Source of the DNA: Cenarchaeum symbiosum A
GTDB taxonomy: Archaea; Thermoproteota; Nitrososphaeria; Nitrososphaerales; Nitrosopumilaceae
Length of the DNA stretch: 64,000 bases
Direction of reading: 5' to 3'
Assembly (NCBI GenBank): GCA_000200715.1
Contig: DP000238.1
Location: 1,080,593-1,144,592, forward strand
Under the pieces are notes generated by a model. It was not told the DNA's origin and searched no databases. It saw nothing but the letters and a program-made list of their open reading frames with translations. Shown piece by piece: positions 1-64,000 of this stretch. Made by a program: the position numbers and the translations under genes. Numbering within the stretch: the stretch's first letter is position 1; each line of letters starts with the position of its first letter.

Positions 1-164
1 AAATAAAGGACATTATTAGCATATGTTACAAGGAAGGTGATTTAGAGCACGATCAGATGGATGGCAGGTATGATAATTCATTTACAAAAAAAATAATCAA
101 AACTCACGATATGTTGTTAAAAGATTCGGATGTAAATAGATGGAAAAGAGCATATCAACAATAA
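1..164 (+). CDS. 3' end of an AT-rich gene, product unknown (partial)
   Basis: The frame starting at base 3 is open from the window edge to a TAA at 162-164 and gives the last 53 residues of a protein whose start lies outside the window. The tail is Lys/Asp rich (ends with WKRAYQQ) and clearly AT-rich compared with the genes that follow, which suggests acquired DNA like the AT-rich islands seen later. No family could be recognised from this piece. Confidence 0.5.
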   Translation, partial: IKDIISICYKEGDLEHDQMDGRYDNSFTKKIIKTHDMLLKDSDVNRWKRAYQQ

Positions 165-778
165 CATTCTAAATTGGAAACAGAACTCATTGTATCCAAC
201 GAATTTAATCAATAGACATTATGCGTATTGGTGCCAGATCCACGGTTATCAGGCACGGGATCGCATTTTGTCAACTTGCACATATTATGGATCACGAGAT
301 CCCCCATCAGAGCAGGGGCATGCGGGGCGAGGCCGCATCCGGGAAAGAGAACAAGAGGGAGAAGGCCGCGGATAAGAGGCACGCGGCCTAGATCAATAGG
401 CCGAAGATAGAATGTGAATCAAGCAGGACACCAGCTGGAACGACACGCTGCCCTCAAGACGCAGCTGCAAATCATGTTCGGCGTAGTCGTCAACGTAATG
501 TGGATGCGCGGGGGTGCAGACATGGGGGGCCTGCTGCGCCCGGGGATCACCGGAAAGAAGCTAGCGGAGCGCGTGCGTGATATCGCAATCCACAGGCCCG
601 ACTGCATGCTGGCCTACAAGAAGCTGGACCAATTACACGTAGTTCCAGACGATGCTGGCCAGGTTCACGCTAGCGAGGGACGAAAGGCGCCCCCCTGCAG
701 GTATTCGCGACAAGATCCCGGGCAGGCGATTCCGCCCAAATTAGACTTAAATGAGTGCCCCCCCGGCGCCCCACCGGT
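165..778. other. Gap without a convincing gene
   Basis: No gene can be supported here. The left part is AT-rich and holds an 18-base segment at 212-229 that matches 63942-63959 with one mismatch, so it may be an end of the same dispersed repeat. The right part is GC-rich. An open frame at 414-788 lacks recognisable motifs and runs into the tRNA, so it is not called. A TATA-like CTTAAATG near 745 could serve the tRNA. Confidence 0.4.
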
Positions 779-852
779 GGGCTCGTAGCTCAGCTTGGCT
801 GGAGCGTTCGACTGATAATCGAAAGGTCATGAGTTCGAATCTCATCGGGCCC
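779..852 (+). tRNA. tRNA-Ile (GAT)
   Basis: Cloverleaf with acceptor stem GGGCTCG (779-785) pairing with the 3' CGGGCCC, a D-arm TAGCTCAG..GGAGC, and a five-pair anticodon stem TTCGA/TCGAA closing the loop CTGATAA with anticodon GAT at 814-816. The T-arm is GAGTTCGAATCTC. The discriminator base is A853. CCA is not encoded. No intron is visible. Confidence 0.95.
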
Positions 853-936
853 ATCCGTCATTGCAGCGTGTACGGGGGCCGCGGCGCCATGCCTGTTATA
901 ATGATAAGACGGGGGCAGGGGCCCCCGCCAAGACTC

Positions 937-1533
937 TCAGGAGTCGTCTTGTTCTTCAGAGGCCCACTCGAGGGCGCTTGAGAGCTCCCCGGCGGCCACC
1001 ATCTTGAGGTGGGCGCGCGCCATATCCTCCACATGGCCGCCCTCCACCGCGTCCCCGAGGGCGCACCTTGAAATCCGTCCAAAGACGGGCGCCATGTCCA
1101 GGCCCGCCACTTTTTCCCATGCCGCCATGCGGAGGTTGGCGACAGATCCGCCAAAGCCCTCCTTGTAGGCGCGCATTACAGTCATTTCGCAGTTGTCACA
1201 CTCTTCGAGGTGCCTCCTCACCTCCGGGTTGACCGAGTCCATGACCACCTTTCTAAAGGCGTGCATGTCCTCTGACCTGCGCTCTCTCCAGTCTACCGAC
1301 CTTGCGGTCCTTACCTTGTAGTTTAGCATCCTCTGCCTGCCGTCGGGCATGCGCAGCACGACTGCATAGTCGGCCGTCTCGCCCGGGCAGGCATCCAGCG
1401 TCTCTTCCAGGCCGGACCGGCGCAGCAGGTTGCATACGCCGCCCAGCATGTTCAGTTCCATCAGTTCCGAATGGGGTATGATCCGGTCATTCCGGAGGTC
1501 CCACACTTCTATTGCTTTTGTTGTGTCTTTCAT
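937..1533 (-). CDS. Conserved-looking protein of unknown function (198 aa)
   Basis: An uninterrupted frame of 198 codons with codon use like its neighbours. A TATA-like ATTATATGG at 1556-1565 sits about 27 nt upstream of the ATG, which fits a leaderless transcript and supports this start. The protein is soluble and acidic at its C-terminus (EEQDDS). It has a Cys pair (ECDNCEM, about residues 110-116) within a helical region, which might bind metal or form a disulfide. There is no signal peptide or membrane segment. I do not recognise the family. Confidence 0.7.
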   Translation of the reverse strand: MKDTTKAIEVWDLRNDRIIPHSELMELNMLGGVCNLLRRSGLEETLDACPGETADYAVVLRMPDGRQRMLNYKVRTARSVDWRERRSEDMHAFRKVVMDSVNPEVRRHLEECDNCEMTVMRAYKEGFGGSVANLRMAAWEKVAGLDMAPVFGRISRCALGDAVEGGHVEDMARAHLKMVAAGELSSALEWASEEQDDS

Positions 1534-1703
1534 GGTTATTTGAGGGGGCCTTTCCCCATATAATCAGATACCCCCGCGGCACCCTGCGAGACGGGTGCCC
1601 GGCCCCGAAAGGCCTCATAGGGACGCTGATTCTGCCCCGGGTGGCCCTTTTGCAGGCACGGCTGCATATACGATGCCCTGGGCGTGTCTATACGGGCATG
1701 CCG

Positions 1704-2348
1704 CTAGCTCATGGGGGACGAGATGTCAAAGGTGTATGTTATGGTCAGCGTGTCGCCGTCCCTGAACTGCACGCCGGACGTATCGATGGCGGCAAAGACA
1801 TTCCCGGAGTTGTTGCAGGTAATATCAGCGGTGTTGATGGCATCCCTGGCGCACACAGCGACCGTGTTTATCGGTATGTGGTCGAAGAAATTCGATCCAA
1901 TCTGTACCGTGCCCGAGTTGAAGCCGGAAGTTTCAAAGGGAAAATCTATCGGCCCGATGGTTGCCGTACCGTTTACAATCCCCACCGAGGAGTCGGCCCT
2001 GCAAGTATTACCCGAGGACATCAGAATGGACGAGCGGGGGCCAAGTAAGTTGGCAGATGTTGTCTCGTCGAATGCCTCGTTGGTGGGGCACAGCACGCTG
2101 ACCCTCTGACTGCTTCCAAGCGGGTCTTGGTCGGTGTCAAAGACCGCGTGGAGTATCAGCTCCTCGCCGTCATCCAGCACCTGGTTGTGTATCACCTGGG
2201 ATAGGACTATGCCGCTGGCATCCCTCTGGACTATCTCGGCCATGCCATACATCTGGGCCCCCTCGATTACCTCGCCCTCTGAGGGCATAATGGCAAGCGC
2301 AAGGACTGCTGCCAGGCCTGTTATCACAGCATATCCGCCCAAGTTCAT
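1704..2348 (-). CDS. Secreted or membrane-anchored surface protein, member of a three-copy family
   Basis: The chosen ATG gives 214 residues that begin MNLGGYAVITG followed by a hydrophobic segment, i.e. a signal peptide or N-terminal anchor. The frame is open to 2408, but the extra residues would precede the signal. It shares a layout with the proteins at 50663-51343 and 51991-52665: the motif YGMAE(I/V)VQ just after the anchor, then VIHNQV/VHNRIVDQGEEL, a region with paired cysteines, and a C-terminus ending in a YTFDISS/YTLDLSS strand. The ending suggests a beta-rich extracytoplasmic domain. The function is unknown. Nothing in its neighbourhood points to a pathway. Confidence 0.75.
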   Translation of the reverse strand: MNLGGYAVITGLAAVLALAIMPSEGEVIEGAQMYGMAEIVQRDASGIVLSQVIHNQVLDDGEELILHAVFDTDQDPLGSSQRVSVLCPTNEAFDETTSANLLGPRSSILMSSGNTCRADSSVGIVNGTATIGPIDFPFETSGFNSGTVQIGSNFFDHIPINTVAVCARDAINTADITCNNSGNVFAAIDTSGVQFRDGDTLTITYTFDISSPMS

Positions 2349-2466
2349 GGGGATCCCAACCTGCCGGGAGATTATAAACATATCATGGGGGGGATCTGCG
2401 CCCTCCACGGGCCCGGAACCTTGCCGTGGGGGTCCATGAAATACAGATCGCGCCGGGCCCCGCTGC

Positions 2467-4291
2467 TCATTGCTCCCTCACCTCGATCGAGCCTGTCATC
2501 CACGGGTGAAGGACGCAGTGGTAGTCATGGATGCCTGCATCAAGCCCGCCGGTGTTTACATGGAACAGATGGCCGGGGTGCAAAAGCCCGCTCTCAAAGA
2601 CCCCGTCCGGCCCCCCTTCAACCGTGCCGCTTGCCAGGGAATGCATCGTGTCGTCGTCATCGGACCATGTGATGAGGGAGTTGCGCCCCACCACAATAGA
2701 CGCATCGTCAAAGCACGTCTCACACGGCAGATCCGATCCCTCCAGTATGGAGATTGTTGTATAGTCGAGCACCGCGGGCCCCGCCGGCTCCGGAACGGGG
2801 ACCGGCATGCTCCAATATTCATCATAACCGCCCCGCACCAGCTCCCGGGTTGCCTGCCCCGCGGTAATCAGCGCCGTCTCATTTCCATGTGCCCACTTGT
2901 ACATCTCGCTGTTCCGCTGTACAAGCTGTCCCGCCGCCTCCCTGAACTGCGCCCATGAGGCCTTCCCCGTGCAGCGGAACCTCGGCTGCTGCCAGCTTTT
3001 TGTATTCGTCCCGCATTGCCTGCAGTTCCCCGTGGCTGACCGCATTGAGGCGCGAGCCCTCCCCGCTGATATAGCTGTCAATGGACTGGGCAATCCGGTT
3101 GTTGTGGGCCCTCATTTTGTCCGTCCAGTAGATGGCATATTGCTCGTGCCTCTCCTTCCAGGCTGCAGGCTCGACCGTCTCGCCGTTGCGCCAGAGCCAT
3201 ATCTCCTTGCCCGCAAGGTAGCTCAGGACGCCCCCTGCCAGGCGCGCCTGGGCCATGTGCTCCCTGCCTTCGTCCGTCCCGTCCCGGACACTTGCCAGAT
3301 ATTCCCCGTGTATACCGATGGTAATCCCCATGTAATCATGCATCATCTTTGCGGGTGACTCCAGGCCCTCCGGCTGGTCCAGCGTGCGAAAGGCGCGTAC
3401 AAGGTGCACAAATTTTCCCATCTCAGGGGCGGCAAGGAATGTGACATTTTCTGCCGATATCCGCCCCTCCGAGTACCGGCCGTGCATGCCGTACAACGAT
3501 GAATCCACCTCCCCAAATGAAGAAGACAGGTCGGACATTATACCGGAATACTCCGCCTTTGCCCCGGGGGTAAAAGGCCGGATGTTGTACTCTGCCATGT
3601 CAAGCTCCAACTGATCCGCGCTTAGCAGCCTGGACAGCCTGTGCTCCGCCCCGGTTATCTGCCTGTCCGGCCCGTCGGCGGGGCCCTGCGCCTGCCGGGT
3701 ATTCTCCACCGCTACAAGGTCCACGGCTATCTGCAGCTGCCTCCCCGTCAGCACGCCCCGGGCGGCTTCCCCGTCAAGGTATACGGTGCCGTTCCCGGCC
3801 TGGCCGACATGCGGCCGGGCCAGTGCCAGCACATACATCGCTTCTTCAAGCTCGTATATTTCAGACAGGGCTGCCGGTTCCAAGACTGATTCAGCCGGGC
3901 CCTGCAAGCCGGGCATGGGCCCGCCAAAGTCCGCGGTGACGGGATCATCCTCCGCTTGGGCGCCATCCGGCCCGGCATTGCCCATGGCCGCGTCACCATT
4001 ATCATTGGCGGCACCCATTATGGCCAAAAATACAAGTGTTGCAAGACAGCCCAGAAACAACCCCCTGATTCCCCGGCGCCGGTCCCTGTCCCGCAGCTTT
4101 ACGTACATTATGGCACCCCCCAGCAGCCCCAGGAATATCGGGAGCAGGTACAACTTCCCGGAGGCTGCCTGTTCCTTCCACTGCCTGCTGCCGCAGCCCT
4201 CGTTTCCACACCTGTCCGGGTGCCTGTCCTCGGAATGCCAGGCGTGGTTGCAGACAATGCATACATGATGGTAATGCCCGCCGCCTTCCAT
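2467..4291 (-). CDS. Membrane protein with zinc ribbon and plastocyanin-like domain, interrupted by a frameshift
   Basis: Two overlapping frames, 4291 down to about 2968 and about 2965 down to 2467, together make one protein that matches the gene at 4799-6196 along its length. The shift falls at a run of four C (2965-2968). Removing one base joins ..PLHG to KASW and restores homology. Order: N-terminal Cys4-type ribbon (CIVC..CGNEGC, residues 11-35), two hydrophobic segments (about 45-95), a long helical domain, then a C-terminal cupredoxin with candidate type 1 copper ligands His (DTMHS) and Cys-x2-His-x2-Met (CVLHPWM). The family would be an extracytoplasmic electron carrier. The shift may be a pseudogene mutation, a sequencing error or slippage. 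The sequence alone cannot decide. Confidence 0.75.
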
Positions 4292-4798
4292 GTTTCACTG
4301 TCAGGTACTTGGCACATATTTTCCCATTGGGGCGGTCAACCGTCTTGCAATGGTTCTAGACCATCGTACCGGCGCGGCCCAGATATGGCGGGGCAGTATA
4401 GAGCCCTCCGAATCGGGGCGCGACATTTGGGCCCCGCGGAATCCGTGAGGGAGTGACAGGACATGCCCGCGGGGCCCCGGACTCTAGGGGCGGCGTGCCG
4501 GATGATGCCGCCGGCAGGAAATTCTTTTTGCAGCTTGGCATGTGCACGGCATTTCCGCGGGCGTACAAAGGGCGGCACACCCCCTGGCGCCTTGGCGGCA
4601 TCTGGCAAGAGTTTCAGAACGCCACCCTGACAGGGGGAAGCGCACCTCAGCTTGGATGCCCCCGCGACTACATTTTTTATACGGACCCGCGGGCATGTTG
4701 AGTGCGTTGACTGCCGCGGCAACCCCCGTACGGCCTGAAGCTTTTACTACTCGTTCCCGGCATGATTCGTCATGCGTGCGGCACGGGGCGGCTGTCCC
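4292..4798. promoter_or_regulatory. Intergenic region between divergent plastocyanin-like genes, with promoter
   Basis: About 500 bases with no supported gene separate the two divergent paralogues. A TATA-like CTTTTACTACT at 4740-4750 lies about 27 nt before ATG 4772 and 54 nt before ATG 4799. It would therefore give either a leaderless transcript starting at 4772 or one with a short leader for 4799. Small open frames in this GC-rich stretch have no supporting features. Confidence 0.45.
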
Positions 4799-6196
4799 AT
4801 GAGGGTGTATCTTGCGGCTGCAGCCGTGCTGGCAGCTGCCGCACTCCCCATATACGGTGTACAGGAGGCCGCCGCGGAGGCTCAGGATATCTCGGCGGGG
4901 GCCCTGGCCCCGTGGGACCCCGCGGCTCCCCCGGAGTCAGAGACCCAGGAGGAGCAACTCGAGCTCGCCAGGCGCAGGATTGACCTGGTCCCCAGCGAGG
5001 GATACACACAGATACGCGAGGGCCTGGTGGAAGATGCCATGCTGGCCCACAGCGGCGGGTTTTTCACACCCGAGGTGATGAAAGAAAAGTATCCCAGGAT
5101 AATGTCGGTCCTGCCCGGTGCGTTCATGGAGGTGGACACTGTAATGCACGAAAAATACGCCCAGCATTCGGCGGGCCGGATGTCAGACGGGTCGATCGAG
5201 TGGACCATCTCTACTGGCATATCCAAGCTTGAGTTTCTTGCCAGCGTATTCAACACGCAAAGGCAGCCCGGCGTGCTGGAGTCACCGACAAAGATGATGC
5301 ACGAGTACGCGGAGATGACGGTTGATAGCCACGGGAGGTTCCTGGAGAAGCTGGGCAACGCGACGGATGCGGACAGGGAGGGCATCTCCCAGGTGCGCTG
5401 GACCGGAATCGTGCTGAACTATTTCATAAACAAGGAGGTGCGTGCCTGGAACAGCGGCGAAGCAATACCTCCTGCCGCCTGGATGGAACGGCACGAGCAG
5501 TACATTGCATATGTGGCGGAGAAGATAGGGCCCTGGAATGAAAGGCTGTCGGATTCCATTGACGAGTATAACGAGGGGAATCACTCACGCTACCGCATAG
5601 GCACGAAGACAAGCGTGCAGCAGATGGAGGATGTGTACAAGGCGTCTGCCGCCGCGGCTGTCCCGGAGCATGCGGCGCCCTCATGGGAACGGTTCAGGAA
5701 TGCAGCGGGACAGCTCATTGAGCGCAACAAGGAGATAGGCATCTGGGTAATCAGCGGGAACGAGACCGCGCTGATGCAAGCGGAGGAGATAACCCGTGAA
5801 CTCGTGCGGGGCGGCCATGAGAAATACTGGAGCGTGCCGCTTCCAATTCCAAAGCACCCGCTGGGGGAGCCCCATGTGGTAGGGCGGGATACGGTCATAC
5901 GCCTGCTGGAGGATTCCCATTCTACAGACCATGAGCTGTGTGAGAGGTGCTTTGACAAGCCGTCCGTGGTGGTGGAGCGCGGCCTTAACATTACATGGTC
6001 CAATGACAGCCCGGTAATGCACGGCTTTGCAAGCGGCACGCCTGTCGGGGGGGAGGATGGCACGTTTTTTACCGGGGTGATCAAGCCAGGCGAGACATAC
6101 TCGCTTGATACCAGCGGGCTTGACGCGGGACACTATGGCTACTATTGCGTATGGCACCCGTGGGAGACGGGCTCATTCGAGGTGCGAGAGCCGTGA
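4799..6196 (+). CDS. Secreted protein with helical domain and plastocyanin-like domain
   Basis: 465 residues from ATG 4799, which begins a clean signal peptide (MRVYLAAAAVLAAAALPIYG). ATG 4772 in the same frame adds nine residues and is better placed for the TATA box, so the start is ambiguous. A long helical region (about 50-350, with WMERHEQY and MMHEY motifs shared with the divergent neighbour) is followed by a CxxC pair (CERC) and a cupredoxin domain. The candidate copper ligands are His (VMHG) and Cys-x2-His (CVWH). The position of the usual axial Met is Glu (HPWE). It probably faces the cell exterior as an electron carrier or copper binder. Unlike the neighbour it has no zinc ribbon and no frameshift. 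Confidence 0.85.
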   Translation: MRVYLAAAAVLAAAALPIYGVQEAAAEAQDISAGALAPWDPAAPPESETQEEQLELARRRIDLVPSEGYTQIREGLVEDAMLAHSGGFFTPEVMKEKYPRIMSVLPGAFMEVDTVMHEKYAQHSAGRMSDGSIEWTISTGISKLEFLASVFNTQRQPGVLESPTKMMHEYAEMTVDSHGRFLEKLGNATDADREGISQVRWTGIVLNYFINKEVRAWNSGEAIPPAAWMERHEQYIAYVAEKIGPWNERLSDSIDEYNEGNHSRYRIGTKTSVQQMEDVYKASAAAAVPEHAAPSWERFRNAAGQLIERNKEIGIWVISGNETALMQAEEITRELVRGGHEKYWSVPLPIPKHPLGEPHVVGRDTVIRLLEDSHSTDHELCERCFDKPSVVVERGLNITWSNDSPVMHGFASGTPVGGEDGTFFTGVIKPGETYSLDTSGLDAGHYGYYCVWHPWETGSFEVREP

Positions 6197-6517
6197 CCGT
6201 GCCGCTCCGGGCAGGGATCCATCACGCATACGCATCTGGTCAATTTTGGGCCCTGGCCGGTGCATATCCTGCCCGGAACAGCACTGGACCTGCGCCGGGA
6301 TCAGGCCCTTTGCGCCCGTACTGCGGCACGTCGCGCGGCCCGTGCCCTTCCCTGTCGGCTTGGACATGCTGTGCACGCCGTGACCGGCCGCAATGGCAGG
6401 CCGGGACGCCGCCGATTACCGGCAGCATGCGGGGGCAGGGGGCGCCCGATGCGGGCATGCACGGTCAGGAATCCACCCGGATGCAGGCTTTGTGCGCGGG
6501 TGATCCGTGCATCCGGC
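6197..6517. other. Gap between convergent genes
   Basis: About 320 GC-rich bases between the ends of two convergent genes. Open frames exist on both strands but are short, overlap one another and lack motifs. No terminator-like hairpin plus T-run was spotted. Confidence 0.3.
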
Positions 6518-7153
6518 CTATCTTGACGAGTCAAAGGTCTCGAATTTTTTAGCGTCCAGCGTGACACAGAATACGCCGCTCACGGCGATAAGACAGATCA
6601 CGACATTGTCTTCCAGATTTACTTTGCCCGAAAATTGCATGGGCTCGGTGACATGCTCGCCTGGCGGCACCCATATGTCAATTATTGCGGTATGGGTGGG
6701 GGTCAGGGGATATTCCAGGGCAGTCTGCAGGAGCGCGGCGCCCCGGACGTTCAAACCGTCATTACCGACGTTTACAAACGATACGACCACGCCTGTTGTT
6801 GCCTCGTTAAGGGCGATCATATATGGAATGACTATGACTCCGTCAGAAAAAACATACCCGTTTGCAAGCGTCAATTCCCCGTCCACCCCGATCGAGACCG
6901 TCTCGCCATGGATGAATCCCGTCCCTGCCGCCTCTTTTGCGTCGTCATGCAGTATCTTGATGATCTCCTGGACTTCTTCGTCGAATGCAGCTTCCAGCGC
7001 CGCAGATCTGTTGACAATCTGTGCGGACCCTGATTCAGCGCCTTCCTGCAGTCCGGCCCCGGGCGGGTCCCGCATGTCGTATGCCGACAGTGCCGCGTAT
7101 CCGGCTGCCGCGGCCAGTGCCACGGCTGCAGCCGCAAGGTACGCCTTCTTCAT
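6518..7153 (-). CDS. Secreted or anchored protein of unknown function (211 aa)
   Basis: Begins MKK followed by an Ala-rich hydrophobic stretch (residues 5-25), so it is exported or N-terminally anchored. The exported part has an acidic helical segment (about 50-75) and then a beta-rich domain. That domain has hydrophobic strands such as GVVVSFVNVGNDG and IIDIWVPPGEH, which resemble carbohydrate-binding-like or immunoglobulin-like folds. It ends with two cysteines (VICLI..VFCVT) that could form a disulfide. No TATA box was obvious upstream. Confidence 0.7.
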   Translation of the reverse strand: MKKAYLAAAAVALAAAAGYAALSAYDMRDPPGAGLQEGAESGSAQIVNRSAALEAAFDEEVQEIIKILHDDAKEAAGTGFIHGETVSIGVDGELTLANGYVFSDGVIVIPYMIALNEATTGVVVSFVNVGNDGLNVRGAALLQTALEYPLTPTHTAIIDIWVPPGEHVTEPMQFSGKVNLEDNVVICLIAVSGVFCVTLDAKKFETFDSSR

Positions 7154-7655
7154 GAGGCCGCCCCGCGCGCTGAATCATGCCAAGAATGGCGCGTGGAAAT
7201 TTCAGGCCGCGCAGACACGGGAATTGTCACGGCGGCAATCATCGGCATGCCCCCCCGCAGGCCCGTATAAAAGACGTGGCCGGTATGCAGGCTGCTGCCT
7301 TGGGCGGGTCCATGCGCCGCACCGGCCCGGGGCCCAAAGACCAGGTGTGCATGCGTCATGGAATCCTGCCATGCACGCTCCGGGCAACGGCACGGCTCTT
7401 GCACCCCAGGGCCCTGTTCCAGCGGACGGGCCATGCGGCAATACCGGTAATATGGGGCGGGCCGGAGTAACCCGCAGATGCTCGGATCGTACAGCCGGTG
7501 TCACCGGGGGGCTGCAGCCATCCCCCGGGCTTTCATGCAACATGGAGGCAAAGATCCCGCCTCCCCGTATGGAGGCCCTCCGAGAGCGGTGCAGGGGCCG
7601 GAATCTGAGCCGAAAACTAGGATTTAATTAGCGCCCGCGGTTTTGGAGCTAGGTA
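7154..7655. promoter_or_regulatory. Intergenic region with promoter for the PhoU-like gene
   Basis: Divergent spacer of 500 bases. A TATA-like GATTTAATTA at 7620-7629 lies about 31 nt before ATG 7656. The rest is GC-rich with no supported gene. Confidence 0.45.
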
Positions 7656-8309
7656 ATGTATAGCGGCGAGCTCGAGGTTCAGGCAAAGAGAAAGGCCATA
7701 GCCGTGCTCCAGGACGAGATAAACAGGATACTCAACGCGTCAAGGGAGATGTCCACGCTGCCTGAGCTGCTCATGAAAAAGAACCGCCCGGGGATAAAAA
7801 ACTGCCTGGAGCAGATATCGAGCATAGAGGATGAGGTGGAGAACCTCCGCAGGAAGATCACCCGCGAGGTCGCCGATGTGGGCGGGCTGATAATGAACAG
7901 GGAGAACCTCCTGAATACCGCGTATACGATGGACGAGATAGCGGGGTACATAACCGGCATATCGTTCAAGCTGGCCAGCATAAAGCCCGCCACTCTAAAG
8001 AGCGCGAACCTGGACAAGGATATCACCCGGCTGATAGAGCTGGTGGTAGATGAAGTGTACAAGCTCAACGAGGTGATAAGGAGCCTCAATGCAAGCGGGG
8101 GCAGCGCCATCGAGCTGGCCCAGGAAACGCAGGGGATCGAGCGCGAGATCGACATAAAGTACAGGCAGGCCACGATAAAGGTGCTAGACGAGGTGTCGAA
8201 TACAAGGGAGCTGCTCCTCATGAAGGATGTTATAGAGGGGATAGAGGAGATGGCCGACAAGTGCCAGAGGGTCTCGGATTCGTTCATACTCTTGGCGCTG
8301 AGCCTATAA
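7656..8309 (+). CDS. PhoU-like (DUF47-type) helical protein
   Basis: 217 residues, almost entirely amphipathic helix, with the pattern of DUF47/PhoU-like proteins. There are two similar helical halves, with repeated acidic motifs such as SSIEDEVENLRRKI (about 54-68) and DVIEGIEEMADKCQRVSD near the C-terminus. These match the ExxxD motifs that bind metal clusters in PhoU relatives. Family members are linked to phosphate transport or its control. No transporter gene is adjacent, so the substrate is inferred only. The next gene, endA, starts one base after its stop, so the two are probably co-transcribed. Confidence 0.75.
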   Translation: MYSGELEVQAKRKAIAVLQDEINRILNASREMSTLPELLMKKNRPGIKNCLEQISSIEDEVENLRRKITREVADVGGLIMNRENLLNTAYTMDEIAGYITGISFKLASIKPATLKSANLDKDITRLIELVVDEVYKLNEVIRSLNASGGSAIELAQETQGIEREIDIKYRQATIKVLDEVSNTRELLLMKDVIEGIEEMADKCQRVSDSFILLALSL

Positions 8310-8310
8310 G

Positions 8311-8844
8311 TTGAAGGCCGAGCTGGTAGAGAACCGCATCATAGTCTGGGGGATACCCGACGCGCGGCAGCTATTCGGGAGCGGCTACTATGGGAAGCCC
8401 GTCGGGATCCCAAAGCCAAAGGTCGACGAGATAGACGCCCCTCTGGTGCTAGACATGATGGAGGGGCTCTACCTGTCCCGCGCAGGAAAGATTACCGTGT
8501 ACAGGTCAAAAAAGAGGGTGCCAGATGAGGAGCTTGCGGAAAAGTGCAGGTCGGAATATCACAACTTTGAGAAAAAGTATGCGGTATACTGTGACTTTCG
8601 CGACAAGGGGTATATCGTCAGCCCCGGGATAAAGTTTGGCTGCGACTTTGCGGTATACGAGAGGGGCCCCGGGATAGACCACGCGCCGTACCTTGTGCAG
8701 GTGTACGATGGCAAGGATGTGATATCATCTACGGGGGTGGTCCGCGCGGGAAGGCTCGCCATGTCGGTAAAAAAACAGTTCATACTTGCTGTTCCGCGCG
8801 CAGGCAGGGTGGACCTGCTGGCTTTAGACTGGTGGCGCGCCTAG
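8311..8844 (+). CDS. endA: tRNA-intron endonuclease
   Basis: 177 residues from a TTG one base after the preceding stop. The C-terminal catalytic domain is recognisable. It has KFGCDFAVYERGPG..HAPYLVQV, where Tyr and His are two members of the Tyr-His-Lys triad, and then VKKQFILAV with the Lys. The length matches the short homotetrameric archaeal type. The enzyme recognises bulge-helix-bulge structures and cuts introns from pre-tRNA, leaving ends sealed by RtcB (gene at 35227-36678). Thaumarchaeal tRNAs often contain introns, and one candidate is in this window (22963-23054). Confidence 0.9.
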   Translation: MKAELVENRIIVWGIPDARQLFGSGYYGKPVGIPKPKVDEIDAPLVLDMMEGLYLSRAGKITVYRSKKRVPDEELAEKCRSEYHNFEKKYAVYCDFRDKGYIVSPGIKFGCDFAVYERGPGIDHAPYLVQVYDGKDVISSTGVVRAGRLAMSVKKQFILAVPRAGRVDLLALDWWRA

Positions 8845-9212
8845 AGCGACTTTATGTGGCCGGCTATCCTGTCGTATATCTCGAATAGATCCTTTGGCAC
8901 GCCAAATTCCAGGTGGTTCTTCCACTTTCCGTATATCCTGATTCCCGCCTTTGTGGGCTCTATGAATATTGCCGCGTCGTGGACCGACTGGTTGGATATC
9001 ATGGAGGATAGTTCTGTGTCATCGTTGAGTATCCCGGCTAGCCGCCCGCCGTTCCAGGTTATGGAGACTACTTTTTTTGCGCCAAAGTGGCCCTGTGTCG
9101 ATAGGACGGTCTTTGCTGTAACGTCCATGTCATTTCCCGTGCCTGCGCGGACGATATAGTGGGCCTGGAACCTGTCGAGCGCGCCCCATGGGAGTGGTTC
9201 TGTATCCTGCAT
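8841..9212 (-). CDS. Protein of unknown function (123 aa)
   Basis: Open frame whose 3' end overlaps the end of endA by four bases in convergent orientation. Its ATG lies two bases after the stop of the gene at 9215-9451, so the two minus-strand genes look like one operon. The protein is a small soluble alpha/beta domain (strands around YIVRAGTG, KKVVSITWNG, AAIFIEPTKAGIRIYGKW) with no cysteines or membrane segments. I do not recognise the family. Confidence 0.65.
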   Translation of the reverse strand: MQDTEPLPWGALDRFQAHYIVRAGTGNDMDVTAKTVLSTQGHFGAKKVVSITWNGGRLAGILNDDTELSSMISNQSVHDAAIFIEPTKAGIRIYGKWKNHLEFGVPKDLFEIYDRIAGHIKSL

Positions 9213-9214
9213 AA

Positions 9215-9451
9215 CTATCCCTTCTGGATTATGTGGACGCTATCTATGTTGGATCCCTTTACCTCGAGGCTGCCCTTGTTTGTGTGCATTCTGGGTGTGG
9301 GGACAAAGTACCTGCTGTAATAATCGCCATGCTCTGCGTCTCCCGTGCCTATCTCGTTGGGATCGGCCTCGATGCCTATCTCGCCTAGCATCTTGCAGAA
9401 TTTCTCGGGCCAGCTGGCGGGCTCATACGTGTCGGGCTCGTCGTCATGCAT
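9215..9451 (-). CDS. Small acidic protein of unknown function (78 aa)
   Basis: Start set at the ATG giving MHDDEPDTYEPA. A TATA-like GTTTATTTG (9471-9480) lies about 25 nt upstream and excludes the longer frame that reaches 9475. Acidic, soluble, no recognised motifs. First gene of a probable two-gene operon with 8841-9212. Confidence 0.6.
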   Translation of the reverse strand: MHDDEPDTYEPASWPEKFCKMLGEIGIEADPNEIGTGDAEHGDYYSRYFVPTPRMHTNKGSLEVKGSNIDSVHIIQKG

Positions 9452-9827
9452 GGGTGATCCACGCCCGGCCCACAAATAAACTTACGAGGGTAGGTCTGCC
9501 TGCGGCCGGGAGCTCCCTGCGGTAGGATGGGGCGGGCGCGGCAGCCTGCAGGTCTGGGCTGGCGTGCCCCTCCAAATGGGCATGCGGGCTGCCGCTGGAC
9601 ATCCCGGCACATCATGGCAGGCCCCGGGGGATATTCCTCCAGTCCGGATGTGCCAGCATGTGCTGCAACTTTGGGGCCGGATGGAGCGTACAGGCATCCG
9701 CAATGCGTACGCTCCCGGGTGGGCCGCGGTGGCAAGCTGGCTCAATGTATTCCAGTGGCAGGATGCACCAGTTTTTGAATTACAATCGCTGTAGATATTA
9801 ATATGGCCCGGTGCGGTGATTCTCGGC
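9452..9827. promoter_or_regulatory. Divergent intergenic region with two promoters
   Basis: GC-rich spacer without a supported gene. It holds the TATA box at 9471-9480 for the minus-strand operon and another, TATTAATATGG (9796-9806), about 28 nt before ATG 9828 on the plus strand. Confidence 0.4.
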
Positions 9828-10169
9828 ATGGCAGAAGACACCTCCGACAAGAGCGCAGAATACAAAAGGACCGTGTTTGAAATGCTAAAGACAGATATCA
9901 GGTTTAAAAACGTAAAACTCTGGGAAGACGCGCATGAAAAAGACAAGGACATCGACTTTTCAGTCATGTATACGGATGACGCGGAATATGCCGTAAAGTG
10001 CGAGTACCGGCCGCCCGATGGGATAATAGCCGTCGGCGAGATAGAGCCGTTTGTAAAGAGGGCAAAGAGCCTGAACATGCACATGATACTCGTGTACATT
10101 GCAAAGGAGGTTGAGATGCCCGCAGAGACGTTTATGAGGCAGAACGGGTGCCATATCTGGCAGTACTGA
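9828..10169 (+). CDS. Small restriction-endonuclease-like (Mrr-type) protein
   Basis: 113 residues from ATG 9828, placed by a TATA box 28 nt upstream. The core KDIDFSV..EYAVKCEYR resembles the catalytic strand pair of Mrr-type nucleases (D...(E/Q)xK). The residue equivalent to the catalytic Lys seems to be Glu (KCEYR against KCKFY in the protein at 45429-45923), so activity is doubtful. It is a paralogue of 10658-11041: both have ..KGTEY/KSAEY..VF(E/K)(M/I)LK at the start and a shared MPM/MHMILVY segment. It may be a decoy, a regulator or a divergent nuclease. Confidence 0.65.
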   Translation: MAEDTSDKSAEYKRTVFEMLKTDIRFKNVKLWEDAHEKDKDIDFSVMYTDDAEYAVKCEYRPPDGIIAVGEIEPFVKRAKSLNMHMILVYIAKEVEMPAETFMRQNGCHIWQY

Positions 10170-10657
10170 ATTATTACAAGCCTGATGCGGTACAAGCCTC
10201 GAGTGGTTCTGTAAGGAATATGCGCATCATGCTGGCTGAGCTGTAAAATTGCCCTTGTACGGTGGATGTTTGTGTCATGTATGAATCCGGCGGTGTCCGG
10301 CCAGAAAATCCATGCGGTTGATTGCAGTATACGAGTCAGGGTGAACAAGGCGGCCAGGCTTGGATGGCCGCGTGCAAAGCATTGAACCGGCAACAAGGGG
10401 TTGTCTGCAGTATTTAGGATAGTCGGCGACGCCGTGCTGGCCAGAAAGGCAGAGAATATCATGCGGGAGAAGCTCGATCAAGGCGTAGCTTTGCAACCGG
10501 CTGGCGGTCATGTACACATGACGTACAAAAGAGATGATGTCATGCCGGCCGCTTGTCCGATAATCTCTGGCGCATCCCCAAATGAATGCCGTAGCAATGT
10601 TATAAATTGCATATTCATGCGGTTAACGTTATTATACACTGGCATGATAATTCTGTT
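10170..10657. other. Gap containing a transposase C-terminal relic and a promoter
   Basis: No intact gene. Around 10400-10520 the plus strand reads AENIMREKLDQ..LQPAGG, which resembles the C-terminal AGNIMREILI..VCNRF of the transposase relic ending at 11884, so this is probably a small leftover of the same IS family. A TATA-like TTATTATACAC (10629-10639) lies about 25 nt before ATG 10658. Confidence 0.4.
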
Positions 10658-11041
10658 ATGACAGAAGAATTCTCCAAAAAAGGCACGGAGTATGAGGGAA
10701 TGGTATTCAAAATATTAAAGGGAGATGCAAGGTTTGCGAGCGTCCAACATTGGAAAGACGCATACGGAAAAGATGTGGGCATAGACTTTGTTGGCACGCG
10801 CACAAGCGGTGGAGAGTATGCCATCCAGGTCGAATATCGCGACCATGATGTCACGATAGATGTAAATGATATAGAAGGATTTGTCGCCAAGGCCTCAGAG
10901 GTGAACATGCCAATGATATTCGTATACAGTGGAAAGAGCATAGGCCCAGCCGCAAAAAAGTTGTTGGATGATCATGACTGTATTATCTGGCGCCATACTT
11001 TTAATTATCTCGCGAGCTTGTTGAACAAACTGCCTGATTAG
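10658..11041 (+). CDS. Small restriction-endonuclease-like (Mrr-type) protein, second copy
   Basis: 127 residues from ATG 10658, supported by a TATA box 25 nt upstream. It is about the size of the protein at 9828-10169 and is its paralogue. The core is KDVGIDFVG..EYAIQVEYRDHD. The Asp and the Gln of the D...QxK pattern are present, but the Lys position is Glu. It has a longer C-terminus (FNYLASLLNKLPD). The gene is AT-rich relative to its flanks and lies between IS remnants, which suggests transfer. No partner methyltransferase is adjacent. Confidence 0.65.
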   Translation: MTEEFSKKGTEYEGMVFKILKGDARFASVQHWKDAYGKDVGIDFVGTRTSGGEYAIQVEYRDHDVTIDVNDIEGFVAKASEVNMPMIFVYSGKSIGPAAKKLLDDHDCIIWRHTFNYLASLLNKLPD

Positions 11042-11089
11042 GCGGCCATCTTTACGCCGAAAAATATCTGGACCAGCAGATTCCGCCCC

Positions 11090-11884
11090 CTGTTGGGGAA
11101 GTGTGTCCCGTACAACTGCGACACCGTCGGCAGGCTTGTCGGCCTGATTAACGACGTCTGCCAGCCGAACTGGTACAAGGAACTGAGGATGAGCCGGGGC
11201 AGAACGGGCAGGCCGCGCCGTTATCCCGGCGGGATCACCCTGTCGATAGCCAGGCTGAAGGCATTACTGGGAATGATGTGCCGCGCCACCATGGGCCCTT
11301 CTCAAGTGCCTGCAGCCAAGCAGAAATGCGGGCTATACGACTATATCCAGATGCAAATGCCGCCTGCACGTCGGTCTCCCCCGGATCGACCCGGTAATAT
11401 GGTCTTTGTACTGGACAGCGCCGGCCTGCGTGTCGAGCACGGCGGCGTGCAAGATACGGCGAGGACAACAAGAGGGCGTTTATCAAGCTGCACACCGGGG
11501 CCGGCACGGGCATGATCGCGGTCTGTGATTACCAAACACGGTCCGCGATTCAGTGCATGAGGGGGCTTGAACAGGTGAAGATCTGCGAGACAGACGATGT
11601 GCCAAGCGGCGGCCATGATGCCAACAGAGTCTTTCAGGTGCTCGACGACAATGGTCAGGATAAACTCAATATCAGACACGGGCTGCCGAGCCAGGCAGCC
11701 AGTCAAGGCCCGGGCGGACAGGTACGCCAAGCGGAACAAGGATGCGGGATACGGCCACAGGGCGGCCGTGGAGGGGTTTGCGGTGCTCGAGGCATTCGGC
11801 GAGGCCATGCAGGCAGGGAACATCATGCGGGAGATCCTGATCATTGTTCTCGTCTGCAACCGGTTTGTGGCCACGCTCATTTGA
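11090..11884 (+). pseudogene. Degenerate IS5-like transposase
   Basis: Pieces in different frames together resemble a DDE transposase. They include GRTGRPRRYPGGITLSIARLKALL, a first catalytic strand FVLDSAGLRVE (about 11406-11440), then after a frameshift EDNKRAFIKLHTGAGTG and a C-terminal GNIMREILIIVLVCNRF ending near 11884. The first half matches the truncated copy at 41420-41672. Frameshifts and stops mean no functional enzyme. It sits immediately upstream of the AbiE array. Confidence 0.65.
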
Positions 11885-12087
11885 TGTATGAGGGAGATGA
11901 TGCCACACTTGCCTCTCAGCCGAGTTATGCAATCTCATACTGTCTTGTGTTATGATGGCAGGATGTGGTGTTTCATATACTCCTGAGGGCATCGGGGGCC
12001 ATGAGATGCAACGCCAGCCAGCCTGCAGGATCAGTGCCGGCCATGGCAAAAAACACAGTGCAAGGCCCCGATGTAATACTCACAATT

Positions 12088-12225
12088 TTGTATATTTCAT
12101 ATTACAATAATACTTGAATGTCATATTACCATATCACTTTTCATATAGATATTTCATCATACAGTAATAGCATGATATCATATTATCATGACATTCTTAA
12201 TCTAGATATTCCATCATACAATACT
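12088..12225. repeat. Three iterated operator-like half-sites, 57 bp apart, upstream of AbiE module 1
   Basis: An AT-rich stretch carries three related 18-mers of the form ATTTCATnATACAnTAAT at 12094-12111, 12151-12168 and 12208-12225, exactly 57 bp apart. The first is part of an imperfect palindrome TTGTAT-N8-TTACAA (12088-12107) equivalent to the palindromes in front of modules 2-4. The three copies suggest expansion of a binding region for the AbiEi protein. A TATA box CTTATATAC (12259-12267) and a GGAGGGG (12270-12276) precede ATG 12289. Confidence 0.6.
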
Positions 12226-12288
12226 ATCATAATATAGAAGTATGATATTATGTATCGTCTTATATACTTGGAGGGGTAACAACCAGTC

Positions 12289-13173
12289 ATGCGGTATAGT
12301 GATGAGCAGCGTGCCAGGATGGTGGTCCCGGCCATCAGCAGAAAGCACAGCAAGTACGAAATGGAGAGAACCTCGCAGATCAGGCTGCCGGAGAGGCTAA
12401 TCACGACACTGGCAGAGAAAGATATCGAGGTGTTCAGGTTTGAGGATGCCAAGAGGATCCTTCAAGCCGACAGCCCCACCACCTCGCGCGTGCTAGGCGG
12501 CCTGACAAGAAGGCGCCGGGTGGAGAGGATAGAGCGCGGCAAGTACATGTTCGTTCCAGAGCAAGCGGGTCCAGATCAGCACTGGACGGTGGATTCCTGG
12601 ATTGTCGTGCCCCGCCTGATGGAGGAGTGCTATGTGGGGTTTATCACCGCTATGAACTATTGGAACATGACCGACCAGATACCCTACACGGTATTCGTGG
12701 CTAGCACCAAGGCAAAGCGGAGGTTTGACTTTGGGTACATGAGATACCAGTTTGTAAAATTGTCGGAGAGAAAGTTCTTTGGCGGCGTGGAGCGCAAGTG
12801 CGGTAAAGAGACCTTTATGATCTCCTCCAGGGAGAAGACCATAGTGGACGGGCTGATGCATCCAGAGTATTCTGGCGGAATGAGCGAGGTCTCGAAGGCA
12901 ATGGGGGAGGAATGTGACAACATTGACTGGCAGGCCGTCCTTGGAATGGCGGATAGGGTAAAGATGAACGTGGTCCTCAAGCGCCTGGGATACCTGCTGT
13001 CCATACTGGAGATGGAAGAGGATATATGCAAAAAGATCAAAAAGATGATCAAAAAGTACCCCTACCAGCGCTTTGACAAGCTTGGGGCCTACATCACTTC
13101 CACGCATTCAAAGGAGTACGGCCTGCTGCTAAACTATGCTAAAGAGGATCTGCTGCGCTGGATGGAGTTCTGA
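12289..13173 (+). CDS. AbiEi-type antitoxin / transcriptional repressor, module 1
   Basis: 294 residues. The N-terminal winged helix-turn-helix (about 25-80: PERLI..EVFRFEDAKRIL..RRVERIERGKYMFVP) is followed by the AbiEi C-terminal domain (YVGFITAMNYWNMTDQIPYTVFVAST and SSREKTIVDGLMHPEYSGG). In known AbiE type IV systems this protein represses its own operon and counteracts the AbiEii nucleotidyltransferase without binding it. It is the most diverged of four copies here (others at 13942, 15749, 17462). Its stop overlaps the next ATG (TGATG), but the AbiEii partner is broken. Confidence 0.85.
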   Translation: MRYSDEQRARMVVPAISRKHSKYEMERTSQIRLPERLITTLAEKDIEVFRFEDAKRILQADSPTTSRVLGGLTRRRRVERIERGKYMFVPEQAGPDQHWTVDSWIVVPRLMEECYVGFITAMNYWNMTDQIPYTVFVASTKAKRRFDFGYMRYQFVKLSERKFFGGVERKCGKETFMISSREKTIVDGLMHPEYSGGMSEVSKAMGEECDNIDWQAVLGMADRVKMNVVLKRLGYLLSILEMEEDICKKIKKMIKKYPYQRFDKLGAYITSTHSKEYGLLLNYAKEDLLRWMEF

Positions 13174-13778
13174 TGTATAAAAAGACCATCCAGAGCCTTG
13201 CCAGAAAAAACAACATACCGCAGAGGACGTCGCAGGGAATTTTATGGGTTATCTAAGATAGAACATTGGCGGTCTGAACATCAATTTTTTTAAAACCCTC
13301 CCCAAGGGGGGAACAGATGTTGGCTCTAGTTTTAAGGTCATGTACAATGGCATCACCACCGGCAGATCTGTCATCAACGTGGACATGAGTGAGAGACAAC
13401 ATGATGACGAAACAGCACATCAGGCCAATATTCCAATATTACGAAGACGTTCCTGTCCCCGGCAGCATTCCCGTTATGACACTCGAGGAGATCATGGCCG
13501 AGAAGGTCAGCGCTGTGGTTTATTCCTCCCACGCAAGGCACGTATACGATATCTCGTTTCTACACGACCGCGGGGTACGGATCAATCCGGACATGGTGAG
13601 GGCCAAGATAAGGGGCCTGTACGAGCATGAGTTCGAGCCAGACGTGTTTATTGCCAAAATGCATGAGAAGAAAAAGGAGTGGATTGACAGCCTGCAGCCG
13701 TTCCTACCACGCGGTATGGTGACCTTTGATTCCATCGCAGGCAGGGTCCAGAATATAGTCATGGATGCCATGGACTAG
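13173..13778 (+). pseudogene. Broken AbiEii toxin, module 1
   Basis: The frame starting at ATG 13173 has the family N-terminus (TIQSLARKNNIPQ) but ends at TAA 13256. Homology resumes from about 13260 and runs in shifted frames to 13778 (YEDVPVPGSIPVMTLEEIMAEKVSAVVYSSHARHVYD..). The segment that should hold the nucleotidyltransferase motif KGGT..SEDLDF is deleted, so the remnant cannot be active. The C-terminal half from about 13389 is still open. Confidence 0.8.
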
Positions 13779-13857
13779 GGCCATCTAGGCATCTCTCCCA
13801 GGTGCAGGTCGCATCTGGGGTTGATGAACTTTCAATGCGTATTGTGTTAGTAGGATT

Positions 13858-13877
13858 TTGTATGTTTCATTATACAA
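13858..13877. promoter_or_regulatory. Palindromic operator, AbiE module 2
   Basis: TTGTAT-N8-ATACAA, a perfect 6-bp inverted repeat, 65 bases before ATG 13942. It lies upstream of the TATA box ATATATATAC (13911-13920). The same element precedes modules 3 and 4, so it is the likely binding site of AbiEi. Confidence 0.6.
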
Positions 13878-13941
13878 TAATCATTATATTATGCTTATAG
13901 ATAATATGCAATATATATACGAGTAATGGCAACATCGCCCC

Positions 13942-14826
13942 ATGCGGTATAGCAACGATCAGCGCGCCCGGATGACGGTTCCGGCCATCAGCAAAAAGCA
14001 CGGCAGATACGAGGTAGAACGGATAGGGGAGATCAAACCGGCCGAGAGGCTGGTTTTAGAGCTGGCTGAAAAGAATATCGAGATATTCAGGCTTGAGGAT
14101 GCCAGACGGATCCTGCAGGCCGACGGCCCCACCACCTCGCGCGTGCTAAGATACCTGGCCGGAAAGCGCAGGGTTGAGCGGATAGAGCGGGGCAAGTACA
14201 TGTTCATCCCGGAACACGCGGGCACGGACCTGCGGTGGACTGTTGATGCTATACAGGTGGTGCCCCATCTGATGGATGACTGCTACATGGGGTTCTGCAG
14301 CGCCATGAGCTACTGGGACATGACCGACCAGATACCCTACACGGTATTCGTGGTCAGCACCAAGATGAAGCGGGGGTTTGACTTTGGGTACATGAGATAC
14401 CGGTTCGTAAAGCTGTCCAAGAAAAAGTTCTTTGGCAGCGTAGAGCTCAAATACAAAAAAGGCACTTTCAGGATCTCCTCAAGGGAGAAGACCATAGTGG
14501 ATGGACTAATGCATCCGGAGTACTGTGGTATGATGCCGGAGGTCTCAAAAGCGATGTGGAATGTGCGTGACGATGTTGACTGGGAGGATGTACTCGATAT
14601 GGCGAGGAAGACAGGGATCAACGTAGTCCTCAAGCGCCTGGGATACATGCTATCCACACTGGAAATAGAAGATGGAATAACTGGAAAGATCAAAAGGTTG
14701 ATCAAGAGGTATCCCTACCAGCACTTTGACAATCTGGGTAGACATGTCGAACATCTGTGCTCAAAAGAATACGGTCTTATGCTCAACTATACACAGAGGG
14801 ATCTGCTGCGCTGGATGGAGTTCTGA
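13942..14826 (+). CDS. AbiEi-type antitoxin / transcriptional repressor, module 2
   Basis: 294 residues, the same length and order as the other three copies: winged helix (about 25-80), then FCSAMSYWDMTDQIPYTVFV and SSREKTIVDGLMHPEYCG. The start is supported by a TATA box 27 nt upstream. The stop overlaps the ATG of an intact AbiEii (TGATG), the usual tight coupling in this operon type. Expected roles: autorepression through the palindrome at 13858-13877 and neutralisation of the toxin's effect. Confidence 0.88.
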   Translation: MRYSNDQRARMTVPAISKKHGRYEVERIGEIKPAERLVLELAEKNIEIFRLEDARRILQADGPTTSRVLRYLAGKRRVERIERGKYMFIPEHAGTDLRWTVDAIQVVPHLMDDCYMGFCSAMSYWDMTDQIPYTVFVVSTKMKRGFDFGYMRYRFVKLSKKKFFGSVELKYKKGTFRISSREKTIVDGLMHPEYCGMMPEVSKAMWNVRDDVDWEDVLDMARKTGINVVLKRLGYMLSTLEIEDGITGKIKRLIKRYPYQHFDNLGRHVEHLCSKEYGLMLNYTQRDLLRWMEF

Positions 14827-15590
14827 TGGACGCCAGAACCATCCAGAGCCTGGCGGCAAAAAACCGCATACCGCGCGGGACTCTCGAGAAGGACTATACC
14901 CTGTCAAGCCTGCTGTCAATCATAGCCGACTTTCCCGGGATAGACAAGATTGTGTTCAAGGGGGGAACATCGGTAAAAAAGATGTTCTTTAGGGATTTCA
15001 GGTATTCTGAAGACCTCGACTTTAACGGCCTGGAGGATGTGACAGAGGATCTAATTGAACACCTAAGGGGCAACATGGGGGGGCTGAACGTGGACTTTAC
15101 CGAGATCATTCCAAAGGACAGGACGCGGGTGAGCGCCAGCTTCAGGGTCATGTACAAGAGCGTCAACGGGACAAGGTCAAGTGTAAACGTGGATATGAGC
15201 ATGAGAATGAACCTGATGATGAAACCGCAGACTAGGGAGATGCTGACCGACTATGAGGATCTTCCCGGCCCCTACCATATCCCCGTAATGGACCTGGAAG
15301 AGATCATGGCCGAAAAGATCAGCGCCGTGACCTACTCCGCCCATGCCAGGCACGTATATGACGTCTGGTTCCTGCACGAGCACGGGGTGAAAATCAGGCC
15401 CGAGATGGCAAAGGAAAAGATAATCACCGTGCACGGGGAAAAGTTCGAGCTTGAAAAGTTCATGGACGGGGTGGACAAAAAGAGGGGAAACTGGGTAGAC
15501 GGCCTGCGGCAGTATATGCCTCACGGCATGCCGTCCTTTGAGGATATCTCGGAAAAGGTCCGGGGGATAGTCACGGATGCCATGGGCTAG
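14826..15590 (+). CDS. AbiEii-type nucleotidyltransferase toxin, module 2 (intact)
   Basis: 254 residues from the ATG overlapping the AbiEi stop. It has the DNA polymerase beta-like nucleotidyltransferase core: FKGGTSVKK (about 44-52), RYSEDLDF (59-66, the metal-binding Asp pair) and a second conserved block EEIMAEKISAVTYSAHARHVYDVWFLH. AbiEii toxins transfer nucleotides to RNA targets (tRNA for characterised relatives) and stop growth, which limits phage spread. It is one of two intact toxins in the array. The stop is followed by a short spacer and then module 3. Confidence 0.85.
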   Translation: MDARTIQSLAAKNRIPRGTLEKDYTLSSLLSIIADFPGIDKIVFKGGTSVKKMFFRDFRYSEDLDFNGLEDVTEDLIEHLRGNMGGLNVDFTEIIPKDRTRVSASFRVMYKSVNGTRSSVNVDMSMRMNLMMKPQTREMLTDYEDLPGPYHIPVMDLEEIMAEKISAVTYSAHARHVYDVWFLHEHGVKIRPEMAKEKIITVHGEKFELEKFMDGVDKKRGNWVDGLRQYMPHGMPSFEDISEKVRGIVTDAMG

Positions 15591-15664
15591 TACCATCCAG
15601 ACGGCACTCCCGTGTACAGATCGCGTCGGGGTTTGACGAGCTTTCAGTGTGTGCTGGTAGGATT

Positions 15665-15684
15665 TTGTATGTTTCATTATACAA
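15665..15684. promoter_or_regulatory. Palindromic operator, AbiE module 3
   Basis: TTGTAT-N8-ATACAA, identical in arms and spacer length to the module 2 site, 64 bases before ATG 15749. It is followed by the TATA box GATATATATAC (15717-15727). Confidence 0.6.
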
Positions 15685-15748
15685 TAGTTATTATATCAGA
15701 CTTTTAGATGATATATGATATATATACGAATAATGGGAATATTGCTTC

Positions 15749-16633
15749 ATGTGGTTTAACGGCGACCGGCGCCTCCGGATAGCAGTCCCTGCCATCAGCA
15801 AAAAGCATAGTAGGTACGAGGTAGAACAGACAGGAGAGATCAGACCCCACGAGAGGCTCGTCCGGGAGCTGGCCGAGAAGAAGATCGAGGTGTTCAGATC
15901 TGAAGATGCAAAAAGGATACTACAGGCCGACGGCCCCACCACCGCTCGTGTGCTCAGATACCTAGCCAGAAAGCGCAGGGTCGAGCGGATAGAGCGGGGC
16001 AAGTACATGTTCATCCCGGAATACGCGGGTACGGACCTGCGGTGGACCGTCGATTCCAGACAGGTGGTCTCCCACCTGATGGATGACTGTTACATGGGGT
16101 TCTGCAGTGCAATGAGCTACTGGGGCATGACCGACCAGATACCCTATACGGTATTCGTAGTCAGCACCAAGATGAAGCGGGGGTTTGACTTTGGGTACAT
16201 GAGATACCAGTTCGTAAAGCTGTCCGAGAAAAAGTTCTTTGGCGGCGTCGAGCGCAAATGCGAGAATGGCACATTTAGGATCTCCTCAAGGGAGAAGACC
16301 ATAGTGGACGGGCTGATGCATCCTGAATACTGCGGGATGATGACGGAGGTCTCAAAAATGATGTGGAATGCACATGAAGACGTCAACTGGGAGGATGTCC
16401 TCAATATGGCAAAGAGGGTGGGAATAGACGTGGTCCTCAAACGCCTGGGATATCTGCTGTCCGTGCTGGAGATAGAAGAGGGTATGGCCAAAAAAATCAG
16501 GGGCATGATCAAGAGGTATCCCTACCAGCGCTTGGACAAGCTGGGGTGCCATGTCGGGCATACATATTCAAAAGAGTACGGCCTTATGATCAACTATAGG
16601 GAAGGAGAACTGTTGGACTGGATGAAGTATTGA
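15749..16633 (+). CDS. AbiEi-type antitoxin / transcriptional repressor, module 3
   Basis: 294 residues and very close to module 4 over most of its length (shared KKIEVFRSEDAKRILQADGPTT and VNWEDVLNMAKRVGIDVVLKRLGYLLSVLEIEEG). This implies recent duplication. Winged helix plus AbiEi C-terminal domain as in the other copies. The stop overlaps the start of a toxin gene that is now broken, so this intact antitoxin has no partner of its own. Confidence 0.87.
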   Translation: MWFNGDRRLRIAVPAISKKHSRYEVEQTGEIRPHERLVRELAEKKIEVFRSEDAKRILQADGPTTARVLRYLARKRRVERIERGKYMFIPEYAGTDLRWTVDSRQVVSHLMDDCYMGFCSAMSYWGMTDQIPYTVFVVSTKMKRGFDFGYMRYQFVKLSEKKFFGGVERKCENGTFRISSREKTIVDGLMHPEYCGMMTEVSKMMWNAHEDVNWEDVLNMAKRVGIDVVLKRLGYLLSVLEIEEGMAKKIRGMIKRYPYQRLDKLGCHVGHTYSKEYGLMINYREGELLDWMKY

Positions 16634-17071
16634 TGGATGTCAGAACCATCTAGCCTCTCGCCAAAAAACCGCATACCGCGCGGGACCGTCGAAATGTACT
16701 ATGCCCCGGCAAGCCTGCTGTCCTGCATAGTCGACTTCCCCAGTATAGAAAAGATTGTGTTCAAGGGCGGCACATCGGTAAAGAAGACGTTCTTTAGGGA
16801 TTTCAGGTATTCCAAAGATCTCGACTTTAACGGCCTGTAGATGTAACCGAATCTAATGGACTACCCAAGGTGCAGTATGGAAGGATTAAGCGCGGATTTT
16901 ACCGAGATCATCCCAAAGGACAGGATGCCAGTAAGCGCCAGTTTCAGGGTCATGTACAACAGCGTCAACGGGGTTAGGTCGAGTGTCAACGTGGACATGA
17001 GAAAGAGTGTGGTGGCGAGGCGGCAGACCAAGGAGATGCCGACCCATTGCGAGGACCTCTCTGTCACCTAG
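16633..17071 (+). pseudogene. Broken AbiEii toxin, module 3
   Basis: ATG 16633 opens MDVRTI and meets TAG at once, where the intact copy continues QSLA. A small deletion accounts for this. Further on, VFKGGTSVKKTFFRDFRYSKDLDF is readable, with the SED motif changed to SKD. A stop and frameshifts follow, then DFTEIIPKDRMPVSASFRVMYNSVNG. Homology ends near TAG 17071, so the C-terminal third is missing. Confidence 0.8.
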
Positions 17072-17461
17072 CTGATCTGCCCGGAATAGGACCCTGTTAA
17101 AAAAATGCGCCCGATAGTCGTTCTGGGCTCACTCGACTCGGTCCACCTACTCTACAGCCTTCAAGAATTTCAAAGTGTTAAGAGCCCTGCCCCGACACGT
17201 GTGTTTAGCCCCCGCGTGATCTTTTACAGCACCGTCCGGTTGTGACTTGTATGTTTTATTATACGATAATACTTGTAATAAGAATCAATGTGCATTATAT
17301 CATACATCTCAGTACATTGTACGTTCATTATCAGAGTGATTCTCCCGATGTACTTCCAATAGCGTGCTGAGAAGATCTCGTATATTTCATTATACAATAA
17401 TTATTATATTAGACTTATAGGTGATATATGAGATATATGCGAGTAATGGCAATATTGCCTT
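17072..17461. promoter_or_regulatory. Spacer with two palindromic operators before AbiE module 4
   Basis: Two copies of the array operator lie here: TTGTAT-N8-ATACGA at 17247-17266 and TCGTAT-N8-ATACAA at 17378-17397. The second is in the usual place before ATG 17462, with TATA box GATATATGC. The first is 131 bp further upstream and has no gene behind it, so it may mark a deleted module. Bases 17095-17180 resemble part of the IS66-like remnant near 46020 (shared GCCCAGAACGAC on the minus strand). No gene is supported. Confidence 0.5.
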
Positions 17462-18346
17462 ATGCGGTATAGCAACGACCAGCGTGCCAGGATGACGGTC
17501 CCGGCCATCAGCAAAAAGCACAGCCAGTACGAGGCGAAACGGGTAGGGGAGATCAGACTCCCCGAGAGACTCATCTTGGAGCTGGCCGAGAAGAAGATCG
17601 AGGTGTTCAGATCTGAAGATGCAAAAAGGATACTACAGGCCGACGGCCCCACCACCACGCGCGTGCTCAGATATCTGGCCGGAAAGCGCAGGGTCGAGCG
17701 GATAGAGCGGGGCAAGTACATGTTCATCCCGGAACACGCGGGTGCGGACCTGCAATGGACCGTCGATTCCACGCAGGTGGTCTCCCACCTGATGGATGAC
17801 TGTTACATGGGGTTCTGCAGTGCAATGAGCTACTGGGGCATGACCGACCAGATACCCTATACGGTATTCGTAGTCAGCACCAAGATGAAGCGGGGGTTTG
17901 ACTTTGGGTACATGAGATACCGGTTCGTAAAGCTGTCCAAGAAAAAGTTCTTTGGCGGCGTCGAGCGCAAATGCGAGAATGGCACATTTAAGATCTCCTC
18001 AAGGGAAAAGACCATAGTGGACGGGCTGATGCATCCTGAATACTGCGGGATGATGACTGAAGTCTCAAAAATGATGTGGAATGCACATGAAGACGTCAAC
18101 TGGCAGGATGTCCTCAATATGGCAAAGAGGGTGGGAATAGACGTGGTCCTCAAACGCCTGGGATATCTGCTGTCCGTGCTGGAAATAGAAGAGGGTATGG
18201 CCAAAAAAATAAGTGGCATGATCAAAAAGTATCCATATCAGCGCCTGGACAAGCGTGGAATTTATTCTGGGCACACATATTCAAAAGAGTACGGCCTTAT
18301 AATCAACTATAGAAATAGGGAACTGTTGGACTGGATGGACTATTGA
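17462..18346 (+). CDS. AbiEi-type antitoxin / transcriptional repressor, module 4
   Basis: 294 residues with the winged helix and AbiEi C-terminal domain in the same positions as the other copies. Near-identical to module 3 from about residue 45 to 250, and it diverges at the C-terminus. Its TGA overlaps the ATG of an intact toxin. Promoter and operator are as described for the spacer upstream. Predicted autoregulated repressor and antitoxin of a type IV system. Confidence 0.88.
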   Translation: MRYSNDQRARMTVPAISKKHSQYEAKRVGEIRLPERLILELAEKKIEVFRSEDAKRILQADGPTTTRVLRYLAGKRRVERIERGKYMFIPEHAGADLQWTVDSTQVVSHLMDDCYMGFCSAMSYWGMTDQIPYTVFVVSTKMKRGFDFGYMRYRFVKLSKKKFFGGVERKCENGTFKISSREKTIVDGLMHPEYCGMMTEVSKMMWNAHEDVNWQDVLNMAKRVGIDVVLKRLGYLLSVLEIEEGMAKKISGMIKKYPYQRLDKRGIYSGHTYSKEYGLIINYRNRELLDWMDY

Positions 18347-19188
18347 TGGATGCACTATCCATTCGTCGCATTGCATTAAAAAAGAATCTGCCCAGAGGAG
18401 TCATAGAAAGAGATTATGTGTTAACAAACCTGTTATCTGTCATGGTCGATTTTCCCAAAATCGACAAGATGGTGTTCAAGGGCGGCACGTCGCTAAAGAA
18501 GGCGTACTTTGAGGATTTTAGATATTCCGAGGATCTTGACTTTGGTTGTTTGGAAGACGTCTCGGAGGAGTTCAAGGACTATTTGAGGCACAGTATAAGA
18601 AAGCTGGATGTGGATTTTGCCGAGATCAAGCCAAACAAAAGGAAGGGCAAATCCAGCTTCAAGATCATGTACAATAGCATCTTCAGGAGGGCAGGTGCTG
18701 ACGCAGATACAAGCGCAGGCGGCAGGCTGGGTGTTGACATAGACATGAACTTGAGCGGCAGCGTGATCATCGACCCGCAGAACAAGCAACTGCTCGATCA
18801 TTATCCGGAATTTCCCGGACCGTACAGCATGCCCACAATGAGTCTAGAGGAGACCATGGCCGAGAAGGTATCTGCCTTGACACACTCCCGCCATGCCAGA
18901 CATTTGTATGATGTGGTGTTTCTGCACAGCCGTGGCGTGCCAATCAACATGGACATGGTCAATACCAAGACAAAATCAGAATATGAGGAAGATTTTGATT
19001 TAGACAAACTTACGACCAGAATATACGAAAAGAAAGTCGGCTGGGCGGGCGGCCTGAAACCATTCATACCGCACAGCGTGCCGGATTTTGATGATACCGT
19101 GAATTATATCCTGAAGGCGGTCAAGGAGGCTATGAACGAAGCCCCGAGCGGCCGCCCGGCAGCAGGCCCGCCGAGCGCGCCCCGATGA
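18346..19188 (+). CDS. AbiEii-type nucleotidyltransferase toxin, module 4 (intact, divergent)
   Basis: 280 residues from the ATG overlapping the antitoxin stop (a TTG one codon earlier is possible). Conserved motifs: FKGGTSLKKAYF and RYSEDLDFG near residues 44-67, then EETMAEKVSALTHSRHARHLYDVVFLH. It is clearly more diverged from module 2 than the antitoxins are from each other. It carries an insertion before GVDIDMNLSG and a Pro/Ala-rich tail. The last 59 bases overlap the end of the convergent permease gene. It is the second functional-looking toxin of the array. Confidence 0.85.
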   Translation: MDALSIRRIALKKNLPRGVIERDYVLTNLLSVMVDFPKIDKMVFKGGTSLKKAYFEDFRYSEDLDFGCLEDVSEEFKDYLRHSIRKLDVDFAEIKPNKRKGKSSFKIMYNSIFRRAGADADTSAGGRLGVDIDMNLSGSVIIDPQNKQLLDHYPEFPGPYSMPTMSLEETMAEKVSALTHSRHARHLYDVVFLHSRGVPINMDMVNTKTKSEYEEDFDLDKLTTRIYEKKVGWAGGLKPFIPHSVPDFDDTVNYILKAVKEAMNEAPSGRPAAGPPSAPR

Positions 19189-19963
19189 CCCCCGCCAGGA
19201 ACACCACCGCGACCGCCACTATTGTCCCAGACGGCGCAAGACTCGCATAGTATGACAACAGTATCCCAAGAACCACCGAAAAGACAGAGACTGACGCCGA
19301 TATGACCAGTGTTATTCCAAAGCCCCTCCCAAACAGCATCGCAGTCACGCTGGGCACCACCACAAGCGCCGATATGAGCAGTATCCCCACCAATCTCATC
19401 GAGGTGACCACCGCGACAGCGGCCAGTGCCACAAAGAGATAGTTGAGCAGCGTGACGTTTATCCCGGATATTCGCGCCTGCTCCTCGCTGAATGATATGT
19501 GCAGCAGCTGCCCCCTCAGCGCCAGAATCGCGCCAGCCACGCCCGCGCTGGCGGCTACTGTCACCACCACGTCCTCTATACTTACCAGCAGTATGCTCCC
19601 AAACAGAAAACTAAACAGGTCCGCGGAAAACCCGCCCGACGCGCTCACCAGTATCACCCCTGCCGCAAGCCCAGATACCAGGACCACTGCGACTGCGGCA
19701 TCGCCGGGTATGCTTGATGACCGGAGCCTCTGCAGGCTCAGCCCCCCCAGTATCGAGGCGGCATAGGCGCCCCACAAAGGGAACACCCCGAGAAAGAGGC
19801 CTGCTGCAACCCCGCCAAATGCAACGTGTGATATGCCGTCCCCGAACAGCGAGTACCTCCTTAACACAAGGAACATCCCGACAAGCGAGCATGTAACGGC
19901 CACGGCGGCCCCCGCAATGAGCGCCTTTTGCATAAAGCCATAGGCGAGCGCCTCCAGGACCAT
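19130..19963 (-). CDS. znuB: ABC-3 family metal transporter permease (ZnuB-like)
   Basis: 277 residues of mostly hydrophobic helices, with the family pattern VTCSLVGMFLVLRRYSLFGDGISHVAFGG near the N-terminus and LLISALVVVPSVTAML in the second half. It would form the membrane channel for Zn2+ or Mn2+ import with the ATPase and binding protein encoded just upstream in the same operon (4-base gap). The metal is inferred from the His-rich partner, not proven by this sequence. Confidence 0.9.
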   Translation of the reverse strand: MVLEALAYGFMQKALIAGAAVAVTCSLVGMFLVLRRYSLFGDGISHVAFGGVAAGLFLGVFPLWGAYAASILGGLSLQRLRSSSIPGDAAVAVVLVSGLAAGVILVSASGGFSADLFSFLFGSILLVSIEDVVVTVAASAGVAGAILALRGQLLHISFSEEQARISGINVTLLNYLFVALAAVAVVTSMRLVGILLISALVVVPSVTAMLFGRGFGITLVISASVSVFSVVLGILLSYYASLAPSGTIVAVAVVFLAGVIGARSAGLLPGGRSGLRS

Positions 19964-19967
19964 TATC

Positions 19968-20768
19968 CTACCCGTCGTGGCCGTGCATGTGCATCTGCAT
20001 GGCCGATTCCCTGTACTTGCCGAGCGCCTCTTCGTCTTTAAAGAACTGCTCCTTGCCCCCGTGAAAGAACAGACTCCCGTCCATGCACGCCACCTTCTCC
20101 GCGTGCCGCTCTATCGCGGTCAGGTCGTGCGACGACCAGATTATGGTCGTCCCACTCTCGTTTATCCTGTTCATTACATCGTAGAATGCGGCCTGCGATT
20201 CTGCATCCACCCCGGTGACCGGCTCATCCAGTATGAGCAGAAGGGGATCGTTGACAAGCGACTTTGCTATTATCACGCGCTGCAGCTCCCCGCCGGAGAG
20301 CTCCCCTATGCGGCGCCCCGCAAGGGCGCCAAGCCCCACGGTCGATAGTGCCGCGGCCGTCCTCTCCCGGGCCCCGCCGAGCCCCCCGTATGTGCGGCCC
20401 CACTCGAGCCCCGCCTCCCTTACCAGGCGGGCCCCCTTGGCGGTCCTCCGGGTGGAGACGCCCAGCGAGACCACGTCAGAGACGGTGGCCGGAAACCCGT
20501 GATCAAACGAGATCTTTTGCGGCACATACCCAACCAGGGGAACAAGGTGCCTGAGGCTGCGGGGCCCGTGCCCGAACAGCCGGACTGCCCCGCGGTGCGG
20601 CTGCAGGCCTAGTATAGCCCGGAACATGGTGGTCTTGCCCGCCCCGTTGGGGCCCACTATGCCCAGCAGGTCGCCCTGGAGCACATCAAAGCTGATGTCA
20701 TCTACGGCGGCCCTGCCGCCGTAATCGACGGTCAGGTGCTCGGCTGCAAGCACCTCAGCTACCGGCAA
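19968..20768 (-). CDS. znuC: ABC transporter ATPase for metal import (ZnuC-like)
   Basis: 266 residues with all ABC signatures in order: Walker A GPNGAGKTT (39-47), Q-loop YVPQK, signature LSGGE, Walker B LLILDEP and switch His in SSHD. The C-terminal tail HMHGHDG is rich in metal-binding residues, as in other zinc/manganese ATPases. Its start overlaps the end of the binding-protein gene by 10 bases, so translation is probably coupled. Confidence 0.92.
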   Translation of the reverse strand: MPVAEVLAAEHLTVDYGGRAAVDDISFDVLQGDLLGIVGPNGAGKTTMFRAILGLQPHRGAVRLFGHGPRSLRHLVPLVGYVPQKISFDHGFPATVSDVVSLGVSTRRTAKGARLVREAGLEWGRTYGGLGGARERTAAALSTVGLGALAGRRIGELSGGELQRVIIAKSLVNDPLLLILDEPVTGVDAESQAAFYDVMNRINESGTTIIWSSHDLTAIERHAEKVACMDGSLFFHGGKEQFFKDEEALGKYRESAMQMHMHGHDG

Positions 20769-22441
20769 CCGAGCGCCTCTTCCATGGAGTCCACGTTCTG
20801 TTCCATCTTGTCGAGCAGCGTCACGCCGGCGGCTGATTCCTCCGGGGTCACCGCCTCGATGGTGCTAAACGGTACAACGCGCGCTCCCGCCTCGGAGGCC
20901 ATCGATTCCGGCAGCCGCGGATCCGCAAGCTCGTCGGCCAGTATGACCCCCGTCCCCCTTGCCGCCTCTATGAAACCTGCAATCTCCGACGCGGACGCCA
21001 GCAGGTCCGGCTCCTGGCCCATCGAGACGAGATCCAGGCCGTACCTCTCCGCAAGGTGCGTGGGGGCGGCATGGAACGAGACCAGCCTTACCCCGCATTC
21101 TTCCGGCAGGGACTGCATGTCCCTATCAATGCCATCTAGCAGCAGGTTGTACTCTGCGGCATTCCTGGAATATGTCCCCGCGTTCTCCGGGTCTGCAGCT
21201 GATAGTGCCGATTCAATTACCAGCACCTGTTTCTGCGCCAGAACGGGATCAATCCATGTGTGCGGGTCGGGTCCGTGGTGGGCGTGGCCGTGGCCTGAAT
21301 CTCCCTCGTCATCGTCGTGCTCCCTGCCGTGATCATCGTCGTGCTCCCTGCCGTGATCATCGTCATCGTCGTGCTCCCTGCCGTGATCATCGTCATCGTC
21401 GTGCTCCCTGCCGTGATCATCGTCATCGTCGTGCTCCCTGCCGTGATCATCGTCATCGTCGTGCTCCCTGCCGTGATCATCGTCATCGTCGTGCTCCCTG
21501 CCGTGATCATCGTCATCGTCGTGCTCCCTGCCGTGATCATCGTCATCGTCGTGCTCCCTGCCGTGATCATCGTCATCGTCGTGCTCCCTGCCGTGATCAT
21601 CGTCATCGTCGTGCTCCCTGCCGTGATCATCGTCATCGTCGTGCTCCCTGCCGTGATCATCGTCCCTTTCGTGATCGTCATCGTCGTGCTCCCTGCCGTG
21701 ATCATCGTCCCTTTCGTGATCGTCATCGTCGTGCTCCCTGCCGTGATCATCGTCATCGTCGTGCTCCCTGCCGTGATCATCGTCCCTTTCGTGATCGTCA
21801 TCGTCGTGCTCCCTGCCGTGATCATCGTCCCTTTCGTGATCGTCATCGTCGTGCTCCCTGCCGTGATCATCGTCCCTTTCGTGATCGTCATCGTCGTGCT
21901 CCCTGCCGTGATCATCGTCCCTTTCGTGATCGTCATCTCTGTCGTGATCCCTGGCCTCACCGTCATGGTCATCGTGCTCCCTGTTCTGCCCAGATGAATC
22001 CCCGAGGAGAAGATCCTCCGACGCGCCCACAAATACAACATGGTCAAACTCGCCTGATTCTCTCAGGCTCTCCACGTACGGCTCCATGCCCAGCCCGTTG
22101 TATACGAACACGTCCGCGTCCTTTAGCAGCTGCAGCTCGCGCGCGCCGGGCTCCCAGCCGTGTGCGCCGGCCCCCGTGGGCGTAAGCTGCTCCACTGTAG
22201 CAGCATCGCCCGCCACATTCCGTGCCAGCTCGTAATACGGAAAGAACGACGCCACCACCAGCGTCCTCTCAATGGGTGCTGCGTCTCCGGGCGCCAGCGT
22301 CCCCTCGATAGGTGCTGCATCGCCCGGCGCCATTGCCCCCTCAAGCACGGTATCACTGCCGGGTACGGCCGCGGCAATCACAGCTACAATCACCGCAGCG
22401 GCCACAACCCCGCTTATCACATAGACCATCGGGCGGACCAT
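20759..22441 (-). CDS. znuA: Metal-binding ABC transporter lipoprotein/periplasmic-type protein with a very long His/Asp repeat (ZnuA-like)
   Basis: 560 residues from ATG 22441, chosen because a TATA box (22461-22469) is 24 nt upstream. N-terminal hydrophobic anchor (about 8-27), then the cluster A-1 binding-protein fold: SFFPYYELARNV, a His in GAHGWEP, DPHTWIDP and SFHAAPTHLAERYGLD. Between the lobes, where zinc-type proteins have a short His-rich loop, lies a repeat of about 220 residues built from HDDDDDHGRE and HERDDDHGREHDDDD units. It delivers Zn2+ or Mn2+ to the permease. The repeat could buffer or scavenge metal outside the membrane. About 300 residues is the family norm, so this one is nearly doubled. 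Confidence 0.9.
   Translation of the reverse strand: MVRPMVYVISGVVAAAVIVAVIAAAVPGSDTVLEGAMAPGDAAPIEGTLAPGDAAPIERTLVVASFFPYYELARNVAGDAATVEQLTPTGAGAHGWEPGARELQLLKDADVFVYNGLGMEPYVESLRESGEFDHVVFVGASEDLLLGDSSGQNREHDDHDGEARDHDRDDDHERDDDHGREHDDDDHERDDDHGREHDDDDHERDDDHGREHDDDDHERDDDHGREHDDDDDHGREHDDDDHERDDDHGREHDDDDHERDDDHGREHDDDDDHGREHDDDDDHGREHDDDDDHGREHDDDDDHGREHDDDDDHGREHDDDDDHGREHDDDDDHGREHDDDDDHGREHDDDDDHGREHDDDDDHGREHDDDHGREHDDDEGDSGHGHAHHGPDPHTWIDPVLAQKQVLVIESALSAADPENAGTYSRNAAEYNLLLDGIDRDMQSLPEECGVRLVSFHAAPTHLAERYGLDLVSMGQEPDLLASASEIAGFIEAARGTGVILADELADPRLPESMASEAGARVVPFSTIEAVTPEESAAGVTLLDKMEQNVDSMEEALGCR
21313..21933. repeat. In-frame tandem repeat array (30-bp and 45-bp units) inside znuA
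   Basis: 18 copies of GTGCTCCCTGCCGTG are spaced by 30 bp (one interval of 24 bp, several of 45 bp). All changes keep the reading frame and encode HDDDDDHGRE-type units. Purity at the DNA level implies recent expansion by slippage or recombination, so copy number probably varies between strains. Confidence 0.9.
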
Positions 22442-22447
22442 GGGATA

Positions 22448-22479
22448 GATTATTAACAATTCTATATAAATTAATAATC
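22448..22479. promoter_or_regulatory. Palindromic operator enclosing the znuA TATA box
   Basis: GATTATTAA (22448-22456) and its exact reverse complement TTAATAATC (22471-22479) flank the minus-strand TATA box at 22461-22469. A repressor bound here would block TBP. The neighbouring NikR-like protein is the natural candidate. Confidence 0.65.
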
Positions 22480-22532
22480 AACAACCTGTTTTTAGCATAT
22501 CTTGATAAATATACAGCAGCAATATTACATAG

Positions 22533-22566
22533 GATTATTAAGATCGGATATGCAATCTTAATAATG
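22533..22566. promoter_or_regulatory. Palindromic operator over the start of the NikR-like gene
   Basis: ATTATTAAGAT (22534-22544) and ATCTTAATAAT (22555-22565) form a perfect 11-bp inverted repeat with a 10-base spacer. It carries the same GATTATTAA half-site as the znuA operator. The right arm covers the A and T of the start codon at 22564, so binding would shut off this gene too. Confidence 0.65.
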
Positions 22567-22959
22567 GCCGACAAATCAAGGATCATCTCCGTATCCCTGA
22601 ACAGCGAGATGATAAGGGAGCTCGACAAGCTCCAGGAGTCTCTTGGGTTTACAGGCAGGTCGGAGATAGTCAGGGCGGGCATACGCACCTTTGTCCAGGA
22701 GGAGAAGCAAAAACAGGGCATGGAGGGCAAGAAGAGCGCGATACTCTTGGTAGTCCATGCAGACGAGTTTGACGGGCAGGTAGCGGGGATAAAGCGCGAC
22801 TATGAGGCCCTGATCAGGACCCATCTTCACAACACGATAGACGGGGGCAGGTGCGTGGAGTTATTCCTGTTAGACGGGGATGCAAAGAGGATAGAGTCTG
22901 TAACAAGGGGCTTTCTGACCAACAAAAACATGGACAGCGCAAAGCTCGTCATATTATAG
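22564..22959 (+). CDS. NikR-like metal-responsive transcriptional regulator
   Basis: 131 residues. An N-terminal ribbon-helix-helix (RIISVSLNSEMIRELDKL..GRSEIVRAGIRTFV, 6-44) is joined to an ACT-like domain with the metal site pattern H87-L-H89..C97 and a VEL(F)LLDGD strand. NikR proteins sense Ni2+, but divergent members sense other metals. The position next to znuABC and the shared palindromes suggest control of metal uptake and of itself. The 131-residue length is typical of the family. ATG 22564 was chosen because upstream in-frame codons cross the operator and encode no domain. Confidence 0.8.
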   Translation: MADKSRIISVSLNSEMIRELDKLQESLGFTGRSEIVRAGIRTFVQEEKQKQGMEGKKSAILLVVHADEFDGQVAGIKRDYEALIRTHLHNTIDGGRCVELFLLDGDAKRIESVTRGFLTNKNMDSAKLVIL

Positions 22960-22962
22960 TGA

Positions 22963-23054
22963 TGGACCGGATGGGGGTCGAACCCATGACCGTCGCGGGG
23001 CAGATGCCCTTACGCAGTGTGAGTGCGTCATCCTGACCACTAGACAACCGGTCC
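22963..23054 (-). tRNA. tRNA-Val (CAC), with an apparent intron of about 19 nt in the variable region
   Basis: On the minus strand GGACCGG (23054-23048) pairs with the 3' CCGGTCC. The D-arm is GTCT..GGAT, the anticodon stem ACGCA/TGCGT closes the loop CTCACAC (anticodon CAC, with T33), and the T-arm is ATGGG/CCCAT with loop TTCGACC. Between the anticodon stem and T-stem are 24 bases instead of about 5, including a GGGC-ATCT-GCCC hairpin. The anticodon is wrong for Leu or Ser, so a noncanonically placed intron is more likely than a long variable arm. I could not settle the bulge-helix-bulge or exact splice sites. Confidence 0.7.
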
Positions 23055-23086
23055 GGCGGTCCTGCGGGGCGGAACTTTTTGTGTCT

Positions 23087-23953
23087 TTAGTTTGGCCTGA
23101 GCAGGCCCCTTACCAGCCCCGGGACCCTCTCGAGAGGCTCGCTGCAGGCTGTGGCACCCTTGAATTTCTGCCCGCCGGATACCTGCTGGCCCCCGACCAG
23201 TACGGGGACGTCAGATGCAGACCGTATGGACGATATGAGCCTCTGTCCCGCCGGGACGTTCTCGCCGAGGGTTATCGATATCATGACGATATCCGGTTTT
23301 TCTTTTTCGATATGGTATAGAACGGTCTCGGCGGGGGCAGACGGCGATATGTTGGATACATCAAAGCCCCTGCTTTGCAAAAACGACTGCAGCACATGGC
23401 AGGACAGCGAGTGCTCCTCGCCTGACGGGGTGCAGATAAGCACCCTGGCCTGCCGTCCCCGGCGCCGCCCCTTGCGCGATACGGATGTGACAAGCTCCCT
23501 TGCCACGTTGCTTGCCACATGCTCCTCGCCTATGCCCAGCTTTCCATCCACCCAGAGCTCCCCTATTCTATACATGACGGGCCGGAGCACGTCGGTATAG
23601 AATGCGGCAAGTGTGCAGCATGCGCTGCACTCTGCATAGACCCGGACTGCCCCGTCCAGGTTTCCCTGTATGAGGAATCCCAGCAGGCGCCCGCGCGCGC
23701 CTTCGGCCGCATTTTCAACCCCGCCCGTGTTGGCCTCTAGAAATGCGGCTATCCGCGGGTTGTCCCTGTAATCGGCAGGTATGTCCTCTGCCCGGACAGA
23801 CGAGGCCTTGCCGAGATACTTTACTATCTCCTGTCTGGAGGTGCTCTTTTCCTTGTCCCAGACGCTCCTTACCAGATACAGGTACTTGTCGCCCTTTGAC
23901 GACTTTGCCCTTATGTAGACCAGAATATGCCCCGCCTTTTGTTCCCGTATAAT
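23087..23953 (-). CDS. Cobalamin (B12)-binding domain protein with N-terminal KYLG-type domain; nonstandard start
   Basis: The C-terminal half (from 23590) has the B12-binding fold: helical cap RIGELWVDGKLGIGEEHVASN, then a Rossmann-like part (VLICTPSGEEHSLSCHVL, IVMISITLGENVP, VPVLVGGQQVS). The usual DxHxxG His loop appears as SGEEHSL. The same frame continues upstream without a stop to about 24061 and encodes a compact domain (AGHILVYIRA.., YLYLVRSVWDKEKSTSRQEIVKYLGK). No in-frame ATG, GTG or TTG exists upstream of GTG 23590, so the likely start is ATT 23953 or ATA 23950, just after a terminator. A role in light or cobalamin sensing is possible but not shown. Confidence 0.65.
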   Translation of the reverse strand: MIREQKAGHILVYIRAKSSKGDKYLYLVRSVWDKEKSTSRQEIVKYLGKASSVRAEDIPADYRDNPRIAAFLEANTGGVENAAEGARGRLLGFLIQGNLDGAVRVYAECSACCTLAAFYTDVLRPVMYRIGELWVDGKLGIGEEHVASNVARELVTSVSRKGRRRGRQARVLICTPSGEEHSLSCHVLQSFLQSRGFDVSNISPSAPAETVLYHIEKEKPDIVMISITLGENVPAGQRLISSIRSASDVPVLVGGQQVSGGQKFKGATACSEPLERVPGLVRGLLRPN

Positions 23954-23989
23954 GAAAAAAACTGCCCGCGGGGGTTTTTGCGCCCCCGC
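23954..23989 (-). terminator. Hairpin followed by T7, probable terminator of the upstream gene
   Basis: On the minus strand GCGGGGG (23989-23983) pairs with CCCCCGC (23974-23968) around an A-rich loop. Seven T (23960-23954) follow after a short gap. It lies 59 bases past the end of the gene at 24048 and directly before the proposed start of the B12-binding gene. Confidence 0.5.
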
Positions 23990-24047
23990 AGATTCTCTTG
24001 AGATAACTGTACTGCGCGTCTGTTCTTGGCACTGTTCGGTGCGCGGA

Positions 24048-24887
24048 TCATTGCAGTACTAGGGGAAGTGTCGTGCTCCCCCACGGCTCGCTTATCCTCA
24101 GCACATACTCCCTGTCCGGGTGGTACTCCAGGGTCGTCCCCCCGTATCCGATGTTTGGACCAAAGAGCATCGTGAATACGCGGAAGCTGCCAGGATCAAG
24201 CACTATCGCCCCGTTGGTAAAGTCGGTGGATGCATACTTGTATGCCCTTGTCCCGTCCCAGACATCATAGTTGCAGATTGACGGGCCCGTGCAGGCCAGC
24301 GTGACCGTCTGTTCCCCGTTGTTTACTGCGAGTATGCTCACATCGAGTAGCGGCTGCCCGCTGGTGTTTATCTCAAAGCTGTTCCCCTTGAAATAGTACG
24401 TTATCGGGCCCGCCTCGAATGCACGGCCATTCTCCCTGTAATCCAGGGCCTCGGCTGCCTTTTTGGCATCGCGCTCGCAATCAAGCCTGTCTATTGTTCT
24501 CTTTATCGAACTGCACGCATCCGGCCCGTCTTCTGCCGGCGATGCCTGTCCAACGGGGACCGCCATGACCCCCGTGCTCATCAGGTGCTGTATCGCCGAT
24601 ACAAACTCGCCGTCGGATATGGAGCCGTCGGCCCACCATCCGGCGGTGGTCTTTACCCATTCAGGTATGCCGTCAGATGAATAAGAGGACACGGGCGTAT
24701 CCGGGATGGTCATTATCCCCTCGCCTATCAAATACTGTATCCCCAGGACAAACTCCTCGTCGGATATTGCCCCTTCTGCCCACCAGCCTGCGCTGCTCTT
24801 TACCCACGAGGGCACCTCTTCGCCCCACGCCTGTGCCAGCGGCAGCAGTATTGCTGCCGTTAGAATTGCTGTTATCTTTGAATTCAT
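24048..24887 (-). CDS. Secreted protein with two WVK-AGWW repeats
   Basis: 279 residues from the ATG that begins MNSKITAILTAAILLPLAQAWG, a signal peptide (a GTG three codons earlier is possible and better spaced from TATA box 24921-24929). Two tandem copies of a 40-residue repeat follow: PSWVKSSAGWWAEGAISDEEFVLGIQYL and PEWVKTTAGWWADGSISDGEFVSAIQHL. This repeat is typical of exported thaumarchaeal proteins. A Cys-containing linker and a beta-rich C-terminal domain (VNNGEQTVTLAC..., FRVFTMLFGPN) complete it. It is probably a cell-surface or pseudoperiplasmic binding protein. Substrate unknown. Confidence 0.8.
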   Translation of the reverse strand: MNSKITAILTAAILLPLAQAWGEEVPSWVKSSAGWWAEGAISDEEFVLGIQYLIGEGIMTIPDTPVSSYSSDGIPEWVKTTAGWWADGSISDGEFVSAIQHLMSTGVMAVPVGQASPAEDGPDACSSIKRTIDRLDCERDAKKAAEALDYRENGRAFEAGPITYYFKGNSFEINTSGQPLLDVSILAVNNGEQTVTLACTGPSICNYDVWDGTRAYKYASTDFTNGAIVLDPGSFRVFTMLFGPNIGYGGTTLEYHPDREYVLRISEPWGSTTLPLVLQ

Positions 24888-24917
24888 TGAGTACACTATA
24901 CAGTCGTCGGATATAAG

Positions 24918-24941
24918 CTAGTGGTAATAATGTGCCACTAG
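24918..24941. promoter_or_regulatory. Inverted repeat between divergent genes
   Basis: CTAGTGG (24918-24924) and CCACTAG (24935-24941) form a perfect 7-bp palindrome with a 10-base spacer. It abuts the minus-strand TATA box CTTATATCC and lies upstream of the oxidoreductase promoter (GTTAAATATG, 25000-25009). It is a possible regulator site for one or both genes. Confidence 0.4.
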
Positions 24942-25032
24942 TGCCTAAACTTGGCACCAGATGTGCCTGCCTTGCCACCATGCGGCAGAAACCGGGGCGC
25001 GTTAAATATGAGATACAAAGGATCCGCATTCC

Positions 25033-26382
25033 ATGGAGGTTGTAGTTGTGGGCGCCGGCATAAGCGGGCTGTGCAGTGGGGCGATGCTGGCCGCTGAAGG
25101 CATCCGTGTTACGGTGCTGGAATCATCATCAAGGGTGGGCGGCAGGACCGCCTCGACGAGATACAAGGGGCACATACTGGATAACGGCTTTCACATAATG
25201 CCGTTTTACAAGACGTCCGCGGTATACGGGGTGTTCAAAAGGCTGGGGATACTAGACAGGCTGGACCTTGCAAGGGTGGACAGGATTGCATTCTATAAAG
25301 ACGGCTTTCATGTTTATCCGAGGGGCCTTGGGGGGATGATCAGCACCTCGCTTGTGCCTGTTCGCAGCAGGATCCGGTTGTTGCGAATGCTATTGCCCAT
25401 GGCGTTCTCTTCATATGAGAGGGCCGAAAAGTTGGACCCTGTGCCGCTATCGAGTGTTACAGGCGGGCTGGACGCGGTGACGGGCTCGTTCTTTGATGCA
25501 GTATGCATGCTGGCCTTTGCGGATAGGCCAGATAACATATCGCTTGGCGAGTTTACAAGGACTATGATCAGGGCAAACCCCTTCAAGGGCGGGACGAGCG
25601 AGTTTGCGTATCCGAACGTGGGAGGGTACGACGAGATATCTCGTATACTAGCAGAGTACATAACAGAAAAGGGAGGGACCGTTCGCCTATCCACGCCAGT
25701 AAGCAGGGTGCATGTAGAGAGTGGAAGGGTCGCGGGGATAACCGCCGGGGAGTTCCACGAATGTGGATGCGTGGTGGTATCAAGCCCCGCGTATCTTGCC
25801 GTGACGCGGCTCTTTGAAGGGGGCACATTTGATGATTCTATAATGGAGAGGGCCAAAAAGCTGGACAAGACCACGTCTGTTGTAGAGGCGCACTTTTGCC
25901 TATCTGAGAGAATGGATGCAAGGCAGATAGTCTTTCCCGTTGGGGAATATTCCGCAAAGGGGATATTTTTCATATCGAATATTACCCCGAATGTATCCCC
26001 GGAGGGCGAGCATCTGGTCATGGCGGGCACTCCGGTGAGCGCGGCAGACGCGGACAGCCCTTCCCGGGTTGCAGAGGTAGTAGGTGAAATGAAAGAGGAC
26101 ATAGAGTCGATATATCCAGGCTTTTCGGGATCTCTTTTGTGGGAAAAGGCAAAGTCGTGGAGGTTTGTAGAATCCGTGGCAAAGGGCCCCGGGATGGTCT
26201 GGAAGGACAAGATGCCGCATACGACAAATGTAAAGGGGTTGTTCTTTGTGGGCGACGCGACTGTCAGCTATGGGATAGGGACGGATTCTGCTGCCCACAG
26301 CTCGCTGTTATGCCATCCAAAGATACTAGGGTTTCTCTCCAATGTTGTGCATGGAGCAGAGATCAGAAGCAAAGCCGGATAG
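25033..26382 (+). CDS. FAD-dependent oxidoreductase of the phytoene desaturase / amine oxidase superfamily
   Basis: 449 residues. The N-terminal dinucleotide-binding motif VVVGAGISGLCSG..VTVLESSSRVGGRT (3-40) and the C-terminal FAD-contact block GLFFVGDATVSYGIGTDSAAHSS identify the superfamily. It acts on a hydrophobic or amine substrate. A carotenoid or isoprenoid desaturase-like role is possible, since such genes occur in related archaea, but no pathway neighbour confirms it. The ATG is set by a TATA box 28 nt upstream. The 3' end overlaps the end of convergent valS by 57 bases. Confidence 0.85.
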   Translation: MEVVVVGAGISGLCSGAMLAAEGIRVTVLESSSRVGGRTASTRYKGHILDNGFHIMPFYKTSAVYGVFKRLGILDRLDLARVDRIAFYKDGFHVYPRGLGGMISTSLVPVRSRIRLLRMLLPMAFSSYERAEKLDPVPLSSVTGGLDAVTGSFFDAVCMLAFADRPDNISLGEFTRTMIRANPFKGGTSEFAYPNVGGYDEISRILAEYITEKGGTVRLSTPVSRVHVESGRVAGITAGEFHECGCVVVSSPAYLAVTRLFEGGTFDDSIMERAKKLDKTTSVVEAHFCLSERMDARQIVFPVGEYSAKGIFFISNITPNVSPEGEHLVMAGTPVSAADADSPSRVAEVVGEMKEDIESIYPGFSGSLLWEKAKSWRFVESVAKGPGMVWKDKMPHTTNVKGLFFVGDATVSYGIGTDSAAHSSLLCHPKILGFLSNVVHGAEIRSKAG

Positions 26383-28656
26383 CCCTGCGGGCACCTCCGC
26401 CTCGACGGAATCCTTGAGGGATAACCCGAGCTCTTTTTTCTTGTTCCAGATGGTAGAGTTGAAGGCGGTGAGCTGTTCAGTGATAGAGGACATGTCGGGG
26501 GCCCCTGACGGCCGGGGGGCCGACTCCAGGTGTATGCTGTCTTTAGAGTAGAGCTCACGCCAGAGATAGTCGGTTATGAACGGAGTTATCGGGGCGAGAA
26601 GGAGCAGTATTGTGGATAGCACACGATGCAGGGTGGATATGGCAGAATCCCTGCCTGGCCCCGGGTCGCCGTATGCGCGGCCCTTGACCAGTTCGATATA
26701 GTGTGCCGCAAAGATATTCCACGTAAACTCACGGATGGCCACCGCGGGAACAAAAAAGTCATATTTTTCGTATCCTTCCTGGCACTTGGATACCAGCTTG
26801 TCAAGCTCGGAGAGGATCCACCGGTCCGGTTCTGCAGACGGCTCTGCATCCGCGGAAGAGAACCCAGATAGGAACCGCGATACATTCCAGAGCTTGCTGA
26901 GGAACTTTTTTGTGGACACCATCATGTCTTCGTTGCAGCGAAAGTCGTGGCCGTGGCTCACCTCTCCGGCGCTCCACAGGCGGAAGGCGTCGGCGCCTAT
27001 CCTCTTTACAAGGGGGAGAGGGTCTATGGAGTTGCCCGCCCTCTTGCTCATCTTTTGCCCCCGCTCGTCGAGCCCGTATCCCATTATCCACGCTTCAGAC
27101 CAGGGCCTTTTTCCAGTGAGCTGATCACACCTCAACATGGTATAGTACAGCCACGTCCTGACGATATCCTTGGCCTGCGGCCGCAGGCCGGCGGGATAGG
27201 TGGATTCAAAGAATTTGTCGTCTTTGCCGTACTTTGATATGAACAGCGGGGAGACGCTCGAGTCCATCCACGTATCGAATATGCGCTGCTCGCCTTCAAA
27301 CTTTGTGCCCCCGCAGCTTGCACAGGAATCTGCGGGGCACTGCTCCATCCAGGGCCGGTAGTATCTTCCAGGTTCTGGCACGTAGGGCTCTGAACAGGAC
27401 GCACAGTGCCAGACAGGGATCTCCGTCCCATAGTACCGCCTCCTGGATATGGGCCAGTCCATGGAGACTGAATCAAGCCAGTTCTCCAGGATCTGCCGGT
27501 GCATGGGCGGGTGGAACTGTAAATCTTTGGAGAGCTCCCTTATGCGCGGTATGCTATCTACCTGTTTCAGATAGTACTCTTCCATGGGTATTATCTCGAT
27601 GGGCGTCCTGCTTCTTTCAGAGACCGGCGTGCGGTGCAGTATATCCTCTACTTTCTCGAGGTGCCCGCCTTCTTCAAGATCGTGTATGATCTTTTCACGC
27701 GCCTGCTTTGGGCGCAGGCCCGTATATGCACCGGCTATACCGGTCATGCGGCCATCAAGTCCTATCGCGGCCACCTCAGATAGGCCGAGCTCGCGGAATA
27801 GCGCCACATCGTTCTGGTCCCCATAACTGCAGACCATTACCGCACCGGAGCCAAAGTCGCGCTTTACAGAAGGATGCGCTAGAACAGGCACCTTATTCCC
27901 GTATACGGGGACTGTCACCTCTGATCCCACCAGGCCAGAGTACCTCTCGTCGTCCTCGCAGACTATGACGGCCCTGCAGGCGCAGAGCAATTCTGGGCGC
28001 GTGCTGGCTATTGTTATCTGTCCCGTACCCGCTGTAAATTTCATGTGGACCAGTTTTGTGGGCAGCTCCTCGTAGGATATCTCGGCGTCGGCGATGGTTG
28101 TCCCCGACGTCCAGTCGTAGTTGTTGGGCCGGGTCGCCTTGTATATGAGGCCTTTTTTCCAGAGATGGATAAATGTCGACTGGGTTAGAGTCCTGTATTC
28201 ATCAGAGTCTGTACGATAACAGTCCCGCACGTTGCAGCTAAGCCCGAGCGCCTCCATCGTATCGAGCATCTCTGCCTCGAGCTCGTCAAGGGTTCCCCGG
28301 CACAGGGAGAGAAACTCATCCCTGTTGATATCCCTCATGCGGAGCTTGTGCTTTTTCTCCGTGTACAGCTCGACGGGCAGGCCGTTGCGGTCTATGCCGA
28401 GGGGAAAGTAGACGTTCTTTCCGGCCATACGGGCGGTCCTGGCTATCATATCTATCTGGGAGTAGTGGGCGGCAGCCCCGATATGCCACGGCCTGCCCGA
28501 CGGGTAGGGAGGGGGCGTGTCTATTGTATAGCTGTTAGGTGCTGGCTTGAAGGAATAGAGTCCCTCGCTGTTCCACCGTTTACGGACCTCCCCCTCTAAA
28601 GCAGGATCCCAGGACTTTGCGGCTATCTTGGGCTCTGTCTTGTCCACGTTAGGCAC
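26326..28656 (-). CDS. valS: Valyl-tRNA synthetase
   Basis: 776 residues, class I synthetase. HIGH-type motif HIGAA at 58-62 (in PPYPSGRPWHIG), the ThrAla editing domain in the middle (DWTSGTTIADAEISYEE; TRPELLCACRAV), KMSKR in GQKMSKRAGNSIDPL, and an anticodon-binding helical domain (NVSRFLSG...). It charges tRNA-Val, including the CAC isoacceptor at 22963-23054. The short length without a long C-terminal coiled coil is typical of archaeal forms. Its start overlaps the end of the QueD-like gene by eight bases, so both are probably transcribed together. Confidence 0.95.
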   Translation of the reverse strand: MPNVDKTEPKIAAKSWDPALEGEVRKRWNSEGLYSFKPAPNSYTIDTPPPYPSGRPWHIGAAAHYSQIDMIARTARMAGKNVYFPLGIDRNGLPVELYTEKKHKLRMRDINRDEFLSLCRGTLDELEAEMLDTMEALGLSCNVRDCYRTDSDEYRTLTQSTFIHLWKKGLIYKATRPNNYDWTSGTTIADAEISYEELPTKLVHMKFTAGTGQITIASTRPELLCACRAVIVCEDDERYSGLVGSEVTVPVYGNKVPVLAHPSVKRDFGSGAVMVCSYGDQNDVALFRELGLSEVAAIGLDGRMTGIAGAYTGLRPKQAREKIIHDLEEGGHLEKVEDILHRTPVSERSRTPIEIIPMEEYYLKQVDSIPRIRELSKDLQFHPPMHRQILENWLDSVSMDWPISRRRYYGTEIPVWHCASCSEPYVPEPGRYYRPWMEQCPADSCASCGGTKFEGEQRIFDTWMDSSVSPLFISKYGKDDKFFESTYPAGLRPQAKDIVRTWLYYTMLRCDQLTGKRPWSEAWIMGYGLDERGQKMSKRAGNSIDPLPLVKRIGADAFRLWSAGEVSHGHDFRCNEDMMVSTKKFLSKLWNVSRFLSGFSSADAEPSAEPDRWILSELDKLVSKCQEGYEKYDFFVPAVAIREFTWNIFAAHYIELVKGRAYGDPGPGRDSAISTLHRVLSTILLLLAPITPFITDYLWRELYSKDSIHLESAPRPSGAPDMSSITEQLTAFNSTIWNKKKELGLSLKDSVEAEVPAGLSGFASDLCSMHNIGEKP

Positions 28657-29461
28657 CCGAGATTCTAGATACTATGTGCGAGCCCTTGTTGTAGCCTTCA
28701 TAGATGTAGACGCCTACCGCCTCTATGTTGGGGGGCAGCTCAGGCTCGAGTAGACGAATAAGCTCAGACGAGAGGCTCTCGACAGTGGCCTCGCCTGGCA
28801 ACAGGTATGCGGTATCGACGGGGATGGTCAGGTGGAACTCGCCCCGGGGGCCCTTGAACGATACGTCATAGTGGCCGGGGCTGCCCTCGTGCGCGTACTT
28901 GTCGTGCACAAAGAACTTGTGGTCGAATGAGGATATGGCCTGCTTTATGATCCCCTTTGCCTTGCCAAAGTCGACAAGCATGCCATCTTTCATCTGGCCT
29001 GCCAGCTCGACCATTACAGACGAGGTGTGCCCGTGCAGTACGGAGCACTTGTCAACTAGCGGCAGTACATGCGCATAGTCAAATGTAAACGACTGGTCTT
29101 CTATGAATATGGAGCCTTGGGGGGAATCCCCGTCGTAGAATACGACATCCTGCAGCTCCCCTATTCTGGAATGGTATTTCGGGCGGCCTATCGCCATTAT
29201 GGATCCGCCCAGCTCTTTCTTGAGGGCCCTGTACTTTTCGACATCTTCATCGCCGTCTATCACCTCGATGAGGCCCGTGTCGGTCTTGAAGTCTACTGCA
29301 AGATCCTGCCCGCCTGCCTGTACCTTGTGGTTGTACTCGTAGTCGTGGCCTAGAAACGAGAGCATCTTGGCGACGGCAAGCTCCGTGCGGGTCCTCAGCA
29401 GGTTCCCCTTTCCGTCGAGGTATCTAAAGTCCGAGTCAAGCACGGCGGGTTCCGACGTCAT
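28649..29461 (-). CDS. 6-pyruvoyl/6-carboxy-tetrahydropterin synthase (QueD-like) with an N-terminal nuclease-like domain
   Basis: 270 residues from ATG 29461, which is 27 nt from a TATA box (29484-29492). ATG 29470 is too close to it. The C-terminal domain has the QueD/PTPS set: zinc His in FDYAHVL, catalytic Cys and zinc His pair in CSVLHGH, the Asp-His pair in SFDHKFF and Glu in YIYEGYN. It would convert dihydroneopterin triphosphate for archaeosine/preQ0 or pterin synthesis. The first ~110 residues resemble a PD-(D/E)xK-like fold (RTRTELAVAKML, AVDFKTDTGLIEVID). This fusion is unusual, and whether the N-terminal domain cuts or merely binds nucleic acid is unknown. Confidence 0.8.
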   Translation of the reverse strand: MTSEPAVLDSDFRYLDGKGNLLRTRTELAVAKMLSFLGHDYEYNHKVQAGGQDLAVDFKTDTGLIEVIDGDEDVEKYRALKKELGGSIMAIGRPKYHSRIGELQDVVFYDGDSPQGSIFIEDQSFTFDYAHVLPLVDKCSVLHGHTSSVMVELAGQMKDGMLVDFGKAKGIIKQAISSFDHKFFVHDKYAHEGSPGHYDVSFKGPRGEFHLTIPVDTAYLLPGEATVESLSSELIRLLEPELPPNIEAVGVYIYEGYNKGSHIVSRISGA

Positions 29462-29590
29462 TTGCTGCATGTCCGATCCTTTGTATATAAATTCAGGGCG
29501 TACCGGCATGAGTCCGGATATAGGCAGGGGTAAAAATTTCCCGTGCAGTGCTCATCCTTGATAGGCCACATCACCGGGTACAGGGCCGCA

Positions 29591-29872
29591 TCAGCGGAGC
29601 GTATCGAGCATACCGGCCAGGCGGACGTCGTTTTCGGTGATGCCACCGGCATCGTGCGTGACCAGGTCTACAGAAAGCCTGTTGTATACATTGCACCATT
29701 CCGGGTGGTGGTTCATCTTTTCAATCTCCATGGAGGCACGCGCCATGAAACCAAACGCCTCGTTGAAGCTGGAGAACTTGAACTCTTTGTGCAGCTTGCC
29801 ATCCCGAACCTCCCAGTCCTGCAGGCGGGCAAGCTCAGACGAGAGCTCGTCGTCGGTGAGCTTGGTAACCAT
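29591..29872 (-). CDS. Pterin-4a-carbinolamine dehydratase
   Basis: 93 residues from ATG 29872, set by a TATA box (29895-29903) 27 nt upstream. The signature EIEKMNHHPEWCNVYNRLSVDLVTHDAGGIT contains the catalytic His pair and the downstream HD. The family dehydrates 4a-hydroxytetrahydropterin in pterin recycling and also has a reported regulatory role elsewhere. It is next to another pterin enzyme (QueD-like), which makes a shared pterin pathway plausible. Confidence 0.9.
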   Translation of the reverse strand: MVTKLTDDELSSELARLQDWEVRDGKLHKEFKFSSFNEAFGFMARASMEIEKMNHHPEWCNVYNRLSVDLVTHDAGGITENDVRLAGMLDTLR

Positions 29873-30202
29873 GAGATCCCCTGTTGAGGCGTGGTTAAAA
29901 TATGTGGCGCTCATCAGCAAACAAGTGTTAGCGTTGCGCACGGGGCACCCGTCTTACCCTGGTCACCATATCCTGCGCCTTGTCCCGGTTTGATTTGTAA
30001 GCCCTGTCAATCATCATGGTAATTCTACCTACTAGGCAGTGATTGCGCTTGGATCATTCTTCCGTTACAGGGGCAAGAATTTACCGATCCGAGTATTTTT
30101 TGACGTGAAGATGGCACCCGGGTGCATGGTTACGGGGGGTATTCAACAAGCTCGCTCAAAATACATAAAATAGATATAATGTAAGTTCTCTCTTTGAGCA
30201 GT
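29873..30202. promoter_or_regulatory. Divergent intergenic region
   Basis: No gene is supported. Base composition drops towards the ParB-like pair. A TATA-like AGATATAATG at 30172-30181 lies about 27 nt before ATG 30203, and the pterin-dehydratase promoter is at the other end. Confidence 0.4.
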
Positions 30203-31006
30203 ATGGAACAATCAAAACTCAGGACTATCCCTCTAGAAAAACTGGAGTTATGGGAAGAGGCCAATGTTAGGAAAGACAACACCTATGATAACATACGAGA
30301 TCTCGCTAGAAACATAAAGAAAAATGGGCTACAGGCGCCACTACTAGTCAAAGAAAAAGACAGAAAATATTTTGTGTTTAGCGGACAGAGAAAACTGGCC
30401 GCGTGCAGGATGATAAACATGAAAGGGATTCCCTGTTTTGTATTCAAAGATATAAAGGAGGTCAGAGCAAAAATTTTGTCATTGAGCGAAAATATTTATC
30501 GCGAGAAAATGACTAGGGAGGATAAATCAAATGCTGCCGCGTCGCTCTACAAACAATTAAAGAGCATTTCCGCTGTTGCCAAAGCATTAGGAGTGAAAGA
30601 AAAGACGGTAAGAGGATATCTTGACTATGAGGCAATGCCTGACAAACTAAAAGATTTTGCCAGAGGAAAGGGCCTTACCACCAAACAAGTGGAGGACATT
30701 TATATGAAATTCTCTGACACTTCAAAAGCATTAACAATAGCAAGAAAATTATCAAGAATTGATGATCGCAACAAAAAGAGAAAAATGCATATCGCCATAC
30801 AACAAGCCTCGATGTTCGACAATGCTGCGACAATTGAAAAACGCGCAGACAAATTGTCCAAGATGAAACCATATAGAATCATTCTGTCAAGTAAAGACTC
30901 GGAGGTGATAGAATTTATTGCCAAAAAAAGAAATCTGGATGGGAAAGAGATGCTTGTGGAAATAACAGAAGGTTGGATCCGTGGATTCATGGAAGGAAAC
31001 AGCTGA
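30203..31006 (+). CDS. ParB-like nuclease-domain protein
   Basis: 267 residues from ATG 30203 (TTG 30194 in frame also possible). N-terminal ParB/sulfiredoxin-type domain: IPLEKLELWEEANVRKD, IRDLARNIKKNGLQAPLLVKE, YFVFSGQRKLAACRMI (the GxRR-like loop is SGQRK) and LSENIYREKMTREDK. A helix-turn-helix follows (ISAVAKALGVKEKTVRGYL), then a basic C-terminal domain. There is no ParA gene nearby, so chromosome segregation is not implied. Plasmid-, phage- or defence-type roles are options. The gene is AT-rich compared with valS and purB, consistent with acquisition, and overlaps the next gene (TGATG). Confidence 0.8.
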   Translation: MEQSKLRTIPLEKLELWEEANVRKDNTYDNIRDLARNIKKNGLQAPLLVKEKDRKYFVFSGQRKLAACRMINMKGIPCFVFKDIKEVRAKILSLSENIYREKMTREDKSNAAASLYKQLKSISAVAKALGVKEKTVRGYLDYEAMPDKLKDFARGKGLTTKQVEDIYMKFSDTSKALTIARKLSRIDDRNKKRKMHIAIQQASMFDNAATIEKRADKLSKMKPYRIILSSKDSEVIEFIAKKRNLDGKEMLVEITEGWIRGFMEGNS

Positions 31007-31542
31007 TGAGAGAGGAAGACGCAACAGCCATATGCATGGCCTGTTTCCAAAGATCAAGGGTAAAACCCGTGAGTTTGTTGTCCTTTGCCGTGGCATGCAG
31101 GGTGCTGTTAAAAAAATGGGGGATCAAGGAAATGTCAAGATATTTTGAAATTTCAGAATACCAGATACGCCAGGCAGACAAGATCAACGAGCTTGAGCCG
31201 CGCTTTCAGAAACTCGCAGACGAAAGACATTCAGGTATAGAGATGTTCTATCACATATGGCGGCTGCCTAGACAAAAACGCTCAGAAGTGGCCAAGATGG
31301 CTCTAGGTATGAACATCAAAGATCTACGTGAACTGATGTATTTCATGCGCAAAAACCCTTCATTCTCTATAAAAAAATGCAGGGAGTTGGTCGATGAAAC
31401 AAAACCTAAAGTGATAAACCTTCTAGTCCTCCCTCTGGACAGCGATATGTATGACGGGATAAAGCGTAAAGCGCAGAAATCAAAAATGTCGGTTAGAGAT
31501 TATGTTATGGGGATCATCATGAGCAAAATCAACGAGGTGTGA
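31006..31542 (+). CDS. Partner of the ParB-like protein, helix-turn-helix type
   Basis: 178 residues from the ATG overlapping the previous stop, so the two form one operon. It lacks a ParB N-terminal domain. The layout otherwise parallels the second half of its neighbour: a CxxC at the start (CMAC), an HTH-like segment (WGIKEMSRYFEISEYQIRQAD), basic helices and a C-terminal module. That module (LLVLPLDSDMYDGIKRKAQKSKMSVRDYV) resembles the neighbour's (RIILSSKDSEVIEFIAKKRNL). It may be a truncated paralogue that forms a heteromer. Function unknown. Confidence 0.7.
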   Translation: MREEDATAICMACFQRSRVKPVSLLSFAVACRVLLKKWGIKEMSRYFEISEYQIRQADKINELEPRFQKLADERHSGIEMFYHIWRLPRQKRSEVAKMALGMNIKDLRELMYFMRKNPSFSIKKCRELVDETKPKVINLLVLPLDSDMYDGIKRKAQKSKMSVRDYVMGIIMSKINEV

Positions 31543-31916
31543 TAACGCTAATCATCTGTCATCCGAGGCATGAGGCATACAGGTGGTCCTCGGAACGTGC
31601 AACAGGGGATATTACGATTGCATGATGGAACAACTGTAAAGCGCTGCAGACACAGGTGAAAAGTTTCCGAATGTAAACATGAAACTTGAAAAAACACCCA
31701 CTCCTTGATGGGCACCTCAGCACGACTACCAGATGCACACATGTTTCTGGCATCAAAACACAGGCATCGGAAAATACAATATAATCCGGAATGGGCCCGC
31801 CAGATAGGAAGTGGCAGGGAACATGGGCGAATAACTCGAACATAGCAGGCACGTACAGACAAGGGCAGGTCACCACGTGCCGCAACTGCTTTGTAGCCCC
31901 ACAGGGCGGTCCGCCC
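31543..31916. promoter_or_regulatory. Intergenic region with promoter
   Basis: No gene is supported. A TATA-like TACAATATAATCC (31777-31789) would start transcripts near 31808. That argues against translation from ATG 31791 and for the internal ATG 31917 of the next gene. Confidence 0.4.
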
Positions 31917-32702
31917 ATGGACCTGCTTGCCGCCATCGAGGATGCAATACGCCAGTCAGTCCCGGCAGGAAGAATAGGGGTGGCCTTCTCAGGGGGAGTC
32001 GACAGTGCTCTAGTGGGAGCAGTATGCAAGAACATGGGATACGAGGTAGAGCTGCTGACGGTCGGATTTGCGGGATCGCAGGATCTATCCTTTGCAGCAG
32101 AGGCGGCACCAGAAGATACACCGCACCACACCCTGGAGATAGACCAGAGCGGCTTTGACAAGGTGGCCCGGTCGGTAGAAGATACAATGGGTGCTTCCCC
32201 GGAGGATACTCTATCATGGTATGAGAACGGCATAGCGTTCCACTATGTTGCAGTGCTGGCACATGAGAACGATCTGCATACAGTACTCACGGCAAACGGG
32301 ATAGACGAGCTGTTCTGCGGGTATGACGTGTACAGAAGAGAGTACGGCCAAGGCAGTCCAGAGGATATGATCCGCGGCAAAGTAGAACATGAATTAAAGA
32401 TGATGGAGGCAGTAGGCCGTGTAACCGCGGCACAGGGCGTACAACTGTTACAGCCGCTGCTCTCGCCAAAATTTGTAGAGGCCGCCGGGACCATCCCTAT
32501 CGAACAGAAGATCCGCGGCCCCGATGACATGCTCCGCAAGCACGCAATAAGGGATGCTGCGCGCAGAATAGGCGTCCCCGAGATATCCGCAGGCAGGAGA
32601 AAAAAGGCGCTACAGTACGGCTCGGGCATCCACAAGGCGCTGATAAAGTCTAGGCGGTCCCGCGGGCTGCACGCTCGACAATCCGGCGCACCCCGGATAT
32701 GA
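31917..32702 (+). CDS. Asparagine-synthase-related PP-loop ATPase
   Basis: 261 residues from ATG 31917. The pyrophosphate-binding loop VAFSGGVDSALVG is near residue 22 and the C-terminal synthetase motif ANGIDELFCGYDVYRREY follows. This is the asparagine synthetase C-terminal fold without the glutaminase (N-terminal nucleophile) domain. It would therefore adenylate a substrate and use ammonia or an unknown donor. Stand-alone versions occur in several archaea. The 3' end overlaps convergent purB by 53 bases. Confidence 0.8.
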   Translation: MDLLAAIEDAIRQSVPAGRIGVAFSGGVDSALVGAVCKNMGYEVELLTVGFAGSQDLSFAAEAAPEDTPHHTLEIDQSGFDKVARSVEDTMGASPEDTLSWYENGIAFHYVAVLAHENDLHTVLTANGIDELFCGYDVYRREYGQGSPEDMIRGKVEHELKMMEAVGRVTAAQGVQLLQPLLSPKFVEAAGTIPIEQKIRGPDDMLRKHAIRDAARRIGVPEISAGRRKKALQYGSGIHKALIKSRRSRGLHARQSGAPRI

Positions 32703-34005
32703 TGCGTGACGAGGCGCCAAGGTGAGACTCTGGAGAAAAGACGGCGCGGATCTCTGCAGGTGATAATTGCGACGAGATGGAACGGTCGGACATCAGCGCC
32801 TCCATGTAGCCTGTCTTGGCGGCAGCAAACGCCACCCGCTGTATATCCCTGTACGCGCGCATCCGGGGCACGCCTTTTTTTACCAGAGCCTCTAGCACAA
32901 ATTCCGCGTATATCCGGCCCCCTGTAGTATCAAGGTTCTCCCTTATCCTCTTCTCGTTGATAGACAGGCCCGCCATCACCTTTGTCATTGTAACTAGCAT
33001 CTCGTCGAGCAGTATCGAAGATAGCGGAAGCGTAAACCGCTCATTGGCCGAATTAGACAGATCCCGCTCGTGCCATAGAGGTATGTTCTCAAATGATACA
33101 GACACCTGGCTGCGGAGCAGCCTCGATAACGATGAGACCCTCTCGCTTTTCGTCGGGTTGCGCTTTACGGGGACGGCGCTGCTGCCCATCTGCCCCTTTC
33201 TGAACAGCTCCGAGACCTCGCCTATCTCGGTCCTCTGCAAATTGCGCACCTCGACGGCCATCTTTTCCAGAGTGGCCCCCATGAGTGCCAGCTGGAATAC
33301 ATATTCGGCATGCCTCTCCCTTGGGACCACCTGTGTTGATGCCTCGGAGGGAAACAGGCCAAGCCGGGCCGCGGCCCTCTTTTGCACGTCTATGGCCCGG
33401 GGGCCCATCATCGATCCCGTCCCCACGACCCCCATCATCTTGCAGATGAGAACCCTCTTTCTCAGAACCGCAATCCTCTCAAGATGCCGCGCCATCTCGG
33501 CTGCCCAGTTTGCAAACTTTAACCCAAACGATATGATGCTCGCATGCTGGCCGTGCGTCCTGCCCACCGCGGGCAAAAGGCGGTATCTATCGGCCATCTT
33601 GGAGAGGTTTACCGCCAGCCGGGCCGTCTTTGGCTCCACTATCGATAACGCGTCCCTCATCTGGAGGGAAGTGCTCGTATCCACAAGGTCGTTGCTGGTC
33701 AGCCCATAATGTATCCAGGGACGGGTCGATACCCTGCACTTTTCACCGAGCGCCTCTACCAGGGCGGCAGTATCATGGTCGCTGCGCGCCTCGAGCCTCC
33801 TTATGCGGGATTCTGTCACCCCCCCGGGCCTGGCGGCGCGCCGTATGTCTGCTGCCGCGGCCCTTGGTATCATCCCAAGATCAGCCTGGGCGGAAGCTGC
33901 CGCCGCCTCGACTGCAAGCTGATAGTCTACCTTCTTCTGCCCCCCGAATATAGCGAGCATCTCGGGCGTCCCGTACCTTCCGCCGTCTATGGGTAGGATA
34001 GCCAA
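32650..34005 (-). CDS. purB: Adenylosuccinate lyase
   Basis: 451 residues from TTG 34005, chosen because the protein then begins (M)AILPIDGGRYGTPEM as in archaeal homologues. The TATA box GTTTATTTTC (34027-34040) is 29 nt upstream. An ATG at 34026 would lie almost inside the promoter. Key blocks: the substrate loop GQMGSSAVPVKRNP with the catalytic Ser region, catalytic His in GRTHGQHAS, and TSNDLVDT. The enzyme acts twice in purine synthesis (SAICAR to AICAR and adenylosuccinate to AMP). Confidence 0.93.
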   Translation of the reverse strand: MAILPIDGGRYGTPEMLAIFGGQKKVDYQLAVEAAAASAQADLGMIPRAAAADIRRAARPGGVTESRIRRLEARSDHDTAALVEALGEKCRVSTRPWIHYGLTSNDLVDTSTSLQMRDALSIVEPKTARLAVNLSKMADRYRLLPAVGRTHGQHASIISFGLKFANWAAEMARHLERIAVLRKRVLICKMMGVVGTGSMMGPRAIDVQKRAAARLGLFPSEASTQVVPRERHAEYVFQLALMGATLEKMAVEVRNLQRTEIGEVSELFRKGQMGSSAVPVKRNPTKSERVSSLSRLLRSQVSVSFENIPLWHERDLSNSANERFTLPLSSILLDEMLVTMTKVMAGLSINEKRIRENLDTTGGRIYAEFVLEALVKKGVPRMRAYRDIQRVAFAAAKTGYMEALMSDRSISSQLSPAEIRAVFSPESHLGASSRIISGVRRIVERAARGTA

Positions 34006-34576
34006 CGAGTATGATGGGCCGTACAATGAAAATAAACCTACTGCCCTGGCCGGGGCAGATTCTTACTGTCGGCGAATGTTTATGCCATACACAAATTTGT
34101 CGGCACTCGGCCGGACTCTAAGACAAGGAGATCAGCTCGTGGTCAATGTTAAGCCTGTGGACCGGTGTTCAGAATCTTTACTCAAACTTTTTGGGATCCG
34201 CCAGATACCCTCCTATTGACCCACGGGGGCTACCTCTTTCCCCTAATGTAGAGGTTCAGCAAGTTGTAGCGCATGTTCATGTCCAGGGCGAGTTGTCCGG
34301 GACGGAATCGGGCAGCTACCAGAGGCTGTCCTAACCTCGCTTGTCATGAAATGTGATCAAAGCCAGCTCGGCCGTTCAAGCAACTTTTGTGACCATCCTT
34401 CCTAGGACCGCCGACCGCCAGTTCCCACTTGTGGAATTACCGTGCGAGTTAGATCGGGATGCGGGAAAAAGCCGACGCGGTGGAATCTGTGCCTAAAATC
34501 GATCGTCATATGATGAGGGTGAACTCGCGCATGATCGAGTGATTAGTCTTATATAGTATGGTGATGTGATATATAC
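34006..34576. promoter_or_regulatory. Gap of mixed base composition with two promoters
   Basis: No gene is supported. It holds the purB TATA box at one end and CTTATATAG (34549-34557) about 24 nt before ATG 34577 at the other. The middle contains many stops on all frames and looks like decayed sequence. Confidence 0.35.
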
Positions 34577-34780
34577 ATGTCATTGCTTCTGAGTAAAAAT
34601 GATTTGAAAGAGATAGTTTGTAAATTTAAAAATCACATAGTAGATCAGGATACGCTGCGATACATAGTGAAACATCCAGAGGAAACGAGAGATACGATTT
34701 GTGAAAGATGTAATTTTGCAATATCCGTAAGATTAAATCCCAAGAATACAGATTATTGCCTCATATCGGATCTAAAATAA
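34577..34780 (+). CDS. Small AT-rich protein with a CxxC motif
   Basis: 67 residues with a clear TATA box 24 nt upstream, which is why it is called despite its size. It contains EEYRDTICERC-like residues (actual CERC at about 43-46) and is basic at the N-terminus. Base composition is far more AT-rich than flanking genes, suggesting acquisition. No family recognised. Confidence 0.5.
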   Translation: MSLLLSKNDLKEIVCKFKNHIVDQDTLRYIVKHPEETRDTICERCNFAISVRLNPKNTDYCLISDLK

Positions 34781-34899
34781 AACTGTCATCCGTTAGTTAT
34801 CGTCAATCAAGGTAGATTCGCAGTGACTTCTATCCAATGGCCGTGCATATTTTTTTTGCGATAATACTAGGGCAGGATAGAAGGCCCATAGTGGACGCA

Positions 34900-35130
34900 T
34901 TAGCGAATCAGGCGGCCTGCAGGGTGGCCGCCTATGAGCATAGTTCAGGGTTTGTCACCAAGCTAAATGCGTGGTTACGCCTGCTCACGTTCCTCATATA
35001 CGAGCATGCCGACCGACAACAAGGCCGAGGCGACCGCAAGGCAGAAGCGCATAAAGCAGCTCAAGTTAGCCGGGTGCATGGAGATATCCAGCACGCCCCT
35101 GTCGTGCCCTGAGACAAAGTGGAAAACATC
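34900..35130 (+). pseudogene. Relic of an IS66-like transposase C-terminus
   Basis: In one frame the sequence reads SGFVTKLNAWLRLLTFLIYEHA, in the next MPTDNKAEATARQKR. Together they resemble the C-terminal block of IS66-type transposases (..LLTFL..PTNN.AER..R), as in the copy at 43081-43293 (TPTNNDAERAVR). A frameshift and missing flanks make it non-functional. Confidence 0.45.
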
Positions 35131-35226
35131 GATCGGAGGGAGTATAACATCAGCGACCAGGGGCAGACATCCGCCACCGGCGGTCCTGATGATTTAAATT
35201 GGTTTTGCCCCTGCGGATAGCCGGAA

Positions 35227-36678
35227 TTGACAGAGGGCATAACTCCGGCAAAAGTAGGCGAATCTGAATACATCATAGAGCCATCCGCCGAAAACGGCAT
35301 GAATGTGCCCGTCCGCATATTTGCAGACGAAGGGCTCGTCTCCAAGATGCAGTCGGACAGGACCATAAAACAGGCGGCAAACGTGGCAGCCATGCCCGGG
35401 ATTGTAGGCCACGTGGTGGTTCTTCCAGACGGCCATGAAGGGTACGGCTTTCCAGTCGGAGGAGTTGCCGCAATGGACGCCAAAGAAGGCATGATAAGCC
35501 CCGGGGGCGTAGGATACGACATCAACTGCGGGGTCAGGCTGCTCCGGACCAACCTTACCGAAAAAGAGACAAGGCCAAAACTCAAAGAGTTGGTAGTCGA
35601 CCTGTTCAGCTCGATACCATCAGGTGTAGGCTCCAAAGGGGCAGTCAGGCTGGACCGTGCCCAGCTCGATGAAGTGCTGACTGGCGGAGTAGGATGGGCC
35701 GTGAAGAACGGCTACGGGAATAGAAATGATGCCGACGCCTGCGAGGAGGGAGGCCGCATGGATGGCGCCGACCCGGGCAAGATATCCGACAGGGCCAGAA
35801 AAAGAGGCATGCCGCAGCTGGGCAGCCTAGGTTCGGGCAACCACTTTCTCGAAGTACAAAGGGTAGACGAGATCCACGATGAAGAGGCCGCGAGCAGAAT
35901 GGGCATAGAAAAAGGCCAGGTGACCATACTTACCCACTGCGGGTCGAGGGGCTTTGGGCACCAGGTATGCAGCGACTACCTGCGGACCTCCGAGAGGGCC
36001 ACCTCAAAGTACAACATATCCCTAAAGGACAGGGAGCTTGCCTGCGTGCCGAACCATTCAGAAGAGGGGGAATCGTACCGCGGGGCGATGGCTGCAGCAC
36101 TCAACTTTGCGTGGTGCAACAGGCAGATGATCTCCCACTGGACGAGGGCCACATTTGAAAGGGTCATGGGTATGTCGGCTGAAGACCTTGGCATGGATTT
36201 AGTATACGATGTATCCCACAACATAGCAAAGGTAGAAAGGCACAGAATAGACGGCAAAGAAAAAGACGTGGTCGTGCACAGAAAAGGCGCCACCAGGGCG
36301 TTTCCTGCCGGCAGGAACGAGCTTCCTTCACGGTACAGGGACTTGGGCCAGCCCGTCTTCATACCGGGTTCCATGGGGACTGCCAGCTGGATACTGCTGG
36401 GCAAGCCGGGTTCCATGGAGCTCACCTTTGGCTCGACAGCCCACGGAGCAGGCAGGACGATGTCCCGCTCGAGGGCCCGGCGCGAGCATACCGAAGAGGG
36501 CGTAAAAAAGGAGCTTGCCGGCCGCGGCGTATTCGTAAAGTCGCTCACAAAAGACGGGGTAGTCGAGGAGGCGCCCGACGCGTACAAGGATGTCGACAGG
36601 ATAGCCGGGGTCTCGCACGATCTTGACATAGCCACAAAGGTGGCCAGGCTTGTCCCCATAGGGGTGATCAAGGGATGA
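35227..36678 (+). CDS. rtcB: RNA-splicing ligase RtcB
   Basis: 483 residues from TTG 35227, with TATA box GATTTAAATT 31 nt upstream. Diagnostic blocks: LPDGHEGYGFPVGGVAA, SPGGVGYDINCGVRLL (Mn-binding Asp and Cys), LGSGNHFLEVQ, THCGSRGFGHQV and the C-terminal GSMGTASWILLG with the guanylylated His in TAHGAGR. It joins 2',3'-cyclic phosphate and 5'-OH RNA ends after EndA cleavage, i.e. tRNA exon ligation. The stop overlaps the start of the PDCD5-like gene (ATGA), so they form an operon. Confidence 0.95.
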   Translation: MTEGITPAKVGESEYIIEPSAENGMNVPVRIFADEGLVSKMQSDRTIKQAANVAAMPGIVGHVVVLPDGHEGYGFPVGGVAAMDAKEGMISPGGVGYDINCGVRLLRTNLTEKETRPKLKELVVDLFSSIPSGVGSKGAVRLDRAQLDEVLTGGVGWAVKNGYGNRNDADACEEGGRMDGADPGKISDRARKRGMPQLGSLGSGNHFLEVQRVDEIHDEEAASRMGIEKGQVTILTHCGSRGFGHQVCSDYLRTSERATSKYNISLKDRELACVPNHSEEGESYRGAMAAALNFAWCNRQMISHWTRATFERVMGMSAEDLGMDLVYDVSHNIAKVERHRIDGKEKDVVVHRKGATRAFPAGRNELPSRYRDLGQPVFIPGSMGTASWILLGKPGSMELTFGSTAHGAGRTMSRSRARREHTEEGVKKELAGRGVFVKSLTKDGVVEEAPDAYKDVDRIAGVSHDLDIATKVARLVPIGVIKG

Positions 36679-37061
36679 GCGACGACGAGCTCGACAGGCT
36701 AAAGGCCAGGCGCCTCGAAGAGATGAAAAGAAACGTATCCGCGCAGGACGAGCCCCCCAAGGATGAAAAAGAGCGCCCCTCTGCGCGCAAGATACTATCC
36801 GGCAAGCTCGGCTACAGGGGCATGGAGGTTTTGCAAAACGCCGAGGCGCAATACCCTGCAGAGACCAGAATGGTGGTGGAGAAGCTAGGCGAGCTTATAG
36901 AATCAGGCGAGGTCACAGAGGAGATAGACGGGGGAAAGCTGCTGATGCTCCTCCGGACGGTGGGGCTGAGCGTGCGCATGAACACAAAGATCAGCGTCGA
37001 GCAGGACGGCAAGTTCGTCTCGCTCTCCGAGAAGCTAAACCGGGCAAAGGAGGGCGCATAA
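36675..37061 (+). CDS. PDCD5-type (TFAR19) DNA-binding protein
   Basis: 128 residues. It begins MSDDELDRLKARRLEEMKRNV, the charged helix typical of the archaeal/eukaryal PDCD5 family, followed by a three-helix core (ARKILSGKLGYRGMEVLQ, VVEKLGELIESG, KLLMLLRTVGL). Archaeal members bind double-stranded DNA nonspecifically. It overlaps rtcB by four bases and the following gene by one base, so it is the middle gene of a three-gene operon. Confidence 0.88.
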   Translation: MSDDELDRLKARRLEEMKRNVSAQDEPPKDEKERPSARKILSGKLGYRGMEVLQNAEAQYPAETRMVVEKLGELIESGEVTEEIDGGKLLMLLRTVGLSVRMNTKISVEQDGKFVSLSEKLNRAKEGA

Positions 37062-37372
37062 TGTCGATAATGCTGCAGCTCAGCAGCACAAACTATACGG
37101 CAGACAGGCTCTGTGTAAAAATGGCCCTCTCCCATTTGGAGACGCTCTGCAAGACACATGGAGGATACGCGCTCAGCGAGCCTGACGAGATGGCGGGCTG
37201 GACGTTCTTTAGATTGATCATAAAGCCGGACCTGCACGAGGGCATAATGAAGGAATTTGAGGACATGCTATCAAAGAGCAGGTGGAGCAGCCCCGACGTA
37301 AAGTTTGTCTCTTTTATGCAGGAATATTTCAGCGCAAGAAACTGCAACGTAAAGGTAAAGATATACGCCTAG
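37061..37372 (+). CDS. Conserved-looking protein of unknown function (103 aa)
   Basis: Starts at the ATG overlapping the previous stop (TAATG), hence translationally coupled to the PDCD5-like gene. A soluble alpha/beta protein with two Cys in the N-terminal half ([15 protein letters not shown]) and a hydrophobic strand FFRLIIKPD. The last four bases overlap the end of convergent rps11. I do not recognise the family. Context suggests an RNA- or translation-linked role, as inference only. Confidence 0.75.
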
Positions 37373-37965
37373 ACCCTGCGTCCGCGCTTGCCGCCCTTTT
37401 TCCGGGTGGTATCATGCGGTATCGGGGTCACATCGTCTATCCTGCCTATCCTAAAGCCGCCCCGGGCTAGCGCCCTGATGGCCGCCTGGGCGCCCGGCCC
37501 CGGCACGCGCGAGCCCACGCCGCCGACAGCCCGGACCCGTATGTGAAAGCCCGTAAAGCCCTTGGCCCTCGCTGATTCTATTACCTTGTTTGCCGCCTTC
37601 ATGGCAGCAAACGGCGAGGATTCATACCTGTCTGCATTGACATGCACCCCGCCCGAGCTTATCGAGACGGTCTCGGCGCCTGTCAGGTCGGTCATGTGGA
37701 TAATCGTATTGTTGTAACTGCTGTATATGTGGGCGATGCCTAGCTTTTCGTCTGCCGGCGTGGTCTCGGGTGTACCCTCCGGCGGGGCTTCTGGCTGGGC
37801 TGTTCCGGCTTCCGGCTGGGTGCCGGCCTCTGGCTGGGCCGCCCCGGCCTCGGGTGCACTTGCCTCGGGGGTGCCTGCATCGGGGGCACCTGCTTCTGGC
37901 TGGGCCGCCTCTTTGGTGGGCTCTTCTGCCGCCGGCTCGCCGGCGCCAGCTTCTGTACCGGACAT
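37369..37965 (-). CDS. rps11: Ribosomal protein uS11 with a long acidic N-terminal extension
   Basis: 198 residues. From about residue 74 it is a normal S11 ([76 protein letters not shown]), part of the 30S platform near the mRNA exit. Residues 1-73 are a low-complexity Pro/Glu/Ala/Gly tail (PEAG repeats) absent from usual family members. A TATA-like TTTTTTAAACC (about 37990-38000) lies 27 nt upstream, inside thiL. The extension is encoded in a different frame of the same DNA as the C-terminal tail of thiL. Confidence 0.93.
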
Positions 37966-38942
37966 CGCCTACAGGGCCTCTTGGGGTTTAAAAAAGATTG
38001 ACCTGACAAGTGGCGCCATCCGCCGTCTTTTATCCTGCGCATGCCATCCCCGGAGGCAAGCCAGACGCCCCTACCCTGTTCCACACGGCCGATCTCCTGC
38101 ATAGGAACACCCAGTTTTCTGGCTGTTTTTTCTATTCTTTTCCGGTTCCGCGGGTGCGCCGTGAACACCAGCTCAAACTCCTCGCCGCCGTCGAGCACCA
38201 GGCTGTCTCCGTCAAGGCCGTTATCGCTAGCAAACCCCATGATCCCCGCGCCGGCAGGCAGCCTATACAGGGTATAACGCGTGCCGCTCTGCCGCGCCAT
38301 CTCGTGGAGGGTAGAAGAGAGCCCGTCGCTCGAGTCCATGCATGATGTGAGCAGGCGCGCTGCACACGCCCCGAATTCCAGGCGCGGCTCTGGCCGGAGC
38401 TGGGCGCGAATGGCGCGTGCCGCAAAGCCCTTTTTCGACGAGGCGCCGCCCATTATAATCTGCAGGCCCGCCGACGGATACCCGAACGGCCCCGTCACGT
38501 ATATCATATCGCCCGAGCGCGCGCCGCCCCGGGGGACAATCCTATCTGCAGGGCCTGCAAGAAAGACGCTAATAGAAAGCTCTGCGCCGCCGCCGGTATC
38601 GCCTCCTACAAACTTAAAGCCGAATTTTTTTGCAGCGGCAGCAAGCCCGCCTGCCAGGCCGCTCACCGTGTTTTTGGTACAATCCAGCGGGAGCGTAACA
38701 GATACCAGGCCGTATCTTGGCCTCACGCCCTTTGCGGCAAGGTCGCTTGTGCACGATACTACGGCCTTCCACGCAATATCGCGCGGAACAGACCCCGGGG
38801 GCACATCCGTGCCTTCCGTCAGTGTATCGACTGCGAATGCAATTCCCCGGCCAAGCCGGACCAGCTCGGCATCCTCTTGTTCTCCGCGGCATCCAAGCCG
38901 CGCCCGAAAGATCCTTACTGCCTCGCGCTCGTCGGGGCCCAT
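37740..38942 (-). CDS. thiL: Thiamine-monophosphate kinase with a C-terminal run-on tail
   Basis: 400 residues. The first ~320 are a regular ThiL (AIR synthase-like fold): [43 protein letters not shown] and [15 protein letters not shown]. It phosphorylates thiamine monophosphate to the diphosphate with ATP. Usual length is about 300-340. After residue 325 the frame continues for 75 residues through the start of rps11 as a basic Pro/Gln/Arg-rich tail of no known domain. This looks like loss of the original stop codon. The start lies one base from the mutase gene's end, so they share an operon. Confidence 0.88.
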
Positions 38943-38943
38943 G

Positions 38944-40209
38944 CTAACCCTCCACTATTCCTTTTGCCTCCGACATGAGCCGCTCGGCATCACGTTGATC
39001 GTCTGATTCGACGGATATCCTCATTATATCCTCGGTGTTCGACTCCCGGACCAGCACCCAAGAGTTCTCGCCTGCTTTTGCCTTTATTCCATCTAGCGTA
39101 TCAGTCATGCCAAATTTTTCCGACATCCTGTCCTGTATTCCCTTCATCTCGGCGCCGGGGCCCGGGCGGACGGCGGTCCTTATCTGCACGTACCCTTTCA
39201 TCTGTTCTAGAACGCCGTCGGCCTCGCCCGAGCCCGCCATGGATGATACAAGCCCGCTGGCAAGGATTCCGTCCCGGCACATGTTAAAAGAAGGCAGGAT
39301 AAACCCGGCGCTGCTGCCCTCGCCGCCTGCCTCGGCGCCGGTCTTTAGCATCATGGATACTACGTTGGCCTCGCCTACTTTAGAGCGGTGCACCTCGCCC
39401 CCTTTTCCCAGTATGAGCCTCTCGACTGCCAGGCTCGTATCTATGCTGAGGACGAACTTTTTGCACCCTATTCTTAGCGCCCGGGATACGCCCAGTGCAA
39501 GGGTGGCATCGGGCGCCTGCTGTACGCCCCCCATGACCAGCACCATCCTGTCACCGTCCAAATCAAACGCAAAGCCCGGGCGCTCGCCGCAGACAGAGGC
39601 AAGCTTTTCAAGCCCTCCCGCTGTAGGGTCGGGCCCGCGCGAGGAGCCTTCTGCCTCTGCGTTGATCACATCGACTGCACAGCCAAGCGAGCGTAATAGC
39701 TCCGGCGCTATCGATGATGCAGCTCCACCTCCGGCGTCTACCACCACGTCGGGCGGAGAATCCATTGTACCCACCACCTGCCGCGCTTGCTCCACATAGT
39801 CAGAAGTTATGCTCTGCTCCTTGCCCACCCGGGTGGCTGCTCCCGCGGGGCCCGCGGTTATAACGGATAATTCTTTCTCGTCTATGCCCCTTCCATTCAG
39901 GATGAACTTGAGGCCGTTCCATGGTATGGGGTTGTGCGATGATGTGACGACGAGCCCCGCGCCGTGCTTTTTTGCCTCATAGAATGCGACAGGGGTCGGG
40001 GCTACTCCAAGGTCGAGCACGTCTGTTCCGTGCTCCATGAGGGAGGCAGCTGCCGCCTCTTTGAGCATTGTCCCGCTCGGGCGCGTATCCCGGGCGATAA
40101 CACATGTGCCCCCGGCCAGGCCGGCAAAGCCGCCACAGTACTTTATTACATCCTGCGGCCCGAGGTCGCCCCCCACCACGCCCCTTATTCCCGATATGGT
40201 GCGCTTCAC
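38944..40209 (-). CDS. Phosphoglucosamine / phosphomannose mutase family protein
   Basis: 421 residues of the alpha-D-phosphohexomutase family. The start motif is SGIRGVVG, the catalytic phosphoserine lies in VVTSSHNPIPWNG, the metal loop is FDLDGDRM, the sugar-binding loop is near GEGSSAGFI and the phosphate-binding C-terminal domain contains VLVRESNTED. It interconverts sugar 6- and 1-phosphates for nucleotide-sugar synthesis. The sequence does not settle whether glucosamine, mannose or glucose is the substrate. First gene of an operon with thiL. Confidence 0.88.
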   Translation of the reverse strand: MKRTISGIRGVVGGDLGPQDVIKYCGGFAGLAGGTCVIARDTRPSGTMLKEAAAASLMEHGTDVLDLGVAPTPVAFYEAKKHGAGLVVTSSHNPIPWNGLKFILNGRGIDEKELSVITAGPAGAATRVGKEQSITSDYVEQARQVVGTMDSPPDVVVDAGGGAASSIAPELLRSLGCAVDVINAEAEGSSRGPDPTAGGLEKLASVCGERPGFAFDLDGDRMVLVMGGVQQAPDATLALGVSRALRIGCKKFVLSIDTSLAVERLILGKGGEVHRSKVGEANVVSMMLKTGAEAGGEGSSAGFILPSFNMCRDGILASGLVSSMAGSGEADGVLEQMKGYVQIRTAVRPGPGAEMKGIQDRMSEKFGMTDTLDGIKAKAGENSWVLVRESNTEDIMRISVESDDQRDAERLMSEAKGIVEG

Positions 40210-40228
40210 AGAACCGGAGCCGGAAAGG

Positions 40229-40238
40229 CTTTTTATTA
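40229..40238 (+). promoter_or_regulatory. TATA box of tRNA-Thr
   Basis: CTTTTTATTA-type element about 28 nt upstream of the first tRNA base at 40262. It sits in the divergent spacer with the mutase gene. Confidence 0.5.
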
Positions 40239-40261
40239 ACTCTGATCCCCGACCGGATCGT

Positions 40262-40335
40262 GCCTCGGTGGCTCAGACCGGCAGAGCAAACGCCTCGTAA
40301 GCGTTAGGCCGTGGGTTCAAATCCCACCCGAGGCT
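40262..40335 (+). tRNA. tRNA-Thr (CGT)
   Basis: Acceptor stem GCCTCGG/CCGAGGC, D-arm GGCTCAG..GAGC, anticodon stem AACGC/GCGTT closing loop CTCGTAA with anticodon CGT at 40296-40298, T-arm GTGGG TTCAAAT CCCAC. The discriminator is T40335 and CCA is encoded at 40336-40338, unlike the tRNA-Ile above. No intron. Confidence 0.95.
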
Positions 40336-40339
40336 CCAA

Positions 40340-40429
40340 TTATCCCTGATCGGGCTGGCCGTATGACTCTATGTCGATCTCGAGCTCCGCGGCGATCCCT
40401 TTCCACCATTGTACGACCTCGTCCACCAT
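40340..40429 (-). CDS. Candidate very small protein (29 aa)
   Basis: ATG 40429 opens MVDEVVQWWKGIAAELEIDIESYGQPDQG. A TATA box CTATAAAGG (40454-40462) lies about 29 nt upstream, the spacing seen for real genes in this window. The predicted peptide is an amphipathic acidic helix. It ends just after the tRNA-Thr CCA on the opposite strand. Its size makes chance possible. Confidence 0.35.
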   Translation of the reverse strand: MVDEVVQWWKGIAAELEIDIESYGQPDQG

Positions 40430-40499
40430 GATCTGCCTTACCCCCGGATTGTTCCTTTATAGATCTGTCGGTTGGGCGGAATATGCCGCGCCGGTACGA

Positions 40500-40685
40500 T
40501 CACCGGGGCGATCCGGCGGCTGGATCGCGCCTCTTTTTGCGGAGCAGTATTATCACAAGGGCGCCGCCCGCGCACGACCAGAATACGGGCCACCTCAGCT
40601 CGCTGCCTGTCATGCCGAGAAACGCGTAGACAGTTCCCGCGATCAGAACAAAGCCGATCAGCTCGAGTATCTTTCCCGTGCTCAT
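40500..40685 (-). CDS. Small membrane protein (61 aa)
   Basis: From ATG 40685 the frame encodes MSTGKILELIGFVLIAGTVY, then a second hydrophobic segment PVFWSCAGGALVIILL, and ends in a basic tail KKRRDPAAG. Two membrane helices with both ends probably cytoplasmic. No family recognised. It is divergent from another tiny membrane protein at 40739. Confidence 0.55.
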   Translation of the reverse strand: MSTGKILELIGFVLIAGTVYAFLGMTGSELRWPVFWSCAGGALVIILLRKKRRDPAAGSPR

Positions 40686-40738
40686 AGGATTACCCGGCGG
40701 AACAAAAAGATATAATATTTTGCCGTGGTGCATACCGC

Positions 40739-40930
40739 GTGGACAAGTATGCTACCATAGTCTTGATCTTTCTTTTTGGGGGAATGATAATAGGGATCAC
40801 GCAGGTGCCGCCGAGACTCGAGGTATTCTACGGGGGGCTTGCAGGCGTGATCGCCATAATCATACACCAGACGATAAAGAACCGCAAAGAACAGGGGGCG
40901 CTGCGCCGTGAGAGAAGAAAGAAACGCTAG
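40739..40930 (+). CDS. Small membrane protein (63 aa)
   Basis: From GTG 40739 the frame gives MDKYATIVLIFLFGGMIIGI, a second hydrophobic helix VFYGGLAGVIAIII and a strongly basic C-terminus (KNRKEQGALRRERRKKR). Same layout as the divergent gene at 40500-40685, so the two may be related or act together. Convergent with the winged-helix gene that ends at the next base. Confidence 0.55.
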   Translation: MDKYATIVLIFLFGGMIIGITQVPPRLEVFYGGLAGVIAIIIHQTIKNRKEQGALRRERRKKR

Positions 40931-41209
40931 TCACATGTCCAGGCCGAACGATTCGGCCAGGGATGAGAACCTCTTGTATGATTCCAGGTACTGCCTGCCC
41001 TTTGGGGTGATCACAAAGGTGTGGCGGCCGTCAAATTCTATCCTGTTTATCAGCTCTGCTCCCGTTAGATTTGCGATGAATTTGGATAGGCGGGAATGCG
41101 ACAGGTTGGCCTTTGTCAGCAGGGACGTGGTCTTGATCCCCTCCATGCCGGACTGTTCTGCTGCGCTGAGAAGATCGGCCACTATCTGAACGCTGGTACG
41201 GTATGTCAT
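40931..41209 (-). CDS. Winged helix-turn-helix regulator (92 aa)
   Basis: A compact DNA-binding domain. Helices SVQIVADLLSAAEQ and IKTTSLLTKANLSHSRLSKFIANLTGAELI form the helix-turn-helix, and FDGRHTFVITPKGRQYLESYKRF forms the wing and dimer helix. This single-domain type is expanded in Thaumarchaeota. Targets are unknown. The two small membrane proteins lie just downstream. Confidence 0.8.
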   Translation of the reverse strand: MTYRTSVQIVADLLSAAEQSGMEGIKTTSLLTKANLSHSRLSKFIANLTGAELINRIEFDGRHTFVITPKGRQYLESYKRFSSLAESFGLDM

Positions 41210-41419
41210 GGATACCTCCGTGTACGGTTGTTTATAAGGGTAGCCGCGATCGCAGGGGGGAATATTACCCCAGATCCTGGCCTAGACTCACATCGCAGGG
41301 CGGGTGTCTGCCCCGTCATTATTCATGCCGGGCCCCGTCTGCTATGTGGCCAGACAGGTCATCCTCGCCAGGGAGGCCGCTCCCGTATCTCTCCCTCTCC
41401 AGCTCGCAGATCTTCACCG

Positions 41420-41672
41420 TCAACTGGGCCGCCCAAGCCGTACCGCCATCCTGACGGGCTCATCCTGTTGCTAGCCAAGCTGAAGGCATTACTGAGAATG
41501 ACGCACCGCACCACCATGGCCTTTCTCAAATGGTTGCCGCCTGTCAGGAGTGCCGACCATACGACAATATACAGGCGCATATGCCGCCTGCACGCCGAAG
41601 TCCCCGGGATTGAGCCGGAAATAAAGACAGTCTTTGTAGTGGACAGCACCGGCCTGCATGTCGAGCCTGATG
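41420..41672 (+). pseudogene. Truncated IS5-like transposase
   Basis: Reads PYRHPDGLILLLAKLKALLRMTHRTTMAF..TTIYRRICRLHAEVPG and the first DDE strand VFVVDSTGLHVEPDG, then stops matching at about 41672 where the base composition falls sharply. It is homologous to the relic at 11090-11884. The downstream part seems to have been replaced by the AT-rich segment that follows. Confidence 0.6.
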
Positions 41673-41702
41673 GTAGGCTAACTTTATTGTGTGAAATTTG
41701 TT

Positions 41703-42263
41703 TTATAATAATTCCACTACACGTGTACAGGGTGTAGAGAATTGTGTTTTATTATATTCACGCATAATATGATTTTCTTTTGTTTCGTTATCAATAAACG
41801 GAATATATCTTGCAACCGCCTTATCCTTATTATCTCCTTCAACAAGTGGACAAAGAGTTCCCCGTTCATCATTTTTTAAAAGAGCCCCATCTACACATGG
41901 TTTATTATCATATACATTGACGGTTATTCTTGCACCACTATCTTGTACACCGAATATACGTGGATCCGCATGAGTCTTATCTAAATCATCAATATCTTCC
42001 AATGCCACAGCAATATTGTTTATACCAGCAATATAATCAGGTGTTGCAAGTTGATATATTTCGCTTGTATCATCTGGTGTCATTAATACATCCCCAGCAG
42101 AAATTATAATTTTTCTTTCAACTGATAATTTTCTAGGTAATATTATAGGATAAAACAATACACCTTTTATCATATGGTTCAATGAGATTGGAATGCCCCA
42201 AGATGGTATTTTTGAAATATCATCATCAAATGAGGCTATTTTGACACGGCCGTCTACATCCAT
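41703..42263 (-). CDS. AT-rich protein of unknown function (186 aa)
   Basis: ATG 42263 is placed by a TATA box CATATATCG (42282-42290) 24 nt upstream. The protein is beta-rich and soluble, without signal peptide: SWGIPISLNHMIKGVLFYPIIL, IIISAGDVLMTPDD, then ITVNVYDNKPCVDGALL. The composition is far more AT-rich than the IS sequences on both sides, so it looks like foreign cargo. A virus- or plasmid-derived structural protein is conceivable, but nothing proves it. Confidence 0.6.
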   Translation of the reverse strand: MDVDGRVKIASFDDDISKIPSWGIPISLNHMIKGVLFYPIILPRKLSVERKIIISAGDVLMTPDDTSEIYQLATPDYIAGINNIAVALEDIDDLDKTHADPRIFGVQDSGARITVNVYDNKPCVDGALLKNDERGTLCPLVEGDNKDKAVARYIPFIDNETKENHIMREYNKTQFSTPCTRVVELL

Positions 42264-42304
42264 AATTATTACCCACAACATCGATATATGTTTGTTACAC
42301 TGTA

Positions 42305-43302
42305 ACTGTGAGTGTTTACATCACGCACGGATTTGACGACCACAGACCGAAAGATCCATACATTATGATCGCATACAGCCCCCATGGCATCCGACAGCAA
42401 GGCGTTCCGGGATGAGATAGCGAGTCTGATAGGCCAGAATAACGCGGGGATGTGGCTTGCACACGCATCCATAAGGTCGATCTGCGAGTTTGTCTACGAC
42501 CAGATGGGACTGAAGATCAGCGCCGGTGCGATGCAGCACGCTCTGTAGGCCTTTAGTGAGAAGGCTAGGCGGTCAAGCAGGATCTGATCAAGGAGTCGGC
42601 GACAGGTGTATCATGCAACGCGGACCAGACGGGATACCCCTGAACGGGGGATGATGAATGGACGTGGATGTACGTACCCTGTACATAACAATAATCGACA
42701 TGGTAGACAGTCGGTCTAGACTGATGCCGCTGAAATATCTCCCGCTGGACATGATGATCGTCTCCGACAGGCATGGTGTATACTTTCGGTTCCGTGCGAG
42801 GCAGCGCTGCTGGGCCCACATACTCCGGGCGGCGGACAGTGTTGCCGACGAGGGCCCCGTGGAATCGGAGATGTGCGGCATGCTGCACGACCTGTACCGC
42901 GACGTCGATGCGGCCTGGAAGGTCAAGTTGGGCGAGGCCGCGGCCTGGAAGGTCAAGTTGGGCGAGGCCGCGGCCAGGCGCCGCATGGCGGAGCTGGATG
43001 CGGGGCTATCGGGGATAGCTGCGTCATACGCGGGGGTGTAGTGTACATTTGCCGGCACTCCGGAGAGGGCCGAGCCCGACTTGTTCAACTGCATACTGTA
43101 TCACGACCTGACACCCACCAACAACGACGCGGAGCGGGCCGTCCGGTATGTTGTGGCCCATCTCAGGTGCAGGCAGCAGCTAAGGTCGGAAGGCGGCATG
43201 AAGATGTTCGGGGCCCTCTTGACATGCATCCTGACGTGGAAAAAGCGGAGCGTATCGGTCCGGGAGGGTGTTTTGTCCCTGATGGGGGGCTAAACACACA
43301 CG
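42305..43302 (+). mobile_element. IS66-like insertion sequence, copy 1 (decayed)
   Basis: The transposase relic (42383-43293) is enclosed by ends that share TAAACAC-type termini in inverted orientation: GAGTGTTTA near 42310 and GCTAAACACAC at 43289-43299. The left end continues with ACCGAAAGATC (42345-42355), a block found at the ends of other copies near 47061, 48110 and 49464. These shared ends define the element family in this window. Confidence 0.55.
42383..43293 (+). pseudogene. IS66-like transposase, broken, with an internal 30-bp duplication
   Basis: The N-terminal piece MASDSKAFRDEIASLIGQNNAG runs into a stop near 42547. A middle piece (42658-43041) has the DDE strand MMIVSDRHGVYFRF and QRCWAHILRAAD. 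The C-terminal piece (43081-43293) has PTNNDAERAVRYVVAHLRCRQQ and LLTCILTW. These are the landmarks of IS66 transposases. In the middle piece WKVKLGEAAA occurs twice through an exact 30-bp tandem duplication (about 42914-42973). Confidence 0.7.
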
Positions 43303-43303
43303 T

Positions 43304-43327
43304 GGGATCTACGCATAGGCTCTAATG
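43304..43327. repeat. Left 24-bp inverted repeat flanking the DNA methyltransferase
   Basis: GGGATCTACGCATAGGCTCTAATG is the reverse complement of 44347-44370 with two mismatches. It directly follows the right end of the IS66-like copy 1. Confidence 0.7.
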
Positions 43328-43404
43328 TAGTCATAATTTGTATACTATAAATTACCACATCAGTGATGTAATAACTTATATACTATCCATATTTTCTAAT
43401 TAAT

Positions 43405-44271
43405 ATGAAAAATACAGTTAGATCTAATATTGATAATCATCAGGAATTGGCGCGCATGAACAAAATGGGTATAAATGAAGTAAACATTGATGGGAATACT
43501 CTCAAACTTGCAAATGGTTTTGAGGAATGCGAAAGAATAGCAAATGATTCAATAGATGTACTTATCACTGATCCTCCTTCTAATACTTATTATCATTTTT
43601 TAGATAAAATAGTTCCAAGTCGTATATCTAACCGTGGAATGCTGCACCCAATGCCAATAAATCCAGCCAAACGGTTTGGGAGTGAATTATTGGCATCGAA
43701 CTGGGTTAATTTTGTATTGCCAAAAATTAGGAAACGTGTTATCATATTTTCATTATTTGAAACTAAAAATTATATTCAAGAATTAAAAAAACTTGGTTTT
43801 AACAATTTAAAGCTATTTCTATGGGAGAAATCCAGTCTGTTCGACGATCATATAGTAACTGGGAGTGAGCACATAATTGTTGGAGAAAAAACAAATAATG
43901 AATTCAAGGAAAATTTTATAGAATTCAAATATAGATCGTCCTTATCAGAATATGTAATGTATCCAGAGCAAAAACCGTTACAGCTAATAGAAAAATCAAT
44001 CAAACATTTTACTGATATCAATGATTCCATATTAGATCCATTCGGTGGGTCCGGTACTACAATGCTCGCATCCATGAAAACCGGTAGAAAATCAACTACA
44101 TTTGAATGGGATGAGTGTGTGTATAATATGGCAAAATGTAGAGTTGGAAATTATCCTCTTATATTAGCAATGTCCAGAGCAAACGAAAACCTTGATATAC
44201 GTAACGATAATGATATTTATCGATCACGGATGCATAATGTGTTCCAAGTTCCTTTGAACTATCTAGGATAA
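43405..44271 (+). CDS. Orphan DNA methyltransferase (N4/N6 type), AT-rich
   Basis: 288 residues. Motif IV is TDPPSNTYYHF (56-59 DPPS, a variant of DPPY/SPPY) and motif I is LDPFGGSGTTMLASMKTGRKSTTFEWDE near residue 212. The order IV then I defines a beta-class amino-methyltransferase using S-adenosylmethionine. A TATA box CTTATATAC lies 28 nt upstream. No cognate endonuclease is adjacent, so it may protect DNA against a restriction enzyme or serve an element. Very AT-rich, and flanked by inverted repeats at 43304 and 44347. Confidence 0.8.
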   Translation: MKNTVRSNIDNHQELARMNKMGINEVNIDGNTLKLANGFEECERIANDSIDVLITDPPSNTYYHFLDKIVPSRISNRGMLHPMPINPAKRFGSELLASNWVNFVLPKIRKRVIIFSLFETKNYIQELKKLGFNNLKLFLWEKSSLFDDHIVTGSEHIIVGEKTNNEFKENFIEFKYRSSLSEYVMYPEQKPLQLIEKSIKHFTDINDSILDPFGGSGTTMLASMKTGRKSTTFEWDECVYNMAKCRVGNYPLILAMSRANENLDIRNDNDIYRSRMHNVFQVPLNYLG

Positions 44272-44346
44272 ATCCAAGAGTTTGTTTCTATTAATCGACC
44301 GGACAGTCACATTTTTACAATCATATAGGAACACCGAAAATAGAAC

Positions 44347-44370
44347 CATTAGAGTCTATGCATAGATCCC
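44347..44370. repeat. Right 24-bp inverted repeat flanking the DNA methyltransferase
   Basis: CATTAGAGTCTATGCATAGATCCC pairs with 43304-43327 at 22 of 24 positions. The core GTCTATGCAT also occurs at 60915-60924. Confidence 0.7.
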
Positions 44371-44592
44371 ATAATCTGTCAAATTAATCTATGAGATATT
44401 ACACCCAATTAGCCTGTGAACCGGATACAAACCTTGTCTTGTTCAAGTCACATGCATAGAAATCCAGTGCTAGGCGGTGCTCCGCGGCTGAGCGACGCTG
44501 CCGCCGCCCCGCAAAGGTGTGTTTGAACAGGAATCCAACCGATTCTGCACGTAGTGAGGAGAGTCGTACGCAACCGTGCGCCCGACGTCGGA

Positions 44593-45327
44593 TCAGGCTG
44601 CCATTGCAGCCGGAAATAAATGTGATATCAGGCCCAGCTTCCACACTACGCGCAGGTTCTCGATGCCAGCGACCACCCGGATGTTCTTGTTGAACTCGTT
44701 TGCCGGGTCACGGAACTTGCCCGATATGGACTGATAGCGCTTGAGGCGACCTATCCGGTGCTCCACCTTGATTCTGATCTTGCTTACAGCCAGGTTTCCC
44801 CGCTCCTCATCTGCCGTCAACTCGCGGTATTTTGATCTCTTCTTTGGATTTCTGACTGTGGATCCCGGAAAATGCTTTTCGGCTCCCACGAACCCCTTGT
44901 CGAGGAATATCTCATACCTCCTGTTCTTGGGAGTCTTCGGATCAAAGATCGACGGGAACAGGGTGCGGAGCTCCGGCAGATACTTCTCGAGCAACCCAGC
45001 GTCCACCATCCTGGCCCCTACACTCATACTGATCCCCTGTGTTATGCCCGACGTGCTGGCCACGACCAATGTGTTGTTTCCGTGCATCTTCCTCCTGCCT
45101 GTGTACGTAATTTCCCTCATCATAGGGTCGCTCGGTCGCACGGTCTACGTGACGGTGCCATCCGTCAGGAGGATCCTGCCGGGGTTCAGCATAGCGCGCA
45201 CCCTCACCGGCAGCTTCTGGATCTTCTTGGCCATCTCTTTCCCAACGGGCTCCTCTAGCCATGTCAGGGATGTGAATATCATCGCGCCCCCGGGCGCCTT
45301 GGGCTGGTCCCTGCACCTCTGCCTCAC
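44593..45327 (-). pseudogene. DDE transposase (DDE_Tnp_4 / IS5-group type) with a premature stop
   Basis: On the minus strand the frame begins near GTG 45327. It gives a helical N-terminus and GRILLTDGTVT (first catalytic Asp), then hits TAG at about 45142-45144 and resumes TVRPSDPMMREITYTGRRKMHGN. The second Asp lies in EIFLDKGFVG and the Glu in KVEHRIGRLKRYQSI, and the frame ends at 44593. Apart from the one nonsense codon the catalytic triad is preserved, so inactivation may be recent. Confidence 0.75.
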
Positions 45328-45428
45328 CGCCTTGCTGATAAGTCCGGTATCATTTTACGGTAAGCTTATATTCCATCCAAGGGAATGGATACTGTGAATC
45401 ATAGGCAGATGGCTGAAGGGATGGCAAT

Positions 45429-45923
45429 ATGACCGCAGCGGGCGAAAATGCCGAACAATTCAGGCTGTTGATAAGAGATTTGCATTCACAAGTTACCCCT
45501 CAGACAGCCGGTAGAATTGGTGCTGAATTTGAAAGGCTTACACAGTATTTTCTATTGCACGACAGAAGATATGCCGACAAATTCAGTTATGTGGAGTTGT
45601 GGGATGAGTGGCGGCGTAAACCGGGCCCTGACAAAGGCGTTGATATCGTGGCAGGGGCAGGCGGCGAGGTATGGGCGATTAAATGTAAATTTTATGACGA
45701 CAATACAAAAATAACAGCAAGAGACATACTAGAGTTTTTTGAGGGCGTAGTGATCATGTTGGAATACATACCTGACAAAAAAGTAAAACTGGTCTTATCA
45801 ACTACGGCTCTTGCATTGGCAGATGATGTAAAAAAAATGCTGGTTGATTATGAAGTTGAAACAATAACCAGGGATATTTTTGAAACAAGCCGGGATGTAG
45901 ATTGGCAGAAAAAGCGCCCCTGA
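45429..45923 (+). CDS. Mrr-like restriction endonuclease domain protein
   Basis: 164 residues. GAEFERLTQYFLLHDRRYADKFSYVELWDEW leads into KGVDIVAGAGGEVWAIKCKFYDDN. That is the Asp and the KxK pair (Ile-Lys-Cys-Lys) of Mrr-type PD-(D/E)xK nucleases. The arrangement resembles the N-terminal nuclease domain of large type I single-polypeptide restriction enzymes, here without helicase and methylase domains. It could be a truncation or a genuine stand-alone nuclease. More AT-rich than flanking IS DNA. The two small proteins at 9828 and 10658 are distant relatives with Glu in place of the last Lys. Confidence 0.7.
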   Translation: MTAAGENAEQFRLLIRDLHSQVTPQTAGRIGAEFERLTQYFLLHDRRYADKFSYVELWDEWRRKPGPDKGVDIVAGAGGEVWAIKCKFYDDNTKITARDILEFFEGVVIMLEYIPDKKVKLVLSTTALALADDVKKMLVDYEVETITRDIFETSRDVDWQKKRP

Positions 45924-45999
45924 TTATGCGAGTGTTTGCCCATCTACTGGTGACAAATTCTCGATCGGCATATACTTTCTGCTCCGGGCATGTCAAGGG

Positions 46000-47093
46000 T
46001 ATGCGGAATATCTTTATGCCCTCGGTCGTTCTGGGCTACTCTTTGCACATCTGTCTCACGGCCCCCTTGTTGGCAGGCTCGACGTCCTTGTACCGGAGTG
46101 TGAACAGGTGCGGCTCGGACCTCTTCAGGGTGCCGGCAAACGTGCACTGCACCCCCCCCCCCCATAAGGAGCCACTATACCCGATAGCCTCGCATCCAGC
46201 TCCGGCATGCGGCGCTTGGCCGCGGCCTCTCCCAGCTTGGCCTCCTAGGCTCCACTGACGTCGCTATACACGTAGTGCAGCATGCCGCAAAGCTCAGATA
46301 CGGCTGAGCCCTCCTCGGCAACCTTGTCCGCTGCCCGGAGTATGTTGGGCCCATCAGCGCTGCCTCACACGGAACCGGAGGTATACGTCGTACCCGTCGG
46401 AGACGATCATCATGTACAGCGGGAGGCACTGCAATGGCACCAGACTCGACCGGCTGCACGTCATGTCAATCATCGTTATGTACAGGGCGACGTACACCCG
46501 GGCCCATGCGCCATCCCCGATCAGGAGGCATCTCGGCGTGTTCTCATTGTCGTATTTTCGCAGCTCGCCGCTGAGGCGTGCGTTGCTTGCTGCAATGGCT
46601 GCCACCCCTGTCATGTGCTCCGAGATCAGGGCCCCGTCCCCCGTTAACATCTCTGCCGCCATGCGGTAGTCGCCTTATTGCGTGCCCCCGCCCTCCAGTC
46701 TGCCGATCAGGACCCCGCGCTCCTTGTCCCGCCGGTTGTGTCGGGCGTCCGAGCCTGCAAGCTCGTCGGTTATGTCCGCGGGGGCCCTGAGATCCCTCTG
46801 GAGGCCGCCGGAGGGGGACTGCCCCCGATGCGAACGCATCTCATAATTTGTCACCATTGCGCCCTCGTACTTTTTCTTTCACAGGGCGCTCTGCGCAGCC
46901 TCCTTGGTCCGGGCCGCCTTCTCATCTAGCTGTTTCAGGATTTCCTTCGGCAGGTCCCTGCCCGCCTGATGTTCCTTGATGATGCGGATGTTCTCCTTGC
47001 GTAGCAGTGTGATCGGAGTCCATGCAGATACTGCGATCTCATAATCAATAGATCTTTCGGTTTGGGGGTGATTATTCCGTGCCTAGCCTAAAC
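46000..47093 (-). pseudogene. IS66-like insertion sequence, copy 2 (decayed)
   Basis: Minus-strand fragments correspond to copy 1: GDGALISEHMTGVAAIAASNARLSGEL and LYMMIVSDGYDVYLRFRVRQR (46354-46662), then pieces for the middle region and a C-terminal PANKGAVRQMCKE near 46060. An upstream part includes VTNYEMRSHRGQ. Its outer 5' end is the block 47042-47093 (TAATCAATAGATCTTTCGGT...GTGCCTAGCCTAAAC). Multiple frameshifts and stops, no functional product. Confidence 0.6.
47042..47093. repeat. IS66-like element end, inverted partner at 49433-49483
   Basis: TAATCAATAGATCTTTCGGT (47042-47061) and GTGCCTAGCCTAAAC (47079-47093) recur as reverse complements at 49464-49483 and 49433-49447, with a similar-length spacer. 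A third, direct copy lies at 48081-48140. Confidence 0.7.
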
Positions 47094-47146
47094 ACACATA
47101 TCGAGTTCGACGTAAATTATATTAAATCGCAGTTCCCCATAAGAGG

Positions 47147-47878
47147 GTGGTATACATCACGAAATCCGCATGTGCCTTCATATTCGTAATATTGACCATC
47201 CCATCATTTACAGGAACAGTGTGGGGACAAAACAATACCGGTTCAAATGACTTGGGCGGATACTCCTGCTGGGGTGTTTTTTTGATGCTCAGTGAAAATG
47301 ACTGCAATCATTTTACAGCCTACGGAATAGGCGTCGGACTGGCATTCATAGCAATAGTATACAGCGCTATAAACTCGATAGAACTAAAAAAACAAACCAA
47401 ATCACTGAAGAAAGATATTGATTCACGTATAAGGCCCATTATAACTCTTGGAATTTTTGATGAAGACAACACCATACTTCGTATTTCCAGTGATCATTTG
47501 GTAGACATAAGAATAGTCAATACGGGAGTATTACCCGCACTCCGCATACGGCAATATTTCAGCGGTCGCATAGATGATAACTCGCCGCTTTTAATAGACG
47601 AAATGAAATCCGGTGAATCTCTGATTGACAAGGCATTTCAACGTGATAGATCTTATCCCACGACATATTCCGGAGTAACGTCATTGGGACCTACAGAATA
47701 TACTATGTATCGCCACCAAATACAACCATTAGACTATGAAATGTCTAAACACAAAAAATATCGTTTTCAATTTTATATCGAATATGCAAGTCTTAATGAT
47801 GATAAAAAATATCACTATTATATGGAAGGTTTTTTCAGAGAAGACGTATCTGTTGTAGAGCGGCGTCAAATGAATTAA
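47147..47878 (+). CDS. Membrane-anchored protein of unknown function (243 aa), AT-rich
   Basis: From GTG 47147, with TATA box AAATTATATTAAA about 31 nt upstream. N-terminal signal-like segment (ACAFIFVILTIPSFTG), a second membrane helix near 60-80 (YGIGVGLAFIAIVYSAI), a short charged coil (ELKKQTKSLKKDID) and a beta-rich cytoplasmic or exterior domain. That domain includes NTGVLPALRI, matched by NHGVLAALRV in the protein at 63430-63930. The two are members of one anchored family. Its position between IS66-like ends suggests cargo. Function unknown. Confidence 0.7.
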   Translation: MVYITKSACAFIFVILTIPSFTGTVWGQNNTGSNDLGGYSCWGVFLMLSENDCNHFTAYGIGVGLAFIAIVYSAINSIELKKQTKSLKKDIDSRIRPIITLGIFDEDNTILRISSDHLVDIRIVNTGVLPALRIRQYFSGRIDDNSPLLIDEMKSGESLIDKAFQRDRSYPTTYSGVTSLGPTEYTMYRHQIQPLDYEMSKHKKYRFQFYIEYASLNDDKKYHYYMEGFFREDVSVVERRQMN

Positions 47879-48040
47879 CAGCTAGCCCGTGTGCATTTAC
47901 TCCCCCGCAATACAAAACCCTTCGTCTTCAGGTATTTTTTTCTGCTGGATGCCCCTTGCGGTCTGGCCACTCCAACCTTCCTACCTGCCCTCTCTTGAGC
48001 TATTCTAACCGTGCAGCATGCTACTGGAGTCTCTGACGTG

Positions 48041-48140
48041 AATATTCTCCCTGAGCAGTGTTTTCTCGGAGTCCACAGATACTGCGATCTATTCTAGATG
48101 GATCTTTCGGTCTGGGAGCAATAATCCTATGCCTAGCCCA
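48041..48140. repeat. Left-over end of a third IS66-like copy
   Basis: Resembles 46991-47093: TTCTCCCTGAG..GAGTCCACAGATACTGCGATCT..GGATCTTTCGGTCTGGG..TATGCCTAGCCCAAAC. Only this end is recognisable, and 47879-48040 beside it holds no gene. Confidence 0.6.
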
Positions 48141-48192
48141 AACGTACACTTGACGAACTGTCGGATGAAAAGCATGCCCTCCCAGGGCATTC

Positions 48193-48489
48193 ATGGACGC
48201 ATTCAACCCGGTTTACTATTTGTTTTCGTCTACAATGGCTGACATGGAGCGGGATAGCCCGGCCTTTGAAGCGATGACCCGGACGGTCTTGGTACCCGTG
48301 CTGTCCGCACTGTCGATGCGGGGCCACCCGGGGATTGACACGGGGGAAGAGATGCTGGGGGCGGGCATGGGCATCATAATATTGAACTTGGCAATCTATG
48401 TGGGTGTGCCCATGGCTGTGCTTTTGGGACTGTGCCGATTGGGTAGGAGATTACACATGTCGATGCGGACTTTTTCCGTGCGAGTTTAG
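48193..48489 (+). CDS. Possible small membrane protein (98 aa)
   Basis: Open frame with one clear hydrophobic helix (GIIILNLAIYVGVPMAVLLGL, about 62-82) followed by a basic tail. No TATA box was identified with confidence and the family is unknown. It could be a chance frame, but the helix and positive flank are as in real single-pass proteins. Confidence 0.35.
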   Translation: MDAFNPVYYLFSSTMADMERDSPAFEAMTRTVLVPVLSALSMRGHPGIDTGEEMLGAGMGIIILNLAIYVGVPMAVLLGLCRLGRRLHMSMRTFSVRV

Positions 48490-48715
48490 TCTATGCTCCT
48501 CCAGCATCTCCTTTTGTAAGGCGGCATGGCATGAAAAAAACACCATGCATGAATATGGACTTTGTCAGCATACGTACAGCGATTGATCCCGGCACTGGTT
48601 TTTGAGTTATTTAACAATCTTCCATTTTGACCAAGTTTAAACAGAGATCCCAATTTGTGGTTAGAAGTGGCACGTAGGTTATGGGTTGGTTGACCTACGT
48701 TCAGGGATATCCGCT
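48490..48715. other. AT-leaning gap
   Basis: About 225 bases downstream of two convergent frames. No gene or hairpin is supported. Confidence 0.3.
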
Positions 48716-49195
48716 TTAGTGCAATTTTACTATTACCACTGAAACCTCCCGATTCTCCACTGAACCGGGGGTATGTGTAGGTTCGTCAGCGGATGTTTTC
48801 TTTGTGTATACACTGCATATCCTGCCCACAAACAAAGGATCTGTGGTGGAAGTGGATGGTTCTACGTAATTGTTTGTTATATTCCACTTTACAAGGTCGC
48901 CCGTACACATGTTTGGAGTGTCCGTTTCTAGACCGACACTATTTTCTGGGCCGAGACACTGCACTCTGTGTTCTCCCGCGGCACCTGCTGTCTTTATGTT
49001 GGCCATGGCCTGATAGATTCCATGGACAAATCCGGCAGGTGTCACAACCACCAGCTGACCCACATTCCCATTGCCCGAGCTACCGTTTGTGTACAATATG
49101 CCTTTTGTGATCGCGATATTTGAAACTTTTTGCGTAGTAACTACATAATGCGAGTCGAATATATCGCCCGGTTTCTTAGGGTTTATGTTAGCCAA
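48716..49195 (-). CDS. Protein of unknown function, second gene of a two-gene cassette (159 aa)
   Basis: 159 residues, soluble and beta-rich. It begins MANINPKKPGDIFDSHYVVTT and continues with Gly/Asn-rich stretches (TNGSSGNGNVGQLVVVTPAGFVHGIYQAM), then CTGDLVKWNITNN and VGRICSVYTKK. The start and the short-strand pattern recall small capsid-decoration or virion proteins, but no homologue can be named. Four bases after the stop of the 59-residue gene at 49199-49378, so they share an operon. More AT-rich than the backbone, and lies between IS66-like ends. Confidence 0.65.
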   Translation of the reverse strand: MANINPKKPGDIFDSHYVVTTQKVSNIAITKGILYTNGSSGNGNVGQLVVVTPAGFVHGIYQAMANIKTAGAAGEHRVQCLGPENSVGLETDTPNMCTGDLVKWNITNNYVEPSTSTTDPLFVGRICSVYTKKTSADEPTHTPGSVENREVSVVIVKLH

Positions 49196-49198
49196 GAC

Positions 49199-49378
49199 TT
49201 AGATCCCCCGATATGCATCATTGAGAGAAGTTGTGAATGGTGATCTGTTGAACGAGGTTTTGGTTATGCTCTGTGATCCGACCGAGACGCCCAGTGACAG
49301 AATAATAGTGTCCTTGTTCCCTTGATATTTTTTCAAGAGCCTGTTGATCTCCGCAGTCGGTTGATTAAGGCTAATCAT
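49199..49378 (-). CDS. Small protein, first gene of the two-gene cassette (59 aa)
   Basis: ATG 49378 opens MISLNQPTAEINRLLKKYQG and continues NKDTIILSLGVSVGSQSITK. A TATA-like TAATATACC at 49399-49407 is 26 nt upstream. The tight 4-base link to the next gene and the promoter support a real gene. N-terminal amphipathic helix, then a hydrophobic strand. Family unknown. Confidence 0.6.
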   Translation of the reverse strand: MISLNQPTAEINRLLKKYQGNKDTIILSLGVSVGSQSITKTSFNRSPFTTSLNDAYRGI

Positions 49379-49432
49379 GCTGCATGCAACTTTTATCGGT
49401 ATATTAGGGTTAGTGTATGGTTAATTGCGAGA

Positions 49433-49483
49433 GTTTAGGCTAGGCACAAAATCCGACCCCTGTACCGAAAGATCTATTGATTA
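49433..49483. repeat. IS66-like element end in inverted orientation
   Basis: GTTTAGGCTAGGCAC (49433-49447) and ACCGAAAGATCTATTGATTA (49464-49483) are the reverse complements of the blocks at 47042-47093. With that copy it encloses a 2.4 kb segment of AT-rich genes. Confidence 0.65.
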
Positions 49484-49618
49484 GTGGAAGTTTAGGTTCG
49501 GTCGGGAAAAATTTTTTCGAGGAGAGATCTATACCTGAAACCGAATTTTCTAAGGTGGGGCAAACTCTCCTTCCGCCCGCCAAAGTCATTCATACCAACC
49601 CGGGGCCCATAGTCCCAT

Positions 49619-49780
49619 GGCAGGCACATGCGCCGAGTGCGACGGCCCCATCGGGCAAAAGTACGAGCCCATGTAAGAGTGGAAGATGAAGAGCCCCCTG
49701 TGTGGCAAGTGCTACTCCAAGGGGCTATTCAACCACTACCCCGGGGATCACGTCCGGGTCAACCTCGACCAGGACTGACC
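49619..49780 (+). pseudogene. Small zinc-ribbon protein gene with an internal stop
   Basis: Reads MAGTCAECDGPIGQKYEPM, then TAA at about 49676, then EWKMKSPLCGKCYSKGLFNHYPGDHVRVNLDQD. It matches the intact gene at 62607-62768 almost residue for residue. Homology continues into the upstream region (CGCCAAAGTCATTCATACCAACC..) and about 30 bases downstream. Two CxxC pairs would bind one zinc. The nonsense codon (TAA for AAG-type Lys) truncates this copy. Confidence 0.8.
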
Positions 49781-50610
49781 GCACCTGTTCGGTAGTTCCA
49801 CGCCAGCGGCCCCATGACACCTCTCCCGTCGAAGTGCTCATAACTGTCTTTTTCCCCGCCCCTTGGATACTTGCTAACTTTTCACCCACCGTACAGCCGC
49901 GGCCCTTCTGTCCGCAGTTGCAGGCGGCATCACCCTGCGACATGGTGCCTTTTCCAGCATCCCAAAACATGCCTCCCCCCTGACATGCCCCAGTCATTCC
50001 AGGTCCCCCGGCCGTGAGAACATCCTGTTCTGTCGTCGCGCCTTTTCTGCCCTGCATTCAGTCATGACCATGCCGGGCCCCGTCTCTTCGGCCGGAACGG
50101 CATGTTTGCCGGGAGGAAAGGGATTGCACCGCATCCACAATGCGGGGCCGGGGCGGCTGGCGCTCTTTGCGTCCCTTGGAGTACGGGGTGTCACAGGGGG
50201 GCTCCGGCTTATCATGCACGGCCCTTGCGCTAGAAGCTAGGTCCAGAATGCCATGGAAGGGCATGCCCAGACTCCAGTAGTGCCGGCAAGGGGCCCGGCA
50301 TGCGGCCCACGCCTGAAGACTACGATAAGAGGGCACCACGGATCCTGGATAACCATTGTCACTAATGCCACAGTTAATGACTCACTACGAATATGGAGAA
50401 TAATGACTGTACGCGTGCAGCCCCAGGGGGCTGACCCGGGCCAGAGCCCTGTAGTCGTGCTTTTGCGCCGGGGCGGCCGGCACTAAGAAGCATATACGAC
50501 TGGCTGCTCTCCAAGAAGGACTCGGATGGTTTTTGAAAGGACGGCAGGGCCATTCAGAGATACTATGGGCACCCTGACGGAAATGTCGACTTTCAATCAT
50601 GGCTGCGCCG
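49781..50610. other. GC-rich gap with decayed fragments
   Basis: No intact gene. A minus-strand stretch near 49850-49960 reads FWDAGKGTMSQGDAACNCGQKGRGCTVGEK, which has a Cys cluster reminiscent of small metal-binding proteins but no credible boundaries. AATAATGACTGTAC at 50399-50412 recurs at 51598-51611. A plus-strand fragment near 50490-50650 (YDWLLSKKDSDG, DFQSWLRRMQQSAASYRRK) looks like a broken gene. Confidence 0.35.
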
Positions 50611-51376
50611 GATGCAGCAAAGTGCCGCGTCATATAGAAGAAAAAAGTCAAAAACTGAGATACTAGCTATCGTCAGACGAGAGGTCCAGTGTGTAGGTTA
50701 CCCGGTAGCTGTCGCCGCCTACCACCGTTTGACTAGCGGGCAAGGCTACCGCAGCCAGTATGCCATCGCCTAGTGAACTACAATACCGAACCGCACCCGT
50801 GGACACCTCTGCATGACAGATCCAGACAGCATCGAAGTGAGGAGTACCAAAATCGGTAGCGTTCGAGAGGTCAGCTCCTGCTCCTGCTAAGAATGTAGTA
50901 CCTATTGTTGCAGAACCATTCCCATGTTTAGTCACCGTATCGACCGCCTTACACGGATTATCACTGTTTGCAAGGTCCGAGGCTCCGTCGTCTAATTCAC
51001 TGTTAAGGTGGGTAAGCTCTTCGCCTGTGGCAGCAGTAATCCTAGTCGGATTGAAACTGTCACTATCACTAAGACAGATTACGCCAAACTTGCCAACAAA
51101 CGGATCGCCTGTATCAAACAGTGCATCAAACATGAGCTCCTCGCCTTGATCAACTATGCGGTTATGGACTGACTGGGATGATTTTACCTCCCCGTCGGGG
51201 CCCGTCTGGACTACCTCGGCCATCCCATAGAATGCAGGACCCTGCGGGGCCGTATCTGTTGTAGGAACCATCATGAGGACGACTATGGCCGCTAGGCTGG
51301 CTGCCGCACCCGTTGCAATGTTTCGTGATGTTTTTGTGTTCATGGAATCGACCCTTTCTCGGTATTTTATATGTCT
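50611..51376. repeat. Left arm of a ~770-bp inverted duplication
   Basis: Begins GATGCAGCAAAGTGCCGCG and ends in the promoter GGTATTTTATATGTCT. It matches the reverse complement of 51957-52730, including the surface-protein gene, its promoter and about 50 bases beyond its stop. Confidence 0.75.
50663..51343 (-). CDS. Membrane-anchored surface protein (226 aa), copy in left inverted arm
   Basis: N-terminus MNTKTSRNIATGAAASLAAIVVLMMVPTTDT is a signal anchor. The exported part starts YGMAEVVQTGPDGEV and VHNRIVDQGEEL, has four Cys (VICLS, NPCKA, WICHA, RYCSS) that could form two disulfides, and ends YTLDLSSDDS. The N-terminal 75 residues are nearly identical to the copy at 51991-52665, while the middle differs strongly, as expected for surface-exposed variation. 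TATA box at about 51364-51372. Related to 1704-2348. Function unknown. Confidence 0.8.
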   Translation of the reverse strand: MNTKTSRNIATGAAASLAAIVVLMMVPTTDTAPQGPAFYGMAEVVQTGPDGEVKSSQSVHNRIVDQGEELMFDALFDTGDPFVGKFGVICLSDSDSFNPTRITAATGEELTHLNSELDDGASDLANSDNPCKAVDTVTKHGNGSATIGTTFLAGAGADLSNATDFGTPHFDAVWICHAEVSTGAVRYCSSLGDGILAAVALPASQTVVGGDSYRVTYTLDLSSDDS

Positions 51377-51956
51377 GTTCGGACGTTTTGCCGAGCTTTT
51401 TCTTTTATGGCATTTGGTAATGGTTTGGAGTTAAACTGGACAGACATGTCACTTCGAGCGGGATTTATTTGATTGCAAGGATGGTTAACGTTCTTTGCAT
51501 CTTGGGCCGACTAGGATGCGTACAGAAACGAGACATAAAAAATGGCCAGAGGGACGCTGTCGAGCTTTGCAGGTAATTTGTAGAGACCTCATAACGAATA
51601 ATGACTGTACACATGTTAGCCCCCTCAGAATGGCTGAACAACAAGGGTTGCAGGGGGTAAATTCCGGTCTGTCAGAATCGGCTTTGCATATTCCTGCCGC
51701 CCATGACGGCCACCGGGCGAGGGCGGACAACAACCCCCGGCCAGGGCACCTGTCCCTCACTGGCCATCTGCCAGATGCCCCATGACCGGGCCGGTTCCAT
51801 GCGCCGCATGCGGGCTCCCGGGGACCGGATGCAGGGCCTGGGAGGGCCACATTTGGCCGGCGGACCACAGGTCATGGATTTTCTCCCTGAGGTGCGATCA
51901 GGGCCTCAGCCGGGGCAGTCTTTGTTCCGGGCGATTCACGGCAGAACAGGGTTAAA
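51377..51956. other. Unique spacer between the inverted arms
   Basis: 580 bases without a supported gene. Contains the second AATAATGACTGTAC (51598-51611). The two TATA boxes of the divergent surface-protein genes lie at its edges. Confidence 0.4.
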
Positions 51957-52730
51957 AAGACATATAAAATACCGAGAAAGGTGCGATTCCATGAACACAA
52001 AAACATCACGAAACATTGCAACGGGTGCGATAGCCGGCCTTGCGGCCATAGTCGTCCTCATGATGGTTCCTACAACAGATACTGCTCCACAAGGTCCCGC
52101 ATTCTACGGGATGGCAGAGGTCGTCCAGATGGGCTCCGACGGGGAGGTATTATCATCCCAGACTGTCCATAACCGCATAGTCGACCAGGGCGAGGAGCTC
52201 ATGCTTGATGCATTGTTTGACACCGGCGTTACCTTCGACAAGTTCAACGTAATCTGCCTTGGCGATGATGTCGCGATGGCCATTATTGATGATGATGTTA
52301 CGGGCGAGGCACTTGACGCTGATGACCACTTCATAGACACGAGCACGGCATTTGGCGGCAGTAGCCAGCCATGCAAGACGGTCGAGAACGTGGAGAGACT
52401 CAATGACGGCAATGCCACATTATCTGCCACATTTGAAGCAGCGCGCGATCTTCAGGTCGGTTCTGCTTTTAACAGCGTCTGGGTTTGTAATGCCCAGTCC
52501 GCTGATGCGGATGAAGCTTGCAGTTCGGATTTTGATGGTGGCGGTAGTGGTGCCGGCGGCGATGGCATACTGGCCGTGGTAGGATTGCCCACTGCTCAAT
52601 CCATAGAAGCCGACAGCAACTACTCGGTAACTTACACACTGGACCTCTCCTCTGACATGAGCTAGTATCTCAGTTTTTGACTTTTTTTCTTTTTTGTGGC
52701 GCGGCACTTTGCTGCATCCGGTACGGGGGT
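51957..52730. repeat. Right arm of a ~770-bp inverted duplication
   Basis: Starts AGACATATAAAATACCGAGAAAGG (promoter) and ends TTTGCTGCATC. Counterpart of 50611-51376 in opposite orientation. Conservation is highest at both ends of the gene and lowest in its middle. Confidence 0.75.
51991..52665 (+). CDS. Membrane-anchored surface protein (224 aa), copy in right inverted arm
   Basis: ATG 51991 lies 26 nt from TATA box CATATAAAAT. An upstream in-frame extension to 51703 would cross this promoter and is rejected. Same plan as the left-arm copy: anchor (residues 8-30), YGMAEVVQMGSDGEV, VHNRIVDQGEEL, four Cys (VICLG, QPCKT, WVCNA, EACSS), a Gly/Asp-rich loop (DGGGSGAGG) and the C-terminal YTLDLSSDMS. 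Probably displayed outside the membrane. A role in adhesion or host contact would be conjecture. Confidence 0.8.
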   Translation: MNTKTSRNIATGAIAGLAAIVVLMMVPTTDTAPQGPAFYGMAEVVQMGSDGEVLSSQTVHNRIVDQGEELMLDALFDTGVTFDKFNVICLGDDVAMAIIDDDVTGEALDADDHFIDTSTAFGGSSQPCKTVENVERLNDGNATLSATFEAARDLQVGSAFNSVWVCNAQSADADEACSSDFDGGGSGAGGDGILAVVGLPTAQSIEADSNYSVTYTLDLSSDMS

Positions 52731-53520
52731 GACTTGAGGGGCAGATTCCACTGCGGTGCCCCTCCAGGATTGAGAATATGGACAGGGGATGTTCCCCTTG
52801 TGGCGGGATTTGAAGAGGCCGGCTGCCCGGGGGCGCTCCATGGCCAGGCAGATACTGCCGCGCATTCAGTGAAAATCATATCCATTGACACCTGATGCTG
52901 GCTGGATACCCTGTCTCTTGGAACCATCCCAAAGACACCGGGACCCGGGCAGGGGGATGCTTGGAGAGGCATGAATCCTGCGTCTAGCATTTGCAAGCAC
53001 GGGCTCCCCTGCCTGATTTTTGTCAGGCCATCGGGGGGGTTTTGAACCACCTGCGGTCCGGCGCCGGCGAAGGGCTTTGCGAGCGCATGCGTGTATCTGA
53101 ATGATGGGATATGGAATGCGCGCCGGGGGCTGCACCGGAACCGGCCCGGGCGGGGGATGTGGTGCACGACACAAATGTACAGTTGTAAAAGTACCGGCTT
53201 TGCAAAGACCGGCATGAAACGCACAAGGCAGATGTACTGGTGCCACTGTGGAGGCCGCTTGGACAGACGGGCTCTCCCTGGCAGAATCCAAGCAGTATCC
53301 GGCGGCTCTGTTAGCTTTAGCTGCCCGCCGGCAGGTGTTAGTTATTGGCCTGGGCAGCAGCTAGCGCAAATCTCCCAAATTTTGGCCCCAGAAGACCGCG
53401 TATGCAGGCAGCCTGTAATGCCCTGGCCAGCCAATGCGAGTCGCCTCTCAATTAGGCCGGGTCAGAGTCTCCAAAACACCAGCCTAGCTCCCGCCGGGGG
53501 CCGCGGCAAAAACCCGGGCC
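52731..53520. other. GC-rich gap without a supported gene
   Basis: About 790 bases. Several overlapping open frames on both strands arise from the high GC content. None has a TATA box, signal or motif. Confidence 0.35.
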
Positions 53521-55098
53521 CTATGATCTGTAGATCCGCCGCTGCCGCGATCCGCATGAAGGGCACGCCGTCTCCCCGTGGATGAGCTCGCACGAGATGC
53601 AGCAAAACTCAAGCCCGCCTTCCGGCTCCCGGCCGGCGGGCCCGCGGGAGAACCCCCCACTCTCCGCCCCGGTGCAGGGCACCCCGAGCCTCCGGAGGAT
53701 CTCTTTTGCAGCCTGCAGCTCCGCCCTGATGGAGCCGGGATCGCCCCCGTCGACGATCTCCGCAAACCGGCTGAATACGTTTATCCTGCCTGACGCCTTT
53801 GCATACTCCTCCCGGAAGTTCTCGGGGTAGAGCTCCGCCTGCTTTTCGTATGAATCCCCGCGCTTGTGCCCTATCACGTGGTCCGCCACGTCGGGCCGGC
53901 ACCCGGCTGCTATGAGGGTTGACTTTAACAGGTCCCTGAACTCGTGGCTGTCCACCCGGTACATCTTTCTTCCATTGACGACCGCGTGCTCGGTAAGCCC
54001 GGATCTCTCGCACAGCGACCGGAATGAATGGTACAGCCACCGCTCCGTTATCGGCCCGCCCTTTTTGTTTATGAACAGGGGCCCGCCCTCCCCCACGGGC
54101 CCCCTGACCCGCAGATAGTCCTGTATCGCGGATATGGCATCCCTGTCCAGGAACCCCGTGTGCTCGAAATCTGTCTTGACCCGGGCCAGCTTGATGGGCA
54201 CGGGGCACAGGCCCGGGTCCCACAGCTGGGGGTTCTCACTCTGAAAGTATTCGACAAGCTGCGGCATGGCCTCATAGTTGAACCGGTCTGTGAGGGTTGA
54301 GACGTCAAGGCCCCTGTGCCACTTGGATAGAAACACTGCCTTCTCCAGAAGAGACGGCCCGCCGGTGGTCATCAGGGCCATCACGTCCTTTATGGACATG
54401 CTCTGCTCGTGGTTGGTCTTTTGATGGTTGGATTTGGGGTTAAAGTAGAGCTGGAGGGGCTGGCCGTTGAGCTTGAAATACGACTGTATCGCGGCCATGT
54501 AGAGCCTCATGTACGAGAGGCTCTTGCCCTCGTGCCGGCCATCGGCGAGAAAGTCCGTCACTATTGCGGCTGCAGCCTTGCCGTCGACAAGCGGATTCTT
54601 GGTCATGTTGAGGAGCTGCTCGACGTTTGCAAATGACTCGCTGGCCGGGGCGGACTCCAGGCCCCCGGCCCCCTGCCGGAGGCCCCATACCTCAAACGTC
54701 CGCCCGTTGATCCATTTGTTGAAATCGCACACCCTCAGCAGGTACTGCCTTCTAGTCGACGAGATGTTTTTGCTGTGCTCGTGCCTGGAGCCGCGCAGCT
54801 GCCTTGTCCAGCGGGCGATTGACGGCAGGGTGGTAAAGCCGAGCGGCGCGGTGCATCCGCGCCGCCTTGCCACCACGCCGTGCCGGAAGCCCCTGTTGAG
54901 CGCCCCCTCGACGGCTTCGCGCACCCCGTCCCCGTGCTTTTCGGCCAGCTGGTCCCCGAACACGTCTAGTATCTCGTCTACGGTGGCCTGCCCGTCCTCG
55001 GGTATGCGCCCCAGAATGTCTGCATCGTCCTGCCGGGGCATCCCCGATGCGTCCTTTATGCGGGTGTACACGTGGGCCATGCCAGCCGGCGCACCCAT
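53521..55098 (-). CDS. Tyrosine recombinase / integrase with C-terminal zinc ribbon
   Basis: 525 residues. ATG 55098 is 25 nt from TATA-like CGGTATATTCC (55118-55128). An N-terminal region of about 100 residues (EDGQATVDEILDVFGDQL) precedes a core-binding domain (STRRQYLLRVCDFNKWING) and the catalytic domain. Catalytic residues visible are Arg in KWHRGLDVSTL, His-x-x-Arg in SHEFRDLLKSTLIAAG, His in DHVIGHKRG and the nucleophile Tyr in QAELYPENF. It ends in a Cys4 ribbon (CCISC..CPSCGSR). It would integrate or excise a mobile element. A decayed second copy at 62090-62530 lies on the far side of the type III R-M operon. Confidence 0.88.
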   Translation of the reverse strand: MGAPAGMAHVYTRIKDASGMPRQDDADILGRIPEDGQATVDEILDVFGDQLAEKHGDGVREAVEGALNRGFRHGVVARRRGCTAPLGFTTLPSIARWTRQLRGSRHEHSKNISSTRRQYLLRVCDFNKWINGRTFEVWGLRQGAGGLESAPASESFANVEQLLNMTKNPLVDGKAAAAIVTDFLADGRHEGKSLSYMRLYMAAIQSYFKLNGQPLQLYFNPKSNHQKTNHEQSMSIKDVMALMTTGGPSLLEKAVFLSKWHRGLDVSTLTDRFNYEAMPQLVEYFQSENPQLWDPGLCPVPIKLARVKTDFEHTGFLDRDAISAIQDYLRVRGPVGEGGPLFINKKGGPITERWLYHSFRSLCERSGLTEHAVVNGRKMYRVDSHEFRDLLKSTLIAAGCRPDVADHVIGHKRGDSYEKQAELYPENFREEYAKASGRINVFSRFAEIVDGGDPGSIRAELQAAKEILRRLGVPCTGAESGGFSRGPAGREPEGGLEFCCISCELIHGETACPSCGSRQRRIYRS

Positions 55099-55233
55099 CC
55101 ATTACTTAATCTTTGCAGGAATATACCGTAAAAAGATTTTATCGTCCCAGACGGCTCGGGATACCAGGACCCCGCCAATGTGGGAAATAGGCATTGTGTA
55201 CCAGATCCCCGCACCAGATCGAGGAGGACATCA

Positions 55234-55332
55234 ATGACTAGCGGACATGATTTAGGTACTATAGACCTAGAGACGCGGAGGAAGAAGAATATATCAATCG
55301 AGGGAGGCCTGGCATCAGTAATGATGGGGTAA
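55234..55332 (+). pseudogene. Possible 5' fragment of a transporter gene (32 codons)
   Basis: ATG 55234 follows GAGGAGGAC and gives GTIDLETRRKKNISIEGGLASVMMG before TAA 55330. The RRKKNISIEGGLA..MMG pattern resembles the first residues of some major-facilitator transporters, but no membrane helix follows. If so, the rest was lost, possibly when the integrase element inserted next to it. Weak evidence. Confidence 0.25.
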
Positions 55333-55385
55333 ACACTCACGGGTTTTTCGCCAAATCATGCATATTGCGGCGGTTTCCAGCCTGT

Positions 55386-55754
55386 TCACTGCGCATCAGT
55401 CTCAAAGCACATTGCAGGCAGGTCCTCATCGTATACAATCCTGCCATCCTCCTCGCACTGGTATGTTATCTCCGTCCCGAGCCCCTCCGTCTTGTAGGTC
55501 AGGTGAGCCGATGTGGTGCCGTTTATAGCGCTAAACTTTACGTGCGAGGATGACACCACTTCCGCCAGTATATCATACTCCAGGTGAGCCAGGTAAAAGT
55601 CGATCACAGCGGGATGGTCCAGCGCCACGCTCTCTATTCTATCAGGCGGGTACACGACAAGTATCACCGCTATCACCGCCGCTATGATTGTCGCAAATAT
55701 CGCTATGAACAGAATGGGACGCGCCCTTTTTCCGCCGGAAGATGCATCGTTCAT
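55386..55754 (-). CDS. Single-pass membrane protein of unknown function (122 aa)
   Basis: Basic N-terminus (GGKRARP), one membrane helix (ILFIAIFATIIAAVIAVILVVY, about 14-35) and a small exterior domain with two Cys (YQCEEDG, AMCFET) likely to form a disulfide. TATA-like CAAATATGCC (55777-55787) is about 28 nt upstream. No family recognised. Confidence 0.7.
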   Translation of the reverse strand: MNDASSGGKRARPILFIAIFATIIAAVIAVILVVYPPDRIESVALDHPAVIDFYLAHLEYDILAEVVSSSHVKFSAINGTTSAHLTYKTEGLGTEITYQCEEDGRIVYDEDLPAMCFETDAQ

Positions 55755-55821
55755 CTCTGATGCCTGTGTACAGGACAGGCATATTTGGGATTTGCTGCGG
55801 GGCAGTCATGGAATATGCCGT

Positions 55822-56492
55822 TTATGACCGCCATGAGCCCCCCACGGAGACCAGCCAGTCGTGGATGTTTCTGAGTGCCATGCAGTCGCCCAGCACGCTG
55901 TTCTCGACAGGATGCCCAATCTCCCGGGAGATAGACCCGGGGTCTAAAAGGGAAAGATGGAATGTGACGGATTCCGCATATACATCCATCAGGTTTTGCA
56001 TGCGGGGCATCCGGCCCCCGGATGACTCTGCCAGGGCGAGCGCCCTCCTGCTCCAATAGTATATCGTACTATCCCGGGCAAACCGGGATATGCCGTCCAT
56101 CATGCCGTCCCCCTCAAACACGCGGTGCCTCTCCCCGGATTCATCCCGCACTAGAATGGCCGCGCCGCTCATCTGTATCCTGTTGCCTCTGCGCTCGGTC
56201 TCCACCGCCAGAAACGACTTTGCCCCCGCACTGTCCACTTTTGGGTCCTTGAACACATGGGCTTTTGCTCGGCGGCAGCCCGGGCCATTCCCTTTAATAT
56301 TCCGGCCTTGCGCCTGTCCACCCCGCATATGGAGGATATCGTGCCCGTATTGATTCCAGCCAGCTCGGATACGCTGCATATGCCGCTTTTCTCCAACTTG
56401 CGCATCTGGCGCCCGACCAGCCACAGGACCAGGCTCAGATGGCCTGTCTCTAGCGCCTTTTTTATCGAATATGTGGTCCACGGACTCCTCAA
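55822..56492 (-). pseudogene. Helix-hairpin-helix protein gene, apparently frameshifted
   Basis: The best protein is made of two frames. From 56492 to about 56260 one reads LVLWLVGRQMRKLEKSGICSVSELAGINTGTISSICGVDRRKAGILKGMARAAAE, a helix-hairpin-helix type DNA-binding segment. From about 56265 to 55822 another frame reads VFKDPKVDSAGAKSFLAVETERRGNRIQMSGAAILV..HRVFEGDG and onward. Each frame looks unnatural on the other side, so a shift near 56250-56275 is inferred. It could be a mutation or a sequence error. Function unknown. Confidence 0.5.
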
Positions 56493-56636
56493 GACCTCGG
56501 GCGGGGTACGGTGTACAGGCGCATATGCAGGCCTAGTCCAACAAGTGTGATGAGATAAATAGTCGGGATTTGTCTTGATTCGTCAAACTGCTATTGTCTT
56601 ACAACATACACTTGAATGATCTATCCGTCAATGCAA

Positions 56637-59135
56637 TCAGGTCTTGGATCTCTTACGGGATGCGCGTCTGTGATTCTCAGCTCTAATTTTTTCACCCTCT
56701 TGTCTTACATCTCTGTCCATTATCATCTCAAACTCCCCTTCCATTGAACCGTCGTTTATGCTCACTATACCATACTTGTTCATGGAACCTTCCAACACTT
56801 CTAATACGTCTTTTTTGTAGGCACTGTCGGGATTATCCAGATGTGTTCCCTTTATCTCATACACCCGGAACAACTGTTTCTCGCCGTCTGTTCCAGACAT
56901 GGCTATGAAATCGGGAAATATCCTGTCCCGTTTCCAGCCCCGCAGGTAGTATTCACCGCGCCCCCTTGCCGCCACACGGTGCCACCATTTCAATGATTCA
57001 GTCTCGTCCAAATAACATGCAAACTGTGTCTCGCTGTCACTGTCAAACTGGTCCTCATACATGGGGTCAAAGAGGTTCCTCTGCATGAGTTTTCCATCTT
57101 CCCTTATCTGCGGTTTAGGCTTGTCATCCAACGGTATATCATATGTATCCTTGAAACAAAATGTTCCATCAGACACTTCCAAATTGAAGCGTATTGTTCC
57201 TGCCTTGGTTTTTTTACGGAATATATCCTCTGCATTTCCAGCCACTATTTCATTTACATGGTCTCTTACCACCTCTATTATGCGGTCCCTCATTCGGAAT
57301 ATCTCGGGCTCGGTACGGCCAATCCTTTTCAGCGAACGCAACACGTCGGACATAATTCTGGCCGCCTGCCAGGGGTTTGGTATCTCGTCAGATATTCCCT
57401 GCACAAGGTCGAAAAGTGATACAACCCTTCCGTCCTTCCATGTATCTGCATCCTCAGAGATATGCTCGTTTTCTAGGCCCACTATATCAGTTTGTGCCAG
57501 GCTGGAAGGCTCCATGTCCTTTAATATTTTTTTACTCGGAGCGCCTATGCTATTCCAGTCTATCTCAGCTAGTATGTGCCGGTCATAGTCAAGCTCGGTC
57601 CATGACCTGCCGTTACTGTGTGTTACTTTGGGCAGGCATATGGGCCTGTTTACAGTAGGTCTTATTGATATCCGGCCTGTGCCGCGGCTATTCTCAGTGT
57701 GTATCTGACCAGATATGCCATTAAGTCCGCCGTCCTCCAGGGCAGACTTTACGTAACCGACTATCTTTCCACTGTCCACCATCCTGCAGTATACATAACA
57801 CCGATCCAGTTCTTGATTCTCCGTGTTCTTCTGGTTAGGCTGCCGGAGCACCCTTCCAAGCATCTGAGTCATGGTAGTCTTGCTGGTAAGATTGTCCAAT
57901 ATTACAAGAACATACGCGAACGGGCAGTCCCAGCCCTCCTGAAGAGCACTCTTTGTTATGATATACCGGATGGGGCAGGTGCCCGACATGAGGTCACTGT
58001 CCTTGAGGCCGTCGTTTTCATGTGATTTGATTGCTATCTCTTGTTCTGGAACAAGTGTTTTCATGTACTCCCTCACGTCATCTGCATGTATGTATCCGGC
58101 GTTACGCTGGTCTTTTCCCGTGCGTTCCACACGTATTAGCATTATAGGTCTTATGTAACGTTTTTCCTCCTTGTCAGCTTCGTCCTGTAAATCACATAGC
58201 TTCTCATATGCATCTTTGAGGATATTTTTCCAGCCCACACTGTTTCTCTTTGTTGTTATCTTTATCGGGAGCTTTAGCATCTCTTCCTTGTCCATGTCCT
58301 TTCCGGACACGTTGACCAGTATGTTACTTCTCTCCCCCACGGGGGTGGCCGAGAATTCTAATACCATACGAGGATTTAGGTCTTCCACGTATGATACTAT
58401 CTTATCCCGTACGTCAGGCCGAGTCTTGGTCTTGTGGGACTCGTCCAGTATGACTACCGGGCGTGACAGTCTAATTACGTTTGCCAAGCTTTGGACTGGT
58501 ATTTCACTAACCCGATTTTTTGCCAGTGTGGGATTCATGGCTAGGAATTTTTCATTTACAGGGTCGTCTGCAGGTGGAAAGAAACTGAGATAAGAGCCAG
58601 AATCGCGGTGTAGTTTTAGAAACGTCTCATCATTCATTGCAGTAGACTGTTTCATGAGGATGAGGATACATAACTGGTTCTCCACATCCTGCCTATTCAA
58701 TCGGTCGTTCTTTTCAAGTATTTTGACGGCGTTGCCGCTTGCAATGTCCAGTTCCTTGCGTATGAGACTCTTTTTATCATTCAGTTGTAAAAGTGTCTGT
58801 TTGTATATCGCATTGCTTATGACCATCCACACAACCAGCCCAGTGGAATATCCCATGCGCCTTATGGCTGCTGCTGCCATGAGAGTCTTGCCACCGCCTG
58901 TAGGCACTTTGAAACATATGTTCGGTATTGGTTTTTGTACACCGTTCTTCATGCTAACATATCTTGCATCCTCATCACCCATAATCTCTTTCCATGTGCG
59001 GCGCGGATAGTCCTCCATGCCAGGTATGTTATCATTTTTAAGTTTGGTGCTCACATCTGCCTGTTCTTTGAGTTTAACATACCATTCTTCAAATCTACCG
59101 AGTGCGACCCTTTGATATTCCTTTAACGTCATCAT
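56637..59135 (-). CDS. res: Type III restriction enzyme, Res subunit
   Basis: 832 residues. Superfamily 2 helicase motifs: PTGGGKT (78-84), DESHK, SATPVG, and QMLGRVLRQP (motif VI). The C-terminal nuclease domain has the PD-(D/E)xK motif, IFPDFIA..YEIKGTH. With Mod it forms a complex that uses ATP to move along DNA and cuts near pairs of unmethylated sites. Its start overlaps the end of mod by four bases. Moderately AT-rich relative to the core genes. All key motifs are present, so it should be active. Confidence 0.93.
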   Translation of the reverse strand: MMTLKEYQRVALGRFEEWYVKLKEQADVSTKLKNDNIPGMEDYPRRTWKEIMGDEDARYVSMKNGVQKPIPNICFKVPTGGGKTLMAAAAIRRMGYSTGLVVWMVISNAIYKQTLLQLNDKKSLIRKELDIASGNAVKILEKNDRLNRQDVENQLCILILMKQSTAMNDETFLKLHRDSGSYLSFFPPADDPVNEKFLAMNPTLAKNRVSEIPVQSLANVIRLSRPVVILDESHKTKTRPDVRDKIVSYVEDLNPRMVLEFSATPVGERSNILVNVSGKDMDKEEMLKLPIKITTKRNSVGWKNILKDAYEKLCDLQDEADKEEKRYIRPIMLIRVERTGKDQRNAGYIHADDVREYMKTLVPEQEIAIKSHENDGLKDSDLMSGTCPIRYIITKSALQEGWDCPFAYVLVILDNLTSKTTMTQMLGRVLRQPNQKNTENQELDRCYVYCRMVDSGKIVGYVKSALEDGGLNGISGQIHTENSRGTGRISIRPTVNRPICLPKVTHSNGRSWTELDYDRHILAEIDWNSIGAPSKKILKDMEPSSLAQTDIVGLENEHISEDADTWKDGRVVSLFDLVQGISDEIPNPWQAARIMSDVLRSLKRIGRTEPEIFRMRDRIIEVVRDHVNEIVAGNAEDIFRKKTKAGTIRFNLEVSDGTFCFKDTYDIPLDDKPKPQIREDGKLMQRNLFDPMYEDQFDSDSETQFACYLDETESLKWWHRVAARGRGEYYLRGWKRDRIFPDFIAMSGTDGEKQLFRVYEIKGTHLDNPDSAYKKDVLEVLEGSMNKYGIVSINDGSMEGEFEMIMDRDVRQEGEKIRAENHRRASRKRSKT

Positions 59136-60829
59136 CCACCATCCACCGGATATGGTATCCTTGAAAATTCTATCTTTCTCTTTGCAAGGTCCAGCTGTGA
59201 CATGTTTGCATCAGGTGCGAAGACCACTGCGTTCCTTCCCCTTTTTTCTATCTTCTTTATCCGTCCTTCTGTCAACGTGCAATCATTTCCTCTTAACATT
59301 TCCACATTGGGTGTGTACAACAGATAATAATCGGTGTCGACGTCCTTGTAAAATAGACTGCTTGCTGTCTGTTCTATACGAATACCGTCAGTGGGTATAC
59401 CAACCTTGTATAATAGATAGGCTGCCAGATTCTTGTACTCAGGCAGATCTCCTTTTAGCATTTTTTCCTTATCCATTGCCTTCCCCAATGTATAATATGT
59501 AAACGAGCCTCCAAGGCCCTTTTTGAGGTTGTCATCATTGACACCGGGTACGCCCTTGATAACCCTGCGAACACGTTCAGCGGTTATTTTGTCAGCATAG
59601 TCTTCTAGTTCAACTAGTATAAACCTGCGGTTTCCTCCATCTTCTTTGTTTAATTCAAGCACGGCTTGAGCGGTGGTTCCGGAGCCTGCGAATGAGTCCA
59701 GTATTATGCCGTCGGACGGGGTTACCATGCTGATCAAATCCTTTATCACAGATACATCCTTGGGGTTTTCAAATTCATTATACGACAGTATTTTATCTAG
59801 CATCTGCTTTGCTGCCCGTCTGTCCTTGTATATGACACTCGCCATAACCTTTGACTCTGTTTCATGTAGATATCTCTTGATCTTGGGCACTGTCGTCTCA
59901 TCATCCCCAAAGTGAATTCGATTATCGGCAATCTGCTGTTCCATGACATTTTTATCCGGATTAAGCCACCCCCTCACAGGTACTTTGACAGGTTTTTTCG
60001 TTATAGGATGTATGACTTCATAGTCAGGGCCCCCTCCACCCGGCCAAGAGATGTCACCTGGAAAATATAATCCCCTCTTGTCAACTTCGTTGTAATGTCT
60101 GTGTTTAAACGCCGGATCGTTCTTTGGAAGTGATTTGTACCATGTTTTTAATTCTGAAGAGATTTTTCTGTAATTGTCCTTGTATTGTTTTCTCAAATGT
60201 TCCACCTGTTTGTATATCTTGTCAATTCCATCTTTTTTATGTCTCCAGCGAGTGCCTTTATCACTCAATAGAGATTTCTTCTTTGAATAGCACAATATGT
60301 AATCATGGGATACGGAAAAATATTTTGAATCATTTTTCAAACCACCTTCCCAGACACAAGTTGCAATGAAATTGTCTTCTCCAAACATGTCATCCATCAT
60401 AACCCTGAGATGATGATATTCGTTGTCATCTATCGATATGAATATTATTCCATCATCCGTTAAAAGTTCCTTTAGTATTTGCAGTCTGGGCCACATCATA
60501 CAAAGCCACTTTTCATGTCGGGACATATCTTCTATCCCAATTTCCTTATTCAGCCATGATTTAAACACTGGATGGTCCACGTTATCCGTGTATTTCCAAT
60601 TATTACTTCCTGTATTGTAAGGTGGGTCGATATAGATACAGTTTATTCTACTGCGGTAGTTAGGTAGAAGGGACTTTAGTGCATCAAGATTGTTCCCATG
60701 AATTATCATATTGTCGGAGTCTTTCTGGGGATTGTAGGATTTTTTCATATCCCGTAATAAGGCCCTAGGTGGCACTTTCAGGTGATGTGCGTGTATGATT
60801 TCTTTGCCTTGGAATACAAGCTCGACCAA
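59132..60829 (-). CDS. mod: Type III DNA methyltransferase, Mod subunit
   Basis: 565 residues from TTG 60829, preceded by a strong ribosome-binding stretch (GAGGAGAAG). Motif IV YIDPPYNTG (67-74) precedes motif I LDSFAGSGTTAQAVLELN, the beta-class order of type III N6-adenine methyltransferases. The segment between (target recognition, with KWLCMMWPRL and FISIDDNEYHHL) is of normal size. It methylates one strand of an asymmetric site and gives Res its specificity. First gene of the operon. Confidence 0.93.
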   Translation of the reverse strand: MVELVFQGKEIIHAHHLKVPPRALLRDMKKSYNPQKDSDNMIIHGNNLDALKSLLPNYRSRINCIYIDPPYNTGSNNWKYTDNVDHPVFKSWLNKEIGIEDMSRHEKWLCMMWPRLQILKELLTDDGIIFISIDDNEYHHLRVMMDDMFGEDNFIATCVWEGGLKNDSKYFSVSHDYILCYSKKKSLLSDKGTRWRHKKDGIDKIYKQVEHLRKQYKDNYRKISSELKTWYKSLPKNDPAFKHRHYNEVDKRGLYFPGDISWPGGGGPDYEVIHPITKKPVKVPVRGWLNPDKNVMEQQIADNRIHFGDDETTVPKIKRYLHETESKVMASVIYKDRRAAKQMLDKILSYNEFENPKDVSVIKDLISMVTPSDGIILDSFAGSGTTAQAVLELNKEDGGNRRFILVELEDYADKITAERVRRVIKGVPGVNDDNLKKGLGGSFTYYTLGKAMDKEKMLKGDLPEYKNLAAYLLYKVGIPTDGIRIEQTASSLFYKDVDTDYYLLYTPNVEMLRGNDCTLTEGRIKKIEKRGRNAVVFAPDANMSQLDLAKRKIEFSRIPYPVDGG

Positions 60830-61415
60830 TTACGTGCTTCTCCTCTTGGGGGGGGGCACGATTGCATGTTTTATCATAACCATATGCAGAATCAGAAATA
60901 ATTGACTATTAGTGTCTATGCATGATTAATACAATAGCCACCGAGGGGAGATAACAGCTCTGAAGAGAGTACAAATTCTCACAACCAACAATTGTAAGCA
61001 TTATATCGGACAACAAGGGGGTAAAAAACCTGTTAGGAATAACCGAAAGGCTGCTAGAGAGCAGACCTTATGTGTATTTGAAAAATATTCCCTCCTCCGT
61101 GGACACCATGCAGAATGACAAGTCCATACAGAGTTAAAACGTGAGCAGAGTGTGCGATCGCGTTCGTCTACACGCACACAGACCCGTCATGTAATGCACG
61201 GGATTGCAGCACCGGCGTGCATGTCCCAGCACCATAGGTGCGACGTGTCTATCGGCTAGAAAAGGGTGGCGTATGAGCCGCTGGCCGTGCAGCGGGTAAT
61301 CCGCCCATACCCATGCGGAATCAGCATGATCGAGCCTGCCCTCCCGGGATCGCAGGGGATGCCGTACAGCCAGCTACCCACCAATTAAATACAATCCCAA
61401 CCCGCGCCTGCCCGA
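60830..61415. other. Gap with repeat end and mod upstream region
   Basis: No gene is supported. Holds the ribosome-binding site of mod, a run of nine G (60850-60858), the motif GTCTATGCAT (60915-60924) shared with the repeat at 44347-44370, and the dispersed repeat at 61063-61121. Confidence 0.4.
61063..61121. repeat. Dispersed ~59-bp repeat, copy A
   Basis: AGACCTTATGTGTATTTGAAAA..GCAGAATGACAA aligns with 63943-64000 over its whole length at roughly 80-85% identity in direct orientation. Part of it also matches 212-229. Confidence 0.7.
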
Positions 61416-61994
61416 TTGTCCGGAAATCCTGTACAGTGGAGCGACGAGTTTCTGGGGGTCGCGTATAGATACTATGATCTCAGGATGAACGTGGTCCCCC
61501 TGTTTACAGAGAGAAGGGAGGCCCTGGACCTGTGGAATGTGACGGTCCGCCCCTGGGTGGACCATACGATAAGGATCCGCTTTGTGGAATCGGGCGAAAA
61601 GTACTGGTTTATCATGGCCGCTGAATCGAGCAACCCCGATACGAACAGGTCGTTTTACAAGGTACTCTCAAGGTCGGAGAACCAGCAGAGGTTCAGGGAC
61701 GGGCATGAAGGGGAGGCGTACCTGCGGTTCGGGGCGTACTCGAAAAAGTACTATGCCGATGTAAAGGGCGATGCGATATGCAACTGCAAGCACGAAAAAG
61801 AGGACCATGCAGAGGAGGACCACGGCTGCCTCTACGAGTCCTGTTCTTGTGAAAAGTTCGAGAGCTTTCAGGTGAACCTGCTAAAAAAGAAAAAAACAGT
61901 CACCGATATACTGTTCCTAGACGAGGGCGGGGTCAAGGATGACCCGCTGGCATGGAACTGCCTCAATGCAAACAGGTACGGCCGCACGGGATAG
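61416..61994 (+). CDS. Cys/His-rich protein of unknown function (192 aa)
   Basis: TTG 61416 is the furthest start, and ATG 61485 (MNVVPLFTERREAL) is an alternative. The centre is a beta-rich domain (TIRIRFVESGEKYWFIMAAESSN, FYKVLSRSENQQRF). A cluster of Cys and His follows (CNCKHEKEDHAEEDHGC..SCSCEKF, about 125-150), which would bind zinc. The N-terminal EFLGVAYRYYDLRMNVVPL faintly recalls the start of primase-polymerase domains, but the rest does not fit. Codon use is like the GC-rich backbone. Confidence 0.55.
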   Translation: MSGNPVQWSDEFLGVAYRYYDLRMNVVPLFTERREALDLWNVTVRPWVDHTIRIRFVESGEKYWFIMAAESSNPDTNRSFYKVLSRSENQQRFRDGHEGEAYLRFGAYSKKYYADVKGDAICNCKHEKEDHAEEDHGCLYESCSCEKFESFQVNLLKKKKTVTDILFLDEGGVKDDPLAWNCLNANRYGRTG

Positions 61995-62089
61995 TGTGTA
62001 GGCGCCCTGTTCCCGGGGGATCATCTGCCTGGAGTCGCACTATTCCGCATGGGCAATATCTGCGCTATATGGAACAAAATTCAAGCCGG
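61995..62089. other. Short gap
   Basis: Nothing recognised between the Cys/His-rich gene and the integrase relic. Confidence 0.3.
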
Positions 62090-62530
62090 CTCTACTGTTC
62101 TCCCCGGTTTGAGATCATCCATGGCCGGGCCAGTCCACTGGGCTCTCTTGCAGGATGCATCTAGCTTGAGGCGCCCTGCGGCCTTTAGCTTCTGGGGATA
62201 GTCCCCCGGGTTTGTGCGAGTCCAGCCGGCATATCCTACTGCCCCTGACTGCCGCGTGCAGAGCTGGGCCTTGTTGACAAGGGACTGGAACAGGCACCTC
62301 ATGGTTATGGGCCGGCCTTGTTGACAAACGGGGTCTCGTCTTTCCCCATTGTTCCCCGGGACAGCAGATAGTCCTGTAGAGCCGATATGACGTACAGGTC
62401 TAAAAACCCCGCGTGGAGAAAGTCTTTACGCGGACTGGGGATATTGGGACCGGTCCAGATCCCGCAGGGGTGCGAGTCCGTCACGAAATACTTGGCTAGC
62501 CGCCCCCTCGGAATAGTTGAAGCGGTCTAG
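62090..62530 (-). pseudogene. Relic of the tyrosine recombinase
   Basis: Minus-strand fragments in shifting frames follow the intact integrase at 53521-55098 in order: LDRFNYSEGA, then RGFLDLYVISALQDYLLSRG, TPFVNKAGPITMRCLFQSL and a degraded NPGDYPQKLKAAG for the HEFRD..AAG block. Only the central to C-terminal catalytic region remains, with a stop after about 62400 and lost catalytic residues. Confidence 0.8.
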
Positions 62531-62606
62531 ATGGACTTGGGAAAAAGACCGTTATGGATACTTTGACGGAAGAGGAGTCGGGGGAGCCGCCACTGAACAG
62601 GTACGG

Positions 62607-62768
62607 TTAGTCCAGGTCGAGGTTGACCCGAACGTGATCCCCGGGGTAGTGGTTGAACAGCCCCTTGGAGTAGCACTTGCCACACAGGGGGCTCTTCATC
62701 TTCCAGTCTTTCATGGGCTCGTACTTTTGCCCGATGGGGCCGTCGCACTCGGCGCATGTGCCTGTCAT
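62607..62768 (-). CDS. Small zinc-ribbon protein (53 aa)
   Basis: MTGTCAECDGPIGQKYEPMKD..PLCGKCYSKGLFNHYPGDH carries two CxxC pairs about 24 residues apart, a zinc-ribbon or rubredoxin-like knuckle. TATA box TTTATA (62796-62791) is 26 nt upstream of ATG 62768, giving a leaderless transcript. An otherwise matching copy at 49619-49780 has a stop. Proteins this size may act in transcription or as small metal-binding adaptors. Function unknown. Confidence 0.75.
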   Translation of the reverse strand: MTGTCAECDGPIGQKYEPMKDWKMKSPLCGKCYSKGLFNHYPGDHVRVNLDLD

Positions 62769-62796
62769 GGGATTATGGGCCCCGGGTTGGTATAAA

Positions 62797-63429
62797 TGAC
62801 TTTGGCGGTGACCCATTTTGCTACAAGCCGGGAGAGTGAACTTTCCTAAGCCCAAGGCATCCGTGGGTACGTCCCCACAGAACCTCGCATATGCACGGCC
62901 CGAACTCTCAGGGGAGAGGTTATCAGGGCCGACGCACGGCAGCACCGGTTGTGTGGAAGCACCGAAGGACGGATACAAGTACAAGTTAAGCCCGGCCCAG
63001 CACATAGACGAATGAGCCCGGCAAATACCTACAGATATCGAGTTTATTGGACAGGGTGAGAGATTGTCCAGGGAGGCGGTGTGCCTGCAGCATAAGGCCA
63101 GGTAGCGATCTACGACCAGAGGGAACCAGTTCGATGGAAGAAATTCCAGAAATAGGCTAACCTTTGAAAGTGTAATAAATAGGACCAAGGGCTGTTCTAT
63201 ATTGTGGACCGTTCGAGGAGGCAGGGCGGAGTTAGCCCTTCTGGAACTGGCGAATGAGGTACCTGATCCCTGCATTGGTAATGCGTCGGCCCGTCTCACC
63301 AGACGGTCCATACAGGTGCTAAAAATCCGCCTCGCCACGCCTCCAGAGCGGCGTATCTGATTTTGGGATCCTGCAATAAATGAACCGTAGAAATAAACCT
63401 AAATACTCCACTTATGTGCGATATTAAAA
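62797..63429. other. Gap with degraded coding-like sequence
   Basis: No gene with a usable start was found. A plus-strand frame from about 63105 to 63360 (FESVINRTKGCSILWTVRGG, AELALLELANEV) looks protein-like but has no ATG or GTG, so it may be a relic. TATA-like CCTAAATAC (63399-63407) serves the next gene. Confidence 0.35.
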
Positions 63430-63930
63430 TTGGAAATTGAAATGATTGTGTTGTTTTGCATTGGTATAATTTCTATTGTGAACCTAATGCTCATAATAAC
63501 TGGTCACATGCAAATGATCACTTACCGGGAAGAATCAAAGATACGATACAGGGCATGGTTAGGTAGAGCTAAGGTCGAAAAAATAACCCTAGATGGAAAT
63601 ATGATAAAATTACCCATATACAATCATGGTGTACTGGCTGCCTTACGCGTAACGATCAGACGCCATGTCTCAGAGAAGGAAGAATATGAGTTTGGTGAAT
63701 TCCAAGGTAAATCGTTTGACGTAACTCCCGGCGAGACCGTTACGCTTGACGCAACAATCAGTGATGATGAAGCTAAAAGCGTTAGAAATAACGGCGAGCT
63801 GTATTTCGGATGGAGAGTAGAATATTACAAATACGGTAAAAAGAAAAAAAAGAAGGACATAGGTGTGTATGAAATTCGAGGAATGATTAAGGAAAGGGAA
63901 GCAGGTATTATCACAGTATACGTAGAGTAA
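63430..63930 (+). CDS. Membrane-anchored protein (166 aa), relative of 47147-47878
   Basis: TTG 63430 is 26 nt from TATA box CCTAAATAC. ATG 63442 is an alternative. One N-terminal helix (MIVLFCIGIISIVNLMLIITG, about 5-25) is followed by a beta-sandwich-like domain with IYNHGVLAALRVTI, matched by IVNTGVLPALRIRQ in the protein at 47147. It has strands ending YFGWRVEYY and a Lys-rich loop (KYGKKKKKKD). AT-rich and located by a dispersed repeat. Probably a mobile accessory gene. Function unknown. Confidence 0.65.
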   Translation: MEIEMIVLFCIGIISIVNLMLIITGHMQMITYREESKIRYRAWLGRAKVEKITLDGNMIKLPIYNHGVLAALRVTIRRHVSEKEEYEFGEFQGKSFDVTPGETVTLDATISDDEAKSVRNNGELYFGWRVEYYKYGKKKKKKDIGVYEIRGMIKEREAGIITVYVE

Positions 63931-63942
63931 TCATGGAAGAAT

Positions 63943-64000
63943 AGACGTTATGCGTATTTAAAAAATATTCTCTCCCTGTAGACGTCATGCAGCATAACAA
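63943..64000. repeat. Dispersed ~59-bp repeat, copy B (runs to window edge)
   Basis: AGACGTTATGCGTATTTAAAA..GCAGCATAACAA, the direct-orientation partner of 61063-61121. Together they bracket 2.8 kb that holds the Cys/His-rich gene, the integrase relic, the zinc-ribbon gene and the anchored protein. Confidence 0.7.

Follow-up and report, generated by a model that had tools for sequence, protein, structure and literature searches.

The inverted gene pair described here is one local duplication within a dispersed, lineage-specific family of about 35 copies in Cenarchaeum symbiosum A. Our explanation, to which as a whole we give about an even chance of being right, is that the family encodes fibre-like modules for export, each with a scaffold that is conserved and a face that varies, and that amplification made of them a repertoire sharing one partner. 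What was presented as a "duplicated gene pair" is replaced by a family with a size, a partner gene and a variable face. The pair lies in a stretch of 64,000 nucleotides, the window, to which all coordinates refer unless given as genome positions or in kb.

The inverted gene pair

The earlier note on this DNA described an inverted duplication carrying full divergent genes with their promoters and downstream flanks. Arm-to-arm alignment bears this out, each gene having its own TATA box and T-run. The features are as follows:

50608..51379, left inverted arm: gene 1 with promoter and 3' flank (arm-to-arm alignment)
50633..50662, minus strand, T-run past the gene 1 stop, terminator-like
50663..51343, minus strand, family gene 1, 226 aa, with Sec-like N-terminus and variable middle
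51364..51371, minus strand, TATA box of gene 1, TATAAAAT
51380..51954, inter-arm spacer with no assigned gene, carrying one copy of the 13-nt motif ATAATGACTGTAC
51955..52721, right inverted arm: gene 2 with promoter and 3' flank (arm-to-arm alignment)
51963..51970, plus strand, TATA box of gene 2, TATAAAAT
51991..52665, plus strand, family gene 2, 224 aa, ~61% identical to gene 1
52666..52695, plus strand, T-run past the gene 2 stop, terminator-like
1707..2348, minus strand, third family member in the window, 214 aa

The arms are complementary in three ungapped blocks, of 281 nt at 89% (5'), 130 nt at 82% and 39 nt at 90% (3'), and BLASTN of the region against its own genome gave E values of 7e-105 for the 5' block and 8e-40 for the 3' block, far beyond chance. 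Indels interrupt the middle of the arms (~325 nt), where blocks of 60 columns are 43-61% identical; what is seen is a duplicated gene that has diverged rather than a clean inverted repeat. The first ~79 residues of gene 1 and its C-terminal strand are conserved, and the two proteins share 72/79 residues at the start, 37/101 in the middle and 19/32 at the end, as expected from the earlier description of nearly identical first ~75 residues and a strongly different middle. In both genes TATAAAAT begins 28 nt upstream of the ATG; for gene 2 the start is an internal ATG of a 320-aa ORF, taken 28 nt past the start of the TATA box. The motif ATAATGACTGTAC occurs exactly and in direct orientation at 50400-50412, outside the left arm, and at 51598-51610, in the spacer (two matches against 0.03 expected, for a motif picked after being noticed).

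Downstream of gene 2, at 53521-55098, lies a tyrosine recombinase gene with high GC3 (0.81). Its relatives are a full-length paralogue, 43% identical, at genome 148359-149705 and a short fragment at 62308-62505, neither of them beside another family member; spread of the family by this recombinase was rejected, the paralogue near 148 kb and the window fragment being its only other copies. Two further gene groups were seen in the window. Near the pair, at 56637-60829, are genes for a type III restriction enzyme and methyltransferase, both low in G+C (0.46 and 0.41), and at 12289-19188 four similar 294-aa ORFs (pairwise 199-257/294 identical) have AbiEii-like ORFs between them. Three of these four ORFs were scanned and all three match AbiEi, so that the stretch is apparently a tandem array of AbiE modules.

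Size and distribution of the family

The genome of C. symbiosum A is one contig of 2,045,086 bases, in which a search with the gene 1 protein found 35 places. A profile built from 30 standard members gave 44 matches. Besides the 30 standard genes, these comprise four long forms, one truncated copy, a degenerate copy (near 716 kb) and a pair of short C-terminal fragments, of which one is weak. Many copies are dispersed and some are clustered, for example at 1531-1538 kb. The third relative reported in the window does exist, with 36% identity to gene 1, but it is not the only other one: it is one of ~35 copies and not the closest to the pair, its own closest paralogue in the tree lying at genome 1765155-1765802. 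Counts over 34 genes given below refer to a set from which the 206-aa truncated copy and one duplicate ORF row were left out, and in which one long form has no ATG at the chosen start. The alignment (A1), the codon test and the tree use the 30 standard members, with the long forms set aside; these four (L028, L025) are proteins of 302-484 aa with large insertions between conserved ends.

Outside C. symbiosum A the family is sparse. In a survey of the taxonomic family, 10 of 250 genomes have a member at E ≤ 1e-10, C. symbiosum A included (9/249 others), and no other genome showed more than two copies among the best candidates scored (up to 12 per genome). A smaller sample gave matches at E ≤ 0.001 in 19/151 genomes, 12 of them weak. 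The same-genus genome G001 has a single member, with 19/19 candidates scored. In a FastTree phylogeny that left out the members of G108 and G347, the 30 standard copies split with support 0.97 from eight members of seven other genomes, G001 included, a topology that fits an expansion in the C. symbiosum lineage after its split from G001. The G108 member (L037) is split over two ORFs, by a frameshift or a sequencing error. A 358-aa ORF at L064 and L092 matches the family over its first ~130 residues and not over the remainder, representing a fusion or an assembly join; the G347 member is a 358-aa ORF matching over its first part only.

Protein features and promoters

Viewed by eye, the family proteins begin with positive charges and continue in a hydrophobic stretch, which in many copies ends in an A-x-A-like site; a strand-rich domain of ~190 residues follows. 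The N-terminus appears Sec-like, making these putative secreted-type proteins. Four cysteines are invariant in 30/30 aligned members. Column entropy is 0.87-1.17 bits in the first two strands and the last strand, against 2.54-2.74 in the middle loops.

A TATA-like site is found at -35..-11 in 26/34 family genes, compared to 2.4% of random 25-mers of the window, and four of the eight genes without one lack it because an upstream Met had been chosen as start. A five-T run follows within 60 nt downstream in 15/34 genes, against a background of 7.5%.

Divergence within the family and gene conversion

The genes of the window pair were compared in three parts: the start (codons 1-79), the middle and the end. 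Silent divergence (pS) is 0.28 (0.16-0.40), 0.58 (0.44-0.73) and 0.23 (0.09-0.40) respectively, and replacement divergence 0.05, 0.41 and 0.27. At unchanged residues the pair uses identical codons in 52/67 cases at the start, 23/36 in the middle and 16/19 at the end, and the comparison of start with middle is not significant (p=0.1). This codon test was applied, one-sided, to 435 pairs, and the best 14 of 435 by N-terminal value were listed. The tandem pair at 1535/1537 kb stands out, with the same codon in 62/66 cases at the start versus 17/32 in the middle (p=5e-6 in this test), and the remaining 421 of the 435 show no general bias (0.464 vs 0.446). The pair formed by gene 1 and the copy at 1536 kb gave p=2.5e-5, which we do not read as conversion because the signal comes from an unusually low middle (2/23). 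A silent gradient is also present in a pair 1.16 Mb apart (pS 0.34 vs 0.76), and absent from the dispersed pair containing the 1707-2348 gene (0.50 vs 0.45).

The gene conversion proposed earlier for the window pair thus has a significant signal behind it in one tandem pair, also of this family, and is only suggestive in the window pair itself. For the tandem pair, conversion of the conserved start is the simplest reading of the codon pattern; for the window pair it is possible, unproven. Replacement of the middle region from another paralogue was rejected: no donor was found, the DNA matches in the genome being short and nearly all in the conserved N-terminal part. The dN/dS of the middle is ~0.5, and its amino-acid change fits relaxed constraint as well as diversification.

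Homology to virion proteins

No Pfam family was found for the three window members, and PADLOC gave no name for the window pair. NCBIfam returned nothing for gene 1 and, for the 30 members, eight stray families with one member each (best E 0.002); judged by these searches, no Pfam or NCBIfam family fits. Against PHROGs the 30 members gave six families (best E 0.0051), including one tail fibre family at 0.007 for one member; direct HMM matches to PHROG 5417 were marginal (2/30 members, best 0.0084).

Profile comparison was more informative. The family aligned by hhalign with four viral-contig proteins at 94.5% (E 7.8e-8, score 53.6); in the controls, 30 column shuffles scored no higher than 15.7 and the reversed profile 14.0. 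It also matches, at 98.2%, the profile of a sister archaeal family (A3), built from 11 of the 12 weak matches in the 151-genome sample, with the short L044 left out; 10/11 members of A3 match PHROG 5417, the best at 3.8e-17. In L068 the gene of the viral homologue comes immediately after that of a major head protein, and in L071 it follows such a gene at a distance of three ORFs; both homologues match a tail fibre PHROG as well. Scanned against viral sequences, A1 yielded a single locus, L067, whose short and weak match was left unused, and tblastn of the gene 1 protein and one sister-family protein against a phage collection gave no match. On the strength of the profile comparison, the family domain is by sequence homologous to fibre and structural proteins of tailed-virus virions.

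Two AlphaFold models of different members, made with the same six sequences, were weak, with mean pLDDT of 58.8 and 53.8. Phage tail, baseplate, neck or fibre chains top the PDB lists of both these low-confidence models, with best Z of 8.1 for the first and 6.6 for the second and all others below 7; unrelated methyltransferase chains reach Z 4.8 in the first model's list. Many BFVD matches are common to both models (27 and 13 at E ≤ 1e-3), and these offer no contrast because BFVD holds viral proteins only. Donor-strand pilins of the TasA/AbpA type did not turn up in the fold lists of these two weak models, which may miss such a fold. A sequence search of the PDB found nothing for the sister family; for the four-cysteine family it gave a single weak lead at the D-G / HN motif, chain U of 26la ("Structural protein", E 0.11). 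The modelled folds alone would not suffice to tie the family to virions.

The surroundings of some copies were also searched. No virion PHROG (E ≤ 0.01) was found in 10 ORFs around the window pair or in 10 around the L065/L066 members, and with 0/10 nearby ORFs matching we rejected a provirus remnant at the window pair; one of its 10 ORFs matches DNA methyltransferase families.

A partner gene

In seven of nine other genomes (G021, G039, G045, G050, G108, G343 and G345) the family member is directly followed downstream by a gene for a protein of ~145 residues with a hydrophobic N-terminal stretch, here called the partner; the partners of G343 and G345 come from outside the set used to build the partner model. 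There is none in G001, at the G347 locus, or beside the second member of G045. C. symbiosum A has one partner, at genome 231495-231866, ~67 kb from the nearest family member and unlinked. Across 151 genomes the partner model gave eight matches at E ≤ 0.01, two weak and six strong, and all the strong ones come from among the seven genomes whose family match is also strong (Fisher p 5e-10); since the genes adjoin in most genomes, this value reflects linkage as much as independent co-occurrence. No PDB chain matched the partner, and Pfam gave three families with 1/5 members each (best BBS7_GAE, 8e-5), matches that we take as stray.

Proposed explanation and alternatives

In the explanation that we favour, the Sec-like N-terminus would export the protein, which would form a strand-rich fibre module, stabilised by disulphides and kept at the cell surface perhaps with the partner's help. 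The N-terminal strand pair, the helix and the last strand would make up the assembly scaffold, and the middle loops an exposed recognition face. In a presumed sponge symbiont such a module could have been duplicated many times while its recognition face diverged, the scaffold ends being homogenised by gene conversion probably at least once. The outcome would be a set of variants sharing one partner, and its likeliest use would be adhesion to, or recognition by, sponge or neighbouring cells. A fuller version is tentative and on balance doubtful, namely that the archaeal symbiont acquired a fibre module from a tailed virus, equipped it with disulphides and a signal for secretion, brought it together with a membrane partner and expanded it to a sponge-contact repertoire of ~35 variants.

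In an alternative reading the copies are non-variable components from which surface filaments or a coat are built, retained either for dosage or because they are specialised, with a middle that drifts under weak constraint; the strongly conserved scaffold with its invariant cysteines and the middle dN/dS, which is below 1, would suit such components, but dosage alone would hardly call for 34 open copies whose middles differ so much, and the large middle insertions of the four long forms also speak against it, leaving this reading a real but minor chance. A role facing viruses, in which the proteins act as decoys, block receptors or remain in the service of a virus or provirus, would make the virion-fibre likeness functional. 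It draws on that homology and on the integrase, type III restriction system and AbiE arrays also present in the window, yet the ORFs around the window pair and the L065/L066 members hold no virion genes by PHROG, the copies are scattered and they have a Sec-like N-terminus; we regard it as unlikely.

Most improbable, to a degree that we would hardly expect it, is a switch by inversion or conversion at the window locus that alternates surface antigens. Inverted arms, the long 5' similarity and the tyrosine recombinase ~0.9 kb from gene 2 speak for it. However, both predicted promoters lie inside the arms, so that inversion of the spacer, or recombination within the arms, would leave both genes expressed, and the earlier proposal of inversion as a route to surface variation fails on this point. 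Other copies of the nearby recombinase are not beside family members, the conversion test of the window pair stayed at p=0.1, and there is no reverse transcriptase for a retroelement switch. With both promoters inside the arms and no dedicated recombinase found linked to them, we rejected an invertible switch, and we also rejected a diversity-generating retroelement: PF00078 (reverse transcriptase) had no match in the genome in a search that matches 3/14 control genomes. What holds of the earlier suggestion is the setting for surface variation, that is, secreted-type proteins with a conserved anchor, a divergent middle and possible conversion; inversion as its switch is not supported.

Related archaea usually hold 0-1 members, so the ~35 copies may form a repertoire used in contact with the host or with other surfaces. 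Should the proteins be displayed at the surface, an archaeon presumed to live with an animal would offer a concrete, testable group of contact proteins, and the family would exemplify the use of a virion fibre module by cells. Surface families confined to one lineage, and virion-like modules in cells, are both familiar; to our knowledge, how archaea recognise animal hosts is largely unknown. Family size, partner gene and variable face are open to comparison in other sponge archaea.

Comparison with known systems

The nearest published counterpart may be arCOG08821, listed in Table 2 of PMC4158269 as "Membrane protein, expanded in Thaumarchaeota", an uncharacterised group with 18 copies in "dark matter islands". 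It may be the same as the fibre-like family; the two were compared by description alone, and the accessible parts of that paper give no fold, partner or virion link. That line aside, the family is not described in the accessible parts of four papers (PMC6697440, PMC7848895, PMC4158269, PMC2222616), and in literature available to the same partial extent we did not find a virion-like module family combined with a partner gene.

Among solved structures, the best match of the first, weak model is the tail of Haloferax tailed virus 1 (PDB 9h4p chain BD, residues 383-511; Z 8.1, rmsd 3.5, 128 aligned), which is one domain of a 953-residue virion chain and is absent from the second model's list. The sister archaeal family A3, recognised by GHxxxxHTDxxGNIxSYxQTDN, resembles the family in length and hydrophobic N-terminus and occurs in 56/201 genomes of the order, C. 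symbiosum A counted. It differs in being without the four-cysteine pattern and in its numbers, with 1-2 matches and at most four per genome outside C. symbiosum A, and strong partner matches are confined to genomes with the four-cysteine family.

In profile and domain order the family resembles PHROG 5417 and the tail fibre/virion structural PHROGs 4176 and 20420 of tailed viruses. The family and the PHROG 5417 group have in common a D-G-turn strand pair, a helix starting with N-x-(V/I)-V-x-x-G, and a closing strand G-D-x-(L/V)-x-V-x-(Y/W)-T. Unlike PHROG 5417 proteins, the family members have no virion genes found beside them at the window pair (10 ORFs), and they are encoded by the cell, in many copies, with a Sec-like N-terminus and four invariant cysteines.
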